This document shows, piece after piece, positions 1 through 64,000 of a stretch of DNA of 64,000 nucleotides; the stretch's first letter is position 1; the number at the start of each line of letters is the position of its first letter. The notes under the pieces were generated by a model. That model saw only the letters and a list, made by a program, of their open reading frames with translations. It had not been told where the DNA came from and made no database searches. The DNA is taken from assembly GCF_020567425.1 (NCBI RefSeq), contig NZ_JAJCVJ010000002.1, positions 847,068-911,067 of the forward strand, read 5' to 3'. The stretch comes from Salinirubrum litoreum (GTDB lineage Archaea > Halobacteriota > Halobacteria > Halobacteriales > Haloferacaceae). A program made the translations under genes and the position numbers.

Positions 1-568
1 GGGAGTCGGGGCTGTCGGAGACCACGACGATCCGCTCCTCGCTCGGCGAGTAGTAGCCCCCGACCGACGTGCCCGTGTTGGTGTTCTGGGTCTCGATGGA
101 GTCGGTGGACTCGTTGATCATGAACAGGGCTTCGAACTTCACGTTGTCGAACAGCCGTCTGTTCTCGGGGGTCGTGCTGTTCGACTGCTGGGCGCGGAAC
201 TCCTCGCGGGGGACGATCTCGACCGGGACCGACTGCTCGAACTCCAGCCCACGGACGTACTCGACGCGGGCCATCGACCGGTTGACGACCTTCGCCAGTT
301 CCTCGTCGTTCAGCCCGTCGTCCTGTTCCACGTCGATGGACTCGTTGTACCAGTAGCCGCCCTCCCAGCCGAGGGTGTCGGACTCGGGGTCCGAGAAGTC
401 GGGGGGCGGACTCGTCACGCCCTCGCTCCCGTTCGTCGGGGTCGGGGCCGGCGTGTCGGCGTCGTCACCGCCACCGACGAGGGGGTCGTCGGAGTCGGTG
501 GGGACGACGCCGGCACAGCCAGAGAGGACGACGAGTGCGGCGACCAGTAGCACGGCGACAGTTCGCAT
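1..568 (-). CDS. Surface lipoprotein, C-terminus beyond window edge
   Basis: About 189 residues are visible and the gene runs off the left edge. The N-terminus is a short hydrophobic signal ending in a lipobox (LSGC, Cys18), followed by a D/T/P-rich linker, so it is probably exported and lipid-anchored on the outer face of the membrane. The visible part of the mature protein is acidic and contains a segment with E-x-x-Y-V-R-G-L-E-F spacing. It resembles the haloarchaeal Hvo_1808-type surface proteins, but this is from memory and only moderately secure. No catalytic motif is visible in the part present. The start is the ATG at 568-566, which places the lipobox correctly. Confidence 0.75.
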   Translation of the reverse strand, partial: MRTVAVLLVAALVVLSGCAGVVPTDSDDPLVGGGDDADTPAPTPTNGSEGVTSPPPDFSDPESDTLGWEGGYWYNESIDVEQDDGLNDEELAKVVNRSMARVEYVRGLEFEQSVPVEIVPREEFRAQQSNSTTPENRRLFDNVKFEALFMINESTDSIETQNTNTGTSVGGYYSPSEERIVVVSDSPDS

Positions 569-676
569 ACTCGGGCATGGGACCGCGTGAACAAAAACGG
601 TGGCACTGCGGGACTCACCGGGCGGGACGCTCGCCCCCGACCGACCGTTTTTGCCGACCGCGACCGAACGGCCGGT

Positions 677-1246
677 ATGTACGATCCCGACAGCACCGCG
701 GTCGTCGTCGTGGACATGCAGCACGGCTTCTGCCACCCGGACGGGAGTCTCTACGCCCCGGCCAGCGAGCGTGCCATCCAGCCGGTGAATCAGCTCGTCT
801 CGCGGGCCAGAGACGCCGGCGCGTCGTTCGTCTACACCCGCGACGTCCACCCGCCCGAGCAGTTCGAGGACGCCCACTACTACGACGAGTTCGAGCGCTG
901 GGGCGAACACGTCCTCGAAGACTCGTGGGAGGCGGAACTCCACGCGGACCTCGACGTGCGCGACGAGGACCACGTCGTCACCAAGCACACCTACGACGCC
1001 TTCTACCGGACCGATCTGGAGGGGTATCTCGACACGCACGGGATCGACGACCTCCTGCTCTGCGGCACGCTCGCAAACGTCTGTGTCCTGCACACCGCCG
1101 GAAGCGCCGGTCTGCGCGACTACCGGCCCGTGCTCGTGGAAGACGCACTCGGGTACATCGAGGAGGACCACAGGGAGTACGCGGTCGACCACGCCGACTG
1201 GTTGTTCGGCGAGGTGACGACCCGCGAGGAGGTGGAGTTCGCGTGA
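677..1246 (+). CDS. Isochorismatase-family cysteine hydrolase
   Basis: A 189-residue cytoplasmic hydrolase of the isochorismatase/nicotinamidase fold. The expected catalytic triad is visible: Asp13 in VVVVDMQ, Lys103 in VTKHTYDAF, and the nucleophile Cys136 in CGTLANVCVLHTA. Family members hydrolyse isochorismate, nicotinamide, ureidoacrylate and similar amides or vinyl ethers; the substrate here cannot be chosen from sequence. The ATG at 677 is preferred over an upstream in-frame start because a T-rich TATA-like stretch (cgtttttgcc, 647-656) lies 20-30 bases upstream and homology begins just after this ATG. It is the first gene of a tightly overlapping three-gene cluster; its stop overlaps the GTG start of the next gene. 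Confidence 0.9.
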   Translation: MYDPDSTAVVVVDMQHGFCHPDGSLYAPASERAIQPVNQLVSRARDAGASFVYTRDVHPPEQFEDAHYYDEFERWGEHVLEDSWEAELHADLDVRDEDHVVTKHTYDAFYRTDLEGYLDTHGIDDLLLCGTLANVCVLHTAGSAGLRDYRPVLVEDALGYIEEDHREYAVDHADWLFGEVTTREEVEFA

Positions 1247-1398
1247 GTCGAGACGGGGAATCGAAGGAGGCGAACGCGGGCGAGGTGAACTCGGACGACA
1301 CACCGCCGACGTGGGCCGACCTGTTCGCTCGCGGCGGAGCGGTCGGGGCGAGTGAGACCGAGATCCGCGAGACCCTCCGGAGTCGCCGCGATGCGTGA
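1243..1398 (+). CDS. Small hypothetical acidic protein (51 aa)
   Basis: A GTG-started 51-residue frame that overlaps the isochorismatase stop (GTGA) and runs into the following gene. The first half is disordered-looking and acidic. The second half (TWADLFARGGAV, then E-T-E-I-R-E-T-L-R-S-R) looks like a short amphipathic helical pair. The start-stop overlaps at both ends suggest translational coupling. I do not recognise the family. Support comes from placement and composition rather than homology. Confidence 0.6.
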   Translation: MSRDGESKEANAGEVNSDDTPPTWADLFARGGAVGASETEIRETLRSRRDA

Positions 1399-1996
1399 CC
1401 TGTCGCCCTCGCCGGTCGGCACCGCCGACCGGCGACCAGTGGATCACAGCGAGGGTGACCACCAGCGAACACGCGCCGACGCACCCCCGCAGGGGTCGGC
1501 GAGGGCCGACGGCGGTCGGCCCGAGCCGAGTCCAGCACGAATCGTGGCGGACGCCGACGTGCTGGCCTGCGACCTGTTGGTCGACGGCGACGCCCGGCGT
1601 GCGTTGGATCACGTCCGGTCGCACTCGTGGGTGACACTCGTCGCCAGCGACCACCTGCTGGACGAGGCCGAGGCGGTGATCCGCGATCTGGCGAGCGAGA
1701 CCGACCCCGACCTCGCCGCCGACTGGCGGGCGAAGATCGAGACCCTGCGCGAACCGGTCGATCACCCCGCCGGCGACCACCCGGCGCTGGCGTCGGCGTA
1801 CGCCGGCGGGGCGATGCACCTCCTGTCGTTCGACGAGGGGCTGGGGAGTGCCGGCGCGGGGATGGCCCTGCGGAAACACGTCCCGGTCAGCGTCCGGCCG
1901 CCGGACGCCTTCGCGGCCCTGTTCTCCGCCGAGAGCCTCTACCCCGAGGTCGTCGGTGGGGAGTATCCCGGGCCGGACCGCGACCCTCGGGCGTAG
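1391..1996 (+). CDS. PIN-like domain protein (DUF7384-type)
   Basis: A 201-residue protein whose ATG overlaps the preceding stop by eight bases. After about 45 low-complexity residues the sequence IVADADVLACDLL begins what looks like a PIN-type fold: an Asp on the first strand, D-E-A-E in a helix, and a late S-F-D-E-G acidic motif. PIN domains are Mg-dependent ribonucleases or inactive relatives. The domain resembles a haloarchaeal family I recall as DUF7384. The absence of an adjacent antitoxin argues against a VapC toxin. Nuclease function is inferred, not shown. Confidence 0.7.
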   Translation: MRDLSPSPVGTADRRPVDHSEGDHQRTRADAPPQGSARADGGRPEPSPARIVADADVLACDLLVDGDARRALDHVRSHSWVTLVASDHLLDEAEAVIRDLASETDPDLAADWRAKIETLREPVDHPAGDHPALASAYAGGAMHLLSFDEGLGSAGAGMALRKHVPVSVRPPDAFAALFSAESLYPEVVGGEYPGPDRDPRA

Positions 1997-2075
1997 GCGG
2001 TCGGCGGTCACGACTCGGCCGACGATCCCGACCGACCGCCGAAAGACAGTTCTCCCGTGGGTGTGACTCTCGGGT

Positions 2076-2921
2076 ATGCGAATCGCGGTACCCAACAAGG
2101 GTCGGCTCCACGACCCGTCGGTCGATCTGCTCGAACGCGCCGGCCTGCACATCGAGAACGGCGCGGACCGGAAGCTGTACGCCGACACCGTCGACCCGGA
2201 CGTGACGGTGCTGTTCGTCCGGGCGGGCGACATCCCGGAGTACGTCCGGGACGGCGCGGCCGACGTGGGGATCACCGGCCGCGACCAGGTGGCGGAGTCG
2301 GGCGGCGGCCTCACGGAACTGCTCGACCTCGACTACGGGAAGTGCCGACTCGTCCTCGCTGCGCCCGAGGACGGCGACATCGCCAACCCGGCGGACGTCT
2401 CGGGCAAGAAGATCGCCACCGAGTTCCCGGAGATCACCCGGAACTACCTCGACGAGCAGGGGATCGACGCCGAGATCGTGGAGGTAACGGGCGCGACGGA
2501 GTTGACACCACACGTCGAGATGGCCGACGCCATCGTGGACATCACCTCCACCGGGACGACGCTGAAGGTCAACAGACTGGGGATCGTCGACGAGGTGCTC
2601 CAGTCGTCGGTGCGCCTGTACGCCCGCCCGGACGTGACCGACGACCCGAAGGTGACGCAGGTCGAGACGGCCTTCGAGTCGGTGCTGTCCGCCGAGGGCA
2701 AACGGTACCTGATGATGAACGCGCCCGAGTCGCGTCTCGACGACGTCCAGGACGTGATCCCCGGCATGGGCGGCCCGACCGTGATGGACGTGGCCGGCGA
2801 GGACACCGTGGCGGTCCACGCGGTGGTGGACGAGCGTGCGGTGTTCGAGACCATCACCGACCTGAAGGCCGTCGGTGCGAGCGACATCCTCGTGACCGAG
2901 ATCGAGCGACTGGTCGACTGA
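2076..2921 (+). CDS. hisG: ATP phosphoribosyltransferase, long form
   Basis: Catalyses the first committed step of histidine synthesis, joining ATP and PRPP to give phosphoribosyl-ATP. The 281-residue length is that of the long, self-regulated HisG with a C-terminal ACT-like domain (roughly residues 205-281) that binds histidine, so a separate HisZ is not needed. The N-terminus [16 protein letters not shown] and the D-I-T-S-T-G-T-T-L motif that contacts PRPP are clear. It is monocistronic here, 79 bases after the PIN-like gene; no other his genes are nearby, which is usual in haloarchaea. Confidence 0.97.
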
Positions 2922-2977
2922 GTGCGCGTGTCGGCCGAGTCGCTCGCCGAGCACGGTGCGACCGGCTGAATCAGTGG

Positions 2978-4138
2978 TCAGGTGTCGTCCGGCCGGCGAT
3001 CGTCGGCGACCTCGGTTGTCGGTGCCGCCGTGTCGTCGCTCGCCACCGATCCCGCTGCCCCCGACTCGTCGGACTCCACCGACTCCAGTGGTTCCGTCTC
3101 GTCGCTCGTCTCCACCGCCTCCTCACTCTCCTCGTCGTGCCACCGCAACGCCGGCGTCCACACCGCCGAATCCAGTCGTACCTCGCCGGTCCGCCAGCGC
3201 ACCCACCACACGGTCAGGAGACTGCCGACGACCATCGCCGACATCCCGATCAGGCCCGCCTCCGGGCCGAACTGCCCGCCGGTCACCAGTTCCGGCCCGG
3301 CCTGCTCGACTTCGATCACCGACACGCCGAGTCCCAACCCACTCACCGGGAAGCCGAAGACGCTCCCCTGGAACAGGTTCCACGTGAAGTGCAGGCCGAT
3401 CGGAATCGCCAACTCGCCGGTCAGCAGGTAGCCCAGCGCGAGGAAGACGCCGGCCAGCGAGATGCTCGCGGTGCTGATCGCGGTCGCGTTCGGGTTCGCG
3501 GCGTGCAGAATCCCGAAGACGACAGAGGAGAGCAGAGTTGCGAAGACGACCGCAGTCCGAGGCGAGATGTTCCGGTAGCCGGCCGTCCCCTCCGCGAGAT
3601 TCGTCAGGAACCAGCCCCGCAGGAGGAGTTCCTCCCGGATGGAGACCCCGACGAACAGGACGACGACGAGCAGCAGTCCGGAGGCGAAGGAGCCACTGGT
3701 GGCGACGAAGAAGCCCGTCACCGTGAGCCACCCGACCGCGAGTTCGAGTCCGAAGATGCCAGCCATCAGGCCCACACCGAGTGCCGCGCCGAAGGCACAG
3801 TCCAGCCACCAGTCGCGGTCGAGGTGGAACCCGAAGTCGCCGAACCACCGGCGGTCCACGAGGCGAGCGACGAGGTAGAGGCCGGCGACCGGAATCGCGG
3901 TCGTGACGAGAGTGCCGCCGATGCCGCCCGCGAGTTCGCTCCCGACCGTCGTCCCGAGCATCGATCCGGAGAGACCGACGAGCAGGCCGACCACGAGAAA
4001 GGCGGCGAAGCCGAAGACCACGAGGACGAGGATGCCGAGGAGGAGTCTGATCGGCGCGCGGGGCCGACGTTCGTCGGCGTTCCAGACGAAGCGGCGGAGT
4101 CCGGGCGAGTCGTCGCTGGCGGCGTCCATGTCGGTCAC
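2978..4138 (-). CDS. CPBP-family intramembrane glutamic endopeptidase
   Basis: A polytopic membrane protein of 386 residues from the GTG at 4138 (an ATG at 4130 is an alternative). The CPBP/Rce1 signature is present: EELLLRGW near residue 170, followed by a histidine in ILHAANPNA and an H-F-T-W-N motif in later helices. These form the active site of type II CAAX prenyl endopeptidases and relatives. About eight hydrophobic segments are seen. The last 80 residues form an acidic cytoplasmic tail rich in D, E, S and T. The natural substrate is unknown; in archaea these proteases are usually not linked to protein prenylation. Confidence 0.9.
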   Translation of the reverse strand: MTDMDAASDDSPGLRRFVWNADERRPRAPIRLLLGILVLVVFGFAAFLVVGLLVGLSGSMLGTTVGSELAGGIGGTLVTTAIPVAGLYLVARLVDRRWFGDFGFHLDRDWWLDCAFGAALGVGLMAGIFGLELAVGWLTVTGFFVATSGSFASGLLLVVVLFVGVSIREELLLRGWFLTNLAEGTAGYRNISPRTAVVFATLLSSVVFGILHAANPNATAISTASISLAGVFLALGYLLTGELAIPIGLHFTWNLFQGSVFGFPVSGLGLGVSVIEVEQAGPELVTGGQFGPEAGLIGMSAMVVGSLLTVWWVRWRTGEVRLDSAVWTPALRWHDEESEEAVETSDETEPLESVESDESGAAGSVASDDTAAPTTEVADDRRPDDT

Positions 4139-4199
4139 GAGAACGCGCGCCGGCTTGAAACACCGGGACGCTGTCCGTCTCGGCGGTCCGTCTGTGCGC

Positions 4200-4574
4200 T
4201 CACCCCGGCGCGCTCAGGATCAGCAGGGCGGTGCCGAACAGCACCACCGCGAGCAGGATCGAGACGACGACGTGGATCAGGAGCACGAACGCCGTCAGCC
4301 GGAGATCACGACCGTAGACGAACTTCAGGACGGTCCCGTCGGCCGCCAGTGCGACCGGGATGGTGACGAACACCGGTAGCTCGAAGGCGACGAAGACGAC
4401 CGCGATGACCGCCGGGACCGGCCCGACGACGAACGCTCGGCGGATCGGCACGTCGCCGAGGACGTTTCTCGCCGCCAGATGCGCCGTGAGAGAGAGGAAC
4501 AGCGCGAGTCCGGCGACCGTGCCGGCGATCTGTGTCGGCGTCGCAGACTGGAGGACGACAGGTGACACGACCAT
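4200..4574 (-). CDS. Small four-helix membrane protein, unknown function
   Basis: A 124-residue protein made almost entirely of four hydrophobic segments separated by short charged loops (for example residues 35-45 and 85-92). The third loop carries A-A-D-G-T-V-L-K-F-V-Y-G-R-D. There is no cysteine or obvious cofactor site. It lies between the CPBP protease and tbp on the same strand with 61 and 39 base gaps. It looks like one of the many conserved haloarchaeal membrane proteins without assigned role; I cannot propose a function. Confidence 0.75.
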   Translation of the reverse strand: MVVSPVVLQSATPTQIAGTVAGLALFLSLTAHLAARNVLGDVPIRRAFVVGPVPAVIAVVFVAFELPVFVTIPVALAADGTVLKFVYGRDLRLTAFVLLIHVVVSILLAVVLFGTALLILSAPG

Positions 4575-4613
4575 GTAGAAAGAACGGAGTCGGGACGGTT
4601 GTAGGTGCCGGAG

Positions 4614-5174
4614 TCAGTCCAGCAGGCCGAGTTCTTCGAGTCGTGAGACGATCTTGTCCACGGCGTGTTCGGCGTCGACCGGCTTCTTCCCGCCGGTGAT
4701 GACGAGTTTACCGGAGCCGAACAGCAGCGCGACGACCTCCGGTTCGTCGAGTCGGTAGACGAGACCGGGGAACTGCTCCGGTTCGTACTCGATGTTCTCC
4801 AGACCGAGGCCGATGGCGATGGCGTTGAGGTTGAGGTTTCGCCCGAGGTCGGCGGAGGTGACGATGTTCTGGACGACGATCTCCGGATCGTCGTCGACGT
4901 TGATCTTCAGTTCGCGGAGTTTGTCGAAGACGATGCGCAGGCTCTCGTGGACGTCGTCGGTCGACTTCGCGCCGGTACAGACGATCTTCCCCGACCGGAA
5001 GATGAGTGCAGCCGACTTCGGGTTCTGGGTCCGGTAGACGAGTCCGGGGAACTGCTCCGGGTCGTAGTCGGCCCCTTCCAGGTCCATGGCCACGCTCTGG
5101 AGGTCGAGTTCCTGACCGATTCCCGTGGAGGCGACGACGTTTTCGATGTTGATGGTCTCCTTGGGGTCTGTCAT
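4614..5174 (-). CDS. tbp: TATA-box-binding protein
   Basis: General archaeal transcription factor that binds the TATA box and recruits TFB and RNA polymerase. The 186 residues consist of two direct repeats of about 90 residues, each with the E-Q-F-P-G-L-V-Y-R signature and an I-x-x-S-G-K-x-V-x-T-G-x-K motif that forms the DNA-binding saddle. The N-terminal and C-terminal extensions are short and acidic. Haloarchaea often carry several tbp genes; this one has full-length repeats and no defects. Its own promoter carries two A/T-rich boxes just upstream. Confidence 0.98.
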   Translation of the reverse strand: MTDPKETINIENVVASTGIGQELDLQSVAMDLEGADYDPEQFPGLVYRTQNPKSAALIFRSGKIVCTGAKSTDDVHESLRIVFDKLRELKINVDDDPEIVVQNIVTSADLGRNLNLNAIAIGLGLENIEYEPEQFPGLVYRLDEPEVVALLFGSGKLVITGGKKPVDAEHAVDKIVSRLEELGLLD

Positions 5175-5189
5175 ATACTGACTTAAGTA

Positions 5190-5209
5190 TCGTATTTAAG
5201 GTTTATAAA
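5190..5209 (-). promoter_or_regulatory. TATA boxes of the tbp promoter
   Basis: Read on the minus strand, the only A/T-rich stretch in the intergenic region holds TTTATAAA followed closely by TTAAATAC, about 18-35 bases upstream of the tbp ATG. This suits a leaderless or nearly leaderless transcript. Two overlapping candidate boxes could allow TBP to influence its own expression, which is an inference. Confidence 0.65.
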
Positions 5210-5369
5210 GGTTGGTGCCGGGGCGCGATAGGTCGGGTTTTCGACGTGTTCACACACCCGGCGATCGCGGCGTCGTCCGGTGGTTTCACCGAGTCGGCCG
5301 GCGACGGCGGGCGTCGAGCGACGAGCGGGTTCGGTAGGCTGATACGCCGGGGCCGACACCCCACACGAC

Positions 5370-6413
5370 GTGTACTTCCTCGAACTCGGCGGCGAGGACG
5401 ACGCCTTCGCCGCGTGTGAGGCCCGGAACGCCGCCGTCGGCGTGGAGCGGGTCGCCCCCGGCGTGGCGACCGCCGGGTCGATCCAGCCTGCCCGCGTCGC
5501 GGGGTTGGCCTACACCCACCGCGTGTCGCGGCTTCTCGCCCGGACCGACGCCTCGGTCGAGAGTGCCCGCGCGGCGCTCCGGGCGGTCGATCTCGGCGTC
5601 GACCGCGAGAGGACGGTCGCAGACGCCGAGTCCACGATCGCGGTTCGCGCACGGGACGTCCACGGCGCGACGGGTGTCAGCACCCGCGAGGCGGAGCGGG
5701 AACTCGGCGCGGTCCTCGTGGATCGCGGCTTCGCGGTCGACCTGGACGATCCGGACCACGAACTCCGGGCGGTGTTCTCGGGTGACACCTGTCTCCTGGG
5801 CTGGCTCGCAGTCGAGAGCGTCCGGGACTACGGCGACCGGAAGCCGACCGACAGGCCGTTTTTCCAGCCCGGCGGGATGGCCCCACTCGACGCGCGGGCG
5901 CTGGCGAACATCGCCGGCGCAGGTCCCGAGACGCGCGTCCTCGATCCGATGTGCGGCACCGGCGGCGTGCTGATCGAGGCGGGCCTGCTGGGTGCGGACG
6001 TGGTCGGATCGGACGCCCAGTGGAAGATGGCCCGTGGGACGCAGACGAATCTCGACGCGTACCTCGGTGGAGGTGACGGGCGTCCGGACAACGACCGCGC
6101 GGTCGGCACCTACGACGTGACACGCGCGGATGCGACCGCCCTCCCCTTTCGTGACGACAGCTTCGACGCGGCAGTGTTCGACGTGCCCTACGGTCGTCAG
6201 TCGAAGGTCGCACGCCACGAGTTGCGCGATCTAGTGTCGGGCGCGCTCTCGGAGGCCCGGCGCGTCGCACCTCGGGCGGTCGTGGTCGCGGACCAGCCAC
6301 TGCGGGAGGTGGCGGTGTCGGTTGGGTGGCGGGTCGAGGAACTGTTCGAGAAGCGAGTTCACGGCTCGCTGACGCGCTACAGTCACGTGTTGACGCGGGA
6401 GTCGGGTGAGTGA
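5370..6413 (+). CDS. tRNA (guanine(10)-N2)-dimethyltransferase, Trm-G10 type
   Basis: SAM-dependent methyltransferase of 347 residues predicted to methylate G10 in tRNA. Residues 1-150 match the THUMP-containing N-terminal half of archaeal Trm11/Trm-G10. The catalytic Rossmann domain starts with the SAM motif DPMCGTGG (192-199). The N6/N2 methyltransferase motif IV reads DVPYG (271-275) rather than the usual DPPYG, a small substitution. GTG start; the protein begins with the expected hydrophobic strand YFLELGGED. A family assignment as a general class I DNA/RNA methyltransferase is secure; the exact tRNA position is inferred. Confidence 0.88.
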   Translation: MYFLELGGEDDAFAACEARNAAVGVERVAPGVATAGSIQPARVAGLAYTHRVSRLLARTDASVESARAALRAVDLGVDRERTVADAESTIAVRARDVHGATGVSTREAERELGAVLVDRGFAVDLDDPDHELRAVFSGDTCLLGWLAVESVRDYGDRKPTDRPFFQPGGMAPLDARALANIAGAGPETRVLDPMCGTGGVLIEAGLLGADVVGSDAQWKMARGTQTNLDAYLGGGDGRPDNDRAVGTYDVTRADATALPFRDDSFDAAVFDVPYGRQSKVARHELRDLVSGALSEARRVAPRAVVVADQPLREVAVSVGWRVEELFEKRVHGSLTRYSHVLTRESGE

Positions 6414-6564
6414 ACGCGGTTGGCTGGGTTGTCTGTGTGAACTCGGTCGATTAGGTTGTCGGAAACTCAGTCGAATGTGATCGTGAGAAGTCGGTTGGTT
6501 CGGCTGTCGAGAACGAGAGGTGAAAGCCCTCCGAAGGTGTGACTTCTGTCGATACGGTCGTGAA
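6414..6564 (+). repeat. Degenerate repeats downstream of the G10 methyltransferase gene
   Basis: From just after the stop codon the sequence is a loose repetition of motifs such as ggtcgattaggttgtc and agtcggttggttcggctgtc, more T-rich than the coding DNA around it, plus a first partial copy of the acgagaggtgaaagcc head of the following element (6512-6528). Similar GGTCG/TCGGTT-rich degenerate sequence precedes the other copies of the element. No gene seen. Confidence 0.5.
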
Positions 6565-6844
6565 CGACGAGAGGTGAAAGCCCCCGCGCTCTCGACCTGC
6601 CGCGACTTGGTGCGCGCCTCAGTCGGTCGAGCCAGCAAGCTGGCTCTCCCGCCCTGCGGTGCTACCGGCGTCGGGGCAGGGTCGAGAGCGCGGCCCCTTT
6701 CAGTCCCACCCGGTGAAATCTGCGACCCATCGTGCAACACCCGGTGGACCAGTCGCTTTCAGCGCGAGTGCCTACCTGGAACCGTCGGCGTGCCTGAAGC
6801 GGCTACACGCCGCCGAAGTGAGCGAGATGAACTCGCGCCAGCCC
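6565..6844 (+). repeat. Structured repeat element, copy 1
   Basis: A non-coding block of about 280 bases, repeated at 31700-31986 (reverse orientation) and in shortened form at 44235-44297. It begins acgacgagaggtgaaagccccc and contains a long imperfect stem: GAAAG (6576-6580) pairs with CTTTC (6697-6701), and the 14-base arm 6584-6597 pairs perfectly with 6680-6693. Inside lies a perfect 8-bp hairpin (6629-6646, GAGCCAGC-AA-GCTGGCTC). The 3' part holds two CACCCGGTG palindromes and ends in gatgaactcgcgccagccc. No intact reading frame is conserved between copies. It occupies the gap after the G10 methyltransferase gene. Confidence 0.75.
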
Positions 6845-6944
6845 ACCCGACTGGTGAGTCTGCTGTCGGCTCTCGTGGTCGGTCCCTGTCGCAGTCGGGT
6901 TCGCTCGCCGGGACGTTTTTCACCGACCCACCGAACCGGAAGGT

Positions 6945-7331
6945 ATGGACGAGATCAGTCTCGCCGTGCCGAAGCCGATCATCGAGTCGTTGCCGGACCC
7001 CGAGGGCGACTCGGCACAGGACATGATCCGGGCGGTCGAGGGCATCGAGAGCCGACTCAACCGCGCGGTCGCCGAGGCCGACAGCGAGAGCGAGGCGGCC
7101 GGCTTCGTCGTGGACGTGCTGGAGCGACTGGAGGACCACCTGGAGCGCTACGACGAGTTCGTCCCGGAACTCCGGGCGTGGGGCCAGTCGCCCATCTACG
7201 CCATCGCGTGGCGCAACCTCCAGGCCGACCTGATCGGCCAACTGTACGAGGTCGACTGGCTCGCGGACCACCTCGACCGCGAGCGCAACGCCCGCCTCGT
7301 CGAGGACGGCATCCGGTTCGGCAAACGGTGA
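6945..7331 (+). CDS. Conserved hypothetical helical protein
   Basis: A 128-residue acidic, probably all-helical cytoplasmic protein (MDEISLAVPKPIIESLPD at the N-terminus, then long E/R/L-rich helices). A W-G-Q-S-P-I-Y-A-I-A-W-R-N-L motif sits near residue 80. No signal, membrane segment or metal motif. A T-rich box (cgtttttcac, around 6915-6924) about 25 bases upstream supports the ATG used. It is followed by the SAMP1 gene on the same strand with its own TATA-like box, so it is probably a separate transcript. Family not recognised. Confidence 0.75.
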   Translation: MDEISLAVPKPIIESLPDPEGDSAQDMIRAVEGIESRLNRAVAEADSESEAAGFVVDVLERLEDHLERYDEFVPELRAWGQSPIYAIAWRNLQADLIGQLYEVDWLADHLDRERNARLVEDGIRFGKR

Positions 7332-7400
7332 CGACGTAGTGGCGACCGGGTCCCCGCCCGACGCCGCACGACTTTTGCCGACACGGGACACAGACCCGGT

Positions 7401-7679
7401 ATGCAACTCGAACTGCGCTTCTTCGCCACCTTCCGGGAGGCGGTCGGCGCGAAGACCGTCGAACGGGAGTTCCCCGACGGGAGTACGGTCGGTGACGTAC
7501 TCGCCGAACTCGAAGCGCGCCACGAGGGTCTCGTCGGCGAACTCCTCGTCGACGGCGACCTCAAGCCGCAGATCAACGTCCTGAAGAACGGCCGTGAGGT
7601 CCTGCACATGGAGGGAATCGAGACCGAACTCGACGACGGCGACCGGCTGAGTGTCTTCCCGCCGGTCGCGGGTGGCTGA
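7401..7679 (+). CDS. samp1: Ubiquitin-like small archaeal modifier protein SAMP1 (MoaD/ThiS fold)
   Basis: A 92-residue beta-grasp protein ending in the di-glycine tail VAGG. SAMPs are adenylated by the E1-like UbaA and conjugated to lysines of target proteins (sampylation); SAMP1 also serves as the sulfur-carrying small subunit of molybdopterin synthase. The N-terminus MQLELRFFATFREAVG and the F-P-P-V-A-G-G end are typical of SAMP1 rather than SAMP2. A TATA-like acttttgcc lies about 25-30 bases upstream. It is the first gene of a three-gene unit (TGATG overlap with the next gene). A matching JAMM desampylase is encoded about 13 kb downstream. Confidence 0.93.
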   Translation: MQLELRFFATFREAVGAKTVEREFPDGSTVGDVLAELEARHEGLVGELLVDGDLKPQINVLKNGREVLHMEGIETELDDGDRLSVFPPVAGG

Positions 7680-8041
7680 TGTCCGGCGATCAGACGGCGG
7701 GGGCGGACGACGACCGAGACGACTGGCCCCACCCGCCGGCCGACGTGCCCGACGACTGGCTCCACCGGGACCGGGCCTTCCGGGGTATCTCGGTGCGACT
7801 CGCGGTTCACTACCTCGGGAACCTCGGCGGGGAGGTCGTCGCGGAGACGGAGAACGACGAGGGCAGACAGACGATCACGGTCGCGGGCGACGGCTGGCGG
7901 GCGAGGCTCTCGTCGGTCGAGGTCGGCGTCGGCCCGACCGTCTCGCTGACCGAAGTACGGATCGCCTTCGCGGGTGACCCGGACGGTCTGGAGGCGTTGC
8001 TCGACCGGTTCGCGCAGAAGGCGATGCGCGCCGGAGGGTAG
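7679..8041 (+). CDS. Hypothetical protein cotranscribed with SAMP1
   Basis: A 120-residue acidic protein whose ATG overlaps the SAMP1 stop (TGATG). It has a disordered D-rich N-terminus, then a compact alpha/beta region (R-A-F-R-G-I-S-V-R-L-A-V-H-Y-L-G-N-L-G-G-E-V-V) ending in a helix with a basic patch. No cysteine or known motif. Position suggests a role tied to SAMP1 or molybdopterin synthesis, but nothing in the sequence proves it. Confidence 0.72.
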   Translation: MSGDQTAGADDDRDDWPHPPADVPDDWLHRDRAFRGISVRLAVHYLGNLGGEVVAETENDEGRQTITVAGDGWRARLSSVEVGVGPTVSLTEVRIAFAGDPDGLEALLDRFAQKAMRAGG

Positions 8042-8042
8042 C

Positions 8043-8405
8043 GTGTCCGAGGTGCCTATCGAGGGACAGGTCCAACTGCTCGCGGCCGCGAAGGCCAGCG
8101 TCGCGCCGCACCGACTGCCGGACCTGCTCTCGGCGGTGCAGGCCGACCTCGGCCCTCGGCTCGACGACTATCGTCGGCAGTACGAACAGGTCTGCCGAAC
8201 CGACGAGGGCGCGCGTGTCTTCTTCGTCCCGGCGGATCACTGGTCGGTGATCGGCGACCGACTCGGCTTCGACCGACGGGAGACGATGGCGGTCGGCCGG
8301 GCACACGAGGCACAACTCCGGCGGATCGGCCGGCGTGAGAACAGACGCGACGAGTTCGAGCGCGCACTGGAGATCAGAACGGCGGTCGTGATCGGCGAGG
8401 AGTAG
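8043..8405 (+). CDS. Hypothetical protein, third gene of the SAMP1 unit
   Basis: A 120-residue protein starting at a GTG two bases after the previous stop. It is helical and charged, with L-P-D-L-L-S-A-V-Q-A-D-L near residue 25 and W-S-V-I-G-D-R-L-G-F-D-R-R-E near residue 70. The tight spacing indicates one operon with the two genes before it. I do not recognise the family and see no catalytic signature. Confidence 0.7.
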   Translation: MSEVPIEGQVQLLAAAKASVAPHRLPDLLSAVQADLGPRLDDYRRQYEQVCRTDEGARVFFVPADHWSVIGDRLGFDRRETMAVGRAHEAQLRRIGRRENRRDEFERALEIRTAVVIGEE

Positions 8406-8508
8406 TCGGACGCGAGAGAGCAGTCGGCGGGCGCGAGTCGGTATCCTCGGCAGGGGCGCGTCGTGCCGCGACGAACAGGCCTTTCTCGGGGGAGCGACGA
8501 CGCACTCT

Positions 8509-9216
8509 ATGGACCGTGCCGCGTTCGTCGACGGCGTGAAGACGTCTCTGCCGCTCCTCCCCGGAATCCTCCCGTTCGCGCTGGTCGCGGGGGTGACGGC
8601 CGTGGACGTGGGACTGTCGCTCCCGCAGGCCGTCGGCCTCTCCGTCGTCGTCTTCGCCGGTGCGTCGCAACTGGCGGCGATGGAACTGCTCGGCGACAAC
8701 AGCCCCCTCCTGATCGTCGTCGGCACCGCCGTCGTCATCAACCTCCGACTGGTGATGTACTCGGCGAGCATCGCGCCGCACTTCCGGGAGTTCTCGGCCC
8801 GGACGAAGGCGCTGGCGTCGTACGTCCTCACCGATCAGGCGTTCGCGCTCTCGGTGGCGAAGTACGCCAAGTCGCCGACCGTGGACAAACTGGCCTACTA
8901 CCTCGGCATCGCCCTCACGCTGTGGGTCGTCTGGCAGATCGGCACCGTCGCGGGCGTCCTCCTCGGCACCGGCGTTCCGGCGTCGTGGGGGCTGTCCTTC
9001 GCGGTGCCGCTGGTCTTCCTCGCGATCCTCGTCCCGGCGGTGACGGACCGCGCGACCGTCGTCTCGGCGGCTGTCGGCGGCGGGGTCGCGCTGGCCGGTG
9101 CGACCCTCCCGTACAACCTCGGGCTGATCGTCGGTGCGGTCGCGGGCGTCGCGGCGGGCGTGCTCGCGGAGTCGGCACTGGACGTCGACCCCTCGGAGGT
9201 GGACAGTGGTCACTGA
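8509..9216 (+). CDS. azlC: Branched-chain amino acid exporter, large subunit (AzlC)
   Basis: A 235-residue polytopic membrane protein of the AzlC family. The N-terminal P-L-L-P-G-I-L-P-F-A-L-V-A-G-V motif and the conserved F-A-G-A-S-Q-L-A-A-M-E-L-L segment mark the family; about seven hydrophobic helices follow. AzlC and AzlD together export branched-chain amino acids or analogues from the cytoplasm. The azlD start lies inside the last codons of this gene, so the two are translationally coupled. A T-rich box (ggcctttctcg) lies about 25-30 bases upstream. Confidence 0.93.
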   Translation: MDRAAFVDGVKTSLPLLPGILPFALVAGVTAVDVGLSLPQAVGLSVVVFAGASQLAAMELLGDNSPLLIVVGTAVVINLRLVMYSASIAPHFREFSARTKALASYVLTDQAFALSVAKYAKSPTVDKLAYYLGIALTLWVVWQIGTVAGVLLGTGVPASWGLSFAVPLVFLAILVPAVTDRATVVSAAVGGGVALAGATLPYNLGLIVGAVAGVAAGVLAESALDVDPSEVDSGH

Positions 9217-9553
9217 GTACGGGCCGACCGCGATCTGGCTCGCGGTCGTCGCCATCGGCGTCGTGACGTTCGCCTTTCGCGCGTCGTTCGTCGCGCTGTT
9301 CGGCTACATCGACACCGTGCCGCCGACGCTGGAACGGGCGCTCCGGTACGTCCCACCGGCGGTGCTGGCCGCGCTGGTCGCGCCGGACCTGCTGGTCGTG
9401 GAGCCGACGCTGGACGGCACGCTCGCCGACGGCCGACTGATCGCGGGGCTGGTCGCCGCCGGCGTCGCGTGGCGGACCGAGGACCTGCTGTGGACCATCG
9501 TCGCCGGGATGGTGGCGCTGTGGCTGGTGCGGTTCCTCCCCGGACTCGTCTGA
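9206..9553 (+). CDS. azlD: Branched-chain amino acid exporter, small subunit (AzlD)
   Basis: A 115-residue membrane protein with about four hydrophobic helices and the AzlD motifs F-A-F-R-A-S-F near the start and R-A-L-R-Y-V-P-P-A-V-L-A-A-L in the second helix. The GTG at 9206 overlaps the end of azlC by 11 bases and is preferred to any upstream start. It partners with AzlC in an exporter; it has no known activity alone. Confidence 0.9.
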   Translation: MVTEYGPTAIWLAVVAIGVVTFAFRASFVALFGYIDTVPPTLERALRYVPPAVLAALVAPDLLVVEPTLDGTLADGRLIAGLVAAGVAWRTEDLLWTIVAGMVALWLVRFLPGLV

Positions 9554-9570
9554 TCGTCGGTCGGCGGGGC

Positions 9571-9993
9571 TCAGTGCTCGCCGACGAACTCGTCGAACAG
9601 CGCGACCACGCGCCGTTCGATCTCGTCTCTGATCTCACGGACGCGCTCCGGGGGCTGGCCGTCCGGATCGTCGAGTGCCCAGTCGCGGACCGTCACGTCG
9701 GCGTCGAGTTCCAGCGTCGAACAACCCATCGTCGCCACCACGTCGCAGGCGTTCAGTTCCGCGTCCGAGACCTCGCGTGGCGTGCGGTCGGAGAGGTCGA
9801 TATCGTGTTCGGCCATCACGTCGACGACCTCGGGGTGGACGTGGTCGGCGGGCATCGTCCCGCCGGTGACGATTGCGACACGGTCCGTCAGGCCTCGGCG
9901 GTCGCGCTCCTGTTCTGCGAACGCGGTTGACATCTGGCTCCGACCGGCGTTCTGGACGCAGACGAAGCCGAACGTGAGTTGCTCGGTGGACAT
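9571..9993 (-). CDS. Low-molecular-weight protein phosphatase / arsenate reductase-like protein
   Basis: A 140-residue protein with the phosphate-binding loop C-x5-R at residues 12-18 (CVQNAGRS) and the late acid motif W-A-L-D-D-P (D-P of the family). This is the fold shared by low-molecular-weight tyrosine phosphatases and thioredoxin-coupled arsenate reductases. The N-A-G-R-S-Q-M loop and a second Cys around residue 89 followed by a further Cys near 95 favour the ArsC side, where two extra cysteines relay the disulfide. No arsenite pump is adjacent, so the substrate is uncertain. Confidence 0.85.
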   Translation of the reverse strand: MSTEQLTFGFVCVQNAGRSQMSTAFAEQERDRRGLTDRVAIVTGGTMPADHVHPEVVDVMAEHDIDLSDRTPREVSDAELNACDVVATMGCSTLELDADVTVRDWALDDPDGQPPERVREIRDEIERRVVALFDEFVGEH

Positions 9994-10132
9994 GTCTCTC
10001 GAAGGGTGACGGGGGTGTGAAGGGCTTGCTATGTCGGCTATCGAGTGCTATGTAGGTCGTGGGGGTGGCACGCGGAGGGCTGGTCTCGGCTTCGTAGTTG
10101 GTTGTTCGTGTCGGTCGGCCGGGTGGCCGGCG

Positions 10133-11884
10133 TCAGGCCGACACCACGCCCTCGGCCGTGATCCGGACGCGCTCGCCGTCGAAGGTCGTGAGCGTGAACC
10201 CCGCGAAGTCGTAGGTGTCGGCGTAGCTCCGCGCCCGGTCCATCAGGTACCCCAGCGCGACCTGCTCGCCGAGTCGCAGGCCGTCGGCCGCGTCCGACCG
10301 GTAGTGGATGCCGGCCCAGTTGCGCCCGATAGAGACGTTCGAGGCGAGTTTGTTCAACTCCCCGCCGACCGTCAGAGTCGCGTCCGCCGACTCGAGCGTC
10401 GAACCGTCCGCCGAGGGGACGACCGGCGACGGGAGTGTCCAGTCCTCGTCGAAGTACGCCTTCAGGACCGTGACCGCCGCGCCCGCGATACCGGCGTGGC
10501 CGGCCGGGTAGGAGGGGTGCAGCGGCGCACCCTCGGGGTACGCCTGCGGGAGCAGACTCGTCCCGAACTGGGCGGCCGTCTCCGCGACCGCCTGTGAGTC
10601 GAGCAGAGTCGCGGGGATCGGATACGAGCCCTCGCCCGACCGCGTCCGGAAGACGCGCCCGCCGTAGGCCTCCGGGCGAAGCCGGCGGTGGACCAGCCAC
10701 TTGTGACACCAGTTCGCGTGCTGGACCGGCACGGTCACGCCCGCCACCGCGTCCAGCACGTCGTTCCCGCCGAAGTCCACGAAGGGAGCAGAGGAAGGAG
10801 AGCCGGGCGATCCGGAGCCAGCGAGCGGGTTCGCCGGATCGAACGGCGCGCCCATCCCGAGGAGGATCAGCGCCGCCCGGAGGTACGCCGCGTACGGGAA
10901 GTCCCGGTGGACGTACGTCGCCAGATCACGCCCGGTCGTCACGTACCGCCGGTCGTCGGTGTACACCTCGTCGGCGGTCGGCGACTCGCCGTTCTGGCAC
11001 GCCAGCCACGTATCGTAGTCGGTCAGGTAGTCCGCCCCCGCCGCGAGCACTCGGTACCGCTGGTCGATAGTGAGGGTATCACCCTCCGGAATCGGCGCGA
11101 GCAGGAACTGCGAGAGATGCGGCCCGACAGCGTCACCGGGGAGCGTCCCCCGGAACAGCAGGTCCGGCGGAATCGAGCCGTCACCGGCAGTCGGACCGGT
11201 GTAGCCCGACAGCCCCGCCAACTCGGCCGAGGCGGCCATCGCCAGCGGCGAGTCCTCGAGCGATTCGAGCGGGACGTCCCGGAGGAGTGCCTGCCAGTAG
11301 AGTTCGACCATCTCGGCGCCCGCCTCGTCGCTCGCGAAGGCCGGCGCGGGGGGCATCGCCACGTCGTGTGGATCGTAGCCCGTGGTGTTGTACGACAGCG
11401 CGGCCTCCGGATTGACGAGCTTTCGCTCCCCGCCGAGCGGGATCGCCGAGAACGCCTCGTCGCCCGCGAGCGCCGCCAGCAGCGACTCGTAGGCCGACGC
11501 CGCGACCTCGCCGGTCGCGGCGTGCGGGAGCCCCTTCGTGAAGGAGGCGTAGTAGCCCGGCAGGTCGTCGTCCCCGTTCGACTCGGGGACCGCCATCTCA
11601 CCCCGGAGGTGGGTCCGTGCCGCCGCCAGCCGGCGTTTGAACGCGTCTGTCAGACGGTTTCGGTCGTGGAAGTCACGCGACTGGAGGGGGACGACGCGCC
11701 CGGTCGCCCGGCCAGCACCGAGCAGTGAGAGGAGGCCGCCGCCGGCGAGACCGAGGAGGACGTTTCGTCTGCGGTCGCTCTCGACGCCCGGTTCGGTGTC
11801 GATCCGTGAGTCGGCGGGCGCTCGGCTGGGTGAACTCGACTCGGGGGCTGGCACGTCTTCGCGGTCGCGGGGCGTGTCGGACAT
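10133..11884 (-). CDS. Vanadium-dependent haloperoxidase / PAP2-like protein
   Basis: A 583-residue protein. A twin-arginine-like leader (D-R-R-R-N-V-L-L-G-L-A-G-G-G, residues 37-50) suggests folded export. The C-terminal half carries the three vanadate/phosphate pocket motifs: K-W-L-V-H-R-R-L-R-P, then H-P-S-Y-P-A-G-H-A-G, then S-I-G-R-N-W-A-G-I-H-Y-R-S-D. These match vanadium haloperoxidases and their acid-phosphatase relatives, with Ala in place of the Ser of the usual P-S-G-H. It may oxidise halide, plausible in brine, or act as a phosphatase. It stands alone and is flanked by convergent and divergent genes. Confidence 0.87.
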   Translation of the reverse strand: MSDTPRDREDVPAPESSSPSRAPADSRIDTEPGVESDRRRNVLLGLAGGGLLSLLGAGRATGRVVPLQSRDFHDRNRLTDAFKRRLAAARTHLRGEMAVPESNGDDDLPGYYASFTKGLPHAATGEVAASAYESLLAALAGDEAFSAIPLGGERKLVNPEAALSYNTTGYDPHDVAMPPAPAFASDEAGAEMVELYWQALLRDVPLESLEDSPLAMAASAELAGLSGYTGPTAGDGSIPPDLLFRGTLPGDAVGPHLSQFLLAPIPEGDTLTIDQRYRVLAAGADYLTDYDTWLACQNGESPTADEVYTDDRRYVTTGRDLATYVHRDFPYAAYLRAALILLGMGAPFDPANPLAGSGSPGSPSSAPFVDFGGNDVLDAVAGVTVPVQHANWCHKWLVHRRLRPEAYGGRVFRTRSGEGSYPIPATLLDSQAVAETAAQFGTSLLPQAYPEGAPLHPSYPAGHAGIAGAAVTVLKAYFDEDWTLPSPVVPSADGSTLESADATLTVGGELNKLASNVSIGRNWAGIHYRSDAADGLRLGEQVALGYLMDRARSYADTYDFAGFTLTTFDGERVRITAEGVVSA

Positions 11885-12095
11885 AGCGTCCGTGACGCGG
11901 ACTGGTGACGTAGCTAAGTGGCTGTTACCACCGGGCTAACACGACGTTAGGCTCGCAGCGCGCCGTTCAATCGGCGATAGAGTTCCGCGGACGACGGGCG
12001 CTCGGTCGGACGACCCGGACCGGTCCCGGACGACCACGGATTCGTGACCGGGCGAAGCCGATGGATTCAGGGTCGCCCGCCCCGCGCCGACTGGT

Positions 12096-13397
12096 ATGAC
12101 CACACTGCTGATCGCGGGCGGGCGGGTCCTCCGGCCCGATCTGACGGTCGAGCGTGCCGACGTGCTCGTGGACCGCGAGGCGGGCGAGATTCTGGCGGTC
12201 GAACCGAACCTCGCGGCCGACCGCGACACCGAGGAGACGCTCTCTGCCGAGGGCGGCCTCGTCGTCCCCGGCCTCGTCAACGCGCACGGCCACGGCGCGA
12301 TGACACTCCTCAGGGGCTACGCCGACGACAAGCCGCTGGACGCGTGGCTCCAGGAGGACATCTGGCCGGTCGAGGGCGTCCTGACGCCCGAGGACGTGCG
12401 CGCCGGCACCGACCTCGCCCTGCTGGAGCTGATTCGTTCGGGCACCACCGGCTTCGCCGACATGTACTTCCACGTCGGCGAGGTCGCCGAGGCGGTCGAC
12501 GCCGCCGGCCTCCGGGGCCGACTCGGCCACGGCGTCGTCACGATCGGGAAAGACGAGGAAGCGGCGCAGGCCGACGTGGACGAGGGCATCGAGATGGCCC
12601 GCGAGTACGACGAGACTGCCGACGGGCGCGTCACCACGGCGCTGATGCCCCACGCGCCCCACACGGTCGGGAGCGAGTATCTCGATCAGTTGGCGACCGC
12701 CGCGGACGACCTCGGCGTCCCGATCCACTTCCACCTGAACGAGACGCAGGAGTACGTCGACGCCATCGACGCGGAGACGGGCCAGCGCCCGGTGGACTAC
12801 GCCGACGACCACGGTCTCCTGCGCGAGGACACGTGGGTCGCCCACGGCGTCCACCTGACGGCCGAGGAGATCGGGACGCTCGCGGAGACCGACACCAGCG
12901 TCGTCCACTGTCCGGCCTCGAACATGAAACTCGCCAGCGGGATGGCTCCTGTCCAAACGCTGCTGGACGCGGGTGTCGGCGTCGGACTCGGCACCGACGG
13001 CGCGGCCTCGAACAACGACCTGGACGCCTTCGACGAGGTGCGCGACGCGGCGATGCTCGGGAAACTCGCTGCCGACGACGCGGCCGCGGTCCCGGCCGAA
13101 GCGGTCGTCGAGATGGCGACCGCCGGGAGCGCCGACGCCCTCGGCTTCGACTCCGGTCGGATCGACGTCGGCGCGAACGCCGACCTCGCGGTGCTCGATC
13201 TGGACGCCGCGCACCTCACGCCCGCCCACGACCTCGTCAGTCACCTCGCGTACGCCGTCCGGGGGAGCGACGTGCGCCACACGGTCTGTGACGGCGACGT
13301 GCTCATGCGCGACCGCGAAGTGCTGACGCTGGACGCCGAGGCGGTCCGCCGCCGGGCACGCGAGGCGGCGAGTGCCGCCGTCGACCGCGTCGAGTGA
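12096..13397 (+). CDS. mtaD: 5'-methylthioadenosine/S-adenosylhomocysteine deaminase family amidohydrolase
   Basis: A 433-residue TIM-barrel amidohydrolase. Metal ligands are visible: N-A-H-G-H (His64, His66), H-L-N-E-T (His213), A-H-G-V-H (His250) and G-T-D-G-A-A-S-N-N (Asp301). The H-C-P-A-S-N-M-K-L-A-S-G segment is diagnostic of the MTA/SAH deaminase branch. It deaminates methylthioadenosine or adenosylhomocysteine to inosine forms and so relieves product inhibition of methyltransferases. Its pairing with ahcY two genes downstream supports the role. Confidence 0.9.
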   Translation: MTTLLIAGGRVLRPDLTVERADVLVDREAGEILAVEPNLAADRDTEETLSAEGGLVVPGLVNAHGHGAMTLLRGYADDKPLDAWLQEDIWPVEGVLTPEDVRAGTDLALLELIRSGTTGFADMYFHVGEVAEAVDAAGLRGRLGHGVVTIGKDEEAAQADVDEGIEMAREYDETADGRVTTALMPHAPHTVGSEYLDQLATAADDLGVPIHFHLNETQEYVDAIDAETGQRPVDYADDHGLLREDTWVAHGVHLTAEEIGTLAETDTSVVHCPASNMKLASGMAPVQTLLDAGVGVGLGTDGAASNNDLDAFDEVRDAAMLGKLAADDAAAVPAEAVVEMATAGSADALGFDSGRIDVGANADLAVLDLDAAHLTPAHDLVSHLAYAVRGSDVRHTVCDGDVLMRDREVLTLDAEAVRRRAREAASAAVDRVE

Positions 13398-13607
13398 GTA
13401 GTGCTGCCGGGCGCGTCGAGTGACCAGTCTGTCCGGTCACCGACAGTCGAGGCGAGTCAACACACCACACGAATCTCCCCACGATCCGACACAGACTGAC
13501 CTCGCCGAGAGGACAGGTTAGTTACGGGAGGAGAGCGCTCTTTGAACGTTCTTGAACGGTTCTCAGTCCGTTTCAACACGAGCGAACCGGATGAACGAGA
13601 GACCCCC

Positions 13608-13614
13608 TTTATCC
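13608..13614 (+). promoter_or_regulatory. TATA box of the repetitive secreted-protein gene
   Basis: TTTATCC lies 28 bases before the ATG at 13642 and fixes that codon as the start. Upstream (13542-13559) the nonamer TTGAACG(T/G)T occurs twice, exactly ten bases apart, one helical turn, which could be a regulator site; this is only an inference. Confidence 0.6.
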
Positions 13615-13641
13615 GGAACCCGACAGTTGAACCGGGTACGG

Positions 13642-15147
13642 ATGAACGCGAAACAACTCATCGCCGCGACGTTCGCCGCGCTCCTGATCGTCGGTGCTGC
13701 CGCACCGGCGTCGGTCGCGGCCGACGACGAGACCGACCTGGCAATCGAGACGACCCAGTCGCCCGACACGGGCGAGGCGACTGTCGTCGTGACGGACAAC
13801 GGGACAGCAGTCGAAAACGCCACGCTGGTCGTCGAGAGCGACGACTACGCAGGGAACGGCACGTACGAGACGGACGCAAACGGCTCCGTCGTCCTGCCGA
13901 CCCCCGCGAACACGACCGAGGTCGAACTGACCGCGGTCGCGGACGGGAACGCGACGACCACCGAGGTCGAACTCGTCCCCCTGAGTGAGTCGCTCGACGT
14001 CGACGTCGAACAGGCGGACGACGGCACCGCGACGGTCACCGTCACGCAGTACGGCGCGGCCGTCGAGGACGCCGCAATCGCCGTCAACGACTTGAACGAG
14101 ACCGACTACGCGGGCGTCGGCACCTACGAGACGGACGCGAACGGCACCGTCGACCTGCCCGCCCCCGCGAACGAGACGACGGTCGAGGTCTCCGCGACGA
14201 GCGGTGACCTCTCGGCCAGCACGACGGCCGAACTCGACGACGGCGACCTCGACGTGGAGGTCACGGAGAACGACGACCGCTCGGCCACGGTGACGGTCAC
14301 GCGCGGGTCGGCCGCCGTCGAGAACGCGACGGTCGTCGTCGAGGCCGAGGGCAACTACTCCGGTGAGGGGAGCTACGAGACGGACGCGAACGGCACCGTC
14401 GACCTCCCGGCCCCGAGCAGTGACGTCGAGGTGACGCTGACCGTCGTCGATGACGGCGAGAGCGTCGAGGAGACGGTCGACCTCGCCGGTCCCGCCGGCT
14501 TCGCGGTCTCCGCCGAGGAGACCGACGACGGCGCGGTCGTGACGGTGACCGACAACGAGAGTGCGGTCGAGAACGCGACCGTCGAGGTCGAGGCCGACGG
14601 CAACTACTCCGGCGAGGGGAGCTACGAGACGGACGCCGACGGCACCGTCGACCTCCCCGGCTACGAGGGCAACGAGTCGGTGACCCTCGACATCACGGCG
14701 ACGTACGACAACGAGAGCGCGTCCACGACGCTGACGCTGGGCGAGGAAGACGAGGAGAACGCATCTCAGCCGTTCGGGCAGCGCGTCTCGGAGTTCGTCC
14801 ACGACCTGCTGGGCGACGAGAACCGCACCGGCGGCATCGGGCAGGAACTCTCGGAGTGGGTCCGCGAGCACAACCCCGGTAAGGCGAAAGGTCCCGGCGA
14901 CAACCCCGGTAACGGCGGCGGCCCGCCAGAGCACGCCGGCGGTAACGAGACCGCAGACGGCAACGAGACGAAGGCCGGCAACGGCAACGGTAACGGCAAC
15001 AACGGGAACGGCGGCGGTCCCGGCAACGGCAACGGTAACGGCAACGACAAGGGCAAGGACAAGTCGGACCGCGGAAACGGTAACGGAAACGGCAACGGCA
15101 ACGGTAACGGCAACGCGCTGATCGACCTGCCGGTCCTGCCGTTCTAA
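13642..15147 (+). CDS. Secreted repetitive protein with Gly/Asn-rich tail
   Basis: A 501-residue acidic protein with a Sec-type signal (residues 1-27, hydrophobic AALLIVGAAAPASVAA). The mature region is about five imperfect repeats of 80-90 residues, each with V-T-V-T-x-x-G-x-A-V-E-N-A-T-V-V-V followed by Y-S-G-E-G-S-Y-E-T-D-A-N-G-T-V-D-L-P. This is a beta-sandwich-like pattern resembling bacterial Ig-like or carboxypeptidase-regulatory repeats, with many N-x-S/T sequons. The last 110 residues are almost pure Gly/Asn with some Lys/Asp, ending in A-L-I-D-L-P-V-L-P-F. There is no PGF-CTERM or membrane anchor, so it is probably released. Function unknown. Confidence 0.85.
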   Translation: MNAKQLIAATFAALLIVGAAAPASVAADDETDLAIETTQSPDTGEATVVVTDNGTAVENATLVVESDDYAGNGTYETDANGSVVLPTPANTTEVELTAVADGNATTTEVELVPLSESLDVDVEQADDGTATVTVTQYGAAVEDAAIAVNDLNETDYAGVGTYETDANGTVDLPAPANETTVEVSATSGDLSASTTAELDDGDLDVEVTENDDRSATVTVTRGSAAVENATVVVEAEGNYSGEGSYETDANGTVDLPAPSSDVEVTLTVVDDGESVEETVDLAGPAGFAVSAEETDDGAVVTVTDNESAVENATVEVEADGNYSGEGSYETDADGTVDLPGYEGNESVTLDITATYDNESASTTLTLGEEDEENASQPFGQRVSEFVHDLLGDENRTGGIGQELSEWVREHNPGKAKGPGDNPGNGGGPPEHAGGNETADGNETKAGNGNGNGNNGNGGGPGNGNGNGNDKGKDKSDRGNGNGNGNGNGNGNALIDLPVLPF

Positions 15148-15324
15148 GCACCGGCACCGGACGTCCCACGCCGACGCGGCACCTACGCGACTCTTCTCTT
15201 TCGACACGACACCGGCCAGTGACGGCCACGGCTGTCGGTCGGGTCGGCGGTCACGCCGCGGTACCGCGTCGGCAACGCTCCGGGTTTCGGCACCGTTTTG
15301 AGCGCCCTCGTGTAAGCCGACAGC

Positions 15325-16614
15325 ATGAGCACGACGGCGTTCCCGCCGATCACCGAGCACCTCGACGACCCGGACGCGGCACGGGCCGAGGGGCGACGGA
15401 AGATGGACTGGGCGATGCAACACATGCCGATTCTGACGGCACTCCGAGAGCAGTTCCGGGAGTCGAAGCCCTTCGACGGCTACACTATCGGGATGGCGAT
15501 GCACGTCGAGGCGAAGACCGCGAACCTCGTGGAGACGCTGGCCGACGGCGGCGCGGAGGTCGCCATCACCGGCTGTAACCCGCTGTCGACGCACGACGAC
15601 GTGTCCGCCGCGCTGGACGCCCACGAGAACATCACCTCCTACGCGCTTCGCGGTGTGGACGACGAGGCGTACTACGAGGCCATCGAGGCGGTCATCGAAC
15701 ACGAGCCGACGATCACGGTCGACGACGGGATGGACATGGTCGCCGCCATCCACGAGAACCATCCCGACCTGATCGACACCATCGTCGGCGGGTGTGAGGA
15801 GACGACGACCGGCGTCCACCGCCTGCGGGCGATGGACGCCGACGGGGAACTCGACTATCCGGTGTTCGCGGTCAACGACACGCCGATGAAGACGCTGTTC
15901 GACAACGTCCACGGCACCGGCGAGTCCGCACTGGCGAGCATCGCCATGACCACGAACCTCTCGTGGGCCGGCAAGACGGTCGTCGTCGCCGGCTACGGCT
16001 ACTGCGGGAAGGGTGTCGCCAAGAAAGCGGCGGGGCAGAACGCGAACGTCGTCGTCACCGAGGTCGAACCCCGGCGCGCACTGGAAGCGCACATGGAAGG
16101 CTACGACGTGCAACCGATGGCCGAGGCCGCAGAAGACGCGGACGTGATCATCACGACGACCGGGAACCGCGACGTGGTGACCCGCGAGCACTTCGAGGTC
16201 CTGCCCGACGGTGTCCTGCTGGCGAACGCCGGCCACTTCGACGTGGAGGTCGACCTCGACGCACTCGGCGAGATGGCGGTCGAGCAGTACGAGGCCCGCG
16301 ACGGCGTGGACGCCTACGAGATGGCCGACGGTCGCCGACTGAACGTACTCGCGGAGGGTCGCCTCGTCAACCTCGCGGCCCCCATCGCCCTCGGCCACCC
16401 GGTCGAGGTGATGGACCAGAGCTTCGGCGTGCAGGCTGTCTGTGTCCGCGAGTTGGTGGAGAACGGCGACGCCTACGACGCCGGTGTCCACGAGGTACCG
16501 GACGAACTGGACCGGGAGGTCGCGGAGATCAAGTTGGAGTCGGAGGGCATCGAGATCGACTCGCTGACCGACACCCAGCGCGAGTACATGGACTCCTGGG
16601 ACCACGGGACGTAG
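15325..16614 (+). CDS. ahcY: Adenosylhomocysteinase
   Basis: NAD-dependent hydrolysis of S-adenosylhomocysteine to adenosine and homocysteine, keeping methylation reactions running. The 429 residues include the N-terminal catalytic domain (M-A-M-H-V-E-A-K-T-A-N-L), the T-G-C-N-P-L-S-T motif and the NAD-binding glycine loop V-V-A-G-Y-G-Y-C-G-K-G-V-A. The length is that of archaeal and some bacterial enzymes. A TATA-like gttttgagcg sits about 25-30 bases upstream. Together with mtaD it forms a local set for recycling of SAM by-products. Confidence 0.97.
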   Translation: MSTTAFPPITEHLDDPDAARAEGRRKMDWAMQHMPILTALREQFRESKPFDGYTIGMAMHVEAKTANLVETLADGGAEVAITGCNPLSTHDDVSAALDAHENITSYALRGVDDEAYYEAIEAVIEHEPTITVDDGMDMVAAIHENHPDLIDTIVGGCEETTTGVHRLRAMDADGELDYPVFAVNDTPMKTLFDNVHGTGESALASIAMTTNLSWAGKTVVVAGYGYCGKGVAKKAAGQNANVVVTEVEPRRALEAHMEGYDVQPMAEAAEDADVIITTTGNRDVVTREHFEVLPDGVLLANAGHFDVEVDLDALGEMAVEQYEARDGVDAYEMADGRRLNVLAEGRLVNLAAPIALGHPVEVMDQSFGVQAVCVRELVENGDAYDAGVHEVPDELDREVAEIKLESEGIEIDSLTDTQREYMDSWDHGT

Positions 16615-16706
16615 GTCGAATCGAACGCGCCGACCGCGGTGGCGTCACCACACCGGCCCCGAGGCGTAGTCGTCCGACTTAAGCCCGCCCGCCGGCGAGG
16701 TGAGGT

Positions 16707-17243
16707 ATGACCGCCAACCAGAAGGGCGACCGCCGGGAGCGGGAACTGGTCAACCGACTGGACGAGGCCGGCTTCGCGGTGATGCGCGCGCCGGCCTCGG
16801 GCAGTGCGACGACGCGGGAACTCCCGGACGTGCTGGCCGGCGACGGCGGCGTCTTCTACGCTATCGAAGCCAAATCCTCCAGCGGCGACCCCATCTACCT
16901 GACGTGGGAGGAGGTCGACGCCCTGCGCTTCTTCGCGGACAGTTTCGGTGCCGAAGCCCTCATCGCCGCCCGGTTCGACCGCGAGGACTGGGCCTTCTTC
17001 GCGCCGCACGAACTCCACCAGACGCCGAAGGGGAACTTCCGCGTCAAGAAGGAGAAGGCGGTCGAGGAAGGCCGCCGCATCGCCGATCTCCTGCCGGACG
17101 ACGAAGACGAGCGCAGAAACGACCCGAGCGAGGTGGCGAACGCGGTTCGCCAGGGCGTGCTGTCGTACGCCGACGCCGGGGAGATGTTCGACTCCACCGA
17201 CGACCTGCGGGCACTGCTCGCGGCACTCGACGCCGAGGACTGA
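16707..17243 (+). CDS. hjc: Holliday junction resolvase Hjc
   Basis: Structure-specific nuclease that cuts four-way DNA junctions during recombination. The nuclease core is intact: G-D-R-R-E-R-E-L (residues 7-14), R-A-P-A-S-G-S-A (27-34), Asp41 in L-P-D-V-L-A, and the E-A-K motif (Glu54, Lys56). The archaeal core is about 130 residues; here a further 45-residue acidic helical tail follows. A TATA-like gacttaagccc lies 21-31 bases upstream and the sequence gaggtgaggt precedes the ATG. Confidence 0.93.
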
Positions 17244-17288
17244 CCACTACTCGTTGTCGGCCACCGGCGACTGCTCTCCCGACTGCCG

Positions 17289-18506
17289 TCACTGCTCCAC
17301 CACCGCGTCCCGATCCAGTTCGGTCACGGCGGCGTAGCCCAGCAAACCGAGCGTCAGATCGAGATCGGCCCGGAAGTTCTCCACCGCCGACCGCACCCCG
17401 TCCGCGCCGCCGGCCGCGAGTCCGTAGACGTACGGTCGACCGAGCAGCACCGCGTCCGCACCGAGCGCGATAGCCCGGAGCGCGTCCGCGCCACCTCTGA
17501 TGCCGCTGTCGAACAGCACGGTCGCCTCGTCACCGATCTCGTCGGCGATGCCGGGAAGCGCGTCCAGCGCGGCGATCTCGCCGTCGACCTGCCGGCCGCC
17601 GTGGTTCGAGACGATCACCCCCTCCGCGCCGGCTTCGACCGCGCGCCGAGCGTCGTCGGGTCGGAGGACGCCCTTCACCAGCGCGGGGAGGTCGGTCCCA
17701 TCGAGCAGGTCCGCGAGATCGCTCCACGTGCGCGAGGCGTCCGAAAAGCCGTCGAGGAGGTGCTGGACCGCGGCGGCCTCATTCTCCTCGGGTGGGCTGT
17801 CGAGCGCCTCGCGGAAGGCGGGGTCGGAGAGATACGTCGCCAGGCCGTGGCCGTCGAAGAAGGGGAGGCTGGCCTGCTGGAGTTCGCGCTCGCGCCACCC
17901 GGTGAAGGGCGTGTCCGCGGTGACGACGAGCGCCTCGTAGCCGGCGTCCTCGGCACGGGCGAGAAAGCTCTCGGTGACTGCGGGGTCGGCGTTCCAGTAG
18001 AGTTGGAACCAGCCTGTCGTGTCACCCAACTCCTCGGCCACGTCCTCGGGCGTCTCGCTGGCGACCGAGGAGAGGACGAGGGGGACGTCGAGGTCGGCGC
18101 AGGCCCGCGCGGTCGCCAGTTCCGCATCCTCGTGGAACAGCGACTGCATCCCGATGGGCGCGAGGAGAAACGGGACCGGGAGGTCGGAGTCCAGCACGGA
18201 GACGGAGAGGTCGCGGTCGGACACGTCCCGCAACATTCGGGGTACGAGTCGGTAGTCGACGAAGGCGTCGCGGTTCTCTCGCATCGTGTCTTCCCGACCC
18301 GCGCCGCCGAACAGGTACGCCTCGGCGTCGGCATCGAGCGTCTCGCGGGCCTGCTCGCGCAGATCGGCGACCGCGATGGGGTAGTCGGGGTCGACGCCGG
18401 CCCGCCCGTTCAGAAACACCTCGGTCTGCCGGAACTCGCCGTAGGGGTCGCTCGGATCGTCGACAGGAGCCGTCTGCTCGCCGATCCCGTCTCCGTCGTC
18501 TGTCAT
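17289..18506 (-). CDS. FMN-dependent alpha-hydroxy-acid oxidase/dehydrogenase (lactate monooxygenase-like)
   Basis: A 405-residue TIM-barrel flavoprotein from the ATG at 18506. Family motifs seen: P-F-L-L-A-P-I-G-M-Q (FMN phosphate side), Y-W-N-A-D, T-A-D-T-P-F-T-G-W-R-E-R-E, P-A-L-V-K-G-V-L, the catalytic S-N-H-G-G-R-Q-V-D-G, and D-S-G-I-R-G-G near the C-terminus. Members oxidise L-lactate, glycolate or mandelate. The length and the N-terminal V-F-L-N-G-R-A region are closest to lactate 2-monooxygenases. It is convergent with hjc (46 bases between stops). The exact acid substrate is not determined. Confidence 0.9.
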   Translation of the reverse strand: MTDDGDGIGEQTAPVDDPSDPYGEFRQTEVFLNGRAGVDPDYPIAVADLREQARETLDADAEAYLFGGAGREDTMRENRDAFVDYRLVPRMLRDVSDRDLSVSVLDSDLPVPFLLAPIGMQSLFHEDAELATARACADLDVPLVLSSVASETPEDVAEELGDTTGWFQLYWNADPAVTESFLARAEDAGYEALVVTADTPFTGWRERELQQASLPFFDGHGLATYLSDPAFREALDSPPEENEAAAVQHLLDGFSDASRTWSDLADLLDGTDLPALVKGVLRPDDARRAVEAGAEGVIVSNHGGRQVDGEIAALDALPGIADEIGDEATVLFDSGIRGGADALRAIALGADAVLLGRPYVYGLAAGGADGVRSAVENFRADLDLTLGLLGYAAVTELDRDAVVEQ

Positions 18507-18641
18507 ACGCTCGACTGTGTGCTCCGGTGACAAATCGCTGTCCCCGGCTGGCTGTCGGCCGAATCGGTGTGTCGGTCGGCGGTGCTCGCGTGAGAAGTGG
18601 GAAATCCTTATGCGCGCAGGTGAGCAACCCGGTGACGCACA

Positions 18642-18911
18642 ATGACGGTGAAACTCTTAGACTTCTACGCGGACTGGTGTGGGCCGTGTAAGACGCAGGA
18701 CCCGATTCTGGACGAGTTAGAGGCCGAATACGGGGAGCGCGTCAGCTTCGAGAAGGTGGACGTAGACGAGGCACAGGACGTGGCGAACCAGTACTCCGTG
18801 CGCTCGCTCCCGACGCTGATCGTGGAGAACGACGACGGCATCGTCGACCGGTTCGTCGGCGTCACCCAGCGTGAGGACATCGAGGCGGCGCTCCAGGAAG
18901 CCGGCGCGTAG
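18642..18911 (+). CDS. Thioredoxin
   Basis: An 89-residue single-domain thioredoxin with the active-site W-C-G-P-C-K (Cys13, Cys16), the buried D-F-Y-A-D strand and the cis-proline in R-S-L-P-T-L. It reduces disulfides in cytoplasmic proteins. It is shorter than E. coli Trx (108 residues) because the first strand and helix are trimmed. A clear TATA-like tccttatgc lies about 30 bases upstream. No thioredoxin reductase gene is adjacent. Confidence 0.95.
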   Translation: MTVKLLDFYADWCGPCKTQDPILDELEAEYGERVSFEKVDVDEAQDVANQYSVRSLPTLIVENDDGIVDRFVGVTQREDIEAALQEAGA

Positions 18912-19026
18912 AGTCGGCACTGGCGGGCAGTGAGACGTTCTGCGGTATTTCTCCGGTCGTCGCGGAGCCCCGGCACTCTGCGGCGAGTGTCGCGTGTGCG
19001 ACCACCGTGGCGGGCAGAAGACGCGC

Positions 19027-19206
19027 CTACCGTCGCCGACGGCGACCCCGCAGTTCGCCGCCGACGACCGTTCCACCCGACTCCAACAGCGGTGTCGCGT
19101 GCTCCCAGCAGGCGTACCACGTCCGGTGACCCTGCGCGACGACCACCTCCGCCCGCGCCCGACAGACGTAACAGGGCTGTGTCTCCGGCGACCGAACCAC
19201 GCGCAT
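19027..19206 (-). CDS. Small zinc-finger-like protein (59 aa)
   Basis: A short frame starting at the ATG 19206-19204 encodes 59 residues: C-Y-V-C-R-A-R near position 12, then H-R-T-W-Y-A-C-W-E-H near 28, and an R-rich end. The spacing C-x2-C...C-x2-H is that of a one-zinc microprotein, a class common in haloarchaea. It lies between thioredoxin and the SDR gene and is antisense to the former's direction. Codon use has the third-position GC bias of its neighbours. Too short for firm homology; reported on the metal-ligand pattern. Confidence 0.5.
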   Translation of the reverse strand: MRVVRSPETQPCYVCRARAEVVVAQGHRTWYACWEHATPLLESGGTVVGGELRGRRRRR

Positions 19207-19288
19207 AGCCGACCAACACCGACCACGGAGAAAAGTCCTCGTCCGACGCCGTCGACACCGCCCCCACTCTGTCGCCGCCGACCGACGC

Positions 19289-20038
19289 CTACCAGTCGAT
19301 CACGGACTTCCGCCGCCAGAACTTCCCGCCGGGGCTTCCCGGCTGGAAGCGTGCGAGCCACGTCGGCGTCTCCGCCCCCTCCTCGACCGACCGATCCGCC
19401 TCGTCGCCGCCCATGTCGGTCCGGACCCAGCCCGGACAGACCGAGTTGGCGAGCAGGCCTTGCTCGGCGTACTCCCCGTGGAGGTACGCCGTCAGGCCGT
19501 TGATGCCCGTCTTCGAGATTCGATACGCGGGCGACCCGCCGCTCTGCGCCTCGCCGATCGCGCCCATCCCCGAGGAGAGGTTGACGACGCGACCACCCTC
19601 ACGCTGGATCAGCAGGGGCACCGCGTGTTTACAGAGAAGCATCGGGCCGCGCAGGTTCGTCGCCAGCGTCCGGTCGATCCGGTCCGTGGGCTCTGCGACG
19701 ATGTCGTCGCCAAACTCGCCGATACCGGCGTTGTTGACGAGGATGTCGAGCCGACCGACCTCGTCGAAGATGCCGTCGACCGCCGACTCCACGTCGCCCT
19801 CCTGTGTCACGTCCAGCAGGACGTGCTGCCAGTCGTCCGGCACGTCGTGGGTGACGCTCCGGGTTCCGGCGTACACCGTCGCGCCGAGGTCGTGGAGGTT
19901 CTCCGCGATCTGTCGGCCGATACCGCGATTCGCGCCCGTCACGAGCGCGACCTGCCCTGCGAGGTCGTCGTACAGCTCCGGGTCGTCCATACCCTCGCTG
20001 GGGTCCCGGCGAGGAAACGTCTTGTCGTCTCGGCTCAC
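19289..20038 (-). CDS. Short-chain dehydrogenase/reductase
   Basis: A 249-residue NAD(P)-dependent oxidoreductase with the cofactor loop T-G-A-N-R-G-I-G, the N-N-A-G-I-G motif, the catalytic S...Y-x-x-x-K (G-S-P-A-Y-R-I-S-K) and P-G-W-V-R-T-D-M. The arginine after T-G-A-N favours NADPH. The GTG at 20038 overlaps the desampylase stop (GTGA), which argues for coupled translation and for this start; an internal ATG at 19990 is the alternative. Substrate unknown. Confidence 0.88.
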   Translation of the reverse strand: MSRDDKTFPRRDPSEGMDDPELYDDLAGQVALVTGANRGIGRQIAENLHDLGATVYAGTRSVTHDVPDDWQHVLLDVTQEGDVESAVDGIFDEVGRLDILVNNAGIGEFGDDIVAEPTDRIDRTLATNLRGPMLLCKHAVPLLIQREGGRVVNLSSGMGAIGEAQSGGSPAYRISKTGINGLTAYLHGEYAEQGLLANSVCPGWVRTDMGGDEADRSVEEGAETPTWLARFQPGSPGGKFWRRKSVIDW

Positions 20039-20685
20039 GCCGACCGCGAGTCGTCGCTCTCGTCAGTGACCTGTTCGTCGTCGCTGCTCTCGACTGCCAG
20101 CGATTCGAACTCGTCGCCGGTCCAGCGCCACGCACCGATGTCGGCTCCGGCGCGCTCCGACGACTCGCTCGCGTCTTCGTCAGTCGCCACCCCGGCACCC
20201 GCACCCTCGGCTCCCACGCCCTCGGCGTCGGCGTCCGCCGGCGCCTCGGTCGCGGTCGCCGCCCCGTCTGTGGTCGGTGTCGCGTCGGACTCGCTGGCGA
20301 GCGAGACGATCAGGTAGACGTAGCCGGGCCACTGCGCCTGTGCCCGGTCGGTCGCGCTCGGTCCCGGCGGGCCTCGCGGGTGCGAGTGGTAGAAGCCGAC
20401 GACTTCGGTCGTGTTCCGCGACTCACTCGCCGTGTCGTCGGCCGACTCACCCCCACGCTCGACCGATTCGAACACCTGCGCCGTCTCTCCCGGATCGAGT
20501 TCGTACCGCGTCCGCGGGTCGTCTGCGACGTTCGGCACCTGCCTGCTGTCGATCACGCGAACCGTCTCGGACGCTCGTCCGGTGCCGAGCAAGACGCCAC
20601 AGATCTCCGCCGGCGACCCGTCGCTCGCCTCCGAGACGAGCGTCTCACGAACGTCGGTCGGCAGGAGAAGCGTCGTCGGTGACAC
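20035..20685 (-). CDS. JAMM-family desampylase (HvJAMM1-like)
   Basis: A zinc metalloprotease of 216 residues predicted to cut SAMP conjugates from target lysines. The JAMM motif is complete: Glu27 in A-E-I-C-G-V-L, then H100-S-H102-P-R-G-P-P-G-P-S110-A-T-D113. Between the catalytic core and a final W-R-W-T-G-D-E-F-E strand sits an approximately 55-residue insertion that is almost entirely A, D, E, G and T and is probably disordered. It pairs with the SAMP1 gene at 7401 in the same window and is coupled to the downstream SDR gene. Confidence 0.88.
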   Translation of the reverse strand: MSPTTLLLPTDVRETLVSEASDGSPAEICGVLLGTGRASETVRVIDSRQVPNVADDPRTRYELDPGETAQVFESVERGGESADDTASESRNTTEVVGFYHSHPRGPPGPSATDRAQAQWPGYVYLIVSLASESDATPTTDGAATATEAPADADAEGVGAEGAGAGVATDEDASESSERAGADIGAWRWTGDEFESLAVESSDDEQVTDESDDSRSA

Positions 20686-20721
20686 GAGTCGAGGGTGGCG
20701 TGGTCGTCTGCGGCGCGCCGG

Positions 20722-21312
20722 TCAGTCGAAGTCGCGGCGCATGGCGATCTCGAACCACGGGCAGAGGCGCAGTTGGCGGTACCACTTCGGATGCTGGTGG
20801 AGGTGGTCGTAGTCGACCCACAGCATCCCGGCGACCTCCTCCTCGACGGGGTCCATCGACAGGTCGTCCAGTGTCAGCTTCAGGACCGCACAGACCTCCC
20901 ACTCGACGCCCTCGTTCGGGTAGTAGCGCTTGTACTCGAACTTGTCCGTGACGCGCAGGTCGTCGTACTGGTCGGGCGTGATGCCCAGTTCCTCCTCCAG
21001 TCGCTGGCGGGTCGCCTCCTTCTGGGTCTGGCCCTGCACCGGGTGGGAGGCGACGGTGCCGTCCCAGTGGGTGTCCCAGAGCCGTTTCTCGGGGGATCGC
21101 TGTGCGAGCAGGATGCGGCCCTCGCCGTCGAACACCAGTGCGGTGAACGCGCGGTGCCGGATGCCGTCGCCGGTGTGGGCGTCGAGGCGGTTGACCGTCC
21201 CCTCCTCGTTGTCGTCGCCGTCGACCGCCACCACGTGCTGGCGGGCGTTCTCGTGTGTCCGCTCCTCCGAACTGGCCGAAGTCGCCCGACTGTCGGCCTC
21301 GTCTGCGCTCAT
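20722..21312 (-). CDS. Nudix protein of the type 1 isopentenyl-diphosphate isomerase group
   Basis: A 196-residue Nudix-fold protein. It resembles type 1 IPP isomerase, which interconverts IPP and DMAPP for archaeal lipid synthesis: R-L-D-A-H-T-G near residue 44, H-R-A-F-T-A-L-V-F, L-W-D-T-H-W-D-G-T-V-A-S-H-P, E-A-T-R-Q-R-L-E-E-E-L-G and E-W-E-V-C-A-V-L. The catalytic Cys of E. coli Idi (in N-S-V-C-G-H-P) is Ala here, while the Glu of the E-x-E-V-C motif is kept. It could therefore be a hydrolase rather than an isomerase. The N-terminal 30 residues are acidic and disordered. ATG at 21312. Confidence 0.8.
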   Translation of the reverse strand: MSADEADSRATSASSEERTHENARQHVVAVDGDDNEEGTVNRLDAHTGDGIRHRAFTALVFDGEGRILLAQRSPEKRLWDTHWDGTVASHPVQGQTQKEATRQRLEEELGITPDQYDDLRVTDKFEYKRYYPNEGVEWEVCAVLKLTLDDLSMDPVEEEVAGMLWVDYDHLHQHPKWYRQLRLCPWFEIAMRRDFD

Positions 21313-21419
21313 AGCCGACCCATCGGCGACCGGGGTGAAGGATGCTTCGATGCGTGACTGGCTGTCGTGGCGGGCCGGCGACGTGTTCTGCCCACTCTCC
21401 CGGCGTGCCGCTCCGACGT

Positions 21420-21833
21420 TCAGCCCAGTTTCTCGTCGAGGATCAGCCGCGTCTTCGTGCTCTGGACCTCGTCCATCTCCCGACACTCGGTGATGAGGTC
21501 GTTCACGCCGCGCGTGTCGGCCGCGTCCACGACCAGCACGATGTCCTCCTCGCCGGACACCTGCCAGACGAAGTCGACCTCCTCCCACTCGGCCATGCGC
21601 TCGCCGACGCCGGTCGTGTTCACGTCGACCGCCACCGACACCTCGATCATCGCCTTGATGTTGCCGGTCCGGGTCGCGACCGTGAACCGTTCGATGACGC
21701 CCTCCTCGGTCATCCGTTCCACCCGATTGCGGATCGTCCCCTCGCTCGTCCCGACCCGCTCTGCGATCTCGGTGTACGGCGTCCGCGCGTCCCGTCTGAG
21801 GATCGTCAGGATGCGCCGGTCGAGTTCGTCCAT
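21420..21833 (-). CDS. Lrp/AsnC-family transcriptional regulator
   Basis: A 137-residue regulator with an N-terminal winged helix-turn-helix (M-D-E-L-D-R-R-I-L-T-I-L-R-R-D-A-R, then E-R-V-G-T-S-E-G-T-I-R-N-R-V-E-R-M) and a C-terminal RAM/ACT-like effector domain with the V-S-G-E-E-D-I-V-L-V-V motif. Such proteins bind amino acids as oligomers and control amino-acid metabolism. It diverges from carA across 97 bases that contain a matching inverted repeat, so autoregulation and control of carA are likely. Confidence 0.93.
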   Translation of the reverse strand: MDELDRRILTILRRDARTPYTEIAERVGTSEGTIRNRVERMTEEGVIERFTVATRTGNIKAMIEVSVAVDVNTTGVGERMAEWEEVDFVWQVSGEEDIVLVVDAADTRGVNDLITECREMDEVQSTKTRLILDEKLG

Positions 21834-21864
21834 AGGTCACGAACGACCGTCCACCACTTACCGA

Positions 21865-21892
21865 TTACGAAATTCGTAACTCAGCTACGAAA
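21865..21892. promoter_or_regulatory. Lrp-type operator between lrp and carA
   Basis: TTACGAA-A-TTCGTAA (21865-21879) is a near-perfect 15-bp inverted repeat. A further half-site CTACGAAAG (21884-21892) abuts the carA TATA-like cgcttatcac (about 28 bases before the carA ATG), and CTCGTAATG forms a third half at the start codon. The spacing fits an oligomeric Lrp regulator bound between both promoters. Confidence 0.65.
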
Positions 21893-21930
21893 GCAACGCT
21901 TATCACGGTGGCCTTCATGCGTATCTCGTA

Positions 21931-23019
21931 ATGTCGGACGCCTACGTCGCACTGGAAGACGGGCGCGTCGTCGAGGCGCGTGGCCGTGTTCCGGGCCGTA
22001 CACGTGGTGAACTGGTGTTCACGACCGCATACACAGGGTACGAAGAGAGCCTGACGGACCCCTCCTACGAGGAGCAGGTCCTCACCTTCTCGTACCCCCT
22101 CATCGGCAACTACGGCGTCCGAGACGAGCGATTCGAGTCGGATCGCGTCCACCCGCGTGCGGCCGTCGCCCGCGAGTTCACCGACGAGGTCGTCGAGTGG
22201 CTGGCAGACGAGGGCGTCCCGGCCGTGGACCACCTCGACACGCGCGACCTCGTGACCGCCATCCGCGAGGGCGGCGCGATGAAGTGCGGCATCGCGGTCG
22301 GCGAGGGCGTGACACCGGAGGACGCGAAGGCCGAACTCGCCGAGTGTAAGGGGATGTCCGAACACATGGACATCGGCGCGCAGGTCAGCGTCGACGCGAG
22401 CGAGACCTACGAACCGGACGCGGACGCGCCCGACGTGGACGCCGAGGTCGCACTGATCGACTGCGGCGCGAAGGGCTCGATTCGCTCCTCACTGACCGAG
22501 CGCGGCGCGACGGTCCACGTCCTGCCGTACGACACGACGTCCGAGACGGTCGCCGACCTCGACCCGGACGTGCTGTTCGTCTCGAACGGGCCGGGCGACC
22601 CGGCGAACTTCGGGGCTGCACAGGCGCTCGTCGAGGAGTTCGTCGGCGAGGTGCCGGTCGCCGGCATCTGTCTCGGCCAGCAGGTCGTCGCCCGCGCGCT
22701 CGGCGGCACGACCGAGAAGATGGACTTCGGCCACCGCGGCGTCAACCAGCCGGTCCGCGACCTCGACTCCGGCAAGGTCGTGATGACGACCCAGAACCAC
22801 GGCTACACGGTCGGCGACCCCGGCCCGGAACTCGACGTGACGCAGGTGAACGTCAACGACGACACCGCCGAGGGACTGGAGTCGGACGAACTCGGCGTCC
22901 TCACGCGCCAGTACCACCCCGAGGCGAACCCCGGTCCGCACGACTCGCTGGGCTTCTTCGACGACGTGCTCGAACTGGTCGAGACCGACCGCGCCCGGAA
23001 GCTGGCGGCCTCGGACTGA
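21931..23019 (+). CDS. carA: Carbamoyl-phosphate synthase small subunit
   Basis: The glutamine amidotransferase subunit that supplies ammonia to CarB for carbamoyl phosphate, the precursor of arginine and pyrimidines. The 362 residues contain the N-terminal CPSase_sm domain (V-F-T-T-A-Y-T-G-Y-E-E-S-L-T-D-P-S-Y) and a class I GATase domain with nucleophile Cys247 in G-I-C-L-G-Q-Q and the His/Glu pair in Q-Y-H-P-E-A. carB is not adjacent downstream. The Lrp operator upstream suggests amino-acid-responsive control. Confidence 0.97.
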   Translation: MSDAYVALEDGRVVEARGRVPGRTRGELVFTTAYTGYEESLTDPSYEEQVLTFSYPLIGNYGVRDERFESDRVHPRAAVAREFTDEVVEWLADEGVPAVDHLDTRDLVTAIREGGAMKCGIAVGEGVTPEDAKAELAECKGMSEHMDIGAQVSVDASETYEPDADAPDVDAEVALIDCGAKGSIRSSLTERGATVHVLPYDTTSETVADLDPDVLFVSNGPGDPANFGAAQALVEEFVGEVPVAGICLGQQVVARALGGTTEKMDFGHRGVNQPVRDLDSGKVVMTTQNHGYTVGDPGPELDVTQVNVNDDTAEGLESDELGVLTRQYHPEANPGPHDSLGFFDDVLELVETDRARKLAASD

Positions 23020-23179
23020 GACGACGGTCACCGCCGCCTTCCGGCAGTTCTTGCGACTTCTACGACCCTCGTAGCGACTGCACCGATCCGCGAGGTGCCC
23101 TTTCGCCGTCGTGCATGTGGTATGCCAACACCCTACACACTCAAGGGCGGTGCGTGCCTAGAGACGACCGTGACGCCAC

Positions 23180-23473
23180 ATGACCACGACCACCTGCCAC
23201 GGGCCTGCGGGTCTCGACCTGTCGCGTCGGGACGCGTGGGTCCTCCACGCCGCCCTGCTCCGGTGGATCGACGCGGAGATCGACGACGACCGGACCCCCC
23301 GATTCGAGTTCGGACTCCTCCGGAAAGTCGAGGAGTGTGACCGCCTGACGACGGCCGAACTCCGGGTCGTCCGGCAGGTGTTGGACACCTATCGGTCGGA
23401 CGTGCCCGACGAAGACCGCGACACCGTCGACTCGCTACTCGCCGACGTGGACGACGCCCTCGTCGAGGCGTGA
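23180..23473 (+). CDS. Conserved small haloarchaeal protein (97 aa)
   Basis: A 97-residue acidic helical protein. After an M-T-T-T-T-C-H-G-P-A start it reads L-S-R-R-D-A-W-V-L-H-A-A-L-L-R-W-I-D, then E-F-G-L-L-R-K-V-E-E-C-D-R-L-T-T-A-E-L, ending in a D/E-rich helix. No known motif; it resembles a haloarchaeal family I recall as DUF7853 but I am unsure. It lies 160 bases after carA and is convergent with the cupin gene. The upstream gap contains a possible leader starting near 23122, with no convincing coding of its own. Confidence 0.7.
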   Translation: MTTTTCHGPAGLDLSRRDAWVLHAALLRWIDAEIDDDRTPRFEFGLLRKVEECDRLTTAELRVVRQVLDTYRSDVPDEDRDTVDSLLADVDDALVEA

Positions 23474-23504
23474 GTCGCGCCGGCACGGTCGGGTCGGTCC
23501 TCGC

Positions 23505-24366
<862 letters not shown>

Positions 24367-24435
24367 GCTGTCGGACGGCGCTGTGATACACCAGGGTCGG
24401 CAGACACTTCACGGGGGACCGCCACGAGGTTGACC

Positions 24436-25629
24436 ATGGTCGCAGTCGGGACGCTGGCGACGCTGGTGGTCGCGGGACTCGCGAGTCTGTTCATGGCGTG
24501 GGCGATCGGTGCCGGATCCTCGGGGTCGACGCCCTTCGCGCCCGCCGTCGGCGCGAACGCTATCTCGGTCATGCGGGCCGGATTGATCGTCGGCCTACTG
24601 GGTTTCTTCGGGGCGGTGTTACAGGGTGCGAACGTCACCGAGGCGGTCGGCTCCGAACTGGTGGTCGGTGCCCCGCTGACGGCGACGGCTGCCATCGTGG
24701 GGCTCATCACGGCCGCCGCACTCGTCGCGGTCGGCGTCTTCGCCGGCTACCCCATCGCCACCGCCTTCACCGTCACCGGGGCGGTCGTCGGCGTCGGCCT
24801 CGCGCTGGGTCGCGGCCCGGCGTGGGCGAAGTACCAGCAGATCGCCACGCTGTGGGTGCTGGTCCCGTTCGTCGGCGGCGGCATCGCCTACGCCACCGCC
24901 CGCTTCCTCCGGAACGAGTCGATCCCCGAGACACTCGCGGTGCCCGGCCTCGCGGGACTCGTGGGCGTGATCGTCGCCAACGTCGACTTCTCGGTGCTCG
25001 GCCCGGCCGGTGAAGCCGGATCGATCGCCGGCACGGTCGCCGCGTCGCTCCCCCCGGTCGGCGTCGCGGGCCTCCCCGTCGGCCGTCTGCTCGTCTCGCT
25101 CGCGGTCGCACTGCTGGTCGCCGGACTCCTCCGCTACGACATGGCCCGCGACCGGGAGGCGGGTCAGCGACACTTCCTGCTCGCACTCGGCGGACTGGTG
25201 GCGTTCTCGGCCGGCGGGAGTCAGGTGGGACTCGCGATCGGACCACTGCTCCCACTGCTCGGCGACGTGTCGGTCCCGCTGTGGGCCGTGCTGGTCGGCG
25301 GCGGCGCGGGCCTGCTCGTCGGGTCGTGGACCGGCGCACCCCGGATGATCAAGGCGCTCGCACAGGACTACTCGTCGCTCGGGCCTCGGCGCTCTATCGC
25401 GGCGCTGATCCCCTCGTTCGCCATCGCACAGACCGCCGTCTTCTTCGGGATCCCCGTCTCGTTCAACGAGATCATCGTCTCGGCCATCGTCGGCTCCGGC
25501 TACGCGGCCGGCGGCAGCGGCGTCAGCGCCGAGAAGATGGTGAAGACGGTACTGGCGTGGATCGGGTCGCTCGTGCTGGCGTTCGCCGGCGGCTACGGCG
25601 TCTTCACTGCGGTCTCGGCGGTGCTGTAG
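24436..25629 (+). CDS. Inorganic phosphate transporter, PiT family (first copy)
   Basis: A 397-residue polytopic membrane protein with the duplicated PiT architecture. The N-terminal half has G-A-N-A-I-S near residue 37 and A-V-L-Q-G-A-N-V-T-E; the second half has the inverted counterpart S-F-N-E-I-I-V-S-A-I-V-G-S-G-Y-A-A-G. PiT carriers import phosphate (often as a metal-phosphate complex) with H+ or Na+. The ATG at 24436 is preferred to the in-frame TTG two codons upstream. A second, divergent PiT gene lies at 57944. Confidence 0.92.
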   Translation: MVAVGTLATLVVAGLASLFMAWAIGAGSSGSTPFAPAVGANAISVMRAGLIVGLLGFFGAVLQGANVTEAVGSELVVGAPLTATAAIVGLITAAALVAVGVFAGYPIATAFTVTGAVVGVGLALGRGPAWAKYQQIATLWVLVPFVGGGIAYATARFLRNESIPETLAVPGLAGLVGVIVANVDFSVLGPAGEAGSIAGTVAASLPPVGVAGLPVGRLLVSLAVALLVAGLLRYDMARDREAGQRHFLLALGGLVAFSAGGSQVGLAIGPLLPLLGDVSVPLWAVLVGGGAGLLVGSWTGAPRMIKALAQDYSSLGPRRSIAALIPSFAIAQTAVFFGIPVSFNEIIVSAIVGSGYAAGGSGVSAEKMVKTVLAWIGSLVLAFAGGYGVFTAVSAVL

Positions 25630-25721
25630 TCGGCTGTAGACTGCGTCGGTGTGAGAAGGTCGCGTCGGTGTCGTCGGTCGCGTCGAGTACCTCTCGGCCG
25701 TCTCTCGTCGACCGAGCCCCG

Positions 25722-27137
25722 TCAGTCGTCGACTTCCGCTTCCGCCTCGTCGGGGGTCTGCTCGTCGTCGTCCGACTCCTCGGTCTCCTCGCTCGGTTCG
25801 GGGAGCGTGATCCGGGCTTTCATGATCCGGGTGTTGTCCACCTGTTCGATCCGGATGTCGATCCCGTCGAACTCGATCTCCTCGCCCTCCTCCACGAGGC
25901 GGCCGGCGCGGTTGAAGATGAAGCCGGCCAGCGTCTCGAACTCCTCGCCTTCGGGCAGGTCGATCTCCAACTCCTCGTTCACCTCGTCGATGTTGACCTC
26001 GCCGCGCACCAGCGCCGTCCGGTCGTCGAGGAACTCGAACGGTTCCTCCTCGTCGCCCTCGAGGATGTCGCCGACGATCTCCTCGACCATGTCCTCCATC
26101 GTGATCAGCCCCTCCGTGGTGCCGAACTCGTCGATGACGACGACCATCTGCATCCGGTTGTCCTGGATCTCGGTCAGCAGTTCGTCGACGTTCTTCGACT
26201 CCGGCACGTGGAGCGTCGGCTGGACGAGGTCGGTGAGGTCCGCGCTCCCCTCGCCGTAGTACTTCGCGCGGACCATGTCGCGGATGTTGACGATCCCGAT
26301 GATGTTGTCGAGGTTCCCGTCGTAGACCGGCACTCGCTCGTGGTCCGACTGGACGCAGGTCTCGATGGCCTCGTCGATGGTCGCGTCTTTCGGGACGGCG
26401 GTCACGTCGAGACGGGGGGTCATCACCTCCTTGGCGATGGTGGAGTTGAACCGGAAGATGCGCTGGAGCATCTCGCGTTCCTCCTCCTCGATGACGCCCT
26501 CGCGCTCGCCGGTCTGGATCATCGTCTGGATCTCGTCGCGGGTGACGTAGGAGGTCTCGATCGCCGACCGACCACCGGTGACGCGGTTGATGATCCGCGT
26601 CAGGTAGTCGAAGACGACGATCAGCGGGAACAGGACCTTCTCGGAGAACTTCAGGGGCCTGGCGATGGTGACGGCCCACGACTCGGTGTTCTCGACGGCG
26701 TACGACTTCGGGGCGGACTCGCCGAAGAGGAGAACGAGCGTGGTGATCCCGAAGGTGGCGATCAGCACCGACTGACCCGGTCCCACGTCCAGCACGGCGA
26801 GGACCCCGGTCGCGATCGAGGACATGGCGATGTTGACGATGTTGTTGCCGACGAGGATCGTCACCAGCAGGCGGTGGGGGTCTTCCTTCAGTTCCTGGAC
26901 CCCTTCTGCACCCGGGATGCCCTCCTCGATCATCGAGTCGATCCGGTGTTTCGCCAGCGAGAACATGGCGATCTCCGAGGAGGAGAAGAACGCCGACAGC
27001 CCGAGGAGGATCACGATAGCGACCGCACCGAGGATGCCGATGGTCGTGTCGTTGATCGGGAGCGACTGTGCTACTCCACCGACTTGCAGGAGCGAGGCTG
27101 TCGGCCAGACAGCCGTGTATACCGACGACAAACCCAT
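25722..27137 (-). CDS. CNNM/HlyC-CorC family transporter-like protein with CBS domains
   Basis: A 471-residue membrane protein from the ATG at 27137, chosen because a TATA-like cttaatccc lies about 25-30 bases before it. The N-terminal DUF21 domain has about four helices (S-A-F-F-S-S-S-E-I-A-M-F-S-L). A CBS pair follows (V-M-T-P-R-L-D-V-T-A-V-P-K-D-A-T... and V-V-V-I-D-E-F-G-T-T-E-G-L-I-T-M-E-D), then a CorC/HlyC transporter-associated domain and an acidic tail. Relatives handle Mg2+ or Co2+ efflux, with CBS domains sensing nucleotides. An upstream in-frame extension to 27188 crosses the promoter and is rejected. Confidence 0.92.
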   Translation of the reverse strand: MGLSSVYTAVWPTASLLQVGGVAQSLPINDTTIGILGAVAIVILLGLSAFFSSSEIAMFSLAKHRIDSMIEEGIPGAEGVQELKEDPHRLLVTILVGNNIVNIAMSSIATGVLAVLDVGPGQSVLIATFGITTLVLLFGESAPKSYAVENTESWAVTIARPLKFSEKVLFPLIVVFDYLTRIINRVTGGRSAIETSYVTRDEIQTMIQTGEREGVIEEEEREMLQRIFRFNSTIAKEVMTPRLDVTAVPKDATIDEAIETCVQSDHERVPVYDGNLDNIIGIVNIRDMVRAKYYGEGSADLTDLVQPTLHVPESKNVDELLTEIQDNRMQMVVVIDEFGTTEGLITMEDMVEEIVGDILEGDEEEPFEFLDDRTALVRGEVNIDEVNEELEIDLPEGEEFETLAGFIFNRAGRLVEEGEEIEFDGIDIRIEQVDNTRIMKARITLPEPSEETEESDDDEQTPDEAEAEVDD

Positions 27138-27259
27138 GTACCACCCTCTCTTGTCCGGGGGCGGGATTAAGAGTTGTCCCTTTGGCACCGGGCGCGGATC
27201 GCGGGCGGGGCGGTGCCGCGAGCGAAGGGCTTAGGCACGAGACGGCCGAACGTCCGTCC

Positions 27260-27565
27260 ATGTCCACCGCAGAGCCAGCGATCACGCTGTACCGGCTACA
27301 GGCGTGTCCCTACTGTGAACGGGTCGTCCGGAAACTGGCGGACCTGGACCTCGACTACGAGTCGCGGTTCGTCGAGCCACTCCACTCCGAACGAAACGTC
27401 GTCGCCCGCCTGACGAACAAGCGGACGGTCCCGGCCATCGTCGACGAGCAGACCGGCGTCACGATGTCCGAGAGTGCGAACATCGTCGAGTATCTGGAAC
27501 AGACGTACGGTGACGGGTCGGCTGCTGCCGACGGAACGAGTGCCGCCGCAGGAGGCGACGACTGA
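27260..27565 (+). CDS. Glutaredoxin / GST-N-like thiol protein
   Basis: A 101-residue thioredoxin-fold protein with the C-P-Y-C motif at residues 16-19 (L-Q-A-C-P-Y-C-E-R) and the cis-Pro in R-T-V-P-A-I-V. It then reads S-E-S-A-N-I-V-E-Y-L-E as in glutathione S-transferase N-terminal domains. A Gly/Ala-rich tail follows. Haloarchaea use gamma-glutamylcysteine rather than glutathione, so that is the likely thiol partner. Its stop overlaps the start of the peroxiredoxin-like gene (TGATG), so they form one unit. Confidence 0.9.
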   Translation: MSTAEPAITLYRLQACPYCERVVRKLADLDLDYESRFVEPLHSERNVVARLTNKRTVPAIVDEQTGVTMSESANIVEYLEQTYGDGSAAADGTSAAAGGDD

Positions 27566-28077
27566 TGGTCGACTTCGACGTCGTCGACCTCGGCGAGACG
27601 GACCACGTCGAGACGGGCGAGCAGGCCCCGGACTTCACCCGGCCGCTGGTGAACGCCGAGTACTGGGCCGACGCCTCGCTGTCCGACCTCACCGACGAGT
27701 CGCCGGTCCTGCTCGTCTTCCACTCGATGGACGGCGCGTTCCCGGCGACGTACACGTGGAAGGAACTGACGAGTCGCGCGTTCGACGAGACCTACGACGT
27801 GCAGGTCGTCGGCATCTCGATCTCGACGCCGTACGAACACAAAGACCTCATCGCCGAGCGTGAGATGGACTACCCCCTCTTTTCAGACCCGGCGAACGGC
27901 GTGGCCGCGGAGTACGGCGTCGTCCACGACTTAGACGGGATGGCCGGCGTCACCGAGCCCCGGCCGGCGGTGTTCCTCGTCGACACCGACGGGACCGTCA
28001 GGTACGACTGGGTCGCCGAGGAGTGGCCCGAGTTCCCCGACTACGACGAGATCGAGTCGGCGCTGGCCGACCTGTAG
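27565..28077 (+). CDS. Peroxiredoxin-like (AhpC/TSA fold) protein lacking cysteines
   Basis: A 170-residue protein with the redoxin outline: G-E-Q-A-P-D-F-T-R-P-L-V, S-D-L-T-D-E-S-P-V-L-L-V-F-H, then Y-T-W-K-E-L-T, V-V-G-I-S-I-S-T-P-Y and F-L-V-D-T-D-G-T-V-R-Y. At the place of the peroxidatic T-x-x-C the sequence is A-T-Y-T-W, and there is no cysteine anywhere in the protein. It cannot be an ordinary peroxiredoxin. Coupling to the glutaredoxin-like gene suggests a redox-linked or scaffold role. The absence of Cys is directly seen; function is inference. Confidence 0.85.
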   Translation: MVDFDVVDLGETDHVETGEQAPDFTRPLVNAEYWADASLSDLTDESPVLLVFHSMDGAFPATYTWKELTSRAFDETYDVQVVGISISTPYEHKDLIAEREMDYPLFSDPANGVAAEYGVVHDLDGMAGVTEPRPAVFLVDTDGTVRYDWVAEEWPEFPDYDEIESALADL

Positions 28078-28130
28078 GACTGCCGTACACGACTCGGCAC
28101 GCTTTTTCCCGCCGTCGTGGACCACACAGT

Positions 28131-28739
28131 ATGGACGAGACGAGCACGGACGACGACCTGCTCACGCGCGCGGGCGAGGCGATCCGGGACGGCGAGACGG
28201 TCGTCTACCCGACCGAGACGGTGTACGGCCTCGGTGCGGACGCCCTCTCCGCCGAGGCTGTCGAACGGGTCTTCGAGATCAAGGGTCGATCGCGCGACAA
28301 ACCGCTCTCGCTCGGTGTGCCGAGCGTCGACGCCGCGCTGACGCACACCCGACCGACCGAACGCGCCGAGGCGTTCATGCGCGAGTTCCTCCCCGGGCCC
28401 GTGACGGTCGTCGTCGAACGGGGGCAAAGCGTGCCGGACGCCCTCGTCGCCGGCCGTGACCGCGTCGGGATCCGCGTCCCGGACCACGACCTCGCGCTGG
28501 CGTTCTACCGCGAAGCCGCCCCCGCACCCGTCACCGCCACGAGCGCGAACGTCAGTGGTCGCCCGAGCGTCCGCCGGGTGTCGGAGTTGGACGAGTCGGT
28601 CCGAGAGGCGGTGGCGGTCGTCCTCGACGACGGCGAGACGCCCGGTACCGAGAGTACGGTCGTCGACCCCGAGGAGGGCGTGATCCACCGACGCGGCGCG
28701 CGGGCGGACGAGATAGACGCGTGGCTGGCCGGCCACTGA
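28131..28739 (+). CDS. L-threonylcarbamoyladenylate synthase (Sua5/YciO/YrdC family)
   Basis: A 202-residue enzyme that makes threonylcarbamoyl-AMP for the t6A modification of tRNAs decoding ANN codons. Typical motifs: T-V-V-Y-P-T-E-T-V-Y-G-L-G-A-D-A near residue 25, the K-G-R-S-R-D-K-P-L-S-L signature around 55-65, the L-P-G-P-V-T-V-V-V segment and T-S-A-N-V-S-G. It is the short TsaC-type form without the Sua5 C-terminal domain. The TATA-like cgctttttccc lies about 22-31 bases before the ATG. Confidence 0.93.
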   Translation: MDETSTDDDLLTRAGEAIRDGETVVYPTETVYGLGADALSAEAVERVFEIKGRSRDKPLSLGVPSVDAALTHTRPTERAEAFMREFLPGPVTVVVERGQSVPDALVAGRDRVGIRVPDHDLALAFYREAAPAPVTATSANVSGRPSVRRVSELDESVREAVAVVLDDGETPGTESTVVDPEEGVIHRRGARADEIDAWLAGH

Positions 28740-28808
28740 CTGGACCGCGTCGCCGGGAGTCGGTCCCGGTCGCGCCGCCGGGCGGCGGCACCGGCGGACG
28801 CAGACGAC

Positions 28809-29492
28809 TCACAGTCCCAACAGCGACCGGAGCGACCGCGTCTTCACGCCGCACTGCTCCCGGTAGTCGCAGGCGTCGCACTTGCTGGTGTCTCGGAGTC
28901 GCGGCGGCGGCCCGTCGATGGATCGGGCACTCCGGAGCGCCTCACGATAGGCCGCCTTCTTCCGGGTCGTCAGTCGGACCTCCCGGACGACCCCGTGGGC
29001 CGGATACTCGACCAGTGCGCGTGGAATCTCGCGTTTCTCCTCCCACGCGAGCGCCTTCGCCAGACCCACTGCTCTGACGGTCTGGCGGGTCCAGACGCCG
29101 TTTTCCGGTGGTTCGCCGGGTGAGACGAGGGTCGGAACCGGCGGCGTGGGTTCGTCGTCGGACTCGCGACCGCGACCCGCAAGCAGTTTGTACGCGATCC
29201 CGTGGCAGTCCCGGCCCCGCAGGTAGACTCGCGTGTCCGTCGGGTCGGCGAGTGCCGCCCAGTCGTCGCGGGCCGCGAGGCGGTCGAGTCGGGCGCGGTA
29301 CTCCTCGGGGAAGACGTCGATCGGTGCCGCTCGAAGCGTCGCGTCGTCGGCCTGACGTAGTTCCTCGTACCGGAAGGCGAGGGCCTGTCGGTCGCGTGCC
29401 TCGTCTGGTGGCTCGCGGTCGTCGTCGCGGCGCTGGTAGTACAGTTGTCGCGGGCAGTAGGCGGCGGTCGCGAGGTCGCTGAGCGCCAGCAC
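28809..29492 (-). CDS. Stand-alone Cas4/Dna2-like RecB-family nuclease
   Basis: A 227-residue protein with the iron-sulfur cysteine pattern of Cas4: one Cys near the N-terminus (A-A-Y-C-P-R-Q-L-Y-Y) and a C-terminal C-D-A-C-D-Y-R-E-Q-C group. The PD-(D/E)xK core appears at A-L-V-E-Y-P-A-H-G, followed by a QxxxY-like helix (K-K-A-A-Y-R-E-A-L). Cas4 is a 5'-3' exonuclease that trims CRISPR prespacers, but no CRISPR array or other cas gene is visible here. A housekeeping DNA repair role, as for other stand-alone Cas4-like proteins, is more likely. Confidence 0.85.
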   Translation of the reverse strand: MLALSDLATAAYCPRQLYYQRRDDDREPPDEARDRQALAFRYEELRQADDATLRAAPIDVFPEEYRARLDRLAARDDWAALADPTDTRVYLRGRDCHGIAYKLLAGRGRESDDEPTPPVPTLVSPGEPPENGVWTRQTVRAVGLAKALAWEEKREIPRALVEYPAHGVVREVRLTTRKKAAYREALRSARSIDGPPPRLRDTSKCDACDYREQCGVKTRSLRSLLGL

Positions 29493-29566
29493 GGGACGGG
29501 GTGGCCCCGGTCCGGTATTTGAACGTTCGGTCGGCGGTCGGCAGAAAGAGGGGAGTGTCGTGGAAC

Positions 29567-29926
29567 TCAGACCGCGTCCGGACCGCGTTCGCCGGTGCGG
29601 ACCTGGATCGCGTCCTCGACGTCGATCACGAAGATCTTGCCGTCACCGGGTTCGCCGGTGTTCGCCGCCTCGCGGATGGCGTCGACCACGTCGGCGGCGG
29701 GGATGTCCGCGACGACACACTCGATCTTGACCTTCTGGTGGAGGTCGACGACGTACTCCTCGCCGCGCCACTGACCCTTCTTCGCGGGCTGTGAGCCGCG
29801 ACCAGAGACGTTCGTCACGGTCAGCGACGGGGCACCGACCTCCGCGAGCCCCTGCTTCACGTCGCCCAGTTTGTCCGGCCGGACGACGGCCACGATCATC
29901 TTGATCTCGCTGTCTGCGTCGCTCAT
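29567..29926 (-). CDS. glnK: P-II nitrogen regulatory protein GlnK
   Basis: A 119-residue PII protein, with an N-terminal extension of about eight residues relative to bacterial GlnK. The T-loop is seen as [12 protein letters not shown] (Tyr at the usual modification site), with the PII signature [20 protein letters not shown]. It senses ATP/ADP and 2-oxoglutarate and plugs the ammonium channel when nitrogen is plentiful. Its ATG overlaps the amt stop, the classic amt-glnK arrangement. Confidence 0.97.
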
Positions 29927-31269
29927 GCGTCCTCACGCTCCTCCTCGGGGGTCGTAGTACTGTCGCCGGTCACGCCGCCGTCCATGCGGACCGGGGTGGG
30001 ACCGCCGTCGGTGGCGAGGTCCGGGCGACCGAACTCGGGGTAGGTGTTGACGCCGTGCTCGGAGACGTCGAGACCCTCACGCTCGTGTTCGGGGCTGACG
30101 CGTGCCTGGCCGAGCGCCTTGATGACGTAGAACACCACGCCGGTCGCGAGGATGGTCCAGCCGGCGATCACCGCGACGCCGACGAACTGCGGGACGAACT
30201 GGCCGACAGAGGGGCCGCCGACCGTGAAGATCGGGAGCAGGAGCGCGCCCAGCACGCCGGCGGAGCCGTGGACCGGGAAGACCGCACACACGTCGTCGAT
30301 CTTGAGGCGCTTCTCGACGAACTCGAAGACGATGGGCAACTGGGCACCGGCGAGGAAGCCGATGACGATGCCGCCGACCCAGGTGATCGCGTTCGTGTTG
30401 CTCGTGATGCCGACGAGGCCGGCGAGCATCCCGTTGGCGACGTACAGCGTGTCGACCTTGCCGGTCTTGTACATCGAGACCGCGCTCGCGCCGATGGCCC
30501 CGGCGGCCATCCCGAGCGTGGTGGTCAGTGCGACACGACCCACGGTGTCGGCGAACGCGCCGAGTGCGATGGAGCTACCCTCGGCCGCGAAGACCGTCGC
30601 GGCCGTGCCGACGTTGAAGCCGTACCAGCCGAAACAGAGGATGAGCGTCCCCAGTACGGCGAACGTCATCGAGTGACCGGGGATGATGTTGACCGAGCCG
30701 TCCTCGTTGTAGCGGTCCATCCGGGGGCCGAGAATCGCGGCGGCCGTCAGGCCCGCGATGCCGCCCATGCCGTGGACGATCATCCCGCCCGCGAAGTCGG
30801 CGAAGCCGAAGGAGGCGAGGAAGCCACCGGCCCACGTGAAGCCGACGACGACCGGGTAGATGACCGAGGCCAGGACGATGGTGTACGCGACGTACGCGCG
30901 GAGTTTCGCGCGGCCCGCGACTGCACCGGAGACGATGGTCGCGGCGGTCATGGCGAAGACGGCACCGAACAACCAGCTGATCCACGCGTCGGAGCCGCCG
31001 TTGACGTAGGCGAACGATTCGCCGAAGCCGGCACCGCCGACGAAGTTGGCGATGCCCTGGCCGACGAGGAAGAACATGATGACGCCCACGGACCACGTGA
31101 GCATGTTCTTCGTCAACTGGTTGGCGACGTTCTTCGAGCGGACCTGCCCGGCCTCCAGCATGGCGAAGCCGGCGTGCATGAAGAAGATCAGGAAGGTGAC
31201 CGTCAGCACCCAGACGTTGTTGACGCCCGAGGCGATGGCCCCCACGTCGACCTGGAGTGGCGTCAGCAT
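29923..31269 (-). CDS. amt: Ammonium transporter
   Basis: A 448-residue Amt/Rh channel with 11 predicted helices. Family motifs: [13 protein letters not shown] near the start, [15 protein letters not shown] (first pore His) and [12 protein letters not shown] (second pore His). The C-terminal cytoplasmic tail ([12 protein letters not shown]) is the contact for GlnK. It conducts ammonium into the cell. Regulation by nitrogen status is expected from the operon with glnK. Confidence 0.97.
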
Positions 31270-31273
31270 GCGC

Positions 31274-31301
31274 CCACCTCCGAACCGGTCGTTTTATCAG
31301 T
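31274..31301 (-). promoter_or_regulatory. amt promoter: Shine-Dalgarno and TATA box
   Basis: On the minus strand CTGATAAAACG (about 31291-31301) sits 22-32 bases before the amt ATG and is the best TATA box. Unusually for the window a strong GGAGGTG lies 5-11 bases before the same ATG, so this mRNA may use a Shine-Dalgarno despite a short leader. A second A/T-rich palindrome, GTTATATAAC (31383-31392), lies farther out and could be a stronger or opposing promoter. Confidence 0.55.
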
Positions 31302-31699
31302 GCTACTTGGACAGTCGTTCACGGAATCGCAGATTGGAACCGTGTCCGTGTTCTGAATCACGTTCGACTGGCAAGTGAGAGAGTTATATAACGGTTAGCG
31401 TTGACAAATGGCAAAATTCGAGGAGCGAACTCGATGACCGTTCAGTTTACTATCGGATACTATCTCCTTAAGGACGTTGAACGTCCACTCGCCGGACAAA
31501 TGTTGCCGAGTAATCGACCGACCGTCGTGTCGGTTTCTCGATCAGTCTCGGTGAAACTTGCCAATGCAGGGGGAATCTGCTCGCGCGCGCTCCGTGATAT
31601 CACGTCTGTCACGAAAGACAATCGGTGGCACACAGAGCCGGAACTCGGACAGTCGGCACACCCGACAAAATCCGACTCACGACACGAAACCACTCGAAC
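31302..31699. other. Non-coding region upstream of amt
   Basis: About 400 bases with lower GC than the genes around it, containing the GTTATATAAC box and a run of A/T-rich sequence to 31520. Frames that can be opened here have codon use unlike the neighbours and no recognisable domain. Beyond the promoter elements I see no supported feature. Confidence 0.5.
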
Positions 31700-31986
31700 G
31701 GGCTGGCGCGAGTTCATCTCGCGCACTTCGGCGGCGTGAGGCCGCCTCAGGCACGCCGACGGTCACAGGTAGGTCATCGCTGAAAGCGACTGGTCCACCG
31801 GGTGCTACACGATGGGTCGCAGAGTTCACCGGGTGGGACTGAAAGGGGCCGACCTCTCGACTGGTCCCCGACGCCGGTAGCACTGGACTGAACGAGAGCG
31901 CGAGCGAAGCGACGCGCTCTCGTGAAAGAAGCGCGCACCAAGTCGCGGACCATCGAGAGGTCGGGGGCTTTCACCTCTCGTCGTCG
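31700..31986 (-). repeat. Structured repeat element, copy 2
   Basis: Reverse-orientation copy of the element at 6565-6844. Flanking blocks are nearly identical (cagtcccacccggtga, tgcgacccatcgtg, the two CACCCGGTG palindromes, gatgaactcgcgccagccc). The long stem is kept: 31841-31845 with 31968-31972 and a perfect 12-bp arm 31849-31860 with 31953-31964, although two adjacent base pairs differ from copy 1 on both sides. The inner hairpin is unrelated in sequence but is again a perfect stem (31892-31902 with 31913-31923). It follows the stop of the SWIM-protein gene in that gene's direction. Confidence 0.75.
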
Positions 31987-32102
31987 CCAACCGTCTTGAC
32001 AGAATCTCCCACGAACGACTCGACCGAGTTCACACCGAAGACCGAGTCCACCTCGAAGATCGAGTTCCGAGACTCGCCACGAAACCCGACGACACCACCG
32101 TC

Positions 32103-32453
32103 TCACAGAAATTCTCGAACGTCCGAGTACCACATGTCGTGGTGATCGACGGCCCCGACACGCTCGGCGATCTCCACGGCCAGCGCGTGCCAGCACAGTT
32201 GCTCGGGGTCGTCCGGATCGAGGTTGTACGTCGCGTCCTTGCAGTCACAGCCGCCGTCTTCGACGACGTACTCCTCCTCGTGGCCGACGACGACCACGAA
32301 GTCGCGGTACTGCTTGACCCGGCCTTCGGAGACGGCCTCGATAGCCTGGGCTCCCCGGTCGCCGTGGGCCGCGATCAACGCCTGCGTGATCGGTGCCGTC
32401 AGCGACCCCCTCTCTGCGAGTGCGGCGCGCCAGTCGTCCGGTGGGTCGCTCAC
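32103..32453 (-). CDS. SWIM zinc-finger protein
   Basis: A 116-residue protein from the GTG at 32453 (a second GTG two codons upstream is possible). The SWIM motif C-x-C-x(n)-C-x-H is seen as G-C-D-C-K-D-A...Q-L-C-W-H-A-L near residues 72-92. SWIM domains bind DNA or partner proteins; in archaea small SWIM proteins have been linked to recombination proteins, but nothing here fixes the partner. It starts divergently from trm1, 135 bases away. The 3' side runs straight into the structured repeat. Confidence 0.85.
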   Translation of the reverse strand: MSDPPDDWRAALAERGSLTAPITQALIAAHGDRGAQAIEAVSEGRVKQYRDFVVVVGHEEEYVVEDGGCDCKDATYNLDPDDPEQLCWHALAVEIAERVGAVDHHDMWYSDVREFL

Positions 32454-32588
32454 TGCCACCACTTTTCGCGCCCTCGACAAGAAGCGTTCGGTGCCAGCGT
32501 CACTCCTGGTGACGACGGCCGCGCCGGAGAGTGAGACCGACACGCTCGAATCGGGCGACTCTTGACGCCCGACGCTCCATCCCCGTGC

Positions 32589-33710
32589 ATGCTCATCGAG
32601 GAGGGAGGCGTCTCCGTCGAGGTCCCCGAGGCCCGCGACGGGGCCAGCGAGGGGGCCGACGACGGCGTGTTCTTCAACCCGACACAGGAGTTGAACCGCG
32701 ACATCACCGTCGCCGTCCTCCGGGCGTACCGCGACCGGGAACCACGGGTCGCCTCCTATCTCGACGCGATGGCCGCCTCCGGCATCCGGGGTGTCCGCGC
32801 CGCCAACGAGGGGTACGACGCCACCTGTGCCGACGTCGACGGCGAGGCAGTCGAGTTGGCCCGCGAGAACTTCGCCCGGAACGACCTCCCCGGCGAGGCG
32901 GTCCACCGCGACGCGAACGTCGAGATGCACGAAGAACTGTACGACGTGATCGACGTGGACCCCTTCGGGACGCCGATGCCCTTCGCCGACGCCGCCCTGT
33001 CGAACGCCCGGAACCTCGTCTGCGTGACCGCGACCGACACCGCGCCGCTGTGTGGCGCGCACTTCGAGTCGGGCGTCCGGAAGTACTCGACCGTCCCGCG
33101 CAACACCGACTACCACGCCGAGATGGGCCTGCGCGTCCTCATCTCGGCGCTGGTCCGGACCGCCGCCCGCCACGACATCGCGGCCGAACCGATCTGCTCG
33201 CACGTCACCCGGCACTACGCCCGGACCTACCTCGAACTCGACCACCGCGCCACCCGTGCCGACGCCGCCATCGACCGACTCGGCTACGTCCACCACTGTC
33301 AGGACTGTCTCGAACGCGACCACGAGTTCGGCCTGATCGCCAACCCGCCGGACGACGAGCAGTGCCCGCACTGCGGGAGCACCCGCTTCGTCACCGGCGG
33401 ACCGATCCACCTCGGTCCCATCGCCGACCCCGAGTTCACTGCCGCCGTCCGCGGTCACGTGGCCGACGAGATGGGCGAGGCGAAGGCGGCGAGAAAACTG
33501 CTCGGGACGGTCGCCGGCGAACTCGACCGGCCGACCCACTACGACCAGCACCGCCTCTGCAAACTGTGGGGCGAACCCGCGACCGCGATGGACGACTTCC
33601 TCGGCGACCTCCGAGACGCCGGCTTCGACGCCTCCCACGCCCACTACTCCGGGACCGCGTTCAAGACCGACGCGAGCGTGGCGGAGATGCGCGACGCCGT
33701 CTTCGGCTGA
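32589..33710 (+). CDS. trm1: tRNA (guanine(26)-N2)-dimethyltransferase
   Basis: A 373-residue SAM-dependent enzyme that dimethylates G26 at the junction of the D and anticodon stems. Seen: [12 protein letters not shown] near residue 27, [11 protein letters not shown] (SAM site), the D-V-D-P-F-G-T-P motif, and a C-terminal zinc ribbon (C-Q-D-C...C-P-H-C-G). The start is the ATG at 32589; an upstream TTG is not needed. It is followed after 25 bases by the BrkB-fusion gene. Confidence 0.96.
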
Positions 33711-33735
33711 CTCTGCAGAATCCGCCGTCGGTTTC

Positions 33736-35094
33736 ATGTGTCGTTCCGTCGAAGTTCGGGGCGTGTCTACAGTCTCTCGTGTTCGGGGCGATCCGGTCGG
33801 CTTCGTCCGCGCCGTCGTCGACGCGGTGCAGGAGTCGGACGCCACCTTCGTCGCCGCGAGCCTCGCCTACTACGCCTTCGTCTCGCTGATCCCGCTGCTC
33901 GCGCTGGTCGTCGTCGTCGCCAGCGTCGTGGGCGGCGAGGCGCTCTCGGCCGAGGTACTCGTCCTCGTCGGCGACCTGCTCACGCCGGCCGCACAGGCCG
34001 ACCTCCTCTCGGCGTTCCAGAGCGACACCGGCCGCGGTGGCGTCACGGTCGTCGGCGTCGTCCTGACGACGTGGGGTGCGCTGAAGCTGTTCCGGGGACT
34101 CGACCGGGCCTTCGGGAAGGTGTACGGGACGACTCCCGGCGGCATCGTCGCGCAGGTGAAAGACGCCCTGCTGGTCCTCGTCAGCGTCGGTGCCGGCATC
34201 GCCGGCGTCACCGTGGTCGGCGGCGTCGTCGCCTTCCTCCCGATCCCGGGCGCGCGGTTCGTCGCCCCCCTCTCGCTGCTGTTCGCACTCGTCGCGGCGT
34301 TCTTCCCGCTGTACTACGTCTTCCCCGACGCCGAGGTGTCCGCCCGGCAGGCACTGCCCGGCACCGTCTTCGCGGCGGTCTGCTGGACGCTGCTCGGCGT
34401 CGGCTTCGGCATCTACGCGACGGTCGCCGGCACCTCGGCGGTGTACGGTCTGCTCGGTGGGATCCTCCTGCTCGTGACGTGGTTCTACCTCGGCGGCGTC
34501 GTCCTGCTCGTCGGCGCGGTGCTCAACGCCGTGCTGGCCGGTTGGTCGTTCGGTGACGACGGGGACGACGTCACCGCCCCCGGCGCGCAGGCGGGACGCG
34601 AGGGCGGTCCGGACCGGCAGGTACAACACCCGTCGGACCGACACGACGGAACGACTGCGATGAGCGAGTCACCCGACGGCACGGACGGCGACGAGAAGAG
34701 CGACCGCACCGAGCCGCGCGGTGCGCCCGACATCGGGGAACTCGAAGCCGAGATCGACCGCCTCCGGGCCGATCTGGACGACTTCGAGCGCGACGTGTCC
34801 GACCGGACCGTCGAGAAGCCGAAGCTCGAAGCCGAACTCAAGCGGTACGTCCGCCGCCGGATGCGCCGGGGGAAGGCCCGTGGCTGGGGTCCGTACCTCG
34901 TGCTCCTGTACGGGACGGCGATGACCATCGCCGGGTTCGTCCTGCTCGACGACCTGCTGGCGGTGATCGCCATGGTCGTCATCTTCCTGTCGACGCTCGG
35001 CCTGTACGTCCTCTTCGTCCTGTTCGGCATCGGCCTGAACGTCCTCTCGGTGCCGGCCCGCGCCCGCGACTGGGTCGGCGAGCGCCGCGACTGA
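33736..35094 (+). CDS. YihY/BrkB-family membrane protein fused to a coiled-coil/two-helix domain
   Basis: A 452-residue protein (ATG 33736; GTG at 33763 is an alternative). Residues about 30-280 are the six-helix YihY/BrkB domain, recognised by A-A-S-L-A-Y-Y-A-F-V-S-L-I-P-L-L near the start and W-F-Y-L-G-G-V-V-L-L-V-G-A near the end. After a disordered polar linker there is an internal Met (34660), an E/L/D/R coiled coil, a basic patch (R-R-R-M-R-R-G-K) and two more membrane helices. The second part could be a separate gene starting at 34660, but there is no stop between. Function of YihY proteins is unsettled; a transport role is often suggested. Confidence 0.8.
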   Translation: MCRSVEVRGVSTVSRVRGDPVGFVRAVVDAVQESDATFVAASLAYYAFVSLIPLLALVVVVASVVGGEALSAEVLVLVGDLLTPAAQADLLSAFQSDTGRGGVTVVGVVLTTWGALKLFRGLDRAFGKVYGTTPGGIVAQVKDALLVLVSVGAGIAGVTVVGGVVAFLPIPGARFVAPLSLLFALVAAFFPLYYVFPDAEVSARQALPGTVFAAVCWTLLGVGFGIYATVAGTSAVYGLLGGILLLVTWFYLGGVVLLVGAVLNAVLAGWSFGDDGDDVTAPGAQAGREGGPDRQVQHPSDRHDGTTAMSESPDGTDGDEKSDRTEPRGAPDIGELEAEIDRLRADLDDFERDVSDRTVEKPKLEAELKRYVRRRMRRGKARGWGPYLVLLYGTAMTIAGFVLLDDLLAVIAMVVIFLSTLGLYVLFVLFGIGLNVLSVPARARDWVGERRD

Positions 35095-35095
35095 G

Positions 35096-35980
35096 ATGTC
35101 ACGGGCCGTCGGCGTCACCGACCTGCTCGCGAGTGCACCCGACTGGGTGGTCGCCGTCTTCGCACTCGTCACGCAACTCGGCGACGCGTGGTTCCTGTTC
35201 GGTGCCTTCTCGCTGCTCTACTGGCTCGGCCCGTCGCGCGACCTGCTCGACAGACCGGTCGGCGCGACGCTGATCGGCCTCGGCCTCGCGGCGGTGGGGC
35301 TGACGGTCGCCGCGAAGTTCCTGTTCGCGCTCCCGCGTCCGCCCGGTGCCGGCACCGCCGCCGTCCCGCCGTGGCTCCCCGCCGCCCTCGGCGACCTCTA
35401 CGTCAGCGCCGCGACCGGCGACGGCTTCGGCTTCCCGAGCGGCCACGCCCTCGGCAGTACCGTCGCCTACGGCGGACTCGCGCTCCTCGCGGACGCGTGG
35501 GACCGCCGGCGCCGTCTCCTCGCGGCCGGCCTCGTCGCGGTGCTCGTCTCGCTGTCCCGTCTCGTGCTCGGGGTCCACTACCTCGCGGACGTGCTCGCCG
35601 GGATGGCACTCGGTGTCGTCGTCCTCTGGACCGCGCTCCGACTCACAGAGCGGGGCCGGCGTCCGGGCCGCCTGTTCGCGGGTGCGGTCGTCGTCGCGGT
35701 CGTCGGCGTCGGCTTCTCGCTGCTGCACGCCGAGCGCGTCGAAGCGATGGCGGTTCTCGGGGCCACGGTCGGCGGCCTGCTCGGCTGGCGGTACGCGGAC
35801 GGGGACCTCGTCGGCGACCGCCGAGTCGTCCCGTTGCCGGCCGCCGGCGTCGGGTTGCTCGTCGCCGGTGGGCTGTTCGCCGGGTCGCTGGCGGTCGAAC
35901 CGCCGCTCCCGGTGGTCTTCGCCGTCAACGTCGCGTCGGTCGGTCTCGTCCTCGCGCTCCCGGCGGTCGCCGGGGAGTAG
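35096..35980 (+). CDS. Membrane PAP2-family phosphatase
   Basis: A 294-residue integral membrane phosphatase. The three PAP2 signature motifs are complete: K-F-L-F-A-L-P-R-P-P, P-S-G-H-A-L-G and S-R-L-V-L-G-V-H-Y-L-A-D-V-L-A-G, which give the catalytic His pair and the phosphate-binding Arg and Lys. About eight helices in total; the last 100 residues are further hydrophobic helices. It may dephosphorylate polyprenyl or lipid phosphates. The ATG directly follows the BrkB-fusion stop, so the genes are probably cotranscribed. Confidence 0.9.
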   Translation: MSRAVGVTDLLASAPDWVVAVFALVTQLGDAWFLFGAFSLLYWLGPSRDLLDRPVGATLIGLGLAAVGLTVAAKFLFALPRPPGAGTAAVPPWLPAALGDLYVSAATGDGFGFPSGHALGSTVAYGGLALLADAWDRRRRLLAAGLVAVLVSLSRLVLGVHYLADVLAGMALGVVVLWTALRLTERGRRPGRLFAGAVVVAVVGVGFSLLHAERVEAMAVLGATVGGLLGWRYADGDLVGDRRVVPLPAAGVGLLVAGGLFAGSLAVEPPLPVVFAVNVASVGLVLALPAVAGE

Positions 35981-36015
35981 GCTCGACGCGCCGCCAGCGC
36001 GTGGCTCACCGACGC

Positions 36016-37677
36016 TCACCCCAACCGCGTGTTCCCGCGCTCGAAGGCGGTCGCCAGCGTCGCCTCGTCCAGCGAGAGCACGGTCGGGCGGCCGTGCGGG
36101 CAGGCGTAGGGTTGCTCGCAGGCACCCAGCCGATTCACGAGTCGCGTCGCGTCAGCGACCGACAGCGCGTCGCCGGCTTTCAGCGACGGGTGGCACGCCA
36201 GATCGCGCAGGAGGTCCTCGCGGGCGTCCTCGGGCGTCTCGCCCACGGCGAGCGCGTCGAGTGCGTCCCGCAGGGCGGCGGTCGGTTCGACCCGACCGAG
36301 CGGGGCTGGCACCGCCTCGACCCGATACGTCGTCCCGCCGAAGTCGGCGACGCGGTAGCCGAGCGAGGCGAGGAGGTCGCGGTTCGCCTCCAGTGTCGCC
36401 GACTCGTCGGCCGACAACCGGAGCGTCTCGGGCGGGTCGATAGCCGCCGACTCGACCTCGTCGCCGACCGCCGCGCGCAGTCGCTCGAAGTTGACGCGCT
36501 CGTGGGCCGCGTGCTGGTCGATCACGAGCAGGTCGTCGTCTGCCTCACACAGCAGGTAGAGGTCGCGGAAGGTGCCGATGACGGTCACCTCGGCGAGCGT
36601 CGAGTCGCCCTCGACCGGCGTGAGGGAACTGTCGAGGTCGAACGCCAGGTCGGCGGTGCGCGCGAGGTCTTCGCCGGACAGCGCGTCTCGGACCGCCGAC
36701 TCCACTGCCGCCGTGACCGCCTCGCCGTCCACGAACGCGACGCGCTCTTTCGCGGGGTGGACGTTCGCGTCGACCCGCTCCGGAGGGACCGACACGTCGA
36801 TGGCGGCGACGGGATACCGACCGCCGGCCAGCAGGTCGCCGTAGCCCGCGACGACCGCCTGCCGGAGGTCGCCGTTCTCGACTGCGCGACTGTTGACGGC
36901 GGTGTGGACGTGTGTCGGCCGAGCGCGCGTGACCGAGGGGTAGCAGACGACGCCCGAGACGGACACCTCGCGGTCTGCGCTGCCGTCGTCCGGCGCGGAC
37001 CACTCGACGGTCGTACTCGCGCCGGCCACCTGTCGGTCGTAGACGCCGAGCAGTGCGTCGGTCGGGTCGCCGGTGCCCGGCGTGGCGAACGTCTCGCGGT
37101 CGTCGTGTGAGAGGCGGAATCGCACGTCCGGACGGAGCAGGGCGTAGCGCGTACAGAGCGCGGAGATCCGCGAGAACTCGGTCTTCGGGCCGGCGAGCGA
37201 CTTCCGGCGGGCCGGCGTTCGGGCGAACAGGTCCGTCACCTCGACGGTCGTGCCGACGTCCCGGCCTGCTGGCTCCGACCGCTTCTCGCCGTTCTCGACG
37301 ACGACCCGCGTCCCGCGTGCGCCGTCTGCGACCGCCTTCGTGGTGAGGTCCAGTCGGGCGGCCTCGGCGATGCTCGGCAGGGCCTCGCCCCGGAAGCCGA
37401 GCGTCCGGACGCGGCCCACGTCGTCGATACCGTCGATCTTGCTGGTCGTGTGGCGCTCGACCGCGAGCAGAGCGTCGGCCTCGGTCATCCCGTGGCCGTC
37501 GTCCGCGACCCGGATTCGGTCGAGGCCGCCGCGCTCGACCGCGATCGTGATCGACTCGCTTCCGGCGTCGAGGCTGTTCTCGACGAGTTCCGTCACGACG
37601 GCGGCGGGCCGGGTGACGACCTCGCCGGCCGCGATGCGGTCGACCGTCTCCGGGTCGAGTTCGTGGACGCGCGTCAT
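36016..37677 (-). CDS. mutL: DNA mismatch repair protein MutL
   Basis: A 553-residue GHKL ATPase of mismatch repair. N-terminal ATP motifs: [17 protein letters not shown] and [13 protein letters not shown]. The C-terminal domain has the metal-dependent endonuclease signature D-Q-H-A-x2-E-x4-E ([12 protein letters not shown]), the A-C-H motif and C-P-H-G-R-P, so this is a nicking MutL as in organisms without MutH. The ATG overlaps the mutS stop (ATGA), giving a mutS-mutL operon. Confidence 0.96.
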
Positions 37678-40600
37678 CTGTCGGTGTCGGTCGCGGTGTG
37701 GTCGGCGGTCGTCTCACTCGCGGTCTCTGTCGCGTCCGCCGCCGACACGTCGGCGCTCGCGGCCAACTCCCGCAGGTCGTGGAGTCGGTTCAGCGCGTCG
37801 AGTGGTGTCGTGTCGGCCACGTCGATCTCTCGGAGTTCGGCGAGCAGGTCCGCGACCGTCTCGTCTGCGGTTGCGGCACCGTCCCCCTCGCCGGTCTCCG
37901 GGTCCGACGGTTCGGTCGCGGGGTCGCCTTCGAGGGTCGCCTGTACCGTCTCTCCCGTGTCGGACGCCTCGGCGTCGGTGGTCGGCGTCTCCTCGGGGTC
38001 GGTCGTCGTCGTCCCCTCGGCGTCGGTGGCGTCGCTCGGGCCGCCGGGACCGCCGACCGCGACCAAGTCGCGCGAGCGCGCGACGACCGGATCGGGGACG
38101 CCGGCGAGTCCCGCGACCTCGACGCCGTACGACGAGGAGGCCGGCCCCTCCCGCACCTCGTGGCGGAACGTCACGCCGGAGTCGTCGCGGTCGGCCGCGA
38201 AGTGGCGGTTCGTCACGCCCGGTAACTCGTCGGCGATGGCGGTCAGTTCGTGGTAGTGCGTGGCAAAGAGCGTGAACGCGCCGATCTCGTCGTGGACGAA
38301 CTCGGTCGTCGCCCACGCGATGGAGAGGCCGTCGGTCGTGGAGGTGCCACGCCCCACTTCGTCCAGCAGGACCAGCGAGCGTTCGGTCGCGTCGTGGAGG
38401 ATGTCGGTCAACTCGCTCATCTCCCGCATGAAGGTGGACTGCCCGCCGGCGATGTCGTCCGACGCGCCGACCCGCGTGAAGATGCGGTCGAGCGTGGGGA
38501 GGCGGGCCGCGTCGGCCGGGACGAAACTCCCGACCTGCGCGAGCAGACAGATCAGGGCGACCTGTCGCATGTAGGTCGACTTCCCCGACATGTTCGGGCC
38601 GGTGACGACCGCGACGCGGGAGTCGCCGAGGTGCGTGTCGTTCGGGACGAACGACGACTGGGCGTCGGCGACGACGGGGTGTCGACCGTGCTCGATGTCG
38701 ATGGCCGGAGCCGACTCGTCGGCCGAGTCGGCTCGCTCGGCGTCGTAGTCGACCACCTCGGGGCGCGTCCAGTCGCGGTCCACCGCTATCTCGGCGAGGG
38801 TGGCGAGGGTGTCCAACTCGGCCAGCGCGTCGGCCACGTCCTGCACGCGCTCTGCCTCCTCGGCGACCGCCCGACGAACCTCGCGGAACAGGTCGTACTC
38901 CAGCGCGTCGGCCCGCTCTGCCGCGCCGATGATCTCGTCTTCTCGGCGCTTCAACTCCGGCGTGTAGAAGCGTTCGCTGTTCTTCAGGGTCTGTCGGCGG
39001 GTGTAGTCGTCCGGCACCCGATCCAGGTTCGGCTTCGTCACCTCGATGTAGTAGCCGTGGACCTGGTTGTAGCCGACCGACAGCGAGTCGATGCCGGTGC
39101 GTTCCCGTTCGCGGGCTTCCAGATCGGCGACCCACTCCCGCCCGGACTGCTCGGTCTCGCGCAGGGCGTCGAGTTCGTCGTCGTAGCCCGACGCGACGAT
39201 CCCGCCCTCGGTGATCTCCGCCGGCGGGTCTTCGCTGATCGCGTCGTCGATCAACCCGCGCACGTCTGCCAGTTCGTCCAGTCGGTCCCGGAGGGCGACC
39301 AGCCGGTCCGAATCCGCCTGGTCGACCGACGCTAAGGCCGACTTCAGTTCCGGCACGGTGTCGAGTGTGGTCTTCAGCGACCGCAGGTCGCGGGCGTTCG
39401 CCCGACTGCGGGCGACCCGACCGAGCAGACGCTCCACGTCGTACACCGCCTCCAGCAGGTCGCGCACCTCGGCGCGGACCAGCGACTCCTCGGCGAACGC
39501 CGCGACCGCCGCCTGCCGGGCGTCGATGCGGCCGGTGTCGAGCAGTGGTCGTCGGAGCCACGACTCCAGTCGGCGACGACCGAGTGCCGACGAGGTGTCG
39601 TCCACGACGCCGAGCAGTGTCGGACCGTCCTCGCGGGTCCGGTTCTCGAACAGTTCGAGACTCCGGATGGCGGTCGGGTCCAGTCGGAGTGCGTCGTCGG
39701 GGTCGTACCGCCGGATGCGGGTGACGTAGCCGAGCGTCGGGTCCGCGTCAGTCGGGTCGTCAGTCGTGTCGGCCGACTCCTCGGCGTCTCCGCTCCCGCC
39801 CGTGTCGCCGACTGCGGCCGGTTCCTCCGGCACGTCGCCGCGCACGCCGTCACCTTGTGTGTACTCGGCGTACGCGAGGAGACCGCCGCACGCCCGGAGT
39901 TCGGCGTCGGTGGCGAGGACGGCGTCCGGCTCGTCGACGTACCGGCCGACTCGGTCACGGGCACTGTCGGTGTCGAACGCGTCGGGGTCGTAGACCGTCG
40001 TGGCCGCCCGGAGGTCGAAGGTCTCGGCGAGTCGGGGGTCCGTCGCACCCGGGTCGTCTGCGTCCGACTCGTCGGTGCCGGCCGTGTTCTCACCGTCGTC
40101 TCCGCCGGTGTCGGCGAACTCCGGGGCGAAGACGACCTCGGCGGGGTCGACGCGGTCCAGTTCCTCGATGGCTCGCCGGCGCGACTCGACGCTGGTCACG
40201 CGGAACTCGCCGGTCGAGACGTCGAGGAATGCGACCGCGTGGGTCGCGTCGGTGGTGTGGGCCGACGCGCCGTTCGTGCGCGCGCCGGCAGTGTGGGCCG
40301 ACGCGCCGTTCACTCGCTCTGTGTCCGTCTCGCGGGCGAGACACGCGAGGTAGGTCGCGCTCCCGGCGAGCAGTTCGTCGTCGGTGACGGTCCCCGGCGT
40401 GACGACCCGCGTGACGGCGCGGTCCACGACGCCCGAGGCCTCGTCGGGGTCTTCGACCTGATCCGCGACCGCGACCCGGTAGCCGGCGTCGAGCAGTCCT
40501 TCGACGTAGCTCGCGGCGTTGTCGATGGGGATGCCCGCCATGCGATACGTACCGGTGGAGTCCTCGCGCTGGGTGAGTGTCACTTCGAGAACTTTCGACA

Positions 40601-40763
40601 CCTCCTCGGCCGCGTCGCAGAAGGCCTCGTAGAAGTCGCCGACCTGAAAGAGGACGAGACAGTCGTCGTACTCCGCAGTCAACTCGAAGTACTGGCGCAT
40701 CATCGGGGTGAGGTCCCCGCGACTCTCGGCCATCTCCGGCGGGGGACCCGTGACCGCTGGCAT
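37674..40763 (-). CDS. mutS: DNA mismatch repair protein MutS
   Basis: A 1029-residue mismatch-recognition ATPase. Domain I carries the mismatch-reading F-Y-E (V-G-D-F-Y-E-A-F). The ATPase has [13 protein letters not shown] (Walker A), D-E-V-G-R-G-T-S-T (Walker B) and the T-H-Y-H-E-L loop. It is about 150 residues longer than the E. coli protein because of acidic, low-complexity insertions: a T/A/H repeat near residue 150 (G-A-S-A-H-T twice), a D/E/T stretch near 310-345, and a long D/E/T/G region before the C-terminal helices. A MutS1-type protein adapted to high salt. Confidence 0.96.
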
Positions 40764-40843
40764 ACGCTACCGGCGGCACGCGAGGGGTAAAAACGTCTCC
40801 CTGTCGGGCCGTCGGCCAAGAGACACGTCCCACGTCGCCTGTC

Positions 40844-41185
40844 TCACCCACCGTCGGCGACCGCTTCGTCGCCGACCTCGTGGCTCTCGGGGTCGGAGTC
40901 GGCGACGCCGACGCCCTCGGCGAACCGGGAGACGACTGTCTCCGCCGCCCGAACCGCCCGCTCCGGATCGCGGAAGCTCTCCCCCGCGCCGGTCGTCGCT
41001 GGCTCCCAGTCGCCGCTCTGCGTCGGTCTCCGGGCGGCGTCCACCCACCAGAACAGCGCCAAGCCCCGCGAGAACTCCGTGATCGTCACGCGCCGCGTGC
41101 CCGTCGGGTTCGTGTACGCGACCGCGTCGCCGTCCTGGCCGGCGGTCCAGCCGGCGGGCAGGCGACAGTCGTAGGGGTCCGACAT
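40844..41185 (-). CDS. Hypothetical protein (113 aa)
   Basis: A 113-residue protein starting M-S-D-P-Y-D-C-R-L-P-A-G-W-T. It has a short beta-rich core (A-V-A-Y-T-N-P-T-G-T-R-R-V-T-I-T-E-F) with two Trp in F-W-W-V-D, then an E/R helix and an acidic tail. It lies head-to-head with the KhtT-like gene and close to the mutS start. No family recognised beyond conserved haloarchaeal appearance. Confidence 0.65.
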   Translation of the reverse strand: MSDPYDCRLPAGWTAGQDGDAVAYTNPTGTRRVTITEFSRGLALFWWVDAARRPTQSGDWEPATTGAGESFRDPERAVRAAETVVSRFAEGVGVADSDPESHEVGDEAVADGG

Positions 41186-41334
41186 CGAGTCGTAGAGTGA
41201 TCCGTGTGGAGCAACAACTACCTTTGGGTTTCTTCGCGTTCGGTGACGACGCGTCGGTCGACACGACCGCGCGGTGGGGCGCGTCCGATTCGGCGGCCCG
41301 TAGCCTCTTTGTACCAGTCCAGCGAAGGGCGGAC

Positions 41335-41970
41335 GTGACCGTCTACGAGAGCGACCTCCCCGGCGTGGGCAAGAAGTTCGAGGTGGAACTGAACGACGAC
41401 TCGCGGCTGGTCGTCGTGATCCACAACACGGGGCGGCGTGAGGTGTACCTCCGGCCGGACGACGACAGCGACTCCGAGAAACTGTTCGAGTTGTCCGACC
41501 GCCTCGCGCGACAGGTCGGGACGATTCTGGAGGGGGCGTACTTCCAGCCGATCCGGACCGACACGATCGACACCGTCCTCGGCGACGACACCCTGCTGGA
41601 GTGGGTGAAACTGTCGGCCGACTCGCCCCTGGTCGGCAAGACGCTCGCGGAGTCGAACGTCCGCGCGAACACCGGCGCGACCGTCGTCGCCATCCAGCGA
41701 GAGGGTCGGACCATCTCCAGTCCGGACGCGAACACCGACCTCCAGGCGGACGACATCCTGATCGTCGTCGGCTCGCGTGACGACTGCCGGAGCTTCCAGT
41801 CGTTCGTGGAGGCGGACACGTCGTCGGTCGCCGACGACATCGGTGACGCGGACAACGACCTGCGGTCGGACGGTGGGCACGTCGAGTCAGCAGATGACGA
41901 CCTACGGTCCGACGGTGGGAACGGCGCGGCGGCGGACGGCGACCGCGGGTCCGACAGCGGTGCCGACTGA
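41335..41970 (+). CDS. KhtT-like regulatory subunit with TrkA-C domain
   Basis: A 211-residue soluble protein. Residues 1-75 resemble the N-terminal domain of KhtT (V-T-V-Y-E-S-D-L-P-G-V-G-K-K-F-E-V-E-L). Residues about 90-165 are a TrkA-C/RCK_C domain (S-P-L-V-G-K-T-L-A-E-S-N-V...A-D-D-I-L-I-V-V-G), which binds nucleotide such as cyclic di-AMP in relatives. The last 45 residues are an acidic tail with a repeated D-D-L-R-S-D-G-G. The GTG at 41335 is chosen because upstream in-frame sequence has no family match. Its stop overlaps the antiporter start (TGATG). Confidence 0.88.
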   Translation: MTVYESDLPGVGKKFEVELNDDSRLVVVIHNTGRREVYLRPDDDSDSEKLFELSDRLARQVGTILEGAYFQPIRTDTIDTVLGDDTLLEWVKLSADSPLVGKTLAESNVRANTGATVVAIQREGRTISSPDANTDLQADDILIVVGSRDDCRSFQSFVEADTSSVADDIGDADNDLRSDGGHVESADDDLRSDGGNGAAADGDRGSDSGAD

Positions 41971-43160
41971 TGGCCGCCGAGACCTCACTGCTCTCGGTCG
42001 GCGAGATGTTTCTGGCCATCGCGCTGGCCGGCGCGCTGGCGAGTCGGATCGGTCTCTCGGTCATCCCCATCTATCTCGTCGCCGGCCTGCTCGTCGGCCC
42101 GAACGTCCTCGGGGCACTCGGCGGGCCGGCGGTTCCGGACGGCGAGGTCGTGACCATCCTCGCCGAACTGGGGATCGTCTTGCTCCTCTTTTTCCTCGGT
42201 CTGGAGTTCTCCATCGACCGCCTGATCGAGTCGTGGGACCGCATCTCGCGGGGCGGCCTGCTCGACCTGGGCGTCAACTTCCCGGTCGGTGTCGGTCTCG
42301 GCCTCCTCTTCGGCTGGTCGCTCGTCGAGGCGCTCCTGCTCGGTGGCATCGTCTACATCTCCTCCAGTGCGATCATCACGAAGTCGCTGCTCGATCTGGG
42401 GTGGATCGCCAACGACGAGAGCGAACCGATCCTCGGGGTGCTGGTGTTCGAGGACCTGTTCATCGCGGTCTACCTCGCGGTCGTCGCCTCGCTCGTCTTC
42501 GAGTCCGGCGGACTCGCGGCGACCCTCCAGAGTGTCGGGATCGCACTGGGGTTCCTGTTCGTCCTGCTGGCGGCCGTGCAGTTCGGCGAGTCGTTCTTCA
42601 GTCGAGTCCTCGACGTCTCCTCGGGCGAACTGTTCGTCCTCCGGGTGCTCGGTATCGCGGTGCCGGTCGCGGGACTGGCGCTCGCGCTCGGAGTGAGCGA
42701 GGCGGTCGCGGCCTTCTTCGTGGGGATGGGCTTCTCCGGGTCGGGCCACGAGGAGCGCATCGAGCGCCTGTTGACGCCGGTCCGGGACACCTTCGCGGCG
42801 GTCTTCTTCTTCTGGATCGGCCTGCGGACCGACCCACGACTGATCCTCGGTGTGCTCGGCATCCTCGCGGTCGTCGTCGTCGCCACGACGCCGACGAAAC
42901 TGCTGTCGGGGTTCTACACCGGGCGACTCTACGGGTTGACGGACCGGCGGTCGTTCCGGGTCGGGACGACCATGATCACGCGGGGGGAGTTCTCGCTGAT
43001 CATCGCGGCGACGGCCGCAGGCGGGACGACCCAGACGATGACACAGACGATTCCGGCGCTGGCGGTCGGCTACGTGCTGGTGATGAGCGTCGTCGGCACG
43101 GTGGCGATGCAGTACTCGGACCGACTGGAGTCGCTGGTGCTCCGCCGGTCGGCGGCGTGA
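41970..43160 (+). CDS. Monovalent cation:proton antiporter, CPA2 (KhtU/Kef-like)
   Basis: A 396-residue membrane antiporter with about 12 helices. CPA2 features: L-V-A-G-L-L-V-G-P-N-V-L near the second helix, F-F-L-G-L-E-F-S-I-D, S-S-S-A-I-I-T-K-S-L-L and V-F-E-D-L-F-I-A (the E-D pair of the ion site). There is no fused RCK domain; that function is supplied by the overlapping upstream gene. Together they form a KhtTU-type system that exports K+ (or Na+) for H+ and helps control cytoplasmic potassium and pH, which matters in a salt-in organism. Confidence 0.92.
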   Translation: MAAETSLLSVGEMFLAIALAGALASRIGLSVIPIYLVAGLLVGPNVLGALGGPAVPDGEVVTILAELGIVLLLFFLGLEFSIDRLIESWDRISRGGLLDLGVNFPVGVGLGLLFGWSLVEALLLGGIVYISSSAIITKSLLDLGWIANDESEPILGVLVFEDLFIAVYLAVVASLVFESGGLAATLQSVGIALGFLFVLLAAVQFGESFFSRVLDVSSGELFVLRVLGIAVPVAGLALALGVSEAVAAFFVGMGFSGSGHEERIERLLTPVRDTFAAVFFFWIGLRTDPRLILGVLGILAVVVVATTPTKLLSGFYTGRLYGLTDRRSFRVGTTMITRGEFSLIIAATAAGGTTQTMTQTIPALAVGYVLVMSVVGTVAMQYSDRLESLVLRRSAA

Positions 43161-43242
43161 GTCGGGGTCGCCAGTCGCCGAGACCGGACGCTCCCTGCCC
43201 GCTATTGAAGGCTTTAAGCGCCCCGCCCCCGACGACCCGCAC

Positions 43243-43332
43243 ATGAGTCACGCGACGAAGATCGTCCTCGGTACCGTCGGCGTCTCGGCACTGCTCGCGT
43301 TCGCGCTGGTGTTCGGTATCCTCCTCGCCTGA
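43243..43332 (+). CDS. 29-residue single-helix membrane microprotein
   Basis: A complete tiny frame, ATG 43243 to TGA 43332. It has a polar start (M-S-H-A-T-K), one membrane helix of about 20 residues (I-V-L-G-T-V-G-V-S-A-L-L-A-F-A-L-V-F) and almost no tail. A TATA-like gctttaagcg lies 22-32 bases before it, the only such box for this and the next gene, and its stop overlaps the next ATG (TGATG). Those two facts support real translation. Role unknown; such peptides often bind a membrane complex. Confidence 0.7.
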   Translation: MSHATKIVLGTVGVSALLAFALVFGILLA

Positions 43333-44111
43333 TGTTCGAGACGCGGTCGCTCCCGGCGGATCTCGCGGCGGTCCGCGACGAACACGCACCCGACACGCTC
43401 GTCCTCGACGCCGAGGGGGACTTCGAGACGCTCCCCCCGGCGGTCGCAGAGGACCTCGGCCTCGTCGTCGAGTCGCTGGACCCCGCGGTGTACCCGACCG
43501 ACTGGCTCCCGGAGCACACGCCACGACAGCTTCGCCGCTACGCCGGGTCGGACTTCACGATCGGTATGCCCGGCGACGGCACGGTCGTCTGGACCCGCCA
43601 GACCGTCCCGCCGACCGTGATCTGCAAGGCCCGTGCCGAGGGGACGCCCGAGGAGTTCCTCGACTTCCTCATCGCGGAGGCGTTCGTCCAGATCGGCGCG
43701 GACGTGCCGGAGCACTGTCTCCCCTTCTTCGGCGAGCGCTATCGTGAGTTGGCGGCGGTCGGCGACCTCGCTCCCTCCGAGACGTACCAACTCGCAGTCG
43801 CGCTGTTCGAGGCCTGGGTCGGCCTCCAGACCCGTGAGGTGTTTCGTGACTGGCAGGGCCAGCACGACCGGTTGTACGACGCCTGGACGGACGCCGGCAG
43901 TCGCCTGACCGACCGGTTGTCGGACCTCGCGGGGGCGGTCGCACGCGGCGAGATGAGTTTCGTCGCCGCGACCGAGTTCGCCTGTTCTGCGGTGAAACAC
44001 GACCTCGATCTGCCCGCGCCCTTCTCGGCGCTGGACACGCAGGCGTACCGCGATCACGGTGCCGACTACGCGGTTCGCTGGGCCGAGAAGACGTTCGAGA
44101 AACTGGAGTGA
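43332..44111 (+). CDS. Conserved haloarchaeal protein of unknown function (259 aa)
   Basis: A 259-residue acidic cytoplasmic protein. It has an alpha/beta N-terminal half (D-T-L-V-L-D-A-E-G-D-F-E-T-L-P-P) and a helical C-terminal half with C-L-P-F-F-G-E-R-Y near residue 130, and a D-R-L-Y-D-A-W motif. It resembles a haloarchaeal family I recall as DUF7089, without known activity. Translationally coupled to the membrane microprotein upstream. Downstream it runs directly into a composite repeat region. Confidence 0.75.
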   Translation: MFETRSLPADLAAVRDEHAPDTLVLDAEGDFETLPPAVAEDLGLVVESLDPAVYPTDWLPEHTPRQLRRYAGSDFTIGMPGDGTVVWTRQTVPPTVICKARAEGTPEEFLDFLIAEAFVQIGADVPEHCLPFFGERYRELAAVGDLAPSETYQLAVALFEAWVGLQTREVFRDWQGQHDRLYDAWTDAGSRLTDRLSDLAGAVARGEMSFVAATEFACSAVKHDLDLPAPFSALDTQAYRDHGADYAVRWAEKTFEKLE

Positions 44112-44234
44112 GTCCGGTACTGATACCGGGTCGTGTGGGCCGATCCGAACTCGGTGGACGTGGGTGGCACGAACGCGGTCGAGTCGGTTGCAGAGAACTC
44201 GTCCGGATACGGCCGAGTGACTCTGTGAATGGGT

Positions 44235-44297
44235 CGACGACGAGCGGTGAAAGCCCCCAGCCCCGTCCAGTCCCACCCGACTCTGCGACTCATCGTG
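44235..44297 (+). repeat. Structured repeat element, stem-deleted copy 3
   Basis: Matches the head (cgacgacgagcggtgaaagcccccag) and part of the tail (cagtcccaccc, then ctctgcgactcatcgtg) of the element at 6565 and 31700. The roughly 110 bases between them, including the long stem and inner hairpin, are missing. Upstream lies the same kind of gaacgcggtcgagtcggttg sequence seen before the other copies. It follows the stop of the gene at 44111 in the same direction. Confidence 0.65.
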
Positions 44298-44350
44298 TCG
44301 TCACTGGTCGTCACCCGGCGAGTGGTCGAGGATTCGGAACCCGGCAGTCG

Positions 44351-44453
44351 TAGTCGTCCCCACGCCTCCCCGACTGCTGACGAGCGAACTGCGAGGCGGG
44401 TCCTCGCTGTCGCTCGGACACTGCTCGGGTCCGGTCGTCGGCAGATCGCTTCC
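44351..44453 (+). repeat. Second dispersed repeat family, copy A
   Basis: About 100 bases that recur in inverted orientation at 59229-59332. Shared blocks include ccccacgcctccccgactgc, ggtcctcgctgtcgctcg and cagatcgc followed by tcc, with indels between. No protein is encoded in common. Both copies lie in gene-free repeat-rich gaps. Confidence 0.65.
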
Positions 44454-44522
44454 TCGGTTGGCTCCGGTTGCTGTTGTGTGGTCGGGTGACGAGTGTGGCA
44501 CGCGCCCTCACAGAACGTCCGG

Positions 44523-44675
44523 CGCGTGCGAGGAACGCACGCGAGGTCTCCCCGAGAGAACCGAACAGGGCGAGACCGAGGGTCTCGCTGGCAGTCGGCG
44601 CGGCGCGCCGACGACAGAGCGAGAGCGAAGCTCTCGCCAGCAACCGGCGCGGAGCGCCGGTGACGAAGGCTCGTC
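44523..44675. repeat. Array of short perfect hairpins
   Basis: Five perfect 8-bp hairpins stand in a row: 44523-44543 (loop AGGAA), 44570-44588 (loop GAG), 44594-44612 (loop GGC), 44619-44637 (loop GAA) and 44643-44661 (loop GGA), then a 5-bp hairpin at 44662-44675. The last four 8-bp units are each exactly 19 bases long and start 24, 25 and 24 bases apart. Their stem sequences all differ, so the structure and not the sequence is repeated. No gene lies here. Confidence 0.75.
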
Positions 44676-44730
44676 GGAGCGTGCCGCTGACGGTGGCGCC
44701 GCCCGACCACCCCGCGATGTAAAAGCTTAC

Positions 44731-44751
44731 TAACTCAGCGGCTCTGAGTTA
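44731..44751. promoter_or_regulatory. Perfect inverted repeat in the nikR promoter
   Basis: TAACTCAG-N5-CTGAGTTA ends four bases before the nikR ATG and overlaps the position of the transcript start in a leaderless promoter; an A/T-rich aaaagctta (44721-44729) immediately upstream could be the TATA box. The location is that of a repressor operator, probably for NikR itself. Confidence 0.75.
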
Positions 44752-44755
44752 ATAC

Positions 44756-45181
44756 ATGACCGTCGTCAGCGTCTCCATGCCGGAGGAACTGCTCGAACGC
44801 ATCGACACCTTCGCCGACGAACACGGCTACACCGGCCGGAGCGAGGTGATCCGGGAGGCCTCGCGCAACCTGCTCGGCGAGTTCGAGGACAAACGACTGG
44901 AGGAACGCGACCTGATGGGCGTCGTCACGGTCCTGTTCAACTACGAGACGACCGCCGTCGAGGAGCGGATGATGCACCTCCGCCACCAGCACGAACATCT
45001 CGTCGCGTCGAACTTCCACAGCCACGTCGGCGACCACTACTGCATGGAACTGTTCGTCCTCGAAGGGTCACTGGAGGATATCTCCGCGTTCGTCGGCCAG
45101 ATCAGAGCGACGAAAGACACCCTCACCGTCGACTACTCCGTCATCCCGGTCGACGACTTCGGGACGCTCCCCGACGCCTGA
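44756..45181 (+). CDS. nikR: Nickel-responsive regulator NikR
   Basis: A 141-residue ribbon-helix-helix regulator. The N-terminus [16 protein letters not shown] and [12 protein letters not shown] are the DNA-binding fold. The C-terminal metal domain has H-x-H-E-H then H-S-H-V-G-D-H-Y-C, giving the known NikR ligand set (His, His-x-His, Cys). When nickel binds it represses nickel uptake genes. No nickel transporter is adjacent, so its targets lie elsewhere; the peptide/nickel-type permeases at 55.6-57.8 kb are possible but unproven. Confidence 0.95.
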
Positions 45182-45248
45182 GTCGCCGCCCTCCGGTCGA
45201 CCGCCGCGCGGGCGTAACGCTATCTCACTCGGCCACCTACGGGAGGCG

Positions 45249-45533
45249 ATGCCCAACGACTTCGGTCTGCCCGACGACCTCGGTCTCGACGAGGACCTCG
45301 CGCGGGCGGAGCTCACGCTGACGGTTCGCGTCGAACGCCGCCGGTACAACAAACCGATGACGCTCGTGGAGGGGTTCGAGGACGACGTCGTGGACGTCGA
45401 CGAACTCGCCTCGACACTGAAACGAACACTCGCCACCGGCGGGACCGCCCGCGACGGTCGGATCGAACTCCAGGGCGATCACGCCGCCCGACTGCCGGAC
45501 GTGCTCCGCGACCAGGGGTTCCGCGTCGCCTGA
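45249..45533 (+). CDS. SUI1/eIF1-family translation factor
   Basis: A 94-residue protein matching archaeal SUI1 (aIF1). The signature is R-V-E-R-R-R-Y-N-K-P-M-T-L-V-E-G-F followed by L-A-S-T-L-K-R-T-L-A-T-G-G-T and a final D-Q-G-F-R-V. aIF1 binds the small ribosomal subunit near the P site and guards start-codon choice. Haloarchaea often have more than one SUI1 homologue. It stands alone, convergent with pth2. Confidence 0.92.
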   Translation: MPNDFGLPDDLGLDEDLARAELTLTVRVERRRYNKPMTLVEGFEDDVVDVDELASTLKRTLATGGTARDGRIELQGDHAARLPDVLRDQGFRVA

Positions 45534-45561
45534 TCGTCGCCCGGCGATCCCCGCCCGCGAG

Positions 45562-45900
45562 CTACAACAACGAGAGGTCGCCCGTCACCTGATCCACGAG
45601 GTCGTCCTCACCCGGGCCGACCGCGAGTGCGGTGACGGTGCCCGGGTCCAACTGCGTGTGCCCGGCGTCGCGGACGATGGCGTTCGGGAGCCCCTTCCGC
45701 TCGGCGACGTCGGCCAACTCGAACAACTCGCGTTCGCTGTTCGCCTTCACGACCACCTTCTTCTGGCCGCCGCCCTTCCACGCGTTGCGTGTCCGGCTGT
45801 CAGTGTCCTCGTAGGCCGACAGCGAGGCGTGTGCGACCTGCGCGGCGAGTTTCCCCTTCCCCATCCCGACGTCCATCCGGACGACGATGACCTGCTTCAT
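45562..45900 (-). CDS. pth2: Peptidyl-tRNA hydrolase, archaeal type
   Basis: A 112-residue Pth2 that cleaves peptidyl-tRNA dropped from stalled ribosomes. The N-terminal [26 protein letters not shown] signature, K-K-V-V-V-K and the [11 protein letters not shown] motif are complete. The ATG at 45900 begins exactly at the family's first strand; a start three codons upstream is less likely. Confidence 0.96.
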
Positions 45901-45999
45901 ACGGACCACTCGCGCGGTCGACCCAAAAGGTGTGGCTACTCGGCGTTTCGGGTGGTCGGGTGGGTCACCGAGAGGGGGAGAGGACCGACGGCGGCCGAC

Positions 46000-46650
46000 T
46001 CACCACCGGTCGCCCAGCCGCGACCGGGCACGCTCGTAGCCGTCGGCACTCGCCCACGTCTCGCCCGACGCGACGTGGAACACGCGGTACCGACTCCCGC
46101 AGTCGCCACACCGCCGCCCGTCGGGCCTGGTCACGGTCGGACAGGCTCGGTAGCGGCGCGCCCGCCAGTCGCAGTCGTCGTTCCGACACCGGAGCAGGAG
46201 TCGCGCCTCCGAGAACGGGGGACACGACAGCGGTGCGTCGATCCGGTTGGCGACCCGGCGGAAGCGCCGGCCGTGTGAGGACTCGTCGAACCGCTGGAAC
46301 TCCCACGCGTGGGCGAGTTCGTGGCGGATCGTCCCGGCGAACCGCTCCCAGCCGAACGACTCGTAGGCGGCCCACGTCAGTCGGATCGTCTGTCTCCCCG
46401 TCTCGCGGTGGTGGAGACAGGCCCCCGCTCGGCGCTTCGCCCGCCGGGAGACCTCCCAGTCGATCCGGTCGAGGTCGACACCGAGCGGGACGGTCCGGGC
46501 GTACGCGGCGGCCTGGCGGCGGAGTGCCGCCGGCGAGTCGGGTGACGGCCACCCCGACCCGTCGCGCCAGCCAGCACGCTCGACTGCTCTCTCACTGGTG
46601 TCGCCACTACTCGCCGCCTCGGCTTCGGCACGGCACTCGTCCCGGTCCAC
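46000..46650 (-). CDS. SprT-like zinc metalloprotease domain protein
   Basis: A 216-residue protein from the GTG at 46650. After a variable acidic region it has the zincin motif H-E-L-A-H-A-W-E-F followed by H-G-R-R-F, which give the three zinc ligands and catalytic Glu of the SprT fold. It ends in a zinc ribbon with C-R-N-D-D-C and C-G-D-C. Eukaryotic Spartan/SPRTN of this family digests DNA-protein crosslinks, which suggests but does not prove such a role here. It stands alone between pth2 and the MinD-partner gene. Confidence 0.88.
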   Translation of the reverse strand: MDRDECRAEAEAASSGDTSERAVERAGWRDGSGWPSPDSPAALRRQAAAYARTVPLGVDLDRIDWEVSRRAKRRAGACLHHRETGRQTIRLTWAAYESFGWERFAGTIRHELAHAWEFQRFDESSHGRRFRRVANRIDAPLSCPPFSEARLLLRCRNDDCDWRARRYRACPTVTRPDGRRCGDCGSRYRVFHVASGETWASADGYERARSRLGDRW

Positions 46651-46774
46651 ACGCCGAGTTACTGCGACGCCGCTATCGGCGTTTCGGTGGTCGAGACCTC
46701 GGCCCGGCGGCACACGGTGTTCACCGCGCTCTCGACGCCTCACTCGTCGGCGCGATCCGCGCTGACCGCCGGAG

Positions 46775-47332
46775 TCACTCGTCGTCGGTATCGACCAACT
46801 GGTCGGACAGTCCCCACTCGTCGGCGCGGTCGCGGGCCTCGGTGCGTGCCTCCTCGCGGATGGCGTCGATCTTCGACTCGTCTTCGAGGAACGCGGCGAC
46901 CGCGCTCCCCTCCTCGTCGGCGGCGTCCGACAGTCGTTCCTCGGGTGCGCGCTCGCGGGTCGCTGCGGCGAGGTCGGGGTCGTCCGCGAGTTCCTCGGCC
47001 GGCGTCCCCGGCGGGACCCGCAGTTCGGGCGTGTCGTGTGGCTCCGCCAAGTCAGTCGGATCGAGTCGGTAGAGGTCGACACTGTAGGGGCCGGGGACCG
47101 CGAAGTCCGCCAGCGCGTCGGTGCCGCCCCGGTCGCTCTCGGTGTCGTAGGCGAGCACCGGCACCCCGTCGCTGAACGTCACGACGCCGCGGCGGTCGCC
47201 GTCGAGCAGGAGGCTGTCCTGCGGTTCGAGCACCGCGTAGCCCGTCAGCGACCGGTCAAGCGCGATGCGGAGTGCGGTGCCGGGGTCGCGGACGACGCGG
47301 GACCGGACGAGCCGACCTCGCGGGAGTTTCAT
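46775..47332 (-). CDS. Hypothetical partner of the MinD-like ATPase
   Basis: A 185-residue protein whose ATG overlaps the MinD-like gene's stop. A beta-rich N-terminal half (L-R-I-A-L-D-R-S-L-T-G-Y-A-V-L-E-P-Q-D) is followed by a strongly acidic helical half (A-F-L-E-D-E-S-K-I-D-A-I-R-E-E-A-R-T-E-A). No family recognised. Coupling to a ParA/MinD ATPase suggests an effector or adaptor of that ATPase, an inference from position only. Confidence 0.72.
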   Translation of the reverse strand: MKLPRGRLVRSRVVRDPGTALRIALDRSLTGYAVLEPQDSLLLDGDRRGVVTFSDGVPVLAYDTESDRGGTDALADFAVPGPYSVDLYRLDPTDLAEPHDTPELRVPPGTPAEELADDPDLAAATRERAPEERLSDAADEEGSAVAAFLEDESKIDAIREEARTEARDRADEWGLSDQLVDTDDE

Positions 47333-48102
47333 GGCGGGTCGGGGACGACCGCGCTGCGGAAGCGGTCTGCGACCCTCTCCTCGTCGCCGGCCCGCACGTC
47401 GAGCCGCGCTGCGGCCGACCGGAAGGCGTCGGCGGCGGGCGTCTCCGGGGCGTGTGCGAGTAGCGGTTCACCCGCCCGTCGCGCCGACCGGACCGCGTCG
47501 CTGTCCGGGACGGCGGCCAACTGCTCGCCGCCGAAGTAGTCGCCCGCACGGTCGGCCACGCGGTCGATGTTCGCGTCGTCGTGGACCCGGTTGAAGACGA
47601 CCCCGGCCGTCTCGGTCCCGTACGAGCGGGCGTACTCCTGGACCTTCAGGCCGTCCGACAGCGCCGGAATCGTCGGCTGGAGGACGACGACGGATCGGTC
47701 CGCGAGCACCAGGGGGAGCACGGCGCTCTTCGACCCGAGCGCGGCCGGCGAGTCGAGCAAGAGGACGTCGGTGTCGCGGGCGAGGTGGGCGACGACGTCT
47801 CGCAGGCGACCGGGGTCGGCGTCCGAGAACGCGGTGAGACTCGTCCCGCAGGGGACGACGGAGAGCCCGAACCGGTCGTACACCGCGTCCTCGACGGTTG
47901 CGTCGGCGTCCGCGAGGAGGAGGTCGTGAAGCGTCGTGTCCGCGTCGTCGAGACCGGTGTGAAACAGTAGGTTGGCCATCCCGGTGTCGGCGTCGATGAC
48001 CGTCACGTCGTGCTCCTCGGCGAGTGCCATCCCCAGCGCGAGCGTACTCGTCGTCTTCCCCGTACCGCCCTTCCCGCTGGCGACGGCGAACGCCTCGACC
48101 AT
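47329..48102 (-). CDS. MinD/ParA-family P-loop ATPase
   Basis: A 257-residue deviant-Walker ATPase with A-S-G-K-G-G-T-G-K-T-T near the start, V-I-D-A-D-T-G-M-A-N and D-V-L-L-L-D-S-P-A-A-L as switch motifs. Proteins of this class position other molecules by ATP-driven dimerisation on membrane or DNA; haloarchaeal MinD paralogues control placement of archaella and chemosensory arrays. I see no C-terminal amphipathic membrane-targeting helix of classic MinD; the end is R-S-A-V-V-P-D-P-P. The gene is the first of a coupled pair. Confidence 0.92.
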   Translation of the reverse strand: MVEAFAVASGKGGTGKTTSTLALGMALAEEHDVTVIDADTGMANLLFHTGLDDADTTLHDLLLADADATVEDAVYDRFGLSVVPCGTSLTAFSDADPGRLRDVVAHLARDTDVLLLDSPAALGSKSAVLPLVLADRSVVVLQPTIPALSDGLKVQEYARSYGTETAGVVFNRVHDDANIDRVADRAGDYFGGEQLAAVPDSDAVRSARRAGEPLLAHAPETPAADAFRSAAARLDVRAGDEERVADRFRSAVVPDPP

Positions 48103-48305
48103 GCGACAGCGTTGGCGCGGTTCCGTACTTAAAATTTCCCGAGTCGCGTCGTCGACAACCCCGTCGTGGGTCGCTCCCGATTCGCGGAACGAGTCGACTG
48201 TGGCCGGAGGTGTTCACCGTCCGTCGTCGGCGACGGACGCGACCTGTTCCCCTCGGACCACGGTCTCACCGGCGGAGTCGGCAACGGGTCCCGCGACGCA
48301 CGAAC

Positions 48306-48833
48306 TCACTCCTCGCGCCGAAGGACGCCGTCGGGTGAGACCGGCAGTCCCGCCTCGTCGGACTCCCCCAGTCGCCGGGCCGCACTCTCCGAGTCGCCGG
48401 TCGCCTCGCGCACCCCGACCGCCTCGCCGAGTCCGAAGGCGGGCATGTTCCGGTAGACCGACTCGGTGTCGGTCGGGTCGACGCGGTAGGTCTCGTGCCA
48501 GATGCCCACGTCGCCGGACCCGCCGACCTCGCGGTTGTAGTCGACCCACGCCGGCAGGTGTTCACTCGCCGGGTCGCGGGCGTACTCGGTCAGCGACGCG
48601 GCCGAGTCCCAGTACTGGATCACCGTGATCGTTCGCCACCCGACCGTGGTTCGCGTGCCGAGCAGTCCCGACTCGGGGTCGGCGGCCAACTGGCGGAGCA
48701 TCCGGGGCATCGCCGCCGCGACCGGGAGCCACCTGTGGAGTTTCCACAGTCGGTTCACCCGCATCCCGATCAGGAAGACGACGAACGACTCCGCCGGATC
48801 GGCCGTGACCCGCCGGGTGTCGACCGCCGTCAT
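48306..48833 (-). CDS. DUF4188-family protein
   Basis: A 175-residue protein with the DUF4188 pattern: S-F-V-V-F-L-I-G-M-R-V-N-R-L-W-K-L-H-R-W-L-P-V near the start, then T-I-T-V-I-Q-Y-W-D-S and V-G-I-W-H-E-T-Y-R-V. It resembles a ferredoxin-like fold of the dimeric alpha/beta barrel kind, related to heme-degrading monooxygenases, but no heme ligand can be assigned. Its ATG overlaps the upstream SHOCT gene (ATGA), so it is the second gene of that operon. Confidence 0.85.
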   Translation of the reverse strand: MTAVDTRRVTADPAESFVVFLIGMRVNRLWKLHRWLPVAAAMPRMLRQLAADPESGLLGTRTTVGWRTITVIQYWDSAASLTEYARDPASEHLPAWVDYNREVGGSGDVGIWHETYRVDPTDTESVYRNMPAFGLGEAVGVREATGDSESAARRLGESDEAGLPVSPDGVLRREE

Positions 48834-49255
48834 CTGTCGCCGGACCGGGACTCGCCCCCGCCCAAGAGCGTCTCGACGCGGTGTTCGAACTCCACCTCGT
48901 CGATGGCTCCTTCGGCGTACCGCCGCCGGAGCGTCGCCAGGGCCGCTTCGTCGGTGCCCGTCGACTGGGCGGCCGTCGACCGCGAGGAGTCCTCGTCAGT
49001 CGTCACGGGACGATTCGACTGTCGACCGTCACCGGTCCGCCAGCGCGCCAGTCCGACCGACAACGGGAGGACGCCGCCGTAGCCGACCGGAAACGCCAGC
49101 CACCACGCCTCGACACCCAGCGCCAGCGCACCGAAGGCGACGACGAGGACGCCCGCAGAGACGACCCCGGCGACGACGCCGGAGACGACGTTCGCCGTGC
49201 TGTCTGTCCACTTCGAGTCTGCTTGTCCCCGGTTTCGGGGGTTCCTTCGGGACAT
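48830..49255 (-). CDS. SHOCT-domain membrane protein, first paralogue
   Basis: A 141-residue protein from the ATG at 49255. A basic, Asn-rich start precedes two membrane helices (V-V-S-G-V-V-A-G-V-V-S-A-G-V-L-V-V-A-F-G, then W-W-L-A-F-P-V-G-Y-G-G-V-L). A linker leads to a C-terminal SHOCT motif (L-R-R-R-Y-A-E-G-A-I-D-E-V-E-F-E-H-R-V-E-T-L-L). SHOCT is a short oligomerisation or targeting motif. The paralogue at 49353-49817 has the same layout. A TATA-like ttttat lies about 25-30 bases before the ATG, next to a 22-bp palindrome. Confidence 0.85.
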   Translation of the reverse strand: MSRRNPRNRGQADSKWTDSTANVVSGVVAGVVSAGVLVVAFGALALGVEAWWLAFPVGYGGVLPLSVGLARWRTGDGRQSNRPVTTDEDSSRSTAAQSTGTDEAALATLRRRYAEGAIDEVEFEHRVETLLGGGESRSGDR

Positions 49256-49285
49256 GGCTACGTGGTCGTGGCCCAGCCACATAAA

Positions 49286-49307
49286 ACTGAGTGAGTGCTC
49301 ACTCAGT
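49286..49307. promoter_or_regulatory. Perfect palindromic operator upstream of the SHOCT-DUF4188 operon
   Basis: ACTGAGTGAG-TG-CTCACTCAGT is a perfect 10-bp inverted repeat with a two-base centre, directly abutting the TATA-like box of the minus-strand operon. Palindromes of this TGAGTGA/TCACTCA kind are typical of TetR-family regulators, so a repressor blocking TFB/TBP entry is likely; the regulator is not in this window. Confidence 0.7.
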
Positions 49308-49352
49308 CTTCCGGCGAACGCCGACCGGCGGTCGTCGGGGGCACAGATCGAC

Positions 49353-49817
49353 TCAGCGGTCGCGGTCCGTCTCGGTGATGGGTTCGGCCGATTCGCCCGA
49401 CGCGTCGGTGTCGCGGGCGGCGGCCTCGTCCACCTCGGCGGTCACCCGGTCGACGTACTCGCGGGCGTCGGCGACCGACTCGGTCTCCAGCAGTCGCTCC
49501 ACGCGGCGTTCGAACTCCACCTCGTCGATCGCTCCTTCGGCGTAGCGCCGCCGGAGCGTCGCCAGGGCGTCCTCGTCGGCGTCTGTCGGGACCGACGCCG
49601 CTACCGACGCCGACTCGGACTCCTGTCGCGCCTCGTAGAGTTTCGTCAGTCCGATAGCCAGCGGCATCACCCCCGCGAAGCCGACGATGAAGAAGATCCA
49701 CCACCCTTCGACGCCGAGTGCCAGCGACCCGAACGCGGCGAGCATCGTCAGTGCGGTGACGAGTCCGCCGACCACCTGCTGGAGGGGGCTGTCCTCGTCC
49801 GACTCGCTCTCGGCCAT
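49353..49817 (-). CDS. SHOCT-domain membrane protein, second paralogue
   Basis: A 154-residue protein with two membrane helices (G-G-L-V-T-A-L-T-M-L-A-A-F-G-S-L-A-L-G-V-E, then W-W-I-F-F-I-V-G-F-A-G-V-M-P-L), a charged linker, then the SHOCT motif L-R-R-R-Y-A-E-G-A-I-D-E-V-E-F-E-R-R-V-E-R-L and an extra acidic helical tail of about 40 residues. The adjacent paralogue shares the core, so the two arose by tandem duplication. Diverges from the KaiC-like gene. Confidence 0.85.
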   Translation of the reverse strand: MAESESDEDSPLQQVVGGLVTALTMLAAFGSLALGVEGWWIFFIVGFAGVMPLAIGLTKLYEARQESESASVAASVPTDADEDALATLRRRYAEGAIDEVEFERRVERLLETESVADAREYVDRVTAEVDEAAARDTDASGESAEPITETDRDR

Positions 49818-49971
49818 GCTCGCCGGTAGACGGTGGTCGCGTATAGCGTTTGCCCGCAGAGTGCCGCCCCAGATGGTCCTACCGGACAGCGACCTCTTAC
49901 TGTCATCTGACAGATATGACTGAATCCGTAGAGTGACAACTGTTAATGTATTCTGGTGCGAGGACTGTGTA

Positions 49972-51522
49972 ATGACAGTTACCACGGGGAGTGCCGTGCT
50001 CGACGACGTGTTGGCCGGCGGCTTCCCGGCGGGTCGAACGGTCCTCGTGACTGGCGGACCCGGCACCGGCAAGAGTACCCTCGGGATGCAGTTCCTCCAA
50101 GCCGGACTCGACGCCGGCGAGGACTGTCTGTTCGTCAGCACCGAGCAGACGCTGGGAGAACTGCGGGACTCCTTCGCGCCGTTCGACTTCGAGTTGGACC
50201 ACGACGGACTGACCGTCACCTCGATCCACGCCGCACCGGGCGAGACGATAGAGGAGGGTGAGGCCGGGTTGACCCTCCAGACACTCGACGGCGGAGAACT
50301 CCTCGGCGACCGCTACTCGGCACCCTACGACCTCGAGTACGTCCAGCAGTTCCTCGAAGAGTTCGCGCCCGCCGACCGCGTGCTCCTCGACAGTGTCTCG
50401 GGGCTCGCACCGCTGCACGACGATCGGGACCGCTACCGGCGGGCGGTGCTGGACATGATCCGCCAGTTCAACGACGAGTTCGACGCGACCGCGCTGTTCA
50501 CCGCAGAGGAGACCGCGCCGATGCCCGACGCCGGCACCGTGTCGGCGGCCGACGCGATCCAGTTCAACGCCCACGGCGTGATCCGACTCTCCCGCGAGCG
50601 GATCGAGGGGGACTTCCACCGCTTTCTGAACGTGGTGAAGATGCGTGGCGTCGACCACGACACCCGGACCTTCGAGATCGAGTTCGGTCACGAGGGCGTC
50701 CGGACCGTCCCACGACGCCGGACTCACTCGGGGGAGTTCGTCCCGGACGAGTTGATGACGACCCGGATCGACGGCCTCGACGACCTCCTGGGCGGCGGCA
50801 TCGTCCTCGGCGGGACGATGCTGCTGGAACACGACGGACAGGCGACGCCGCACTCGATCCTGACGAACCTCCTCGCGGAGGCGATGGATCGGGGGATGTC
50901 GGCGATCCTCGTCCCGCCGGTCGAACTGCCCCCGAAGCGGTTCGAGGAAATCGTCGGCCGGCGGATCGGGTCGATGGACGAGTTGTTGGCCGACGACCGT
51001 CTGTTCCTGATCGACTTCCCGAACGTCTGGGAGAACACCCGCCGGAACGTCTACAAGCCGACCGAGTACGACGACAGCCTCCGGGACGTACTGAGCGAGA
51101 TCGACGAGCGCCGGGGCGACCGGGCGGTGCTGTCGCTGATCAACGTGGAGGCGCAACTGCCGAGTCGCTCCCCGGACGAACTCCGACAGTCCCGGTTCTG
51201 GGAGGAGGAGAACTTCTTCGGGAAACGGGACACCTCGCTGTACTTCTTCAACCCGACCGCACTCGGCGAGCGACTGACCGCCTTCTACCGGAACGGCGCG
51301 TGGCAGGTCGTGAAGACGTGGGTGACCGAACACGGCCTCCAGTACGTCAAACTCCGGAAGGCCCCCGACGGCTACCTCGGCGCGACGCGACTCGTGGAGT
51401 ACATCGACGACGAACCCTACATGCGGGTCCAGCGACCGCCGGGGGCAGGCGAGGACGCTACCGCGGAGAGATCGGAGACGGACGCGGATACCACCGGTGC
51501 CGGACCGGAGGCGGACCGATGA
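49972..51522 (+). CDS. KaiC-like RecA-superfamily ATPase with degenerate second domain
   Basis: A 516-residue protein. The first KaiC domain has an intact Walker A (G-G-P-G-T-G-K-S-T, residues 28-36) and a hydrophobic strand ending D-S-V-S as Walker B. The second, starting near residue 265 at R-I-D-G-L-D-D-L-L-G-G-G-I, keeps the fold's opening but has M-L-L-E-H-D-G-Q-A-T in place of the Walker A loop, so it should not bind ATP normally. Haloarchaeal KaiC-like proteins often serve as signal transducers. The ATG at 49972 is nearest the domain start. It overlaps the next gene by ATGA. Confidence 0.87.
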   Translation: MTVTTGSAVLDDVLAGGFPAGRTVLVTGGPGTGKSTLGMQFLQAGLDAGEDCLFVSTEQTLGELRDSFAPFDFELDHDGLTVTSIHAAPGETIEEGEAGLTLQTLDGGELLGDRYSAPYDLEYVQQFLEEFAPADRVLLDSVSGLAPLHDDRDRYRRAVLDMIRQFNDEFDATALFTAEETAPMPDAGTVSAADAIQFNAHGVIRLSRERIEGDFHRFLNVVKMRGVDHDTRTFEIEFGHEGVRTVPRRRTHSGEFVPDELMTTRIDGLDDLLGGGIVLGGTMLLEHDGQATPHSILTNLLAEAMDRGMSAILVPPVELPPKRFEEIVGRRIGSMDELLADDRLFLIDFPNVWENTRRNVYKPTEYDDSLRDVLSEIDERRGDRAVLSLINVEAQLPSRSPDELRQSRFWEEENFFGKRDTSLYFFNPTALGERLTAFYRNGAWQVVKTWVTEHGLQYVKLRKAPDGYLGATRLVEYIDDEPYMRVQRPPGAGEDATAERSETDADTTGAGPEADR

Positions 51523-52100
51523 GCGTCGACGAGACGGCCGCCCGCAACCTCCTCGTGTTCGCCTCGGCGATGAGCGACGCGAAGGACGGGCTCTGTCACG
51601 ACCTGCTCGGTGGGACGCCGCCCGAAACACTGGACGTGTTGCAGGTGAGCTACACCCGCCCGCCGGATCGACTGCTCGCGGAGTGGCGCGAACACCACGA
51701 CGACCTCCCGGCGAACTACCGACTCGTGGACGTGGGCGCGCGAGCACGGGCACCGGGAGCGACCGAGTCGGACCGGACGCCCGACGGGGTGACGGTCACG
51801 CGGGCGAACCCGAACGACCTCACCGGGTTGGCGATGGAGTGGCGGAACGCGTTCAACGACTTCGCCCGGACGGACAACGACGTCGTCGTCTGTCTCGACT
51901 CGGTCACGGCGATGCTCCAGTACGTCTCGGTCGAGGAGGCGTACCGCTTCGTCCACATGGCGACCGGCCAGATCCACGAGTTGGCCGGCAGGGCGCACTT
52001 CCACCTCGATCCGGACGCTCACGACGACCAGACGATCAGCACGATGAAGACCGCCTTCGACGGGCTTCGAGACGCCGACGGGGAGACCGCGTCGAACTGA
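51519..52100 (+). CDS. KaiC-related DUF7504-like protein
   Basis: A 193-residue protein that looks like a RecA/KaiC core without Walker A: a first strand N-L-L-V-F-A-S, a segment L-D-V-L-Q-V-S-Y-T-R-P-P-D, a Walker-B-like D-V-V-V-C-L-D-S-V-T and a late H-F-H-L-D-P-D-A-H-D-D. It matches a haloarchaeal family I recall as DUF7504. It is coupled to the KaiC-like gene, so the two probably form a complex. The last codons and the stop lie inside a 15-base tandem repeat. Confidence 0.75.
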   Translation: MSVDETAARNLLVFASAMSDAKDGLCHDLLGGTPPETLDVLQVSYTRPPDRLLAEWREHHDDLPANYRLVDVGARARAPGATESDRTPDGVTVTRANPNDLTGLAMEWRNAFNDFARTDNDVVVCLDSVTAMLQYVSVEEAYRFVHMATGQIHELAGRAHFHLDPDAHDDQTISTMKTAFDGLRDADGETASN

Positions 52101-52140
52101 CCCGCGTCGAACTGACCCGCGTCGAACTGACCCGCGTCGA
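52087..52140 (+). repeat. 15-base tandem repeat across a stop codon
   Basis: CCGCGTCGAACTGAC is repeated 3.6 times without mismatch (52087, 52102, 52117, 52132). The TGA that ends the DUF7504-like gene is inside the first unit, and since 15 is a multiple of three each further unit carries TGA in the same frame. Confidence 0.9.
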
Positions 52141-52230
52141 CTCGACGACGGTGACGCCGGGGCAGTCGTCGCCGCGACGGGGCCGACGCGAACCACAACA
52201 CATCTGCCTCCCGACGAGAGACCCCGACGT

Positions 52231-53106
52231 GTGGAACACGGACTGCTCTCCGCCGTCGCGGCCGCGTTCGTCTGGGGCGGCTACCTGTTCGCTCTGAAAC
52301 GCTACTTCGACGGCTACCCCGCGACCGTGCTGACGGTGCTCGTCAACGCCTTCGCCATCCTGTGGTACCTCCCGCTCACACTGACGCGCGTCTCGCCCGG
52401 CGGGATGCCGACCGCCGGCGAGGTGGGCCCCTCCGGCGCGGGCGTGCTCGTGGTGACGGTCGTCGCCACCGCGGCGGCGTTCGTGATCTTCCTGCGGGCG
52501 CTGGCGGTCGGCGAGGTGTCCTACGTCGCGCCGATCAACAAACTCGTGCCCGTGTTCGTGCTCCCGCTGGAGGTCGGCATCCTCCAGCAGGCGCTGGACT
52601 CCCTCGAGGTCGCGGGGGTGCTGGTCGCTACCACGGCGGTCTACGTCGCCAACTACCGGCAGGGCGCGCTGCTCGACCCCTTGCGTCGGGCGGCCGAGTC
52701 CCGCGCGGCACAACTCGCGCTGCTGTCGGCGGCCTGCTACGCCGTGTCGGACCTCGGGAAGCGGGTCGTCCTCCAGGAGATGAACGTCCCCATCGAACTG
52801 TGGGTGCCGACGCTTCTCTTCGGCGTGCTGATCGTCCTGCTCCCCTCGGCGCTCCGGGCGTGGCCCGCCGGCCTGCTCTCGGACCTGCCGAAGTTCGTGC
52901 TCGCCGGCGGACTGGTCGCGGTCGGCGAGCACGTCACGTCGCTGGCCTTCGCGGCGATTCCGGCCAGCATCGCCTCGCCGATCATCAACACACAGGCCGT
53001 GGTGGCGGTGTTGCTGGGCGGCATCGTCTTACGCGAGGCGCAGTTCCGGGTTCGGCTGGTCGCGGCCGGACTGGCCGTGGCTGGCGTGACGCTGATCGCG
53101 GTGTGA
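52231..53106 (+). CDS. EamA/DMT-family transporter
   Basis: A 291-residue membrane protein with ten helices in two EamA repeats. Typical features: A-A-A-F-V-W-G-G-Y-L-F-A-L-K-R-Y at the start, A-L-A-V-G-E-V-S-Y-V-A-P-I-N-K-L-V-P-V at helix 3-4, and I-A-S-P-I-I-N-T-Q-A-V-V-A-V-L-L-G-G in the second repeat. DMT carriers export or exchange small metabolites; substrate unknown. GTG start at 52231. Confidence 0.9.
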   Translation: MEHGLLSAVAAAFVWGGYLFALKRYFDGYPATVLTVLVNAFAILWYLPLTLTRVSPGGMPTAGEVGPSGAGVLVVTVVATAAAFVIFLRALAVGEVSYVAPINKLVPVFVLPLEVGILQQALDSLEVAGVLVATTAVYVANYRQGALLDPLRRAAESRAAQLALLSAACYAVSDLGKRVVLQEMNVPIELWVPTLLFGVLIVLLPSALRAWPAGLLSDLPKFVLAGGLVAVGEHVTSLAFAAIPASIASPIINTQAVVAVLLGGIVLREAQFRVRLVAAGLAVAGVTLIAV

Positions 53107-53414
53107 CTCCTGCGAGGGGTCGTCCGCGCCGCCGATCCGAAGCCGGTAGCGGGCGTCCGAGCAGAGGCCGGATTCAAACCGGCAGTGGACTGGTGACCGA
53201 CCGGAACTCGTAGCGACGTAGATGGCCAGAATGCTTATCCGCGTTTGTTCTGCTAATTTGTGCGTGGAAGAAAAGACCACGCGTACGTCCGGCAGAGTAC
53301 GCTCACGCTGTGCCGGGATGCGGATCGGTTCGGGGAACGACTTTGGGCAACTGGGAGCGGGCGTCTCGCTGTCGGATCGAGACAGCGACGAAGCCCCGGT
53401 GGAGTGGCCGTAGA
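53107..53414. other. Intergenic region before the HalOD1 gene
   Basis: About 300 bases. An A/T-richer segment (53229-53275: aatgcttatccgcgtttg, gctaatttg) looks like a promoter, but it lies 140-190 bases before the next ATG. The stretch between contains a 6-bp inverted repeat (GCGTGG at 53262, CCACGC at 53277) and a second one (CCGGCA...TGCCGG near 53290-53315). This could be a structured leader. The frame that can be opened here has codon use unlike the neighbours. Confidence 0.45.
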
Positions 53415-53684
53415 ATGGATGAGGTGCCCGAAGAGGAGATCGTCCACCGCCAACTCGACACGGAGCGCGACGAACCCGTGACGATGATCGCGGAACTGGT
53501 CGCCGAACTCGAAGGCGTCCGGCACGACGATCTGAAGACGACCTACGAACACCTGGATCACGTGCTCAGCGAGATATTCTCCAATCCACCCGTCCCGGAG
53601 GCACAGGTCGAGGTCACGTTCACCTACGAGGGCTACCGGGTCACGGTCGAACAGGACGGCAGCGCGCAGTTCGTCAAGGTGTGA
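53415..53684 (+). CDS. HalOD1 output-domain protein
   Basis: An 89-residue protein matching the halobacterial output domain HalOD1: M-I-A-E-L-V-A-E-L-E-G-V, a helix with L-D-H-V-L-S-E-I-F, then two strands V-E-V-T-F-T-Y-E-G-Y-R-V-T-V and the end S-A-Q-F-V-K-V. HalOD1 is thought to be a signalling output module. Short single-domain forms are common in haloarchaea. The only sensory gene nearby is the KaiC-like pair 2 kb upstream. Confidence 0.82.
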   Translation: MDEVPEEEIVHRQLDTERDEPVTMIAELVAELEGVRHDDLKTTYEHLDHVLSEIFSNPPVPEAQVEVTFTYEGYRVTVEQDGSAQFVKV

Positions 53685-53776
53685 CTCTCGCCGGGCGTGT
53701 GCGCCGGATCGGCCGTGCGAGAGACCCACGCACACAGTCGTAGCATACTTAGCGCGTGGCGGGGCTAATGGAAACA

Positions 53777-55027
53777 ATGAGTAGCGAGGCAGAGCAGACG
53801 AGCGAGGACCGCCGGAAGTACGAGTTCCGGAAGGTCATCGAGGACCTCAAGCAGTACGAGGGGTCCGGCACACAACTCGTCACGATCTACATCCCCGAGG
53901 ACAAGCAGATCTCCAGCGTGGTCGAACACGTCACGCAGGAGCACAGCGAGGCGTCCAACATCAAGTCCAAGCAGACCCGGACCGCCGTGCAGGACGCGCT
54001 CACGAGTATCAAGGACCGACTGCGGTACTACGACACCTTCCCGCCGGAACGCGGGATCGTCATCTTCAGCGGGGCCATCGACGCCGGCGGCGGCCAGACC
54101 GACATGGTGACGAAGGTGCTGGAGTCGCCCCCGGACCCGATCCAGTCGTTCCGCTACCACTGCGACTCGGAGTTCCTCACCGAGCCACTTGAGGAGATGC
54201 TGCTGGACAAGGGGCTGTTCGGCCTGATCGTCCTCGACCGCCGGGAGGCGAACGTCGGCTGGCTGAAGGGCAAGCGGGTCGAACCGGTCAAGTCCGCCTC
54301 GTCGCTCGTCCCCGGCAAACAGCGCAAAGGTGGGCAGTCCGCCCAGCGGTTCGCCCGCCTGCGACTCGAAGCCATCGACAACTTCTACCAGGAGGTCGCG
54401 GAGATGGCGAACGAACTGATGGTGCCGAAGCGGCACGAACTGGACGGCATCCTCGTCGGCGGCCCCTCGCCGACGAAAGACGAGTTCCTCGACGGCGACT
54501 ACCTCCACCACGAACTGCAGGACCACGTGATCGGGAAGTTCGACGTCTCCTACACCGACGAGTCCGGCCTGTACGACCTCGTCGACGCCGCCAGCGACGC
54601 GCTGGCCGACCAGGAGGTCATGAAGGACAAGAAGGTGATGGAGGAGTTCTTCGAGAACCTCCACACCGGCGACCTGGCGACCTACGGGTTCGAACCGACC
54701 CGCCGGAACCTCGTCATGGGGTCGGTGGATCGCCTCCTCATCAGCGAGGACCTCCGGAACGACGTCTGTGTCTACGAGTGCCCGAACGACCACGAGGAGT
54801 ACGAGGTGATCGACAGCCGGAAGTCGACCCCCAAGCACACCTGCGGCGAGTGCGGCGAGGCCGCCGAGTTCCAGGAGCGCGAGGACGTGATCGAGTACCT
54901 GATGAACATCGCCGAACAGCGCGGCACCGAGACGAAGTTCATCTCCACGGACTTCGAGAAGGGCGAACAGTTGATGGACGCCTTCGGCGGCGTCGCCGGC
55001 CTCCTGCGCTACTCCACCGGCATCTAA
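53777..55027 (+). CDS. prf1: Peptide chain release factor aRF1
   Basis: A 416-residue class I release factor that reads all three stop codons and triggers peptide release. The stop-reading N-I-K-S (residues 61-64) and the catalytic G-G-Q (185-187) are intact, and the C-terminal domain contains a zinc-ribbon-like C-P-N-D-H...C-G-E-C-G. In-frame start codons upstream (53756, 53768) are set aside because the family start is M-S-S-E-A. A TATA-like catacttag lies about 28-36 bases before the ATG. Confidence 0.97.
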   Translation: MSSEAEQTSEDRRKYEFRKVIEDLKQYEGSGTQLVTIYIPEDKQISSVVEHVTQEHSEASNIKSKQTRTAVQDALTSIKDRLRYYDTFPPERGIVIFSGAIDAGGGQTDMVTKVLESPPDPIQSFRYHCDSEFLTEPLEEMLLDKGLFGLIVLDRREANVGWLKGKRVEPVKSASSLVPGKQRKGGQSAQRFARLRLEAIDNFYQEVAEMANELMVPKRHELDGILVGGPSPTKDEFLDGDYLHHELQDHVIGKFDVSYTDESGLYDLVDAASDALADQEVMKDKKVMEEFFENLHTGDLATYGFEPTRRNLVMGSVDRLLISEDLRNDVCVYECPNDHEEYEVIDSRKSTPKHTCGECGEAAEFQEREDVIEYLMNIAEQRGTETKFISTDFEKGEQLMDAFGGVAGLLRYSTGI

Positions 55028-55073
55028 GCTCCCTTTCCCGCCGGCGTCTGCCGTCTACCGACTCGCTGTGTCG

Positions 55074-55496
55074 CTACGTGTCGAGGAACTGCTGTAGCTG
55101 TGGCCGCCGCCGCGCCAGGTCGACGTGTGGCTCGACCGCGCCGGTCGCCGCAGCGTCCGCCAGTCGATCCAGCGCCAGCAGCGGGTCGGCCCCGTCGCGT
55201 TCGATCCGGGCGACCAGCGTCTCGATCCGGGAGCGATTCAGCGCCAGCGAGTCCAGCAGGCCGACGAGCAGGACGACGCCGACGCCCGCGTCCCCTGCCG
55301 GTGTCCAGTCGCCGAGTGCGGTCGGGTCCTCGCTGCCGTCGCCGGAATCGTCCGACCCCGCGTCGACCGGTGCTGGCCGCACTCGGAGACAGGTCCGGCA
55401 GACGCTGACGCGCGGGGACTCCTCGGGCGCAAACTCGCGGTAGTCGTCGGGAACGGCGAGGACGACGCGGTCGTCGGCACAGTCGGGACAGGTCAT
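55074..55496 (-). CDS. Zinc-ribbon-type protein (DUF6276-like)
   Basis: A 140-residue protein with C-P-D-C near the N-terminus and V-C-R-T-C-L near residue 33, a C-x2-C pair of pairs that should bind zinc. An acidic linker and a helical C-terminal half (L-N-R-S-R-I-E-T-L-V-A-R-I-E, R-R-R-P-Q-L-Q-Q-F-L) follow. It matches haloarchaeal DUF6276 as I recall it. Convergent with prf1. Function unknown. Confidence 0.8.
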   Translation of the reverse strand: MTCPDCADDRVVLAVPDDYREFAPEESPRVSVCRTCLRVRPAPVDAGSDDSGDGSEDPTALGDWTPAGDAGVGVVLLVGLLDSLALNRSRIETLVARIERDGADPLLALDRLADAAATGAVEPHVDLARRRPQLQQFLDT

Positions 55497-55599
55497 GCCG
55501 GAGAGTCGACGCGACGAGAGCAAAAAGCCACCCGACCTCCGGCCCGTCGAGGCGCGTGCCGACGACTCGGACACACCACCGCCCTCGGCCGCCGACTGC

Positions 55600-56574
55600 T
55601 CACTCCCCACCCAGTCGCGGGTCGAGGAGGGTGTACCCGGCGTCCTGCACCGTGTTCCCGACCACACCGATCAGCGCGACGACCAGCGACGTGCCGATCA
55701 CGAGCGGCACGTCCCGATCCTGGATCGCCGTCAGCGTCACCCGGCCCAGTCCGGGAATCCCGAAGACGTACTCCACGACGTAGACGTTCAACACCAGCAC
55801 GCCGAGCAGTTCCGTCACCGACAGCGACAGCAGTGGCACGGCCGCGACCCGGAGGAGGTGCCGGCCGACGCGCCACGACCCCGCACCCTTCGCTCTGACG
55901 AGTTTCACGAAGTCGGTGCCGACGTACTCCAGCAGTTCGGCGCGGGTGTACCGCAACTGCCCGGCGAGCAGCGTCGTGGCGAGTACCGCCCCCGCGAGTC
56001 CGACGACGAGTCGGTTGGTCGGTGCCAGCGGGCCGGCCTGCGGGTCGAACCCGACGCCGGCCCCGCCCGCACCGCCGACGACGGTCAGGAGGAGCACCTG
56101 GCCGAGCCAGAACTCCGGGAGACCGAAGCCGAGGTACGCCGTGCCGGCGGCGAGGCGGTCGAAGAGACTCCGGTGGTGGGTCGCCGAGTAGAGACCGGCG
56201 AGGAGGCCGCCGACCAGCGAGACGGCCATCGCCGGCAGGACGTACAGCAGGGTGTAGGGGAGACTCGACGCGACGACGCTCGTCACCGGTTGTCCACGGC
56301 TGTACGAGAAGCCCCACTCCAGCGTCGCCACGCCGACCAGCCAGCCGACGTACCGTTCGGGGAGGGGGTCGTCGAGGTTCCGGCGCTCCCGGTAGTCGGC
56401 GACCGCCTGCTCGACCTGTTCCTGACTCTTGCCCTCCTTGTACAGTTGGTGCTCGATGTACGCGACCTGCGGATCGGGCGGGACCGCGACCGCGAGAAAG
56501 GCGAGCGACACCACGAGGTAGACCGAGAGGACCGCGAAGGCGAGTCTGCGACCGACGGCGAGCGGGGAGACCAT
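55600..56574 (-). CDS. ABC transporter permease, DppB/OppB type
   Basis: A 324-residue permease with six helices and the cytoplasmic EAA-like loop (V-R-A-K-G-A-G-S-W-R-V-G-R-H). Family motifs P-L-P-E-R-Y-V-G-W-L and the large extracytoplasmic loop after helix 1 are those of peptide/nickel importers. It needs the DppC-type partner encoded divergently at 56672, two ATPases and a binding protein, none of which is adjacent. Confidence 0.9.
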   Translation of the reverse strand: MVSPLAVGRRLAFAVLSVYLVVSLAFLAVAVPPDPQVAYIEHQLYKEGKSQEQVEQAVADYRERRNLDDPLPERYVGWLVGVATLEWGFSYSRGQPVTSVVASSLPYTLLYVLPAMAVSLVGGLLAGLYSATHHRSLFDRLAAGTAYLGFGLPEFWLGQVLLLTVVGGAGGAGVGFDPQAGPLAPTNRLVVGLAGAVLATTLLAGQLRYTRAELLEYVGTDFVKLVRAKGAGSWRVGRHLLRVAAVPLLSLSVTELLGVLVLNVYVVEYVFGIPGLGRVTLTAIQDRDVPLVIGTSLVVALIGVVGNTVQDAGYTLLDPRLGGE

Positions 56575-56610
56575 CCGGCCGGAGCGTCAGCCCGAATCGG
56601 CATAAGGGAT

Positions 56611-56630
56611 GCTGAAATCCGGATTTCAGC
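56611..56630. promoter_or_regulatory. 20-bp perfect palindrome between divergent permease genes
   Basis: GCTGAAATCCGGATTTCAGC is its own reverse complement. It lies between the TATA-like cataaggg (about 56601-56608, minus strand gene, 27-34 bases from its ATG) and aacttttt (about 56638-56645, plus strand gene, 27-34 bases from its ATG), so a dimeric regulator bound here could control both promoters at once. Confidence 0.75.
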
Positions 56631-56671
56631 CACTGACAACTTTTTCACAGCACCCGGCGAACCACCTGTCG

Positions 56672-57829
56672 ATGTCGGTCGACGACCCCCCGTTGTTCAC
56701 CACCGCCGAGTGGTCGCCCGGTGGCCGCCGATTCGGGCCCAGTCGTCGGACGACCGGCGTCTGCCTCTCTGCGGCCGCCCTCCTCGCGGCGTTCGCCTAC
56801 GACTACACCTCGGTCCCCTCGGGCACGCCGCTGGTCGCCGGGTGGGACCCCGTGATGCTCGACTGGCCGTTTCTCCTCGCCCTCCTGGTGTTCGCGTGGG
56901 GTGTCGTCGTTCCACTCGGCCGAAATCGGACGCCGACACTGCGCTACTGGGCGCGACTGCGGGCCGACCCGGCGGCGGTCGCGGCGCTCGTCGGGACTGG
57001 CCTGTTCGTCGTCGTCGGGGCAGTCGGCCCCGCACTGCTCGGTCGCCCGACCGCGAACGCGATGCACATCTCCCAGCCGCCGGTGTTCGCGTCGGTCGAC
57101 ACCACCACGGCGATCAACTGCCTCGGCACCGTGACCGACGGCCGGTGTCACGGGACGTGGCGCTACCCGCTGGGGACGAGTTGGACCGGGCGCGGCGTCC
57201 TCCGCCTCGTGGTCGGCGGGGCCCACGTCGCGCTGAAGGTCGCGCTGATCGCCTCGCTGTTGATCGTGCCGCTGGCGACCGTCGTCGGGTTGACGGCGGG
57301 CTACGTCGGCGGCCGCGTCGAGACGCTCCTGCTCCGGTACGTCGACGTGCAGCAGGTCCTGCCGGCGTTCCTCGTCTACATCATCCTCCAGTTCTACGTC
57401 GGCCGGAGTCTGTTCCTGCTCGTGGTCGTGTTCGGGTTGCTGAACTGGGGTGGTGTGGCCCGACTGGTCCACGGGGAGGTCGTCCAGCGCAGCGAGGAAC
57501 CCTTCGTGCTCGCGGCGGAGTCGGCCGGCGCGGGCCACCTGTCGGTCATCCGCCGGCACGTCCTGCCGAACGTCTCCAGTACCGTGGTGACTGCGGCGAC
57601 CCGGCAGGTGCCACTCCTGATCCTGACGGAGGCGGCGCTGTCGTTCATGAACCTGAACGACATCGACCTGCTGTCGTGGGGCGAGGTGATCGCCATCGGC
57701 CTCCAGCGGTCGCCCTTCGTGACGTGGTGGCCGTGGGCCGGGGCGCTGGTCGCGTTGACGCTGACGGTCGTCGCGGTCAGCGTACTCGGGGACGCACTGC
57801 GGGACGTGCTGGACCCTCGGGAGGCGTGA
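56672..57829 (+). CDS. ABC transporter permease, DppC/OppC type
   Basis: A 385-residue permease with an N-terminal cytoplasmic region, a helix, an extended external loop (S-Q-P-P-V-F-A-S-V-D-T-T-T-A-I-N-C-L-G-T-V-T-D-G-R-C-H) and the typical DppC core with loop A-A-E-S-A-G-A-G-H-L-S-V-I-R-R-H-V-L-P-N. Two Cys in the external loop may form a disulfide. It is divergent from, not cotranscribed with, its presumed DppB partner. ATG 56672 is supported by the TATA-like box. Confidence 0.9.
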   Translation: MSVDDPPLFTTAEWSPGGRRFGPSRRTTGVCLSAAALLAAFAYDYTSVPSGTPLVAGWDPVMLDWPFLLALLVFAWGVVVPLGRNRTPTLRYWARLRADPAAVAALVGTGLFVVVGAVGPALLGRPTANAMHISQPPVFASVDTTTAINCLGTVTDGRCHGTWRYPLGTSWTGRGVLRLVVGGAHVALKVALIASLLIVPLATVVGLTAGYVGGRVETLLLRYVDVQQVLPAFLVYIILQFYVGRSLFLLVVVFGLLNWGGVARLVHGEVVQRSEEPFVLAAESAGAGHLSVIRRHVLPNVSSTVVTAATRQVPLLILTEAALSFMNLNDIDLLSWGEVIAIGLQRSPFVTWWPWAGALVALTLTVVAVSVLGDALRDVLDPREA

Positions 57830-57943
57830 CGCCGCGTCGGGGACGACCGGTCGCCGGGTCACCGACGGCGCGTCGGTGTCTGTCCGGGAGCCGACAGACG
57901 CTCCAGACGGGCGATTTATCCGCCTCGCCCCGAACTTTCTGGC

Positions 57944-59119
57944 ATGATCGAACTGTTGCTCGGCGTCGGCGTCGTCGTCTCGCTGTTCGTCGGCTACAAC
58001 ATCGGCGGCTCGACGACCGGCCCGGCGTTCGGGCCGGCGGTCGGCTCCGGTGTCATCTCCAAGGCCGGGGCGGCGGCGCTGATGTCGGTCTTCTTCTTCG
58101 TCGGCGCGTGGACGCTCGGCCGGAACGTCGTCACGACGCTCGGGGAGGACCTCGTCACGAATCCGGGCGTCTTCACCATCGAGACGAGTATCGTCGTGCT
58201 CTTCTTCATCGGCGGGGCGCTGTTCGTCGGCAACTACTTCGGCGTCCCCGCCTCGACCTCGATGACGGCCGTGGGGGCCATCGCCGGACTCGGGGTCGCG
58301 GCGGACGCACTCGACTGGGCCGTGATGGGCGAGATCGTCGTCTGGTGGCTCGTCGCGCCGATCATCGGCTTCTGGGTCTCGGGCGTCGTCGGGCGCTACC
58401 TCTACCCGCAGATCAACCGCCTCGTCGCCGTCAAGAGCACCGACGGGCCACTGATCGAGATCGACCGGTCGGGGACCCTCCCGACCGTCTCGCGCGGCCC
58501 GGAGACGACCGACCGCGAACTGGTCGGTGCCGGCGTCGTCGTCGGCATCGGCTGTCTGATGGCGTTCTCCTCGGGCACCTCGAACATCGCCAACGCCATC
58601 GCGCCGCTGTACGGCGCGGGCGTCGAGATGAACCCGCTGATCCTGCTCGGGGGTGCGGCGGTCGCGGTCGGGGCGTTCACCATCGCGCGCCGGACGCTGG
58701 ACACCCTCGGGAACGACATCACGGATCTGCCGCTCACGGCCGCCATCGTCGTCGCGGTGGTCTCCTCGGCCATCGTCACGACCCTCTCTGCGATCGGCAT
58801 CCCGGCGAGTTTCGTCATCATCGCCACGATGTCCATCGTCGGCCTCGGGTGGGGGCGGGCCAGTCGGTCCGTGACGGCCTCGGAGGGGATTCGCGGCGAG
58901 AAACAGCCGACCGTCTCGGTCGGGGCGCTGGCCTCGGAGGAACCGGGCGAGGACGTGCCGAAGATCGGCGAGGAGGACCCCGAGGACACCCCGGAGACGG
59001 GCGACCTGTTCGACCCGACGACGACCGGGCGCGTGATCGTGATGCAGAACGTCGTGCCGATTCTCTCGACCGTGGGGGCCTACGTCGCCTTCTGGGGCCT
59101 GTTCGCGTTCGTCTGGTGA
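57944..59119 (+). CDS. Inorganic phosphate transporter, PiT family (second copy)
   Basis: A 391-residue PiT membrane protein with about ten helices and a large cytoplasmic loop near residues 310-365 (acidic: E-E-P-G-E-D-V-P-K-I-G-E-E-D-P-E-D). PiT halves show as Y-N-I-G-G-S-T-T-G-P-A-F-G-P near the start and S-S-G-T-S-N-I-A-N-A-I-A-P in the second half. It differs clearly from the copy at 24436. A TATA-like gatttatcc is 24-34 bases before the ATG. The last codons and stop are part of a 29-base tandem repeat. Confidence 0.92.
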   Translation: MIELLLGVGVVVSLFVGYNIGGSTTGPAFGPAVGSGVISKAGAAALMSVFFFVGAWTLGRNVVTTLGEDLVTNPGVFTIETSIVVLFFIGGALFVGNYFGVPASTSMTAVGAIAGLGVAADALDWAVMGEIVVWWLVAPIIGFWVSGVVGRYLYPQINRLVAVKSTDGPLIEIDRSGTLPTVSRGPETTDRELVGAGVVVGIGCLMAFSSGTSNIANAIAPLYGAGVEMNPLILLGGAAVAVGAFTIARRTLDTLGNDITDLPLTAAIVVAVVSSAIVTTLSAIGIPASFVIIATMSIVGLGWGRASRSVTASEGIRGEKQPTVSVGALASEEPGEDVPKIGEEDPEDTPETGDLFDPTTTGRVIVMQNVVPILSTVGAYVAFWGLFAFVW

Positions 59120-59210
59120 CTGCGAGACGGAGCGTCTTCGGCTGGTGACCGGGAGACTGAGCGTCTTCGGCTGGTGACTGCGAGGCGAGACGCCTTCGAC
59201 TGGCGACGAC
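59105..59210 (+). repeat. 29-base tandem repeat across the PiT stop codon
   Basis: Four imperfect units (59108-59133, 59134-59162, 59163-59191, 59192-59210) share the core cttcggctggtgac and gcgagac. The first unit contains the final F-V-W codons and TGA of the phosphate transporter gene. The array continues outside the gene as non-coding sequence. Confidence 0.75.
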
Positions 59211-59228
59211 GGGGCCGGACCCCAGACC

Positions 59229-59332
59229 GGACGCGATCTGGTGGCGACCGGAACCGTGCCGTGTCCGAGCGACAGCGAGGACCTGCTCGCGGTCCGGGTC
59301 GCCGGCAGTCGGGGAGGCGTGGGGAGTACGAG
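59229..59332 (-). repeat. Second dispersed repeat family, copy B
   Basis: Reverse-strand match to 44351-44453, with the shared blocks ccccacgcctccccgactgc, ggtcctcgctgtcgctcg and cagatcgc. It has several small indels relative to copy A. It sits between two tandem repeat arrays, in a gap of about 590 bases without a gene. Confidence 0.65.
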
Positions 59333-59398
59333 CCACGCCGTGGGTCCCCGAGCGACGACATCCCGATCGAACGTCCCGCCGCCTCGCCCGGCCCGACC

Positions 59399-59506
59399 GA
59401 CGATCCAACCGGACCGCGCGACCGCTCTGTCGATCCGACCGACGATCCAACCGGACCGCGCGACCGCTCTGTCGATCCGACCGACGATCCAACCGGACCG
59501 CGCGAC
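59399..59506 (+). repeat. 42-base tandem repeat
   Basis: A 42-base unit starting gacgatccaaccggaccgcg is repeated 2.6 times (59399, 59441, 59483) with no mismatch in the shared part. The length is a multiple of three, so frames stay open through it on both strands, but no start, domain or codon bias supports coding. The remainder of the gap to 59707 holds only the likely halocyanin promoter (for example agttaag near 59603). Confidence 0.85.
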
Positions 59507-59707
59507 TGTCTCGCCGTGCCACCCCGAGGTCGAGTCGTTCCACAGCCACTCAACGTGATTTTTCCGGCACAGAGAGCGAACAGAGTCGCCACCCACCGAC
59601 AGTTAAGTAGGGCGACCGAAGGTGTTCGCGTGGCTTCTCAGCGGACGGGAGTTCGCTCGCCGATACAAGTGATCGTGCCGTCTCGCTCCGCCTGTAGGTG
59701 ACCACCG

Positions 59708-60235
59708 ATGCGCGACACCACTACGCGACGGCGATTCCTCTGTACCGGGCTTGCAACTGCGGGCAGTGTCCTCGTCGCCGGCTGTAGCGGTGGCGGCGGG
59801 ACGACCGACGAACCGACGGACGCGAGTGGCGGCGGTGGCGGCGGTAGCGGCGGCGAGACGACCGAGTCCACCGACTCCGGCGGGTCGGAGAGCAAGTGGA
59901 CACAGACGAGCACCGTGGAGATGACCGACGGCCTGAAGTACGCCCCGAAGCGGATCGAGGTCTCTGCTGGTACCACGGTCACGTGGAAGAACGTCGGGAG
60001 TATCGGCCACACCGTCACGGCTTACGAGGCGGAGATTCCCGAGGGTGCGACCTACTTCGCCTCCGGCGACTTCGACTCGCTACAGGCCGCGAAGGACGGC
60101 TACGCCGAGGAGCGAGCGGGTAACGTGAAGGCCGACGGGACCTACGAACACACCTTCGAGACGAAAGGGACGTACAAGTACTACTGCATCCCCCACGAGA
60201 TGAGCGGGATGGTCGGCTACGTCAAGGTCGTCTGA
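59708..60235 (+). CDS. Halocyanin-like blue copper lipoprotein
   Basis: A 175-residue exported electron carrier. The N-terminus is a Tat-like R-R-R-F-L plus lipobox V-A-G-C (Cys26), followed by a Gly/Ser/Thr-rich spacer. The plastocyanin-like domain has copper ligands in S-I-G-H-T-V and Y-Y-C-I-P-H-E-M-S-G-M (His, Cys, His, Met). It lies 10 bases before nosZ, so it probably delivers electrons to nitrous-oxide reductase outside the membrane. Confidence 0.93.
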   Translation: MRDTTTRRRFLCTGLATAGSVLVAGCSGGGGTTDEPTDASGGGGGGSGGETTESTDSGGSESKWTQTSTVEMTDGLKYAPKRIEVSAGTTVTWKNVGSIGHTVTAYEAEIPEGATYFASGDFDSLQAAKDGYAEERAGNVKADGTYEHTFETKGTYKYYCIPHEMSGMVGYVKVV

Positions 60236-60245
60236 GGTGATCGAG

Positions 60246-62240
60246 ATGGCAGACACCACACTCGACGCCGACGTGACAGACCCCGAGGCGGTCGTCGACG
60301 AGTACGAGGAGAAACTGGACGACGTGCTGGCGACGGTCGACGACCCGGTGCCGGGCGTCGACGACGACCCGCGACTGGAACTCGCCGGCCTCGAACTCGA
60401 CCGGCGCGACTTCCTGAAGGCCGGCGCGGTGACCGGCGCGGTCGGGGCGACGGCCGGGTGTCTCGGCAACCCACTCGGCGACGACGGGTCCAACTCGGCC
60501 GGCGCGACACAGCAGTCCGACACGCCCGACCACTCCGTCCCGCCGGGCGAACACGACCAGTACTACGGGTTCTGGTCCGGTGGCCACTCCGGCGAAGTGA
60601 GAGTCGTCGGCGTCCCCTCGATGCGGGAACTGATCCGCATCCCCGTCTTCGAACCCGACGGCGCGACCGGCTTCGGCCACGACGACGAGACGAGCGAGAT
60701 GCTCGCGGAGACCGGCGACGTCGCGTTCGGGGACGCACACCACCCAGTCCTCTCGGAGTCCGGCGGCGACTACGACGGCCGGTACCTCTGGATCAACGAC
60801 AAGGCGAACGGTCGGATGGCTCGCATCGACCTGACGTACTTCGAGACCGACGCCATCACCGACATCCCGAACGTGCAGGCGTGTCACGGCTGTGCGGTCC
60901 AGAGCCCGGACACGAAGTACGTCTACGGCGTCGGCGAGTTCCGGACGCCCGTGCCGAACGACGGGACGAACGTCGACGACACGGACAAACACTGGTCCAC
61001 GTTCACCGCGCTGGACCCCGAGTCGATGGAGGTCCAGTGGCAGGTGCGCGTCTCCGGGAACCTCGACAACGCCGACACCGGGAAGTCGGGCCGCTGGGCG
61101 TTCGCGACCGGCTACAACAAGGAGGAGGCGCTGGACATCCAGGGGATGACCCACGACGACCGCGACTACCTCAAGGCGTTCGACGTGGACGCCATCGAGT
61201 CGGCCCTGCAGGCCGGCAGGTACGAGGAGGTCAACGGCGTCAAGGTGCTCGACGGCCGGAAAGAGTCGTCGCTCAACAGCGGATCGAACCCCATCGTCCG
61301 GTACGTCCCGGTGCCGAAGAGCCCCCACGGCTGTGACGTGACGCCAGAAGGACAGTACGTCACGGCCAGCGGGAAACTCTCCCCGACCGTGACCATCGTC
61401 GACATCGACGAACTCGACTCGGTGTCGGACCCGGCGAACGCGGTCGTCGGGCAACCGAAGGTCGGCCTCGGCCCCCTCCACACGACGTGGGACGGGCGTG
61501 GCCACGGCTACACCTCCGTCTTCATCGACTCGCAGGTCGTGAAGTGGGACGTGGAGACCGCAGTAGAAGCCGAGAAGAACTCCACCGACCCCGTGGTCGA
61601 GAAGATCGACGTCCACTACAACCCCGGCCACGTGCAGGCCGTGGAGGGCGAGACGACCGACCCGGCCGGCGACTGGCTCGTCTCGCTGAACAAGCTCTCG
61701 AAGGACCGGTTCCTCCCGGTCGGACCCATCCACCCGGACAACGACCAGTTGATCCACATCGGCGACGACGGCGGCGGGATGGAACTGGTGATGGACGAAC
61801 CGGTCCACCCCGAACCGCACGACTGCGTCTTCGTCGACCGGGCGAAACTCGACCCGGCGACGACGTGGAACAAGGAGGACTACGCCGGCGAGAAGCCGTT
61901 CGTCACGGCCGGCAAGTCCGGCGTCGAGCGCACCGGCGAGGAGTCGGTCCACGTGAAGCTCTCCTCGAAGCGCTCGGAGTTCTCCGAGAGCGAGTTCCGC
62001 GTGAGAGAGGGCGACGAGGTGACGCTCACCGTCACCAACATCGAGGGCGTGCGGGACATCATCCACGGCGTCGCCATCCCGCAACACGGCATCAACCTCG
62101 CCATCGCGCCGCAGGACACCCGGCAGGTGACGTTCACCGCCGACGACCCCGGTGTCTACTGGGTGTACTGCACGTACTTCTGTAGCGCACTCCACCTGGA
62201 GATGCGCTCGCGGCTGATCGTCGAACCGCGCGACAACTGA
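60246..62240 (+). CDS. nosZ: Nitrous-oxide reductase
   Basis: A 664-residue copper enzyme reducing N2O to N2. It has a long acidic pre-leader, then a Tat signal R-R-D-F-L-K-A-G (residues 53-60). The beta-propeller carries the His ligands of the CuZ cluster (for example D-A-H-H-P and Q-A-C-H-G-C). The C-terminal CuA domain has C642-x3-C646-x3-H650-x2-M653 in C-T-Y-F-C-S-A-L-H-L-E-M. A GAGGTG lies a few bases before the ATG and the in-frame GTG at 60237 is less likely. It is the centre of a nos cluster. Confidence 0.97.
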   Translation: MADTTLDADVTDPEAVVDEYEEKLDDVLATVDDPVPGVDDDPRLELAGLELDRRDFLKAGAVTGAVGATAGCLGNPLGDDGSNSAGATQQSDTPDHSVPPGEHDQYYGFWSGGHSGEVRVVGVPSMRELIRIPVFEPDGATGFGHDDETSEMLAETGDVAFGDAHHPVLSESGGDYDGRYLWINDKANGRMARIDLTYFETDAITDIPNVQACHGCAVQSPDTKYVYGVGEFRTPVPNDGTNVDDTDKHWSTFTALDPESMEVQWQVRVSGNLDNADTGKSGRWAFATGYNKEEALDIQGMTHDDRDYLKAFDVDAIESALQAGRYEEVNGVKVLDGRKESSLNSGSNPIVRYVPVPKSPHGCDVTPEGQYVTASGKLSPTVTIVDIDELDSVSDPANAVVGQPKVGLGPLHTTWDGRGHGYTSVFIDSQVVKWDVETAVEAEKNSTDPVVEKIDVHYNPGHVQAVEGETTDPAGDWLVSLNKLSKDRFLPVGPIHPDNDQLIHIGDDGGGMELVMDEPVHPEPHDCVFVDRAKLDPATTWNKEDYAGEKPFVTAGKSGVERTGEESVHVKLSSKRSEFSESEFRVREGDEVTLTVTNIEGVRDIIHGVAIPQHGINLAIAPQDTRQVTFTADDPGVYWVYCTYFCSALHLEMRSRLIVEPRDN

Positions 62241-62310
62241 CTCCTCGCCCCCACGCTTCGACACGACCCACCCAACAGACGCGCACACGACCCACACACG
62301 AGGTGATTCC

Positions 62311-63048
62311 ATGCAACTCCCCGACCCCACCGAGTTCCGCGAGGTCCGCCGTGGTCTGCCGGTCGTCGCCGGCGTCCTGCTGGTCGTCGCGCTGGCGCTC
62401 CCGATGTGGACCATCTACGTGTCGGCGGTCCAGTATCCGGACACGACGCTGACGGTCAACCTGTACGCCTACCCGCGACTGACCGGCGACTACGCCGAGA
62501 TGGCACGGCTCAACAAGTACGTCGGGTTCTACTACCCGGACCCGGTGCTCGTCGAGCCGAACTTCCCGGTGAAGGACGCGGCCATCGACGTGCCCGAGTG
62601 GTCGCTCGGGCCGGTGGCGTTCCTCGGCGTCGCGGCGACCAGCCTGTTCGTCGCACTGGCACCGACCGGGCGGAAACTCCGGCGCGGCCTGCAGGCACAG
62701 GTCGTCGGAACGGCAGCCGTCTTCGGCGTGCTGCTCGCCGACATCCAGTACCGGCTCTGGCAGGCGGGCCACTCGCTCGACCCGGACGCGCCGATGCTGG
62801 GCGTCTCCGGCTTCACACCCCCGCTGTGGGGGAAGTACACCGTCGCCAACATCACCAGCTACTCCCGGTTCGGTGCCGGCGCGTACCTGACCGCGGTGGC
62901 GGTCGGGTCGCTCGCGGTCGCGTACTACTACCGAGGGGAGGCGGTCCGGTTCGCCGACCTGCCCGGTCGCCTCCGCGAGCGTCTCGCCGGATTGCGCGGC
63001 CGTGCAGGACAGCGTGGAGAGAACACGGACCGGAGCACGGGGGGATGA
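62311..63048 (+). CDS. Membrane protein of the nos cluster
   Basis: A 245-residue protein with an N-terminal helix (V-V-A-G-V-L-L-V-V-A-L-A-L-P-M-W), a roughly 80-residue external domain rich in Tyr and Pro, then three more helices and a basic Arg/Gly-rich tail. GAGGTG precedes the ATG by four bases. Between nosZ and nosD it is expected to help mature or anchor the reductase, but I cannot match it to NosL or NosY with confidence. Confidence 0.8.
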   Translation: MQLPDPTEFREVRRGLPVVAGVLLVVALALPMWTIYVSAVQYPDTTLTVNLYAYPRLTGDYAEMARLNKYVGFYYPDPVLVEPNFPVKDAAIDVPEWSLGPVAFLGVAATSLFVALAPTGRKLRRGLQAQVVGTAAVFGVLLADIQYRLWQAGHSLDPDAPMLGVSGFTPPLWGKYTVANITSYSRFGAGAYLTAVAVGSLAVAYYYRGEAVRFADLPGRLRERLAGLRGRAGQRGENTDRSTGG

Positions 63049-63051
63049 CCG

Positions 63052-64000
63052 ATGCACCGACCCGACGCCGAGGCGACCATCCCGTTGCTCGCGGCGGTCC
63101 TGCTCGTCGCAGCCAGTGGGCTGGCGGTCGCGGTCGGGCCGGTCGGTGGCGTCGGAGCGGCGACCCACGGCGACGAACCCGCACCCCGTGACCGGATCCA
63201 GTTCGACCCGCCCGTCCCCGACGAGTACGACTTCGGCGACCCACCGACGGCCGACGGCGTCGCCACGGTCGACGGGACCGACTACGACAGCCTCGACGCG
63301 GCGCTCGACGCCGCCGGGTCGGGCGACACGGTCCACCTGCGCGGTCGCTTCGACGGTCCCGTGACGGTCGAGACGCCCGGCGTGACGCTCGCCGGCGCGG
63401 GGGTCGAGGAGACCGTCCTCGCGGGCGACGGCGAGGGAACCGTCCTCACGCTCTCGGCCGCGAACGTGACGGTCCGGGGTCTGTGGGTCCGCGACGCCGG
63501 GTGGAACGCCTCGGCGAACGACGCCGCGATCTGGGTAGCCGGCGACGGTTCTGCGGTCGTGGACTGCCGCGTCACGGACACCACCTTCGGCGTCTGGATC
63601 GACGGCGCGAGCGAGGCACGGGTGATCGACACGACGATCGTCGGCCGCGAGTCGGTCCGCCAGCACACGAACCGGGGGAACGGCGTCCAACTGTGGGAGG
63701 CGACCGACGCCGTGGTCCGGGACAACCGGATCACCGACGTCCGGGACGGGATCTACTACTCGTTCTCGTCGGGGGTCGTCGCCCGGAACAACACGCTGTG
63801 GGACCTGCGGTACGGCGTCCACTACATGTACTCCGACGGGAACCGCCTCGCCGACAACACCGCGTTCGACAACGACGTGGGCTACGCGCTGATGGTCTCC
63901 GAGGACCTGCAGATCGTGGACAACGTCGCGGTGAACAACACCGGCCGGTCGGGCCACGGCATCCTCGTGAAGAGCGTCGACGACACCGAGATCAGCGGGA
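63052..64000 (+). CDS. nosD: Copper-site maturation protein NosD (cut by window edge)
   Basis: About 316 residues are visible and the frame is open at the right edge. It has a signal-like hydrophobic start (P-L-L-A-A-V-L-L-V-A-A-S-G-L-A-V-A-V), then a right-handed beta-helix of carbohydrate-binding/sugar-hydrolase type: repeated V-x-D-N-R-I-T-D-V-R-D-G-I-Y-Y, A-R-N-N-T-L-W-D-L-R-Y-G-V-H-Y-M-Y-S-D-G-N-R-L-A-D-N. NosD acts outside the membrane with NosFY to assemble the CuZ cluster of NosZ. It starts three bases after the preceding gene's stop. Confidence 0.93.
   Translation, partial: MHRPDAEATIPLLAAVLLVAASGLAVAVGPVGGVGAATHGDEPAPRDRIQFDPPVPDEYDFGDPPTADGVATVDGTDYDSLDAALDAAGSGDTVHLRGRFDGPVTVETPGVTLAGAGVEETVLAGDGEGTVLTLSAANVTVRGLWVRDAGWNASANDAAIWVAGDGSAVVDCRVTDTTFGVWIDGASEARVIDTTIVGRESVRQHTNRGNGVQLWEATDAVVRDNRITDVRDGIYYSFSSGVVARNNTLWDLRYGVHYMYSDGNRLADNTAFDNDVGYALMVSEDLQIVDNVAVNNTGRSGHGILVKSVDDTEISG

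Follow-up and report, generated by a model that had tools for sequence, protein, structure and literature searches.

Among the described mobile or mobility-associated structures, the double-hairpin elements of fungal mitochondria are small hairpin units which insert between genes and nest within one another, and to our knowledge they lack a long conserved scaffold. Ties between transposition and structured RNA or single-stranded DNA also exist for the TnpB omega-RNAs and the ends of the IS200/IS605 elements. The bacterial REP sequences are short palindromes of 20-40 bp with a GTAG or CGTC tag, and additionally occur as head-to-head dimers with conserved spacers that are mostly 20-100 bp long (PMC3733652). 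The STAXI motif is a candidate structured RNA found near genes for single-strand-binding proteins, for which the alternatives of an RNA and a DNA structure have been discussed (PMC2864571).

The 64,000-nucleotide stretch of the Salinirubrum litoreum genome analyzed here (hereafter the window) contains copies of an element that can be compared with each of the above systems. It shares with REPs and REPINs the dispersed intergenic hairpins, their occurrence either singly or head-to-head with short spacers, the retention of mismatches (as in some REP stems) and the variable occupancy of sites. It differs from them in having a core that exceeds 100 nt, has covarying arms and contains several conserved internal loops, in its distribution across an archaeal order, and in the absence of a link to a Y1 transposase and of a GTAG or CGTC tag at the foot of the hairpin. 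As with STAXI, its plasmid form adjoins RPA-like genes, whereas STAXI is a repeated pseudoknot and the element is a single long hairpin that is mostly chromosomal. It differs from the TnpB omega-RNAs in lacking both TnpB adjacency and guide-like variability, and from the fungal mitochondrial elements in belonging to a different domain of life. Searches with the 4227 models of Rfam 15 recovered no match at the gathering threshold within the window, and none up to an E-value of 5 around copy 2. Searches of an open-access collection of papers, to which subscription articles (among them the Haloferax sRNA survey of 2011) do not belong, recovered neither a description of the element nor its exact motif strings; similarly, it is not described in the available portions of PMC12873603, PMC3235422, PMC3956466, PMC3432209, PMC5867862, PMC4983044, PMC3733652 and PMC2864571. 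Our preferred interpretation, to which we would assign a probability of roughly 0.47, is that it constitutes a REPIN-like family of non-autonomous, non-coding and intergenic mobile elements that is read via a single-strand fold.

The window harbors two copies in opposite orientations and a third, short one (Table 1). Homology upstream of the core stops at about 190 bp 5' of it in both of the former copies and extends up to about 700 bp in some other copies of the genome; neither the 5' nor the 3' end of the element is sharply defined. A second form of the 5' domain in this genome, termed type B (L019 and L006), has TATA-like stretches upstream that would be compatible with sense-strand transcription. 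In three loci (L013, L020 and L021) several degenerate units beginning with GGGGGCTTTCACC lie in near-tandem 3' of the core, and the 5' strand might pair with the CTTTC of these units instead. The motif CCTCCCCAGCC (complement GGCTGGGGAGG) recurs upstream of cores in S. litoreum and upstream of L057, L074 and L080, with opposite orientations in different genera, and may represent a separate repeat. The window also contains a perfect 42-bp tandem repeat of 2.7 copies at 59393-59506.

Table 1. Features of the element in the window (coordinates are window positions)
Feature	Coordinates	Strand	Basis
Copy 2 conserved core, GGGTGGGACTGAAAGGGG ... GGGGGCTTTCACC, single long hairpin	31831-31975	+	Model match of 103.8 bits (own-genome R1 search, G000:C2:878898-879041, i.e. 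window 31831-31974) and exact strings
Copy 2, P1 5' strand GAAAG and GGG half of the 3x3 internal loop	31841-31848	+	Alignment columns 11-18
Copy 2, P2 5' arm, copy-specific sequence (partner 31953-31964)	31849-31860	+	Exact inverted repeat; covariation
Copy 2, conserved 5' linker with C.C mismatch position, P3 and P4	31866-31883	+	C.C in 39 of 43 cores, Watson-Crick in none
Copy 2, inner 11-bp perfect hairpin with 10-nt loop, variable tip	31892-31923	+	Allele at 22 genome places
Copy 2, conserved 3' linker	31931-31948	+	Located string
Copy 2, P2 3' arm	31953-31964	+	Exact inverted repeat
Copy 2, other GGG strand of the internal loop, with CTTTC as the 3' strand of P1	31965-31972	+	String 31963-31975 located; 43-core alignment
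Copy 2, 5' domain, further hairpins common to other own copies	31700-31830	+	Own-genome matches
Copy 1 conserved core	6573-6711	-	Model match of 100.9 bits (own-genome R1 search, G000:C2:853641-853778 minus, i.e. window 6574-6711) and located strings
Copy 1, inner 8-bp hairpin with 2-nt loop, variable tip	6629-6646	-	Located string
Copy 1, P2 5' arm (partner 6584-6595)	6682-6693	-	Located string
Copy 1, 5' domain	6712-6851	-	Own-genome match 853631-853911, covering query 1-285
Third, short copy, hairpin base only, without P2, linkers and inner hairpin	44246-44278	-	Exact string

A regular-expression search of the fetched loci yielded 67 candidate cores, of which 62 could be segmented and 5 could not; the 43 distinct ones of standard length (22 from S. 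litoreum and 21 from other genera) were retained to derive the layout of the fold, and cores with large arm inserts were excluded from the pair counts. Cores are 100-300 nt long and have the conserved 5' end GGG(T/C)GGGACTG. After the initial GGG(T/C)GGGACT comes P1, in which GAAAG (or GGAAG) pairs with CTTTC (or CTTCC), followed by a GGGxGGG internal loop, the P2 helix of free sequence, P3 with a C.C mismatch, a GA/A loop, P4 in which CGY pairs with RCG, an AA/GCA loop, P5 and the tip. The GGGxGGG loop is present in 43, 43 and 42 of the 43 cores, and alignment columns 11-18 are paired or GGG throughout, with the exception of 2 CT cells in column 14. The pair adjacent to the C.C mismatch flips between C-G (31 cores) and G-C (9). 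The core is a long hairpin kept by compensatory change: in alignment A1, a trimmed set of 27 of the 43 cores, 93.9% of the 891 cells are paired and 22 of the 33 pairs are altered on both sides, with 117 such cells. Not one of 500 shuffles reached any of the five measures used, and shifting the partners by 1-3 columns left 34-44% of the cells paired, a comparison in which the unshifted structure is favored by having been drawn from the same sequences, though hardly to the extent seen. Across the order more than 30 positions of the core are near-invariant; as most copies were found through the 5' motif, part of its constancy is a product of the search, unlike that of the 3' GGG, the C.C mismatch and the arms.

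Folding energy alone cannot pick a strand because a palindrome folds well on both, and the 287-nt stretch of copy 2, treated as RNA, indeed folds below its shuffles on the plus (z -5.06) as well as the minus strand (z -6.46). In the helix cells of 66 matches from the named genomes there are 1807 Watson-Crick, 78 G-U and 18 A-C combinations, and a count over the 54 better matches (at least 54 bits) gives 54 G-U against 13 A-C (binomial p 4e-7, ignoring relatedness), with 33 GU-rich and 5 AC-rich sequences; the alignment underlying both counts, being a fit to the model, may favor G-U. In the 43 training cores the corresponding numbers are 22 and 14, with 7 of the 14 falling at one pair. Since a double-stranded palindrome should be unbiased, the excess of G-U over A-C indicates that one strand folds alone, either as RNA or as single-stranded DNA, between which the bias does not distinguish because single-stranded DNA also tolerates G-T.

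The original prediction for this locus was that the inner hairpin is an unrelated but equally perfect replacement between conserved flanks, forming a swapped, structure-preserving cassette that might be a variable or targeting part. The two copies do possess different perfect hairpins of 8 and 11 bp, and the flanks CTTGGTGCGCGC (6606-6617 in copy 1 and 31931-31942 in copy 2) and GTGCTACCGGCGTCGGGG (6659-6676 and 31866-31883, respectively) each occur exactly once per copy. The replacement is in fact more extensive than had been noted, given that both P2 arms of the long stem change jointly as well. The description as unrelated has to be qualified, as the inner hairpins represent a few alleles, that of copy 2 matching 22 places in the genome, mostly inside other copies of the element. 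Among 2000 random 48-nt segments of the window, 40 contain a perfect hairpin of at least 8 bp and 4 one of at least 11 bp; by these frequencies an 8-bp hairpin is by itself weak evidence, and an 11-bp one good evidence. Alignment of many copies sustained the idea in S. litoreum, where the inner segment beats its shuffles in 21 of the 22 distinct cores (no more than 10 of 200 shuffles as good), but not in other genera, where it does so in only 3 of 17 cores with inner segments of at least 20 nt. By visual examination of the 22 own cores, 12 have the copy 2 allele or one closely related to it, with a long GCGCG hairpin following CTGGACTGA, 5 of them with extra modules in front; another 4 have a shorter hairpin following CTGGACTGA, in 5 the flanking purine motif is swapped (for CAGGGA or similar before and for GACTGAG or similar after), and the 5' motif is missing from the remaining one. 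Extra hairpin modules nested in some own copies are free-standing elsewhere, for example at window 44560-44700; the latter region is a cluster of alternating hairpin modules with a 49-bp unit that has 48 matches in the genome, some within copies of the element and some alone. Variability was borne out, but it is confined to a few alleles shared among copies; the segment is short and unremarkable in other genera, and we found no sign of targeting. We infer that the inner hairpin is an expandable free tip of the scaffold rather than a guide.

A DNA search of the S. litoreum genome recovers 63 matching pieces, and the R1 model 36 matches at E-values of 0.001 or less, 29 of them above 80 bits, each list missing some loci of the other. 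In the order sample 229 of 293 genomes, representing 70 of the 87 genera and including the own genome, had matches, as did 29 of 196 genomes of the phylum sample, all 29 of them within the order; of the phylum-sample misses listed (all but 147), most lie outside it. Copy numbers per genome are lower bounds, with 13 and 19 candidates scored in the order and phylum samples, respectively. A pattern scan of the named genomes with the 5' motif found at least 120 stretches, and the 80 of these listed are all haloarchaeal by title, including Haloarcula, Haladaptatus, Halorussus, Salinarchaeum, Halobaculum and Halonotius; the CM search in the named genomes covered 58 of these 80 loci. Phages and viral contigs contained no match.

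The copies are intergenic, with few overlaps with reading frames from a simple gene finder, and show no steady orientation relative to genes. Their intergenic regions are tandem in 22, divergent in 14 and convergent in 5 cases, little different from the background of 64, 32 and 29. No flanking gene family recurs: in the comparison of 80 of the 92 listed flanking genes, PALP accounts for 3 of 80 proteins and the others for at most 2 each, among the first 25 of 115 families. A cis-regulatory leader or terminator was rejected on account of this mixed gene orientation and the lack of a recurrent flanking family. Of the 66 matches in the named genomes, 20 form 10 divergent head-to-head pairs, 6 of which have spacers of 24-27 nt, and several of the spacers have a CCAGCC-like center. 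The paired cores differ in P2, each being self-complementary, and several pairs additionally have outer flanks that form inverted repeats. Members of pairs have 19 G-U to 8 A-C cells, and the other matches 59 to 10.

Comparisons of orthologous sites point to gain, loss and replacement, although they are read without polarization by a tree. At one site in a single genus a core is present in only two of 20 fetched loci, L247 and L248, with the other 18 (one of which lacks the left flank) having no match better than an E-value of 0.7. The right flanks of these two loci are 97% and the left flanks 94% identical, and their P2 sequences are wholly different while being perfectly paired in both. At a second site, in another genus, 4 of 13 loci have matches at E-values of 0.0003 or less, namely a clear pair in G061, another pair in G171 and single cores in G090 and G142; G105 has a weak pair, 7 loci have no core and one lacks the left flank. 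G090 has in its single core the same P2 as G061 has in its right-hand core, but oriented like a left-hand one, which is the arrangement that an inversion would leave (L282/L283); one core has apparently been inverted at the same locus between two related species. No target-site duplication was seen at the junctions of the one site examined for it. The Y1 transposase domain PF01797, in which RAYT is pooled with the IS200/IS605 TnpA, is found in 8 of 12 genomes rich in the element and in 9 of 12 without it (with none in G067, G016, G059 and G169), and these similar frequencies do not support a link.

A search of PLSDB with one plasmid-type core gave matches in 125 records, and in 9 of 12 plasmid regions viewed (L267-L273, L275 and L276) a divergent gene for an RPA-like OB-fold protein adjoins the core at a distance of about 440-555 bp. 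This name rests on the annotation of the records and on similarity among the nine proteins, the first of which shares 59-88% identity with the rest; Pfam gave a single sub-threshold OB-fold match among the five scanned. The region between core and gene is conserved and non-coding, with other long hairpins and a further long palindrome. In tblastn searches among the fetched loci, RPA was found outside plasmid records only in L058, L078, L097 and L238, and there is no RPA-like gene within the 10 kb read around the plasmid copy of S. litoreum (contig C5). Several of the plasmid-type cores are degenerate.

A close rival to the mobile-element interpretation, with a considerable chance of being correct, is that the copies constitute a structured ncRNA family that performs some function in the cell, such as serving as the ligand of an archaeal RNA-binding protein, and has spread by duplication and recombination, the inner hairpin being an expansion segment. 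The marked preponderance of G-U over A-C, the purine-rich internal loops flanked by covarying pairs, the order-wide conservation and the TATA-like stretches upstream of the two own type-B copies are all consistent with it. They are countered by the upstream regions of 63 copies, which over 300 nt show no AT-rich peak and contain only 2 TATA-like hexamers, the unsteady orientation to genes, the head-to-head spacing of 24-27 nt, which leaves scant room for two promoters, and the lack of the core at orthologous sites with no visible replacement. An alternative that we consider unlikely retains mobility, makes the element a previously undescribed class found throughout the order, and places recognition of the structured nucleic acid at a quadruplex-duplex junction, where a three-tetrad G-quadruplex is clamped between two helices and the rest of the hairpin varies freely. 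Its tetrads would be built from the GGG-N-GGG and both GGG strands of the kept 3x3 internal loop, and the structure would be favored by the molar intracellular potassium of haloarchaea and serve as the binding site of an RPA-like or RNA-binding protein. The four G-runs are conserved; ViennaRNA did not favor a G-quadruplex in any of 24 cores, though its model is believed to be unable to score such a long loop.

The divergent RPA-like neighbor in most plasmid regions and the many plasmid records with a matching core raise the quite improbable scenario of a plasmid maintenance or replication element from which the chromosomal copies are derived; against this are the rarity of RPA outside plasmid records among the fetched loci, the C5 copy with no such gene in the 10 kb read and the decay of several plasmid-type cores. 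It is still less probable that the element is a passive palindrome hotspot, whose inverted repeats are homogenized by gene conversion and replication slippage without any recognized structure. Haloarchaeal intergenic DNA is here rich in nested hairpin modules and the arms do change together, but conversion yields perfect arms, yet GGGxGGG and C.C persist across genera beside flipping pairs; these kept mismatches, together with the strand asymmetry of the better matches, already disfavor such a process. The original prediction also ventured an analogy to transposon-derived structured RNAs. Its observation that the window encodes no TnpB is correct, and the dispersal of the element, which comes, goes and apparently inverts at sites, agrees with the general idea, while a tie to TnpB itself was not found. 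A guide RNA or relic of an IS200/IS605 element with a programmable inner hairpin or flank is scarcely credible: the copies are dispersed and structured with a swapped segment and the genome does have TnpB genes, but of 15 TnpB places and 36 cores only one pair falls within 10 kb (2.4 kb apart, on contig C5), the inner alleles are common to many copies, and the 3' tail is partly conserved with no variable guide.

The REPIN-like interpretation is preferred on the basis of the dispersed intergenic copies, the distribution throughout the order and, within the phylum sample, only there, the covariation, the kept unpaired features, the strand bias, the head-to-head pairs and the variable site occupancy, as well as the replacement of P2 at the same site, the recurrence of the copy 2 allele and the lack of a recurrent neighboring gene. 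It is weakened by the failure to find a transposase or a target-site duplication, by the lack of a Y1 link and of a GTAG/CGTC tag, by the blurred ends, by an intergenic class near background, and by the near-invariance of so many positions across the order, which exceeds the conservation usual in selfish DNA. Under the REPIN-like interpretation, a putative trans-acting protein would recognize the scaffold formed by P1 and its adjoining GGGxGGG loop, the C.C mismatch and the two further loops GA/A and AA/GCA, probably in a single-stranded form, be it replication-exposed DNA or RNA. P2 and the inner hairpin would need pairing only, and hence could drift, lengthen by the addition of hairpin modules and be exchanged among copies through recombination.

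If this interpretation is right, most haloarchaeal genomes contain a multi-copy structured element that is missing from Rfam 15, and which would represent an archaeal counterpart of the bacterial REPINs with a far richer fold. It would provide a natural series of compensatory changes for work on RNA and DNA structure, and could serve to track gains, losses and inversions between genes. Since the RPA-like gene adjoins the plasmid form, a role in single-strand binding becomes testable there.

Follow-up and report, generated by a model that had tools for sequence, protein, structure and literature searches.

Twin-hairpin modules in a modular intergenic repeat family of Halobacteria that probably folds at the RNA level

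The intergenic space of haloarchaea is usually regarded as empty. Elsewhere, the intergenic BOX element of Streptococcus pneumoniae is built of modules, with hairpin units in varying number between conserved ends, and it folds at the RNA level. Haloquadratum walsbyi carries PATEs/SMRs, which are short, multi-copy, palindromic, transposase-free mobile repeats that are often nested; the PATEs are related to the ends of IS605-type transposons, and the terminal-only forms are 52 bp long (PMC3119063). REPINs are hairpin doublets thought to move as a unit (PMC3116915), and the REP survey within the REP/BIME/REPIN literature (PMC3116915, PMC3733652) has a coverage that excludes haloarchaea. A halite metatranscriptome contains unnamed conserved intergenic RNAs of Halobacteria (PMC7002113). 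Here we analysed a stretch of 64,000 nt from Salinirubrum litoreum (called the window), in which an array of small hairpins is made of two tandem twin-hairpin modules on one copy of a modular intergenic repeat family. The family is dispersed, and it is conserved by compensatory changes. None of the closest described systems (PATEs/SMRs, REPINs, BOX) has the same defining features.

The twin-hairpin unit consists of a hairpin, a 5-nt linker and a second hairpin, 49 nt in all. It resembles the PATEs in being haloarchaeal, short, multi-copy, palindromic and without a transposase, and the 52-bp PATE is close to it in size (PMC3119063). The module has near-terminal palindromes and no terminal inverted repeat, and it is too short to code. 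The PATE ends are IS605-type-related, whereas no ends at the Y1 genes examined matched the module; the covarying stems, class-wide core and G.T/A.C strand bias of the present family are not reported for PATEs in the portion of PMC3119063 available. REP, BIME and REPIN sequences are likewise intergenic palindromic repeats in clusters, some of them hairpin doublets (PMC3116915, PMC3733652). The twin module differs from them in that its consensus has no GTAG or CGTC tag by the palindrome, that the surroundings of RAYT/Y1 genes in its own genome and four Halorubrum genomes do not contain it, and that its two hairpins are not inverted copies, with stems and linkers that differ. The likeness to BOX lies in the conserved outer parts and the variable number of inner modules, and it is a working likeness, not homology; sequence and host are unrelated, and the haloarchaeal repeat has two module types, nested modules and TATA-like boxes on both sides. 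With the ncRNA classes of Rfam the repeat shares compensatory stem changes, invariant purine-rich single-stranded stretches and a wobble strand bias, but the number of exact cores, up to 145 in a genome, is far above that of usual RNA genes. No Rfam family matches it. A CRISPR array was rejected, as the linkers of the repeat are conserved and the stems vary, the reverse of CRISPR, and the weak matches to Rfam CRISPR-DR20 are far below the cut-off. No description of the haloarchaeal repeat was found in the literature searched (palindromic repeats, structured RNAs, core strings), of which subscription papers mostly lay outside our reach. We regard it as a structured modular intergenic repeat, BIME/BOX/PATE-like and probably RNA-level.

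The window sequence contains four perfect hairpins, each with an 8-bp stem and a 3-nt loop: GCGAGACC-GAG-GGTCTCGC (hairpin 1, 44570-44588), GTCGGCGC-GGC-GCGCCGAC (hairpin 2, 44594-44612), GCGAGAGC-GAA-GCTCTCGC (hairpin 3, 44619-44637) and ACCGGCGC-GGA-GCGCCGGT (hairpin 4, 44643-44661). They are preceded by an 8-bp hairpin with the 5-nt loop AGGAA (44523-44543), which marks the leader-array junction and differs among other copies. All five had been listed, and correctly described, in the initial annotation. The 5-bp hairpin that it saw after them is also there; it is better read as a 5-nt loop closed by a 7-bp stem that contains one mismatch (hairpin 5, GTCGGAG-CGTGC-CGCTGAC, 44673-44691, plus strand). 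In an alignment of 19 copies, hairpin 5 is perfect elsewhere (GTCAGAG-CTTGC-CTCTGAC, GGGAGAG-CTTGG-CTCTCCC, GCGAGAG-CGTGC-CTCTCGC). The first twin-hairpin module spans 44565-44613 on the plus strand and reads ACAGG-(hairpin 1)-TGGCA-(hairpin 2)-G; the second, on the same strand, spans 44614-44662 and reads ACAGA-(hairpin 3)-CAGCA-(hairpin 4)-G. Covariance model R1, the E-values of which are rough, matched the first at G000:C2:891631-891685 (E 3.6e-18) and the second at G000:C2:891680-891734 (E 2.5e-19). The two modules form a 49-nt direct repeat (D1) with 78% identity, and the differences between the copies are mostly paired, compensatory stem changes together with loop changes. This contradicts the earlier argument that, because all stems differ in sequence, unit duplication cannot account for the regularity. 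Across the 64 kb of the window, a stem of exactly 8 bp closes a 3-nt loop in nine hairpins, compared with about 4 expected from dinucleotide shuffles, and four of the nine fall inside 92 nt. Against such shuffles, the array folds with a z of -4.2 as RNA and -4.4 as DNA.

The twin modules are optional parts of a larger modular intergenic repeat, the core of which is GGGACTSAAAGGGGC...GGGGCTTT (the 3' part is also found as GGGGCTTTSAC). With the core-motif strand taken as sense, the window copy is on the minus strand at 44246-44696 (approximately 450 nt), its ends being set from copy boundaries and the core motif. It lies in a gap of 644 nt between a DUF7089 gene (43332-44111, plus strand, Pfam PF23363) and nikR (44756-45181, plus strand, RHH_1 and NikR_C in Pfam). 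Copies found by blastn in the same genome cover 44254-44696, for example locus L051 with 81.7% over 426 nt. The core of the window copy is minimal and slightly degenerate, GGGACTGGACGGGGC-T-GGGGGCTTTCACC (44246-44274, minus strand), with 2 mismatches to GGGACTSAAAGGGGC at 44260-44274; the minimal form elsewhere is 28 nt, GGGACTGAAAGGGGCCGGGGGCTTTCAC. A type B leader (44275-44482, minus strand) contains GCGATCTGC, GTCGGGGAGGCGTGGGGACGAC and CGCCGGGTGACGACCAGTGACGACACGATG, and the same leader type is seen 5' of the core in L056, L058, L062, L067, L071, L075, L082 and L086. The array is oriented opposite to its degenerate core. Two leader types, A and B, exist among the cores of this genome. Type A leaders belong to two other family copies in the window, one at 31704-31975 (plus strand, exact core at 31835-31849) and one at 6571-6845 (minus strand, exact core at 6693-6707), and a leader fragment at 59229-59325 (minus strand) matches 44357-44453 at 84.7%. 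Depending on module content, core lengths in the genome are 28, 42, 126-148 or 184-337 nt, ranging from a 28-nt hairpin to branched forms. The closing stem of the core varies by compensatory change (CGGCGTCTCGA/TCGAGACGCCG, CGCGCTCTCGA/TCGAGAGCGCG, CGACCGCTCGA/TCGAGCGGTCG and others). Of the 242 Halobacteria genomes, 150 contain the exact core, with up to 145 copies each; they represent 46 of the 74 genera, and the reversed-pattern control was near zero. In many copies, e.g. L067, L086 and L083, degenerate tandem repeats of approximately 25 nt (CGACCGATTCGACCGAGTTGTCT...) come directly after the 3' end of the element.

The genome of S. litoreum measures 4.06 Mb and is the only one of its genus in our genome collection. 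Blast found 49 matches to the array in it, 13 of them near full length with 83-98% identity, and the covariance model identified at least 71 twin modules, so the array is not the single special locus for which it had been taken. Within 844 kb sampled around repeat copies, and hence enriched for units, there are 82 twin-hairpin units, compared with 1.7 in shuffled sequence. These numbers and the window counts rule out a chance origin of the array, and the comparison with shuffled DNA suggested in the initial annotation thus came out in favour of the array. The same 844 kb holds 44 clusters of short hairpins, most of which have centre spacings of 24 and 25 nt with alternating stem types; this stereotyped spacing is seen in about 40 arrays of the genome. 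The consensus of the twin module is GACAG-(8-bp stem, 3-nt loop)-NNGCA-(8-bp stem, 3-nt loop)-GAC. In an alignment of 30 rows, 98.3% of the stem cells pair, and 45 double changes were counted, compared with 15 in shuffles (none of 500 as high) and far fewer in slid versions. The twin module thus has the covariation beyond shuffled and slid controls by which structured RNAs are judged. The loop is found in the states GAA, TTC, GGA, TCC, GAG, ACA, GTA and TAC, and among distinct units GNA loops number 50 on the module's own strand and the complement TNC 14. The GCGAAGC mini-hairpin to which attention had been drawn is present, but it is only one state of this variable loop, in which GNA is favoured on the module strand. 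The covariance model of the module matched 157 of 194 sampled Halobacteria genomes and 1 of 69 genomes from the other classes of the phylum, with the candidates scored in each genome limited in number; the named matches are mainly from Halorubrum. The view of the initial annotation that structure matters over sequence is borne out by the covarying stems and by the 24/25-nt architecture, which recurs across the class. A second module type, also in the S. litoreum genome (e.g. L054, L063, L074, L089), consists of recurrent paired hairpins with 29-nt spacing and CGAGAGACGCC and CGAGAGAGC stems.

The element of Halorubrum is approximately 250 nt long and extends from GGTGGCGCG to GGGGCTTTGG. In 1.2 Mb of a Halorubrum chromosome, we found 79 core matches with one mismatch allowed, and none was inside a gene predicted by our own simple predictor, on which all gene calls here are based. 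The core matches are over-represented in convergent gaps, which hold 28 of the 79 and 19% of intergenic bases (p 0.0005), and under-represented in divergent gaps, which hold 8 of them and 24% of the bases (p 0.002). In tandem gaps, core orientation does not follow the direction of the genes (20 same, 23 opposite). A bias by replication strand and an even spacing were considered as well, and no clear pattern was seen in the 1.2 Mb (spacing CV 0.74; strands mixed). An alignment of 30 Halorubrum paralogues has compensatory changes in 25 of the 59 predicted pairs, and little or no variation in the unpaired stretches GAGGGA, GACGAGGCTGGGGAGG, GGGACTCAAAGGGGCAG and CTGGGGCTTTGG. The sense strand of alignment A1 has four invariant G-tracts (CTGGGGAGG, GGGACT, AAAGGGGC and CTGGGGCTTT), for which a G-quadruplex in the KCl-rich cytoplasm would be possible. 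A TATA-like box lies within 45 nt upstream in 41 of 53 copies (6% in the background), which as a sign of transcription is suggestive only. Its usual distance to the 5' motif is 15-17 nt, and transcription that began about 27 nt downstream would therefore initiate within the first stem. Another TATA-like box lies within 70 nt downstream in 49 of 59 copies (10% in the background), most often 32 nt past the 3' end. The two boxes have the same direction and near-fixed distances (Halorubrum G176, L183-L242, e.g. L203:5188-5434), and the pair may represent a promoter, a duplicated target site or a portion of a tandemly repeated unit.

At one orthologous locus, 3' of one gene, the element is at the same place in most Halorubrum species examined, with stems and modules changed; L152 has only 7 nt at this site. 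Two Halorubrum genomes differ at this locus by exactly one 49-nt twin module, which is GAC-flanked, present in L145 and absent from L146, with the flanking gene approximately 95% identical; this could be either a gain or a loss. The stems of the window's second module are identical in sequence to those of a module inserted at a Halorubrum locus, and the two modules are told apart by their loops and linker. Module positions vary: some modules adjoin the leader, like those of the window, some cap the core stem, and others occupy an internal loop at AAGC|AC, for which repeat copies with and without the twin module are available for comparison. Modules in other families cap a longer stem, e.g. CTGGCC...GGCCAG, an arrangement that suggests a three-way junction. 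In L269 (G116) and L272 (G097), CCTTTTTCGCCC comes after a stem capped by the twin module, and in L272 this stem lies shortly past a stop codon; the capped stem looks like a terminator in that genus.

The stems of the core show a strand bias. In 80 distinct Halorubrum elements, the core-carrying strand has 25 G.T and 1 A.C oppositions, and the core stems of the S. litoreum genome have 14 and 7. Double-stranded DNA or a cruciform would give equal numbers of G.T and A.C, and it is therefore probably a single strand, in the simplest case RNA, that keeps the fold; the copies share ancestry, so the nominal probability of this test overstates the case. The strand-specific G.U tolerance used to recognize structured RNA is thus a feature of the core stems and not of the twin modules, which have no strand asymmetry (about five G.T and about four A.C in alignment A2). 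The lack of a wobble bias in the modules is consistent with their being optional inserts. Antisense and sense fold equally significantly (mean z -5.8 and -5.7 against dinucleotide shuffles), so the strand is indicated by the wobble asymmetry only. A strand preference by energy was rejected: the raw MFE favoured the sense strand in 52 of 52, and this was gone when dinucleotide shuffles were used for comparison (12 of 24). Single-stranded DNA, RNA and sites for a protein had all been offered at the outset as ways in which the array might matter. For the host repeat, folding of a single strand, probably RNA, is favoured; for the twin modules themselves no strand is preferred.

The intergenic placement, the excess between convergent genes and the indifference to orientation in tandem gaps (20 and 23) are also what would be expected of DNA-level sites, i.e. 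cruciforms or DNA hairpins to which an architectural protein binds, with a BIME-like function in the nucleoid or in supercoiling, and DNA folding of the perfect stems is favourable (z -4.4). Both strands count equally in such DNA, however, and 25 G.T to 1 A.C on one strand would be unexpected, as would the long invariant unpaired stretches; we consider this explanation improbable. More improbable still is a local regulatory element of nikR, a leader or an operator, to which one might be led by the end of the repeat approximately 60 nt upstream of the nikR start. A perfect palindrome just 5' of nikR, TAACTCAG-CGGCT-CTGAGTTA (44731-44751), is outside the repeat and is a probable, putative NikR operator, and relatives have a similar sequence beside the start of nikR. 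The array stops before this palindrome, the nikR upstream regions of relatives (160 nt each) contain the operator-like sequence and no array, and repeat copies adjoin unrelated genes throughout the genome. As a general explanation, regulation specific to nikR is refuted by these array-free regions and by the copies at unrelated genes.

The main rival to an RNA-level repeat is a mobile mini-element of single-stranded DNA (REPIN/PATE type), with the twin hairpin as a terminal palindrome pair that would be recognized by a Y1 (HUH) transposase and inserted on the 3' side of a short RRC/GAC site, with no long duplication of the target. A unit of 49 nt that has two palindromes but lacks a terminal inverted repeat would suit such an element, as would the GNA loops on one strand, the tandem stacking, and the contexts of the module, which adjoins RRC in several of them (AAC, AGC, GAC) and ends in GAC; terminal-only PATEs of 52 bp are known in Haloquadratum (PMC3119063). 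We nevertheless hold this to be unlikely. There are just 3 Y1 transposase matches in the S. litoreum genome and 1-2 in four Halorubrum genomes, and no module-like hairpins were found near the Y1_Tnp genes of these five genomes, in a search confined to Y1 genes. The two hairpins of the unit are not inverted copies of one REP, and the G.T/A.C asymmetry of the host repeat is better explained by RNA. Somewhat less likely again are old structured loci without any dedicated mobility, the hairpins of which would be shuffled between copies by recombination, slippage and template switching. The elements at the same locus in many Halorubrum species agree with such a history, and so do the 3-nt GAC repeat that flanks the gain or loss in L145/L146 and the loops found inverted (GAA/TTC, GTA/TAC), as inversion mediated by inverted repeats would give; against it, modules with nearly identical stems occur in different genera and in several distinct contexts, and the fixed 8-bp stems and linkers exceed what slippage would predict. 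A viral origin was also considered and rejected, the core pattern being absent from IMG/VR and the Halorubrum element from phage records. Six records of haloarchaeal plasmids have matches, mostly partial or weak.

On balance, we lean towards a class-wide modular structured repeat in which a single strand, most likely RNA, folds and the twin hairpins serve as plug-in stem-loops. The repeat would be copied into a folding single strand, most likely RNA from the strand that carries GGGACTSAAAGGGGC. The twin hairpins would be plugged in at junctions of the fold, as in a three-way junction, and could thus be gained, lost or stacked without breaking it. Modules and elements would spread as non-autonomous repeats and be filtered away from genes and promoters. 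We infer transcription of the repeat, a role for its TATA-like boxes, mobility of the modules and a possible role in the cell. The folded product would most likely belong either to a family of independent genes for small RNAs or to a selfish repeat with RNA structure. A tentative extension, which we put forward with less confidence, is that the repeat represents an undescribed class-wide structured-RNA family of Halobacteria, with up to well over 100 loci per genome, that grows by mobile self-folding twin-hairpin domains; the plug-ins would move from copy to copy and from genus to genus, with the core fold and the invariant G-rich stretches kept.

One modular family thus occupies many long gaps of many haloarchaeal genomes, with its covarying fold kept. 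If RNA, it would rank with the largest families of structured RNA in any archaeon and be a test case for domain gain in RNA folds. If selfish DNA, it would be a haloarchaeal counterpart of BIMEs and BOX elements. Either way, its loci are defined targets for RNA-seq, probing and deletion. In another family of the order (G114, G144, G177 and G054), the cores are arranged head to head in inverted pairs, 46-47 nt apart, as though they belonged to a palindromic element.
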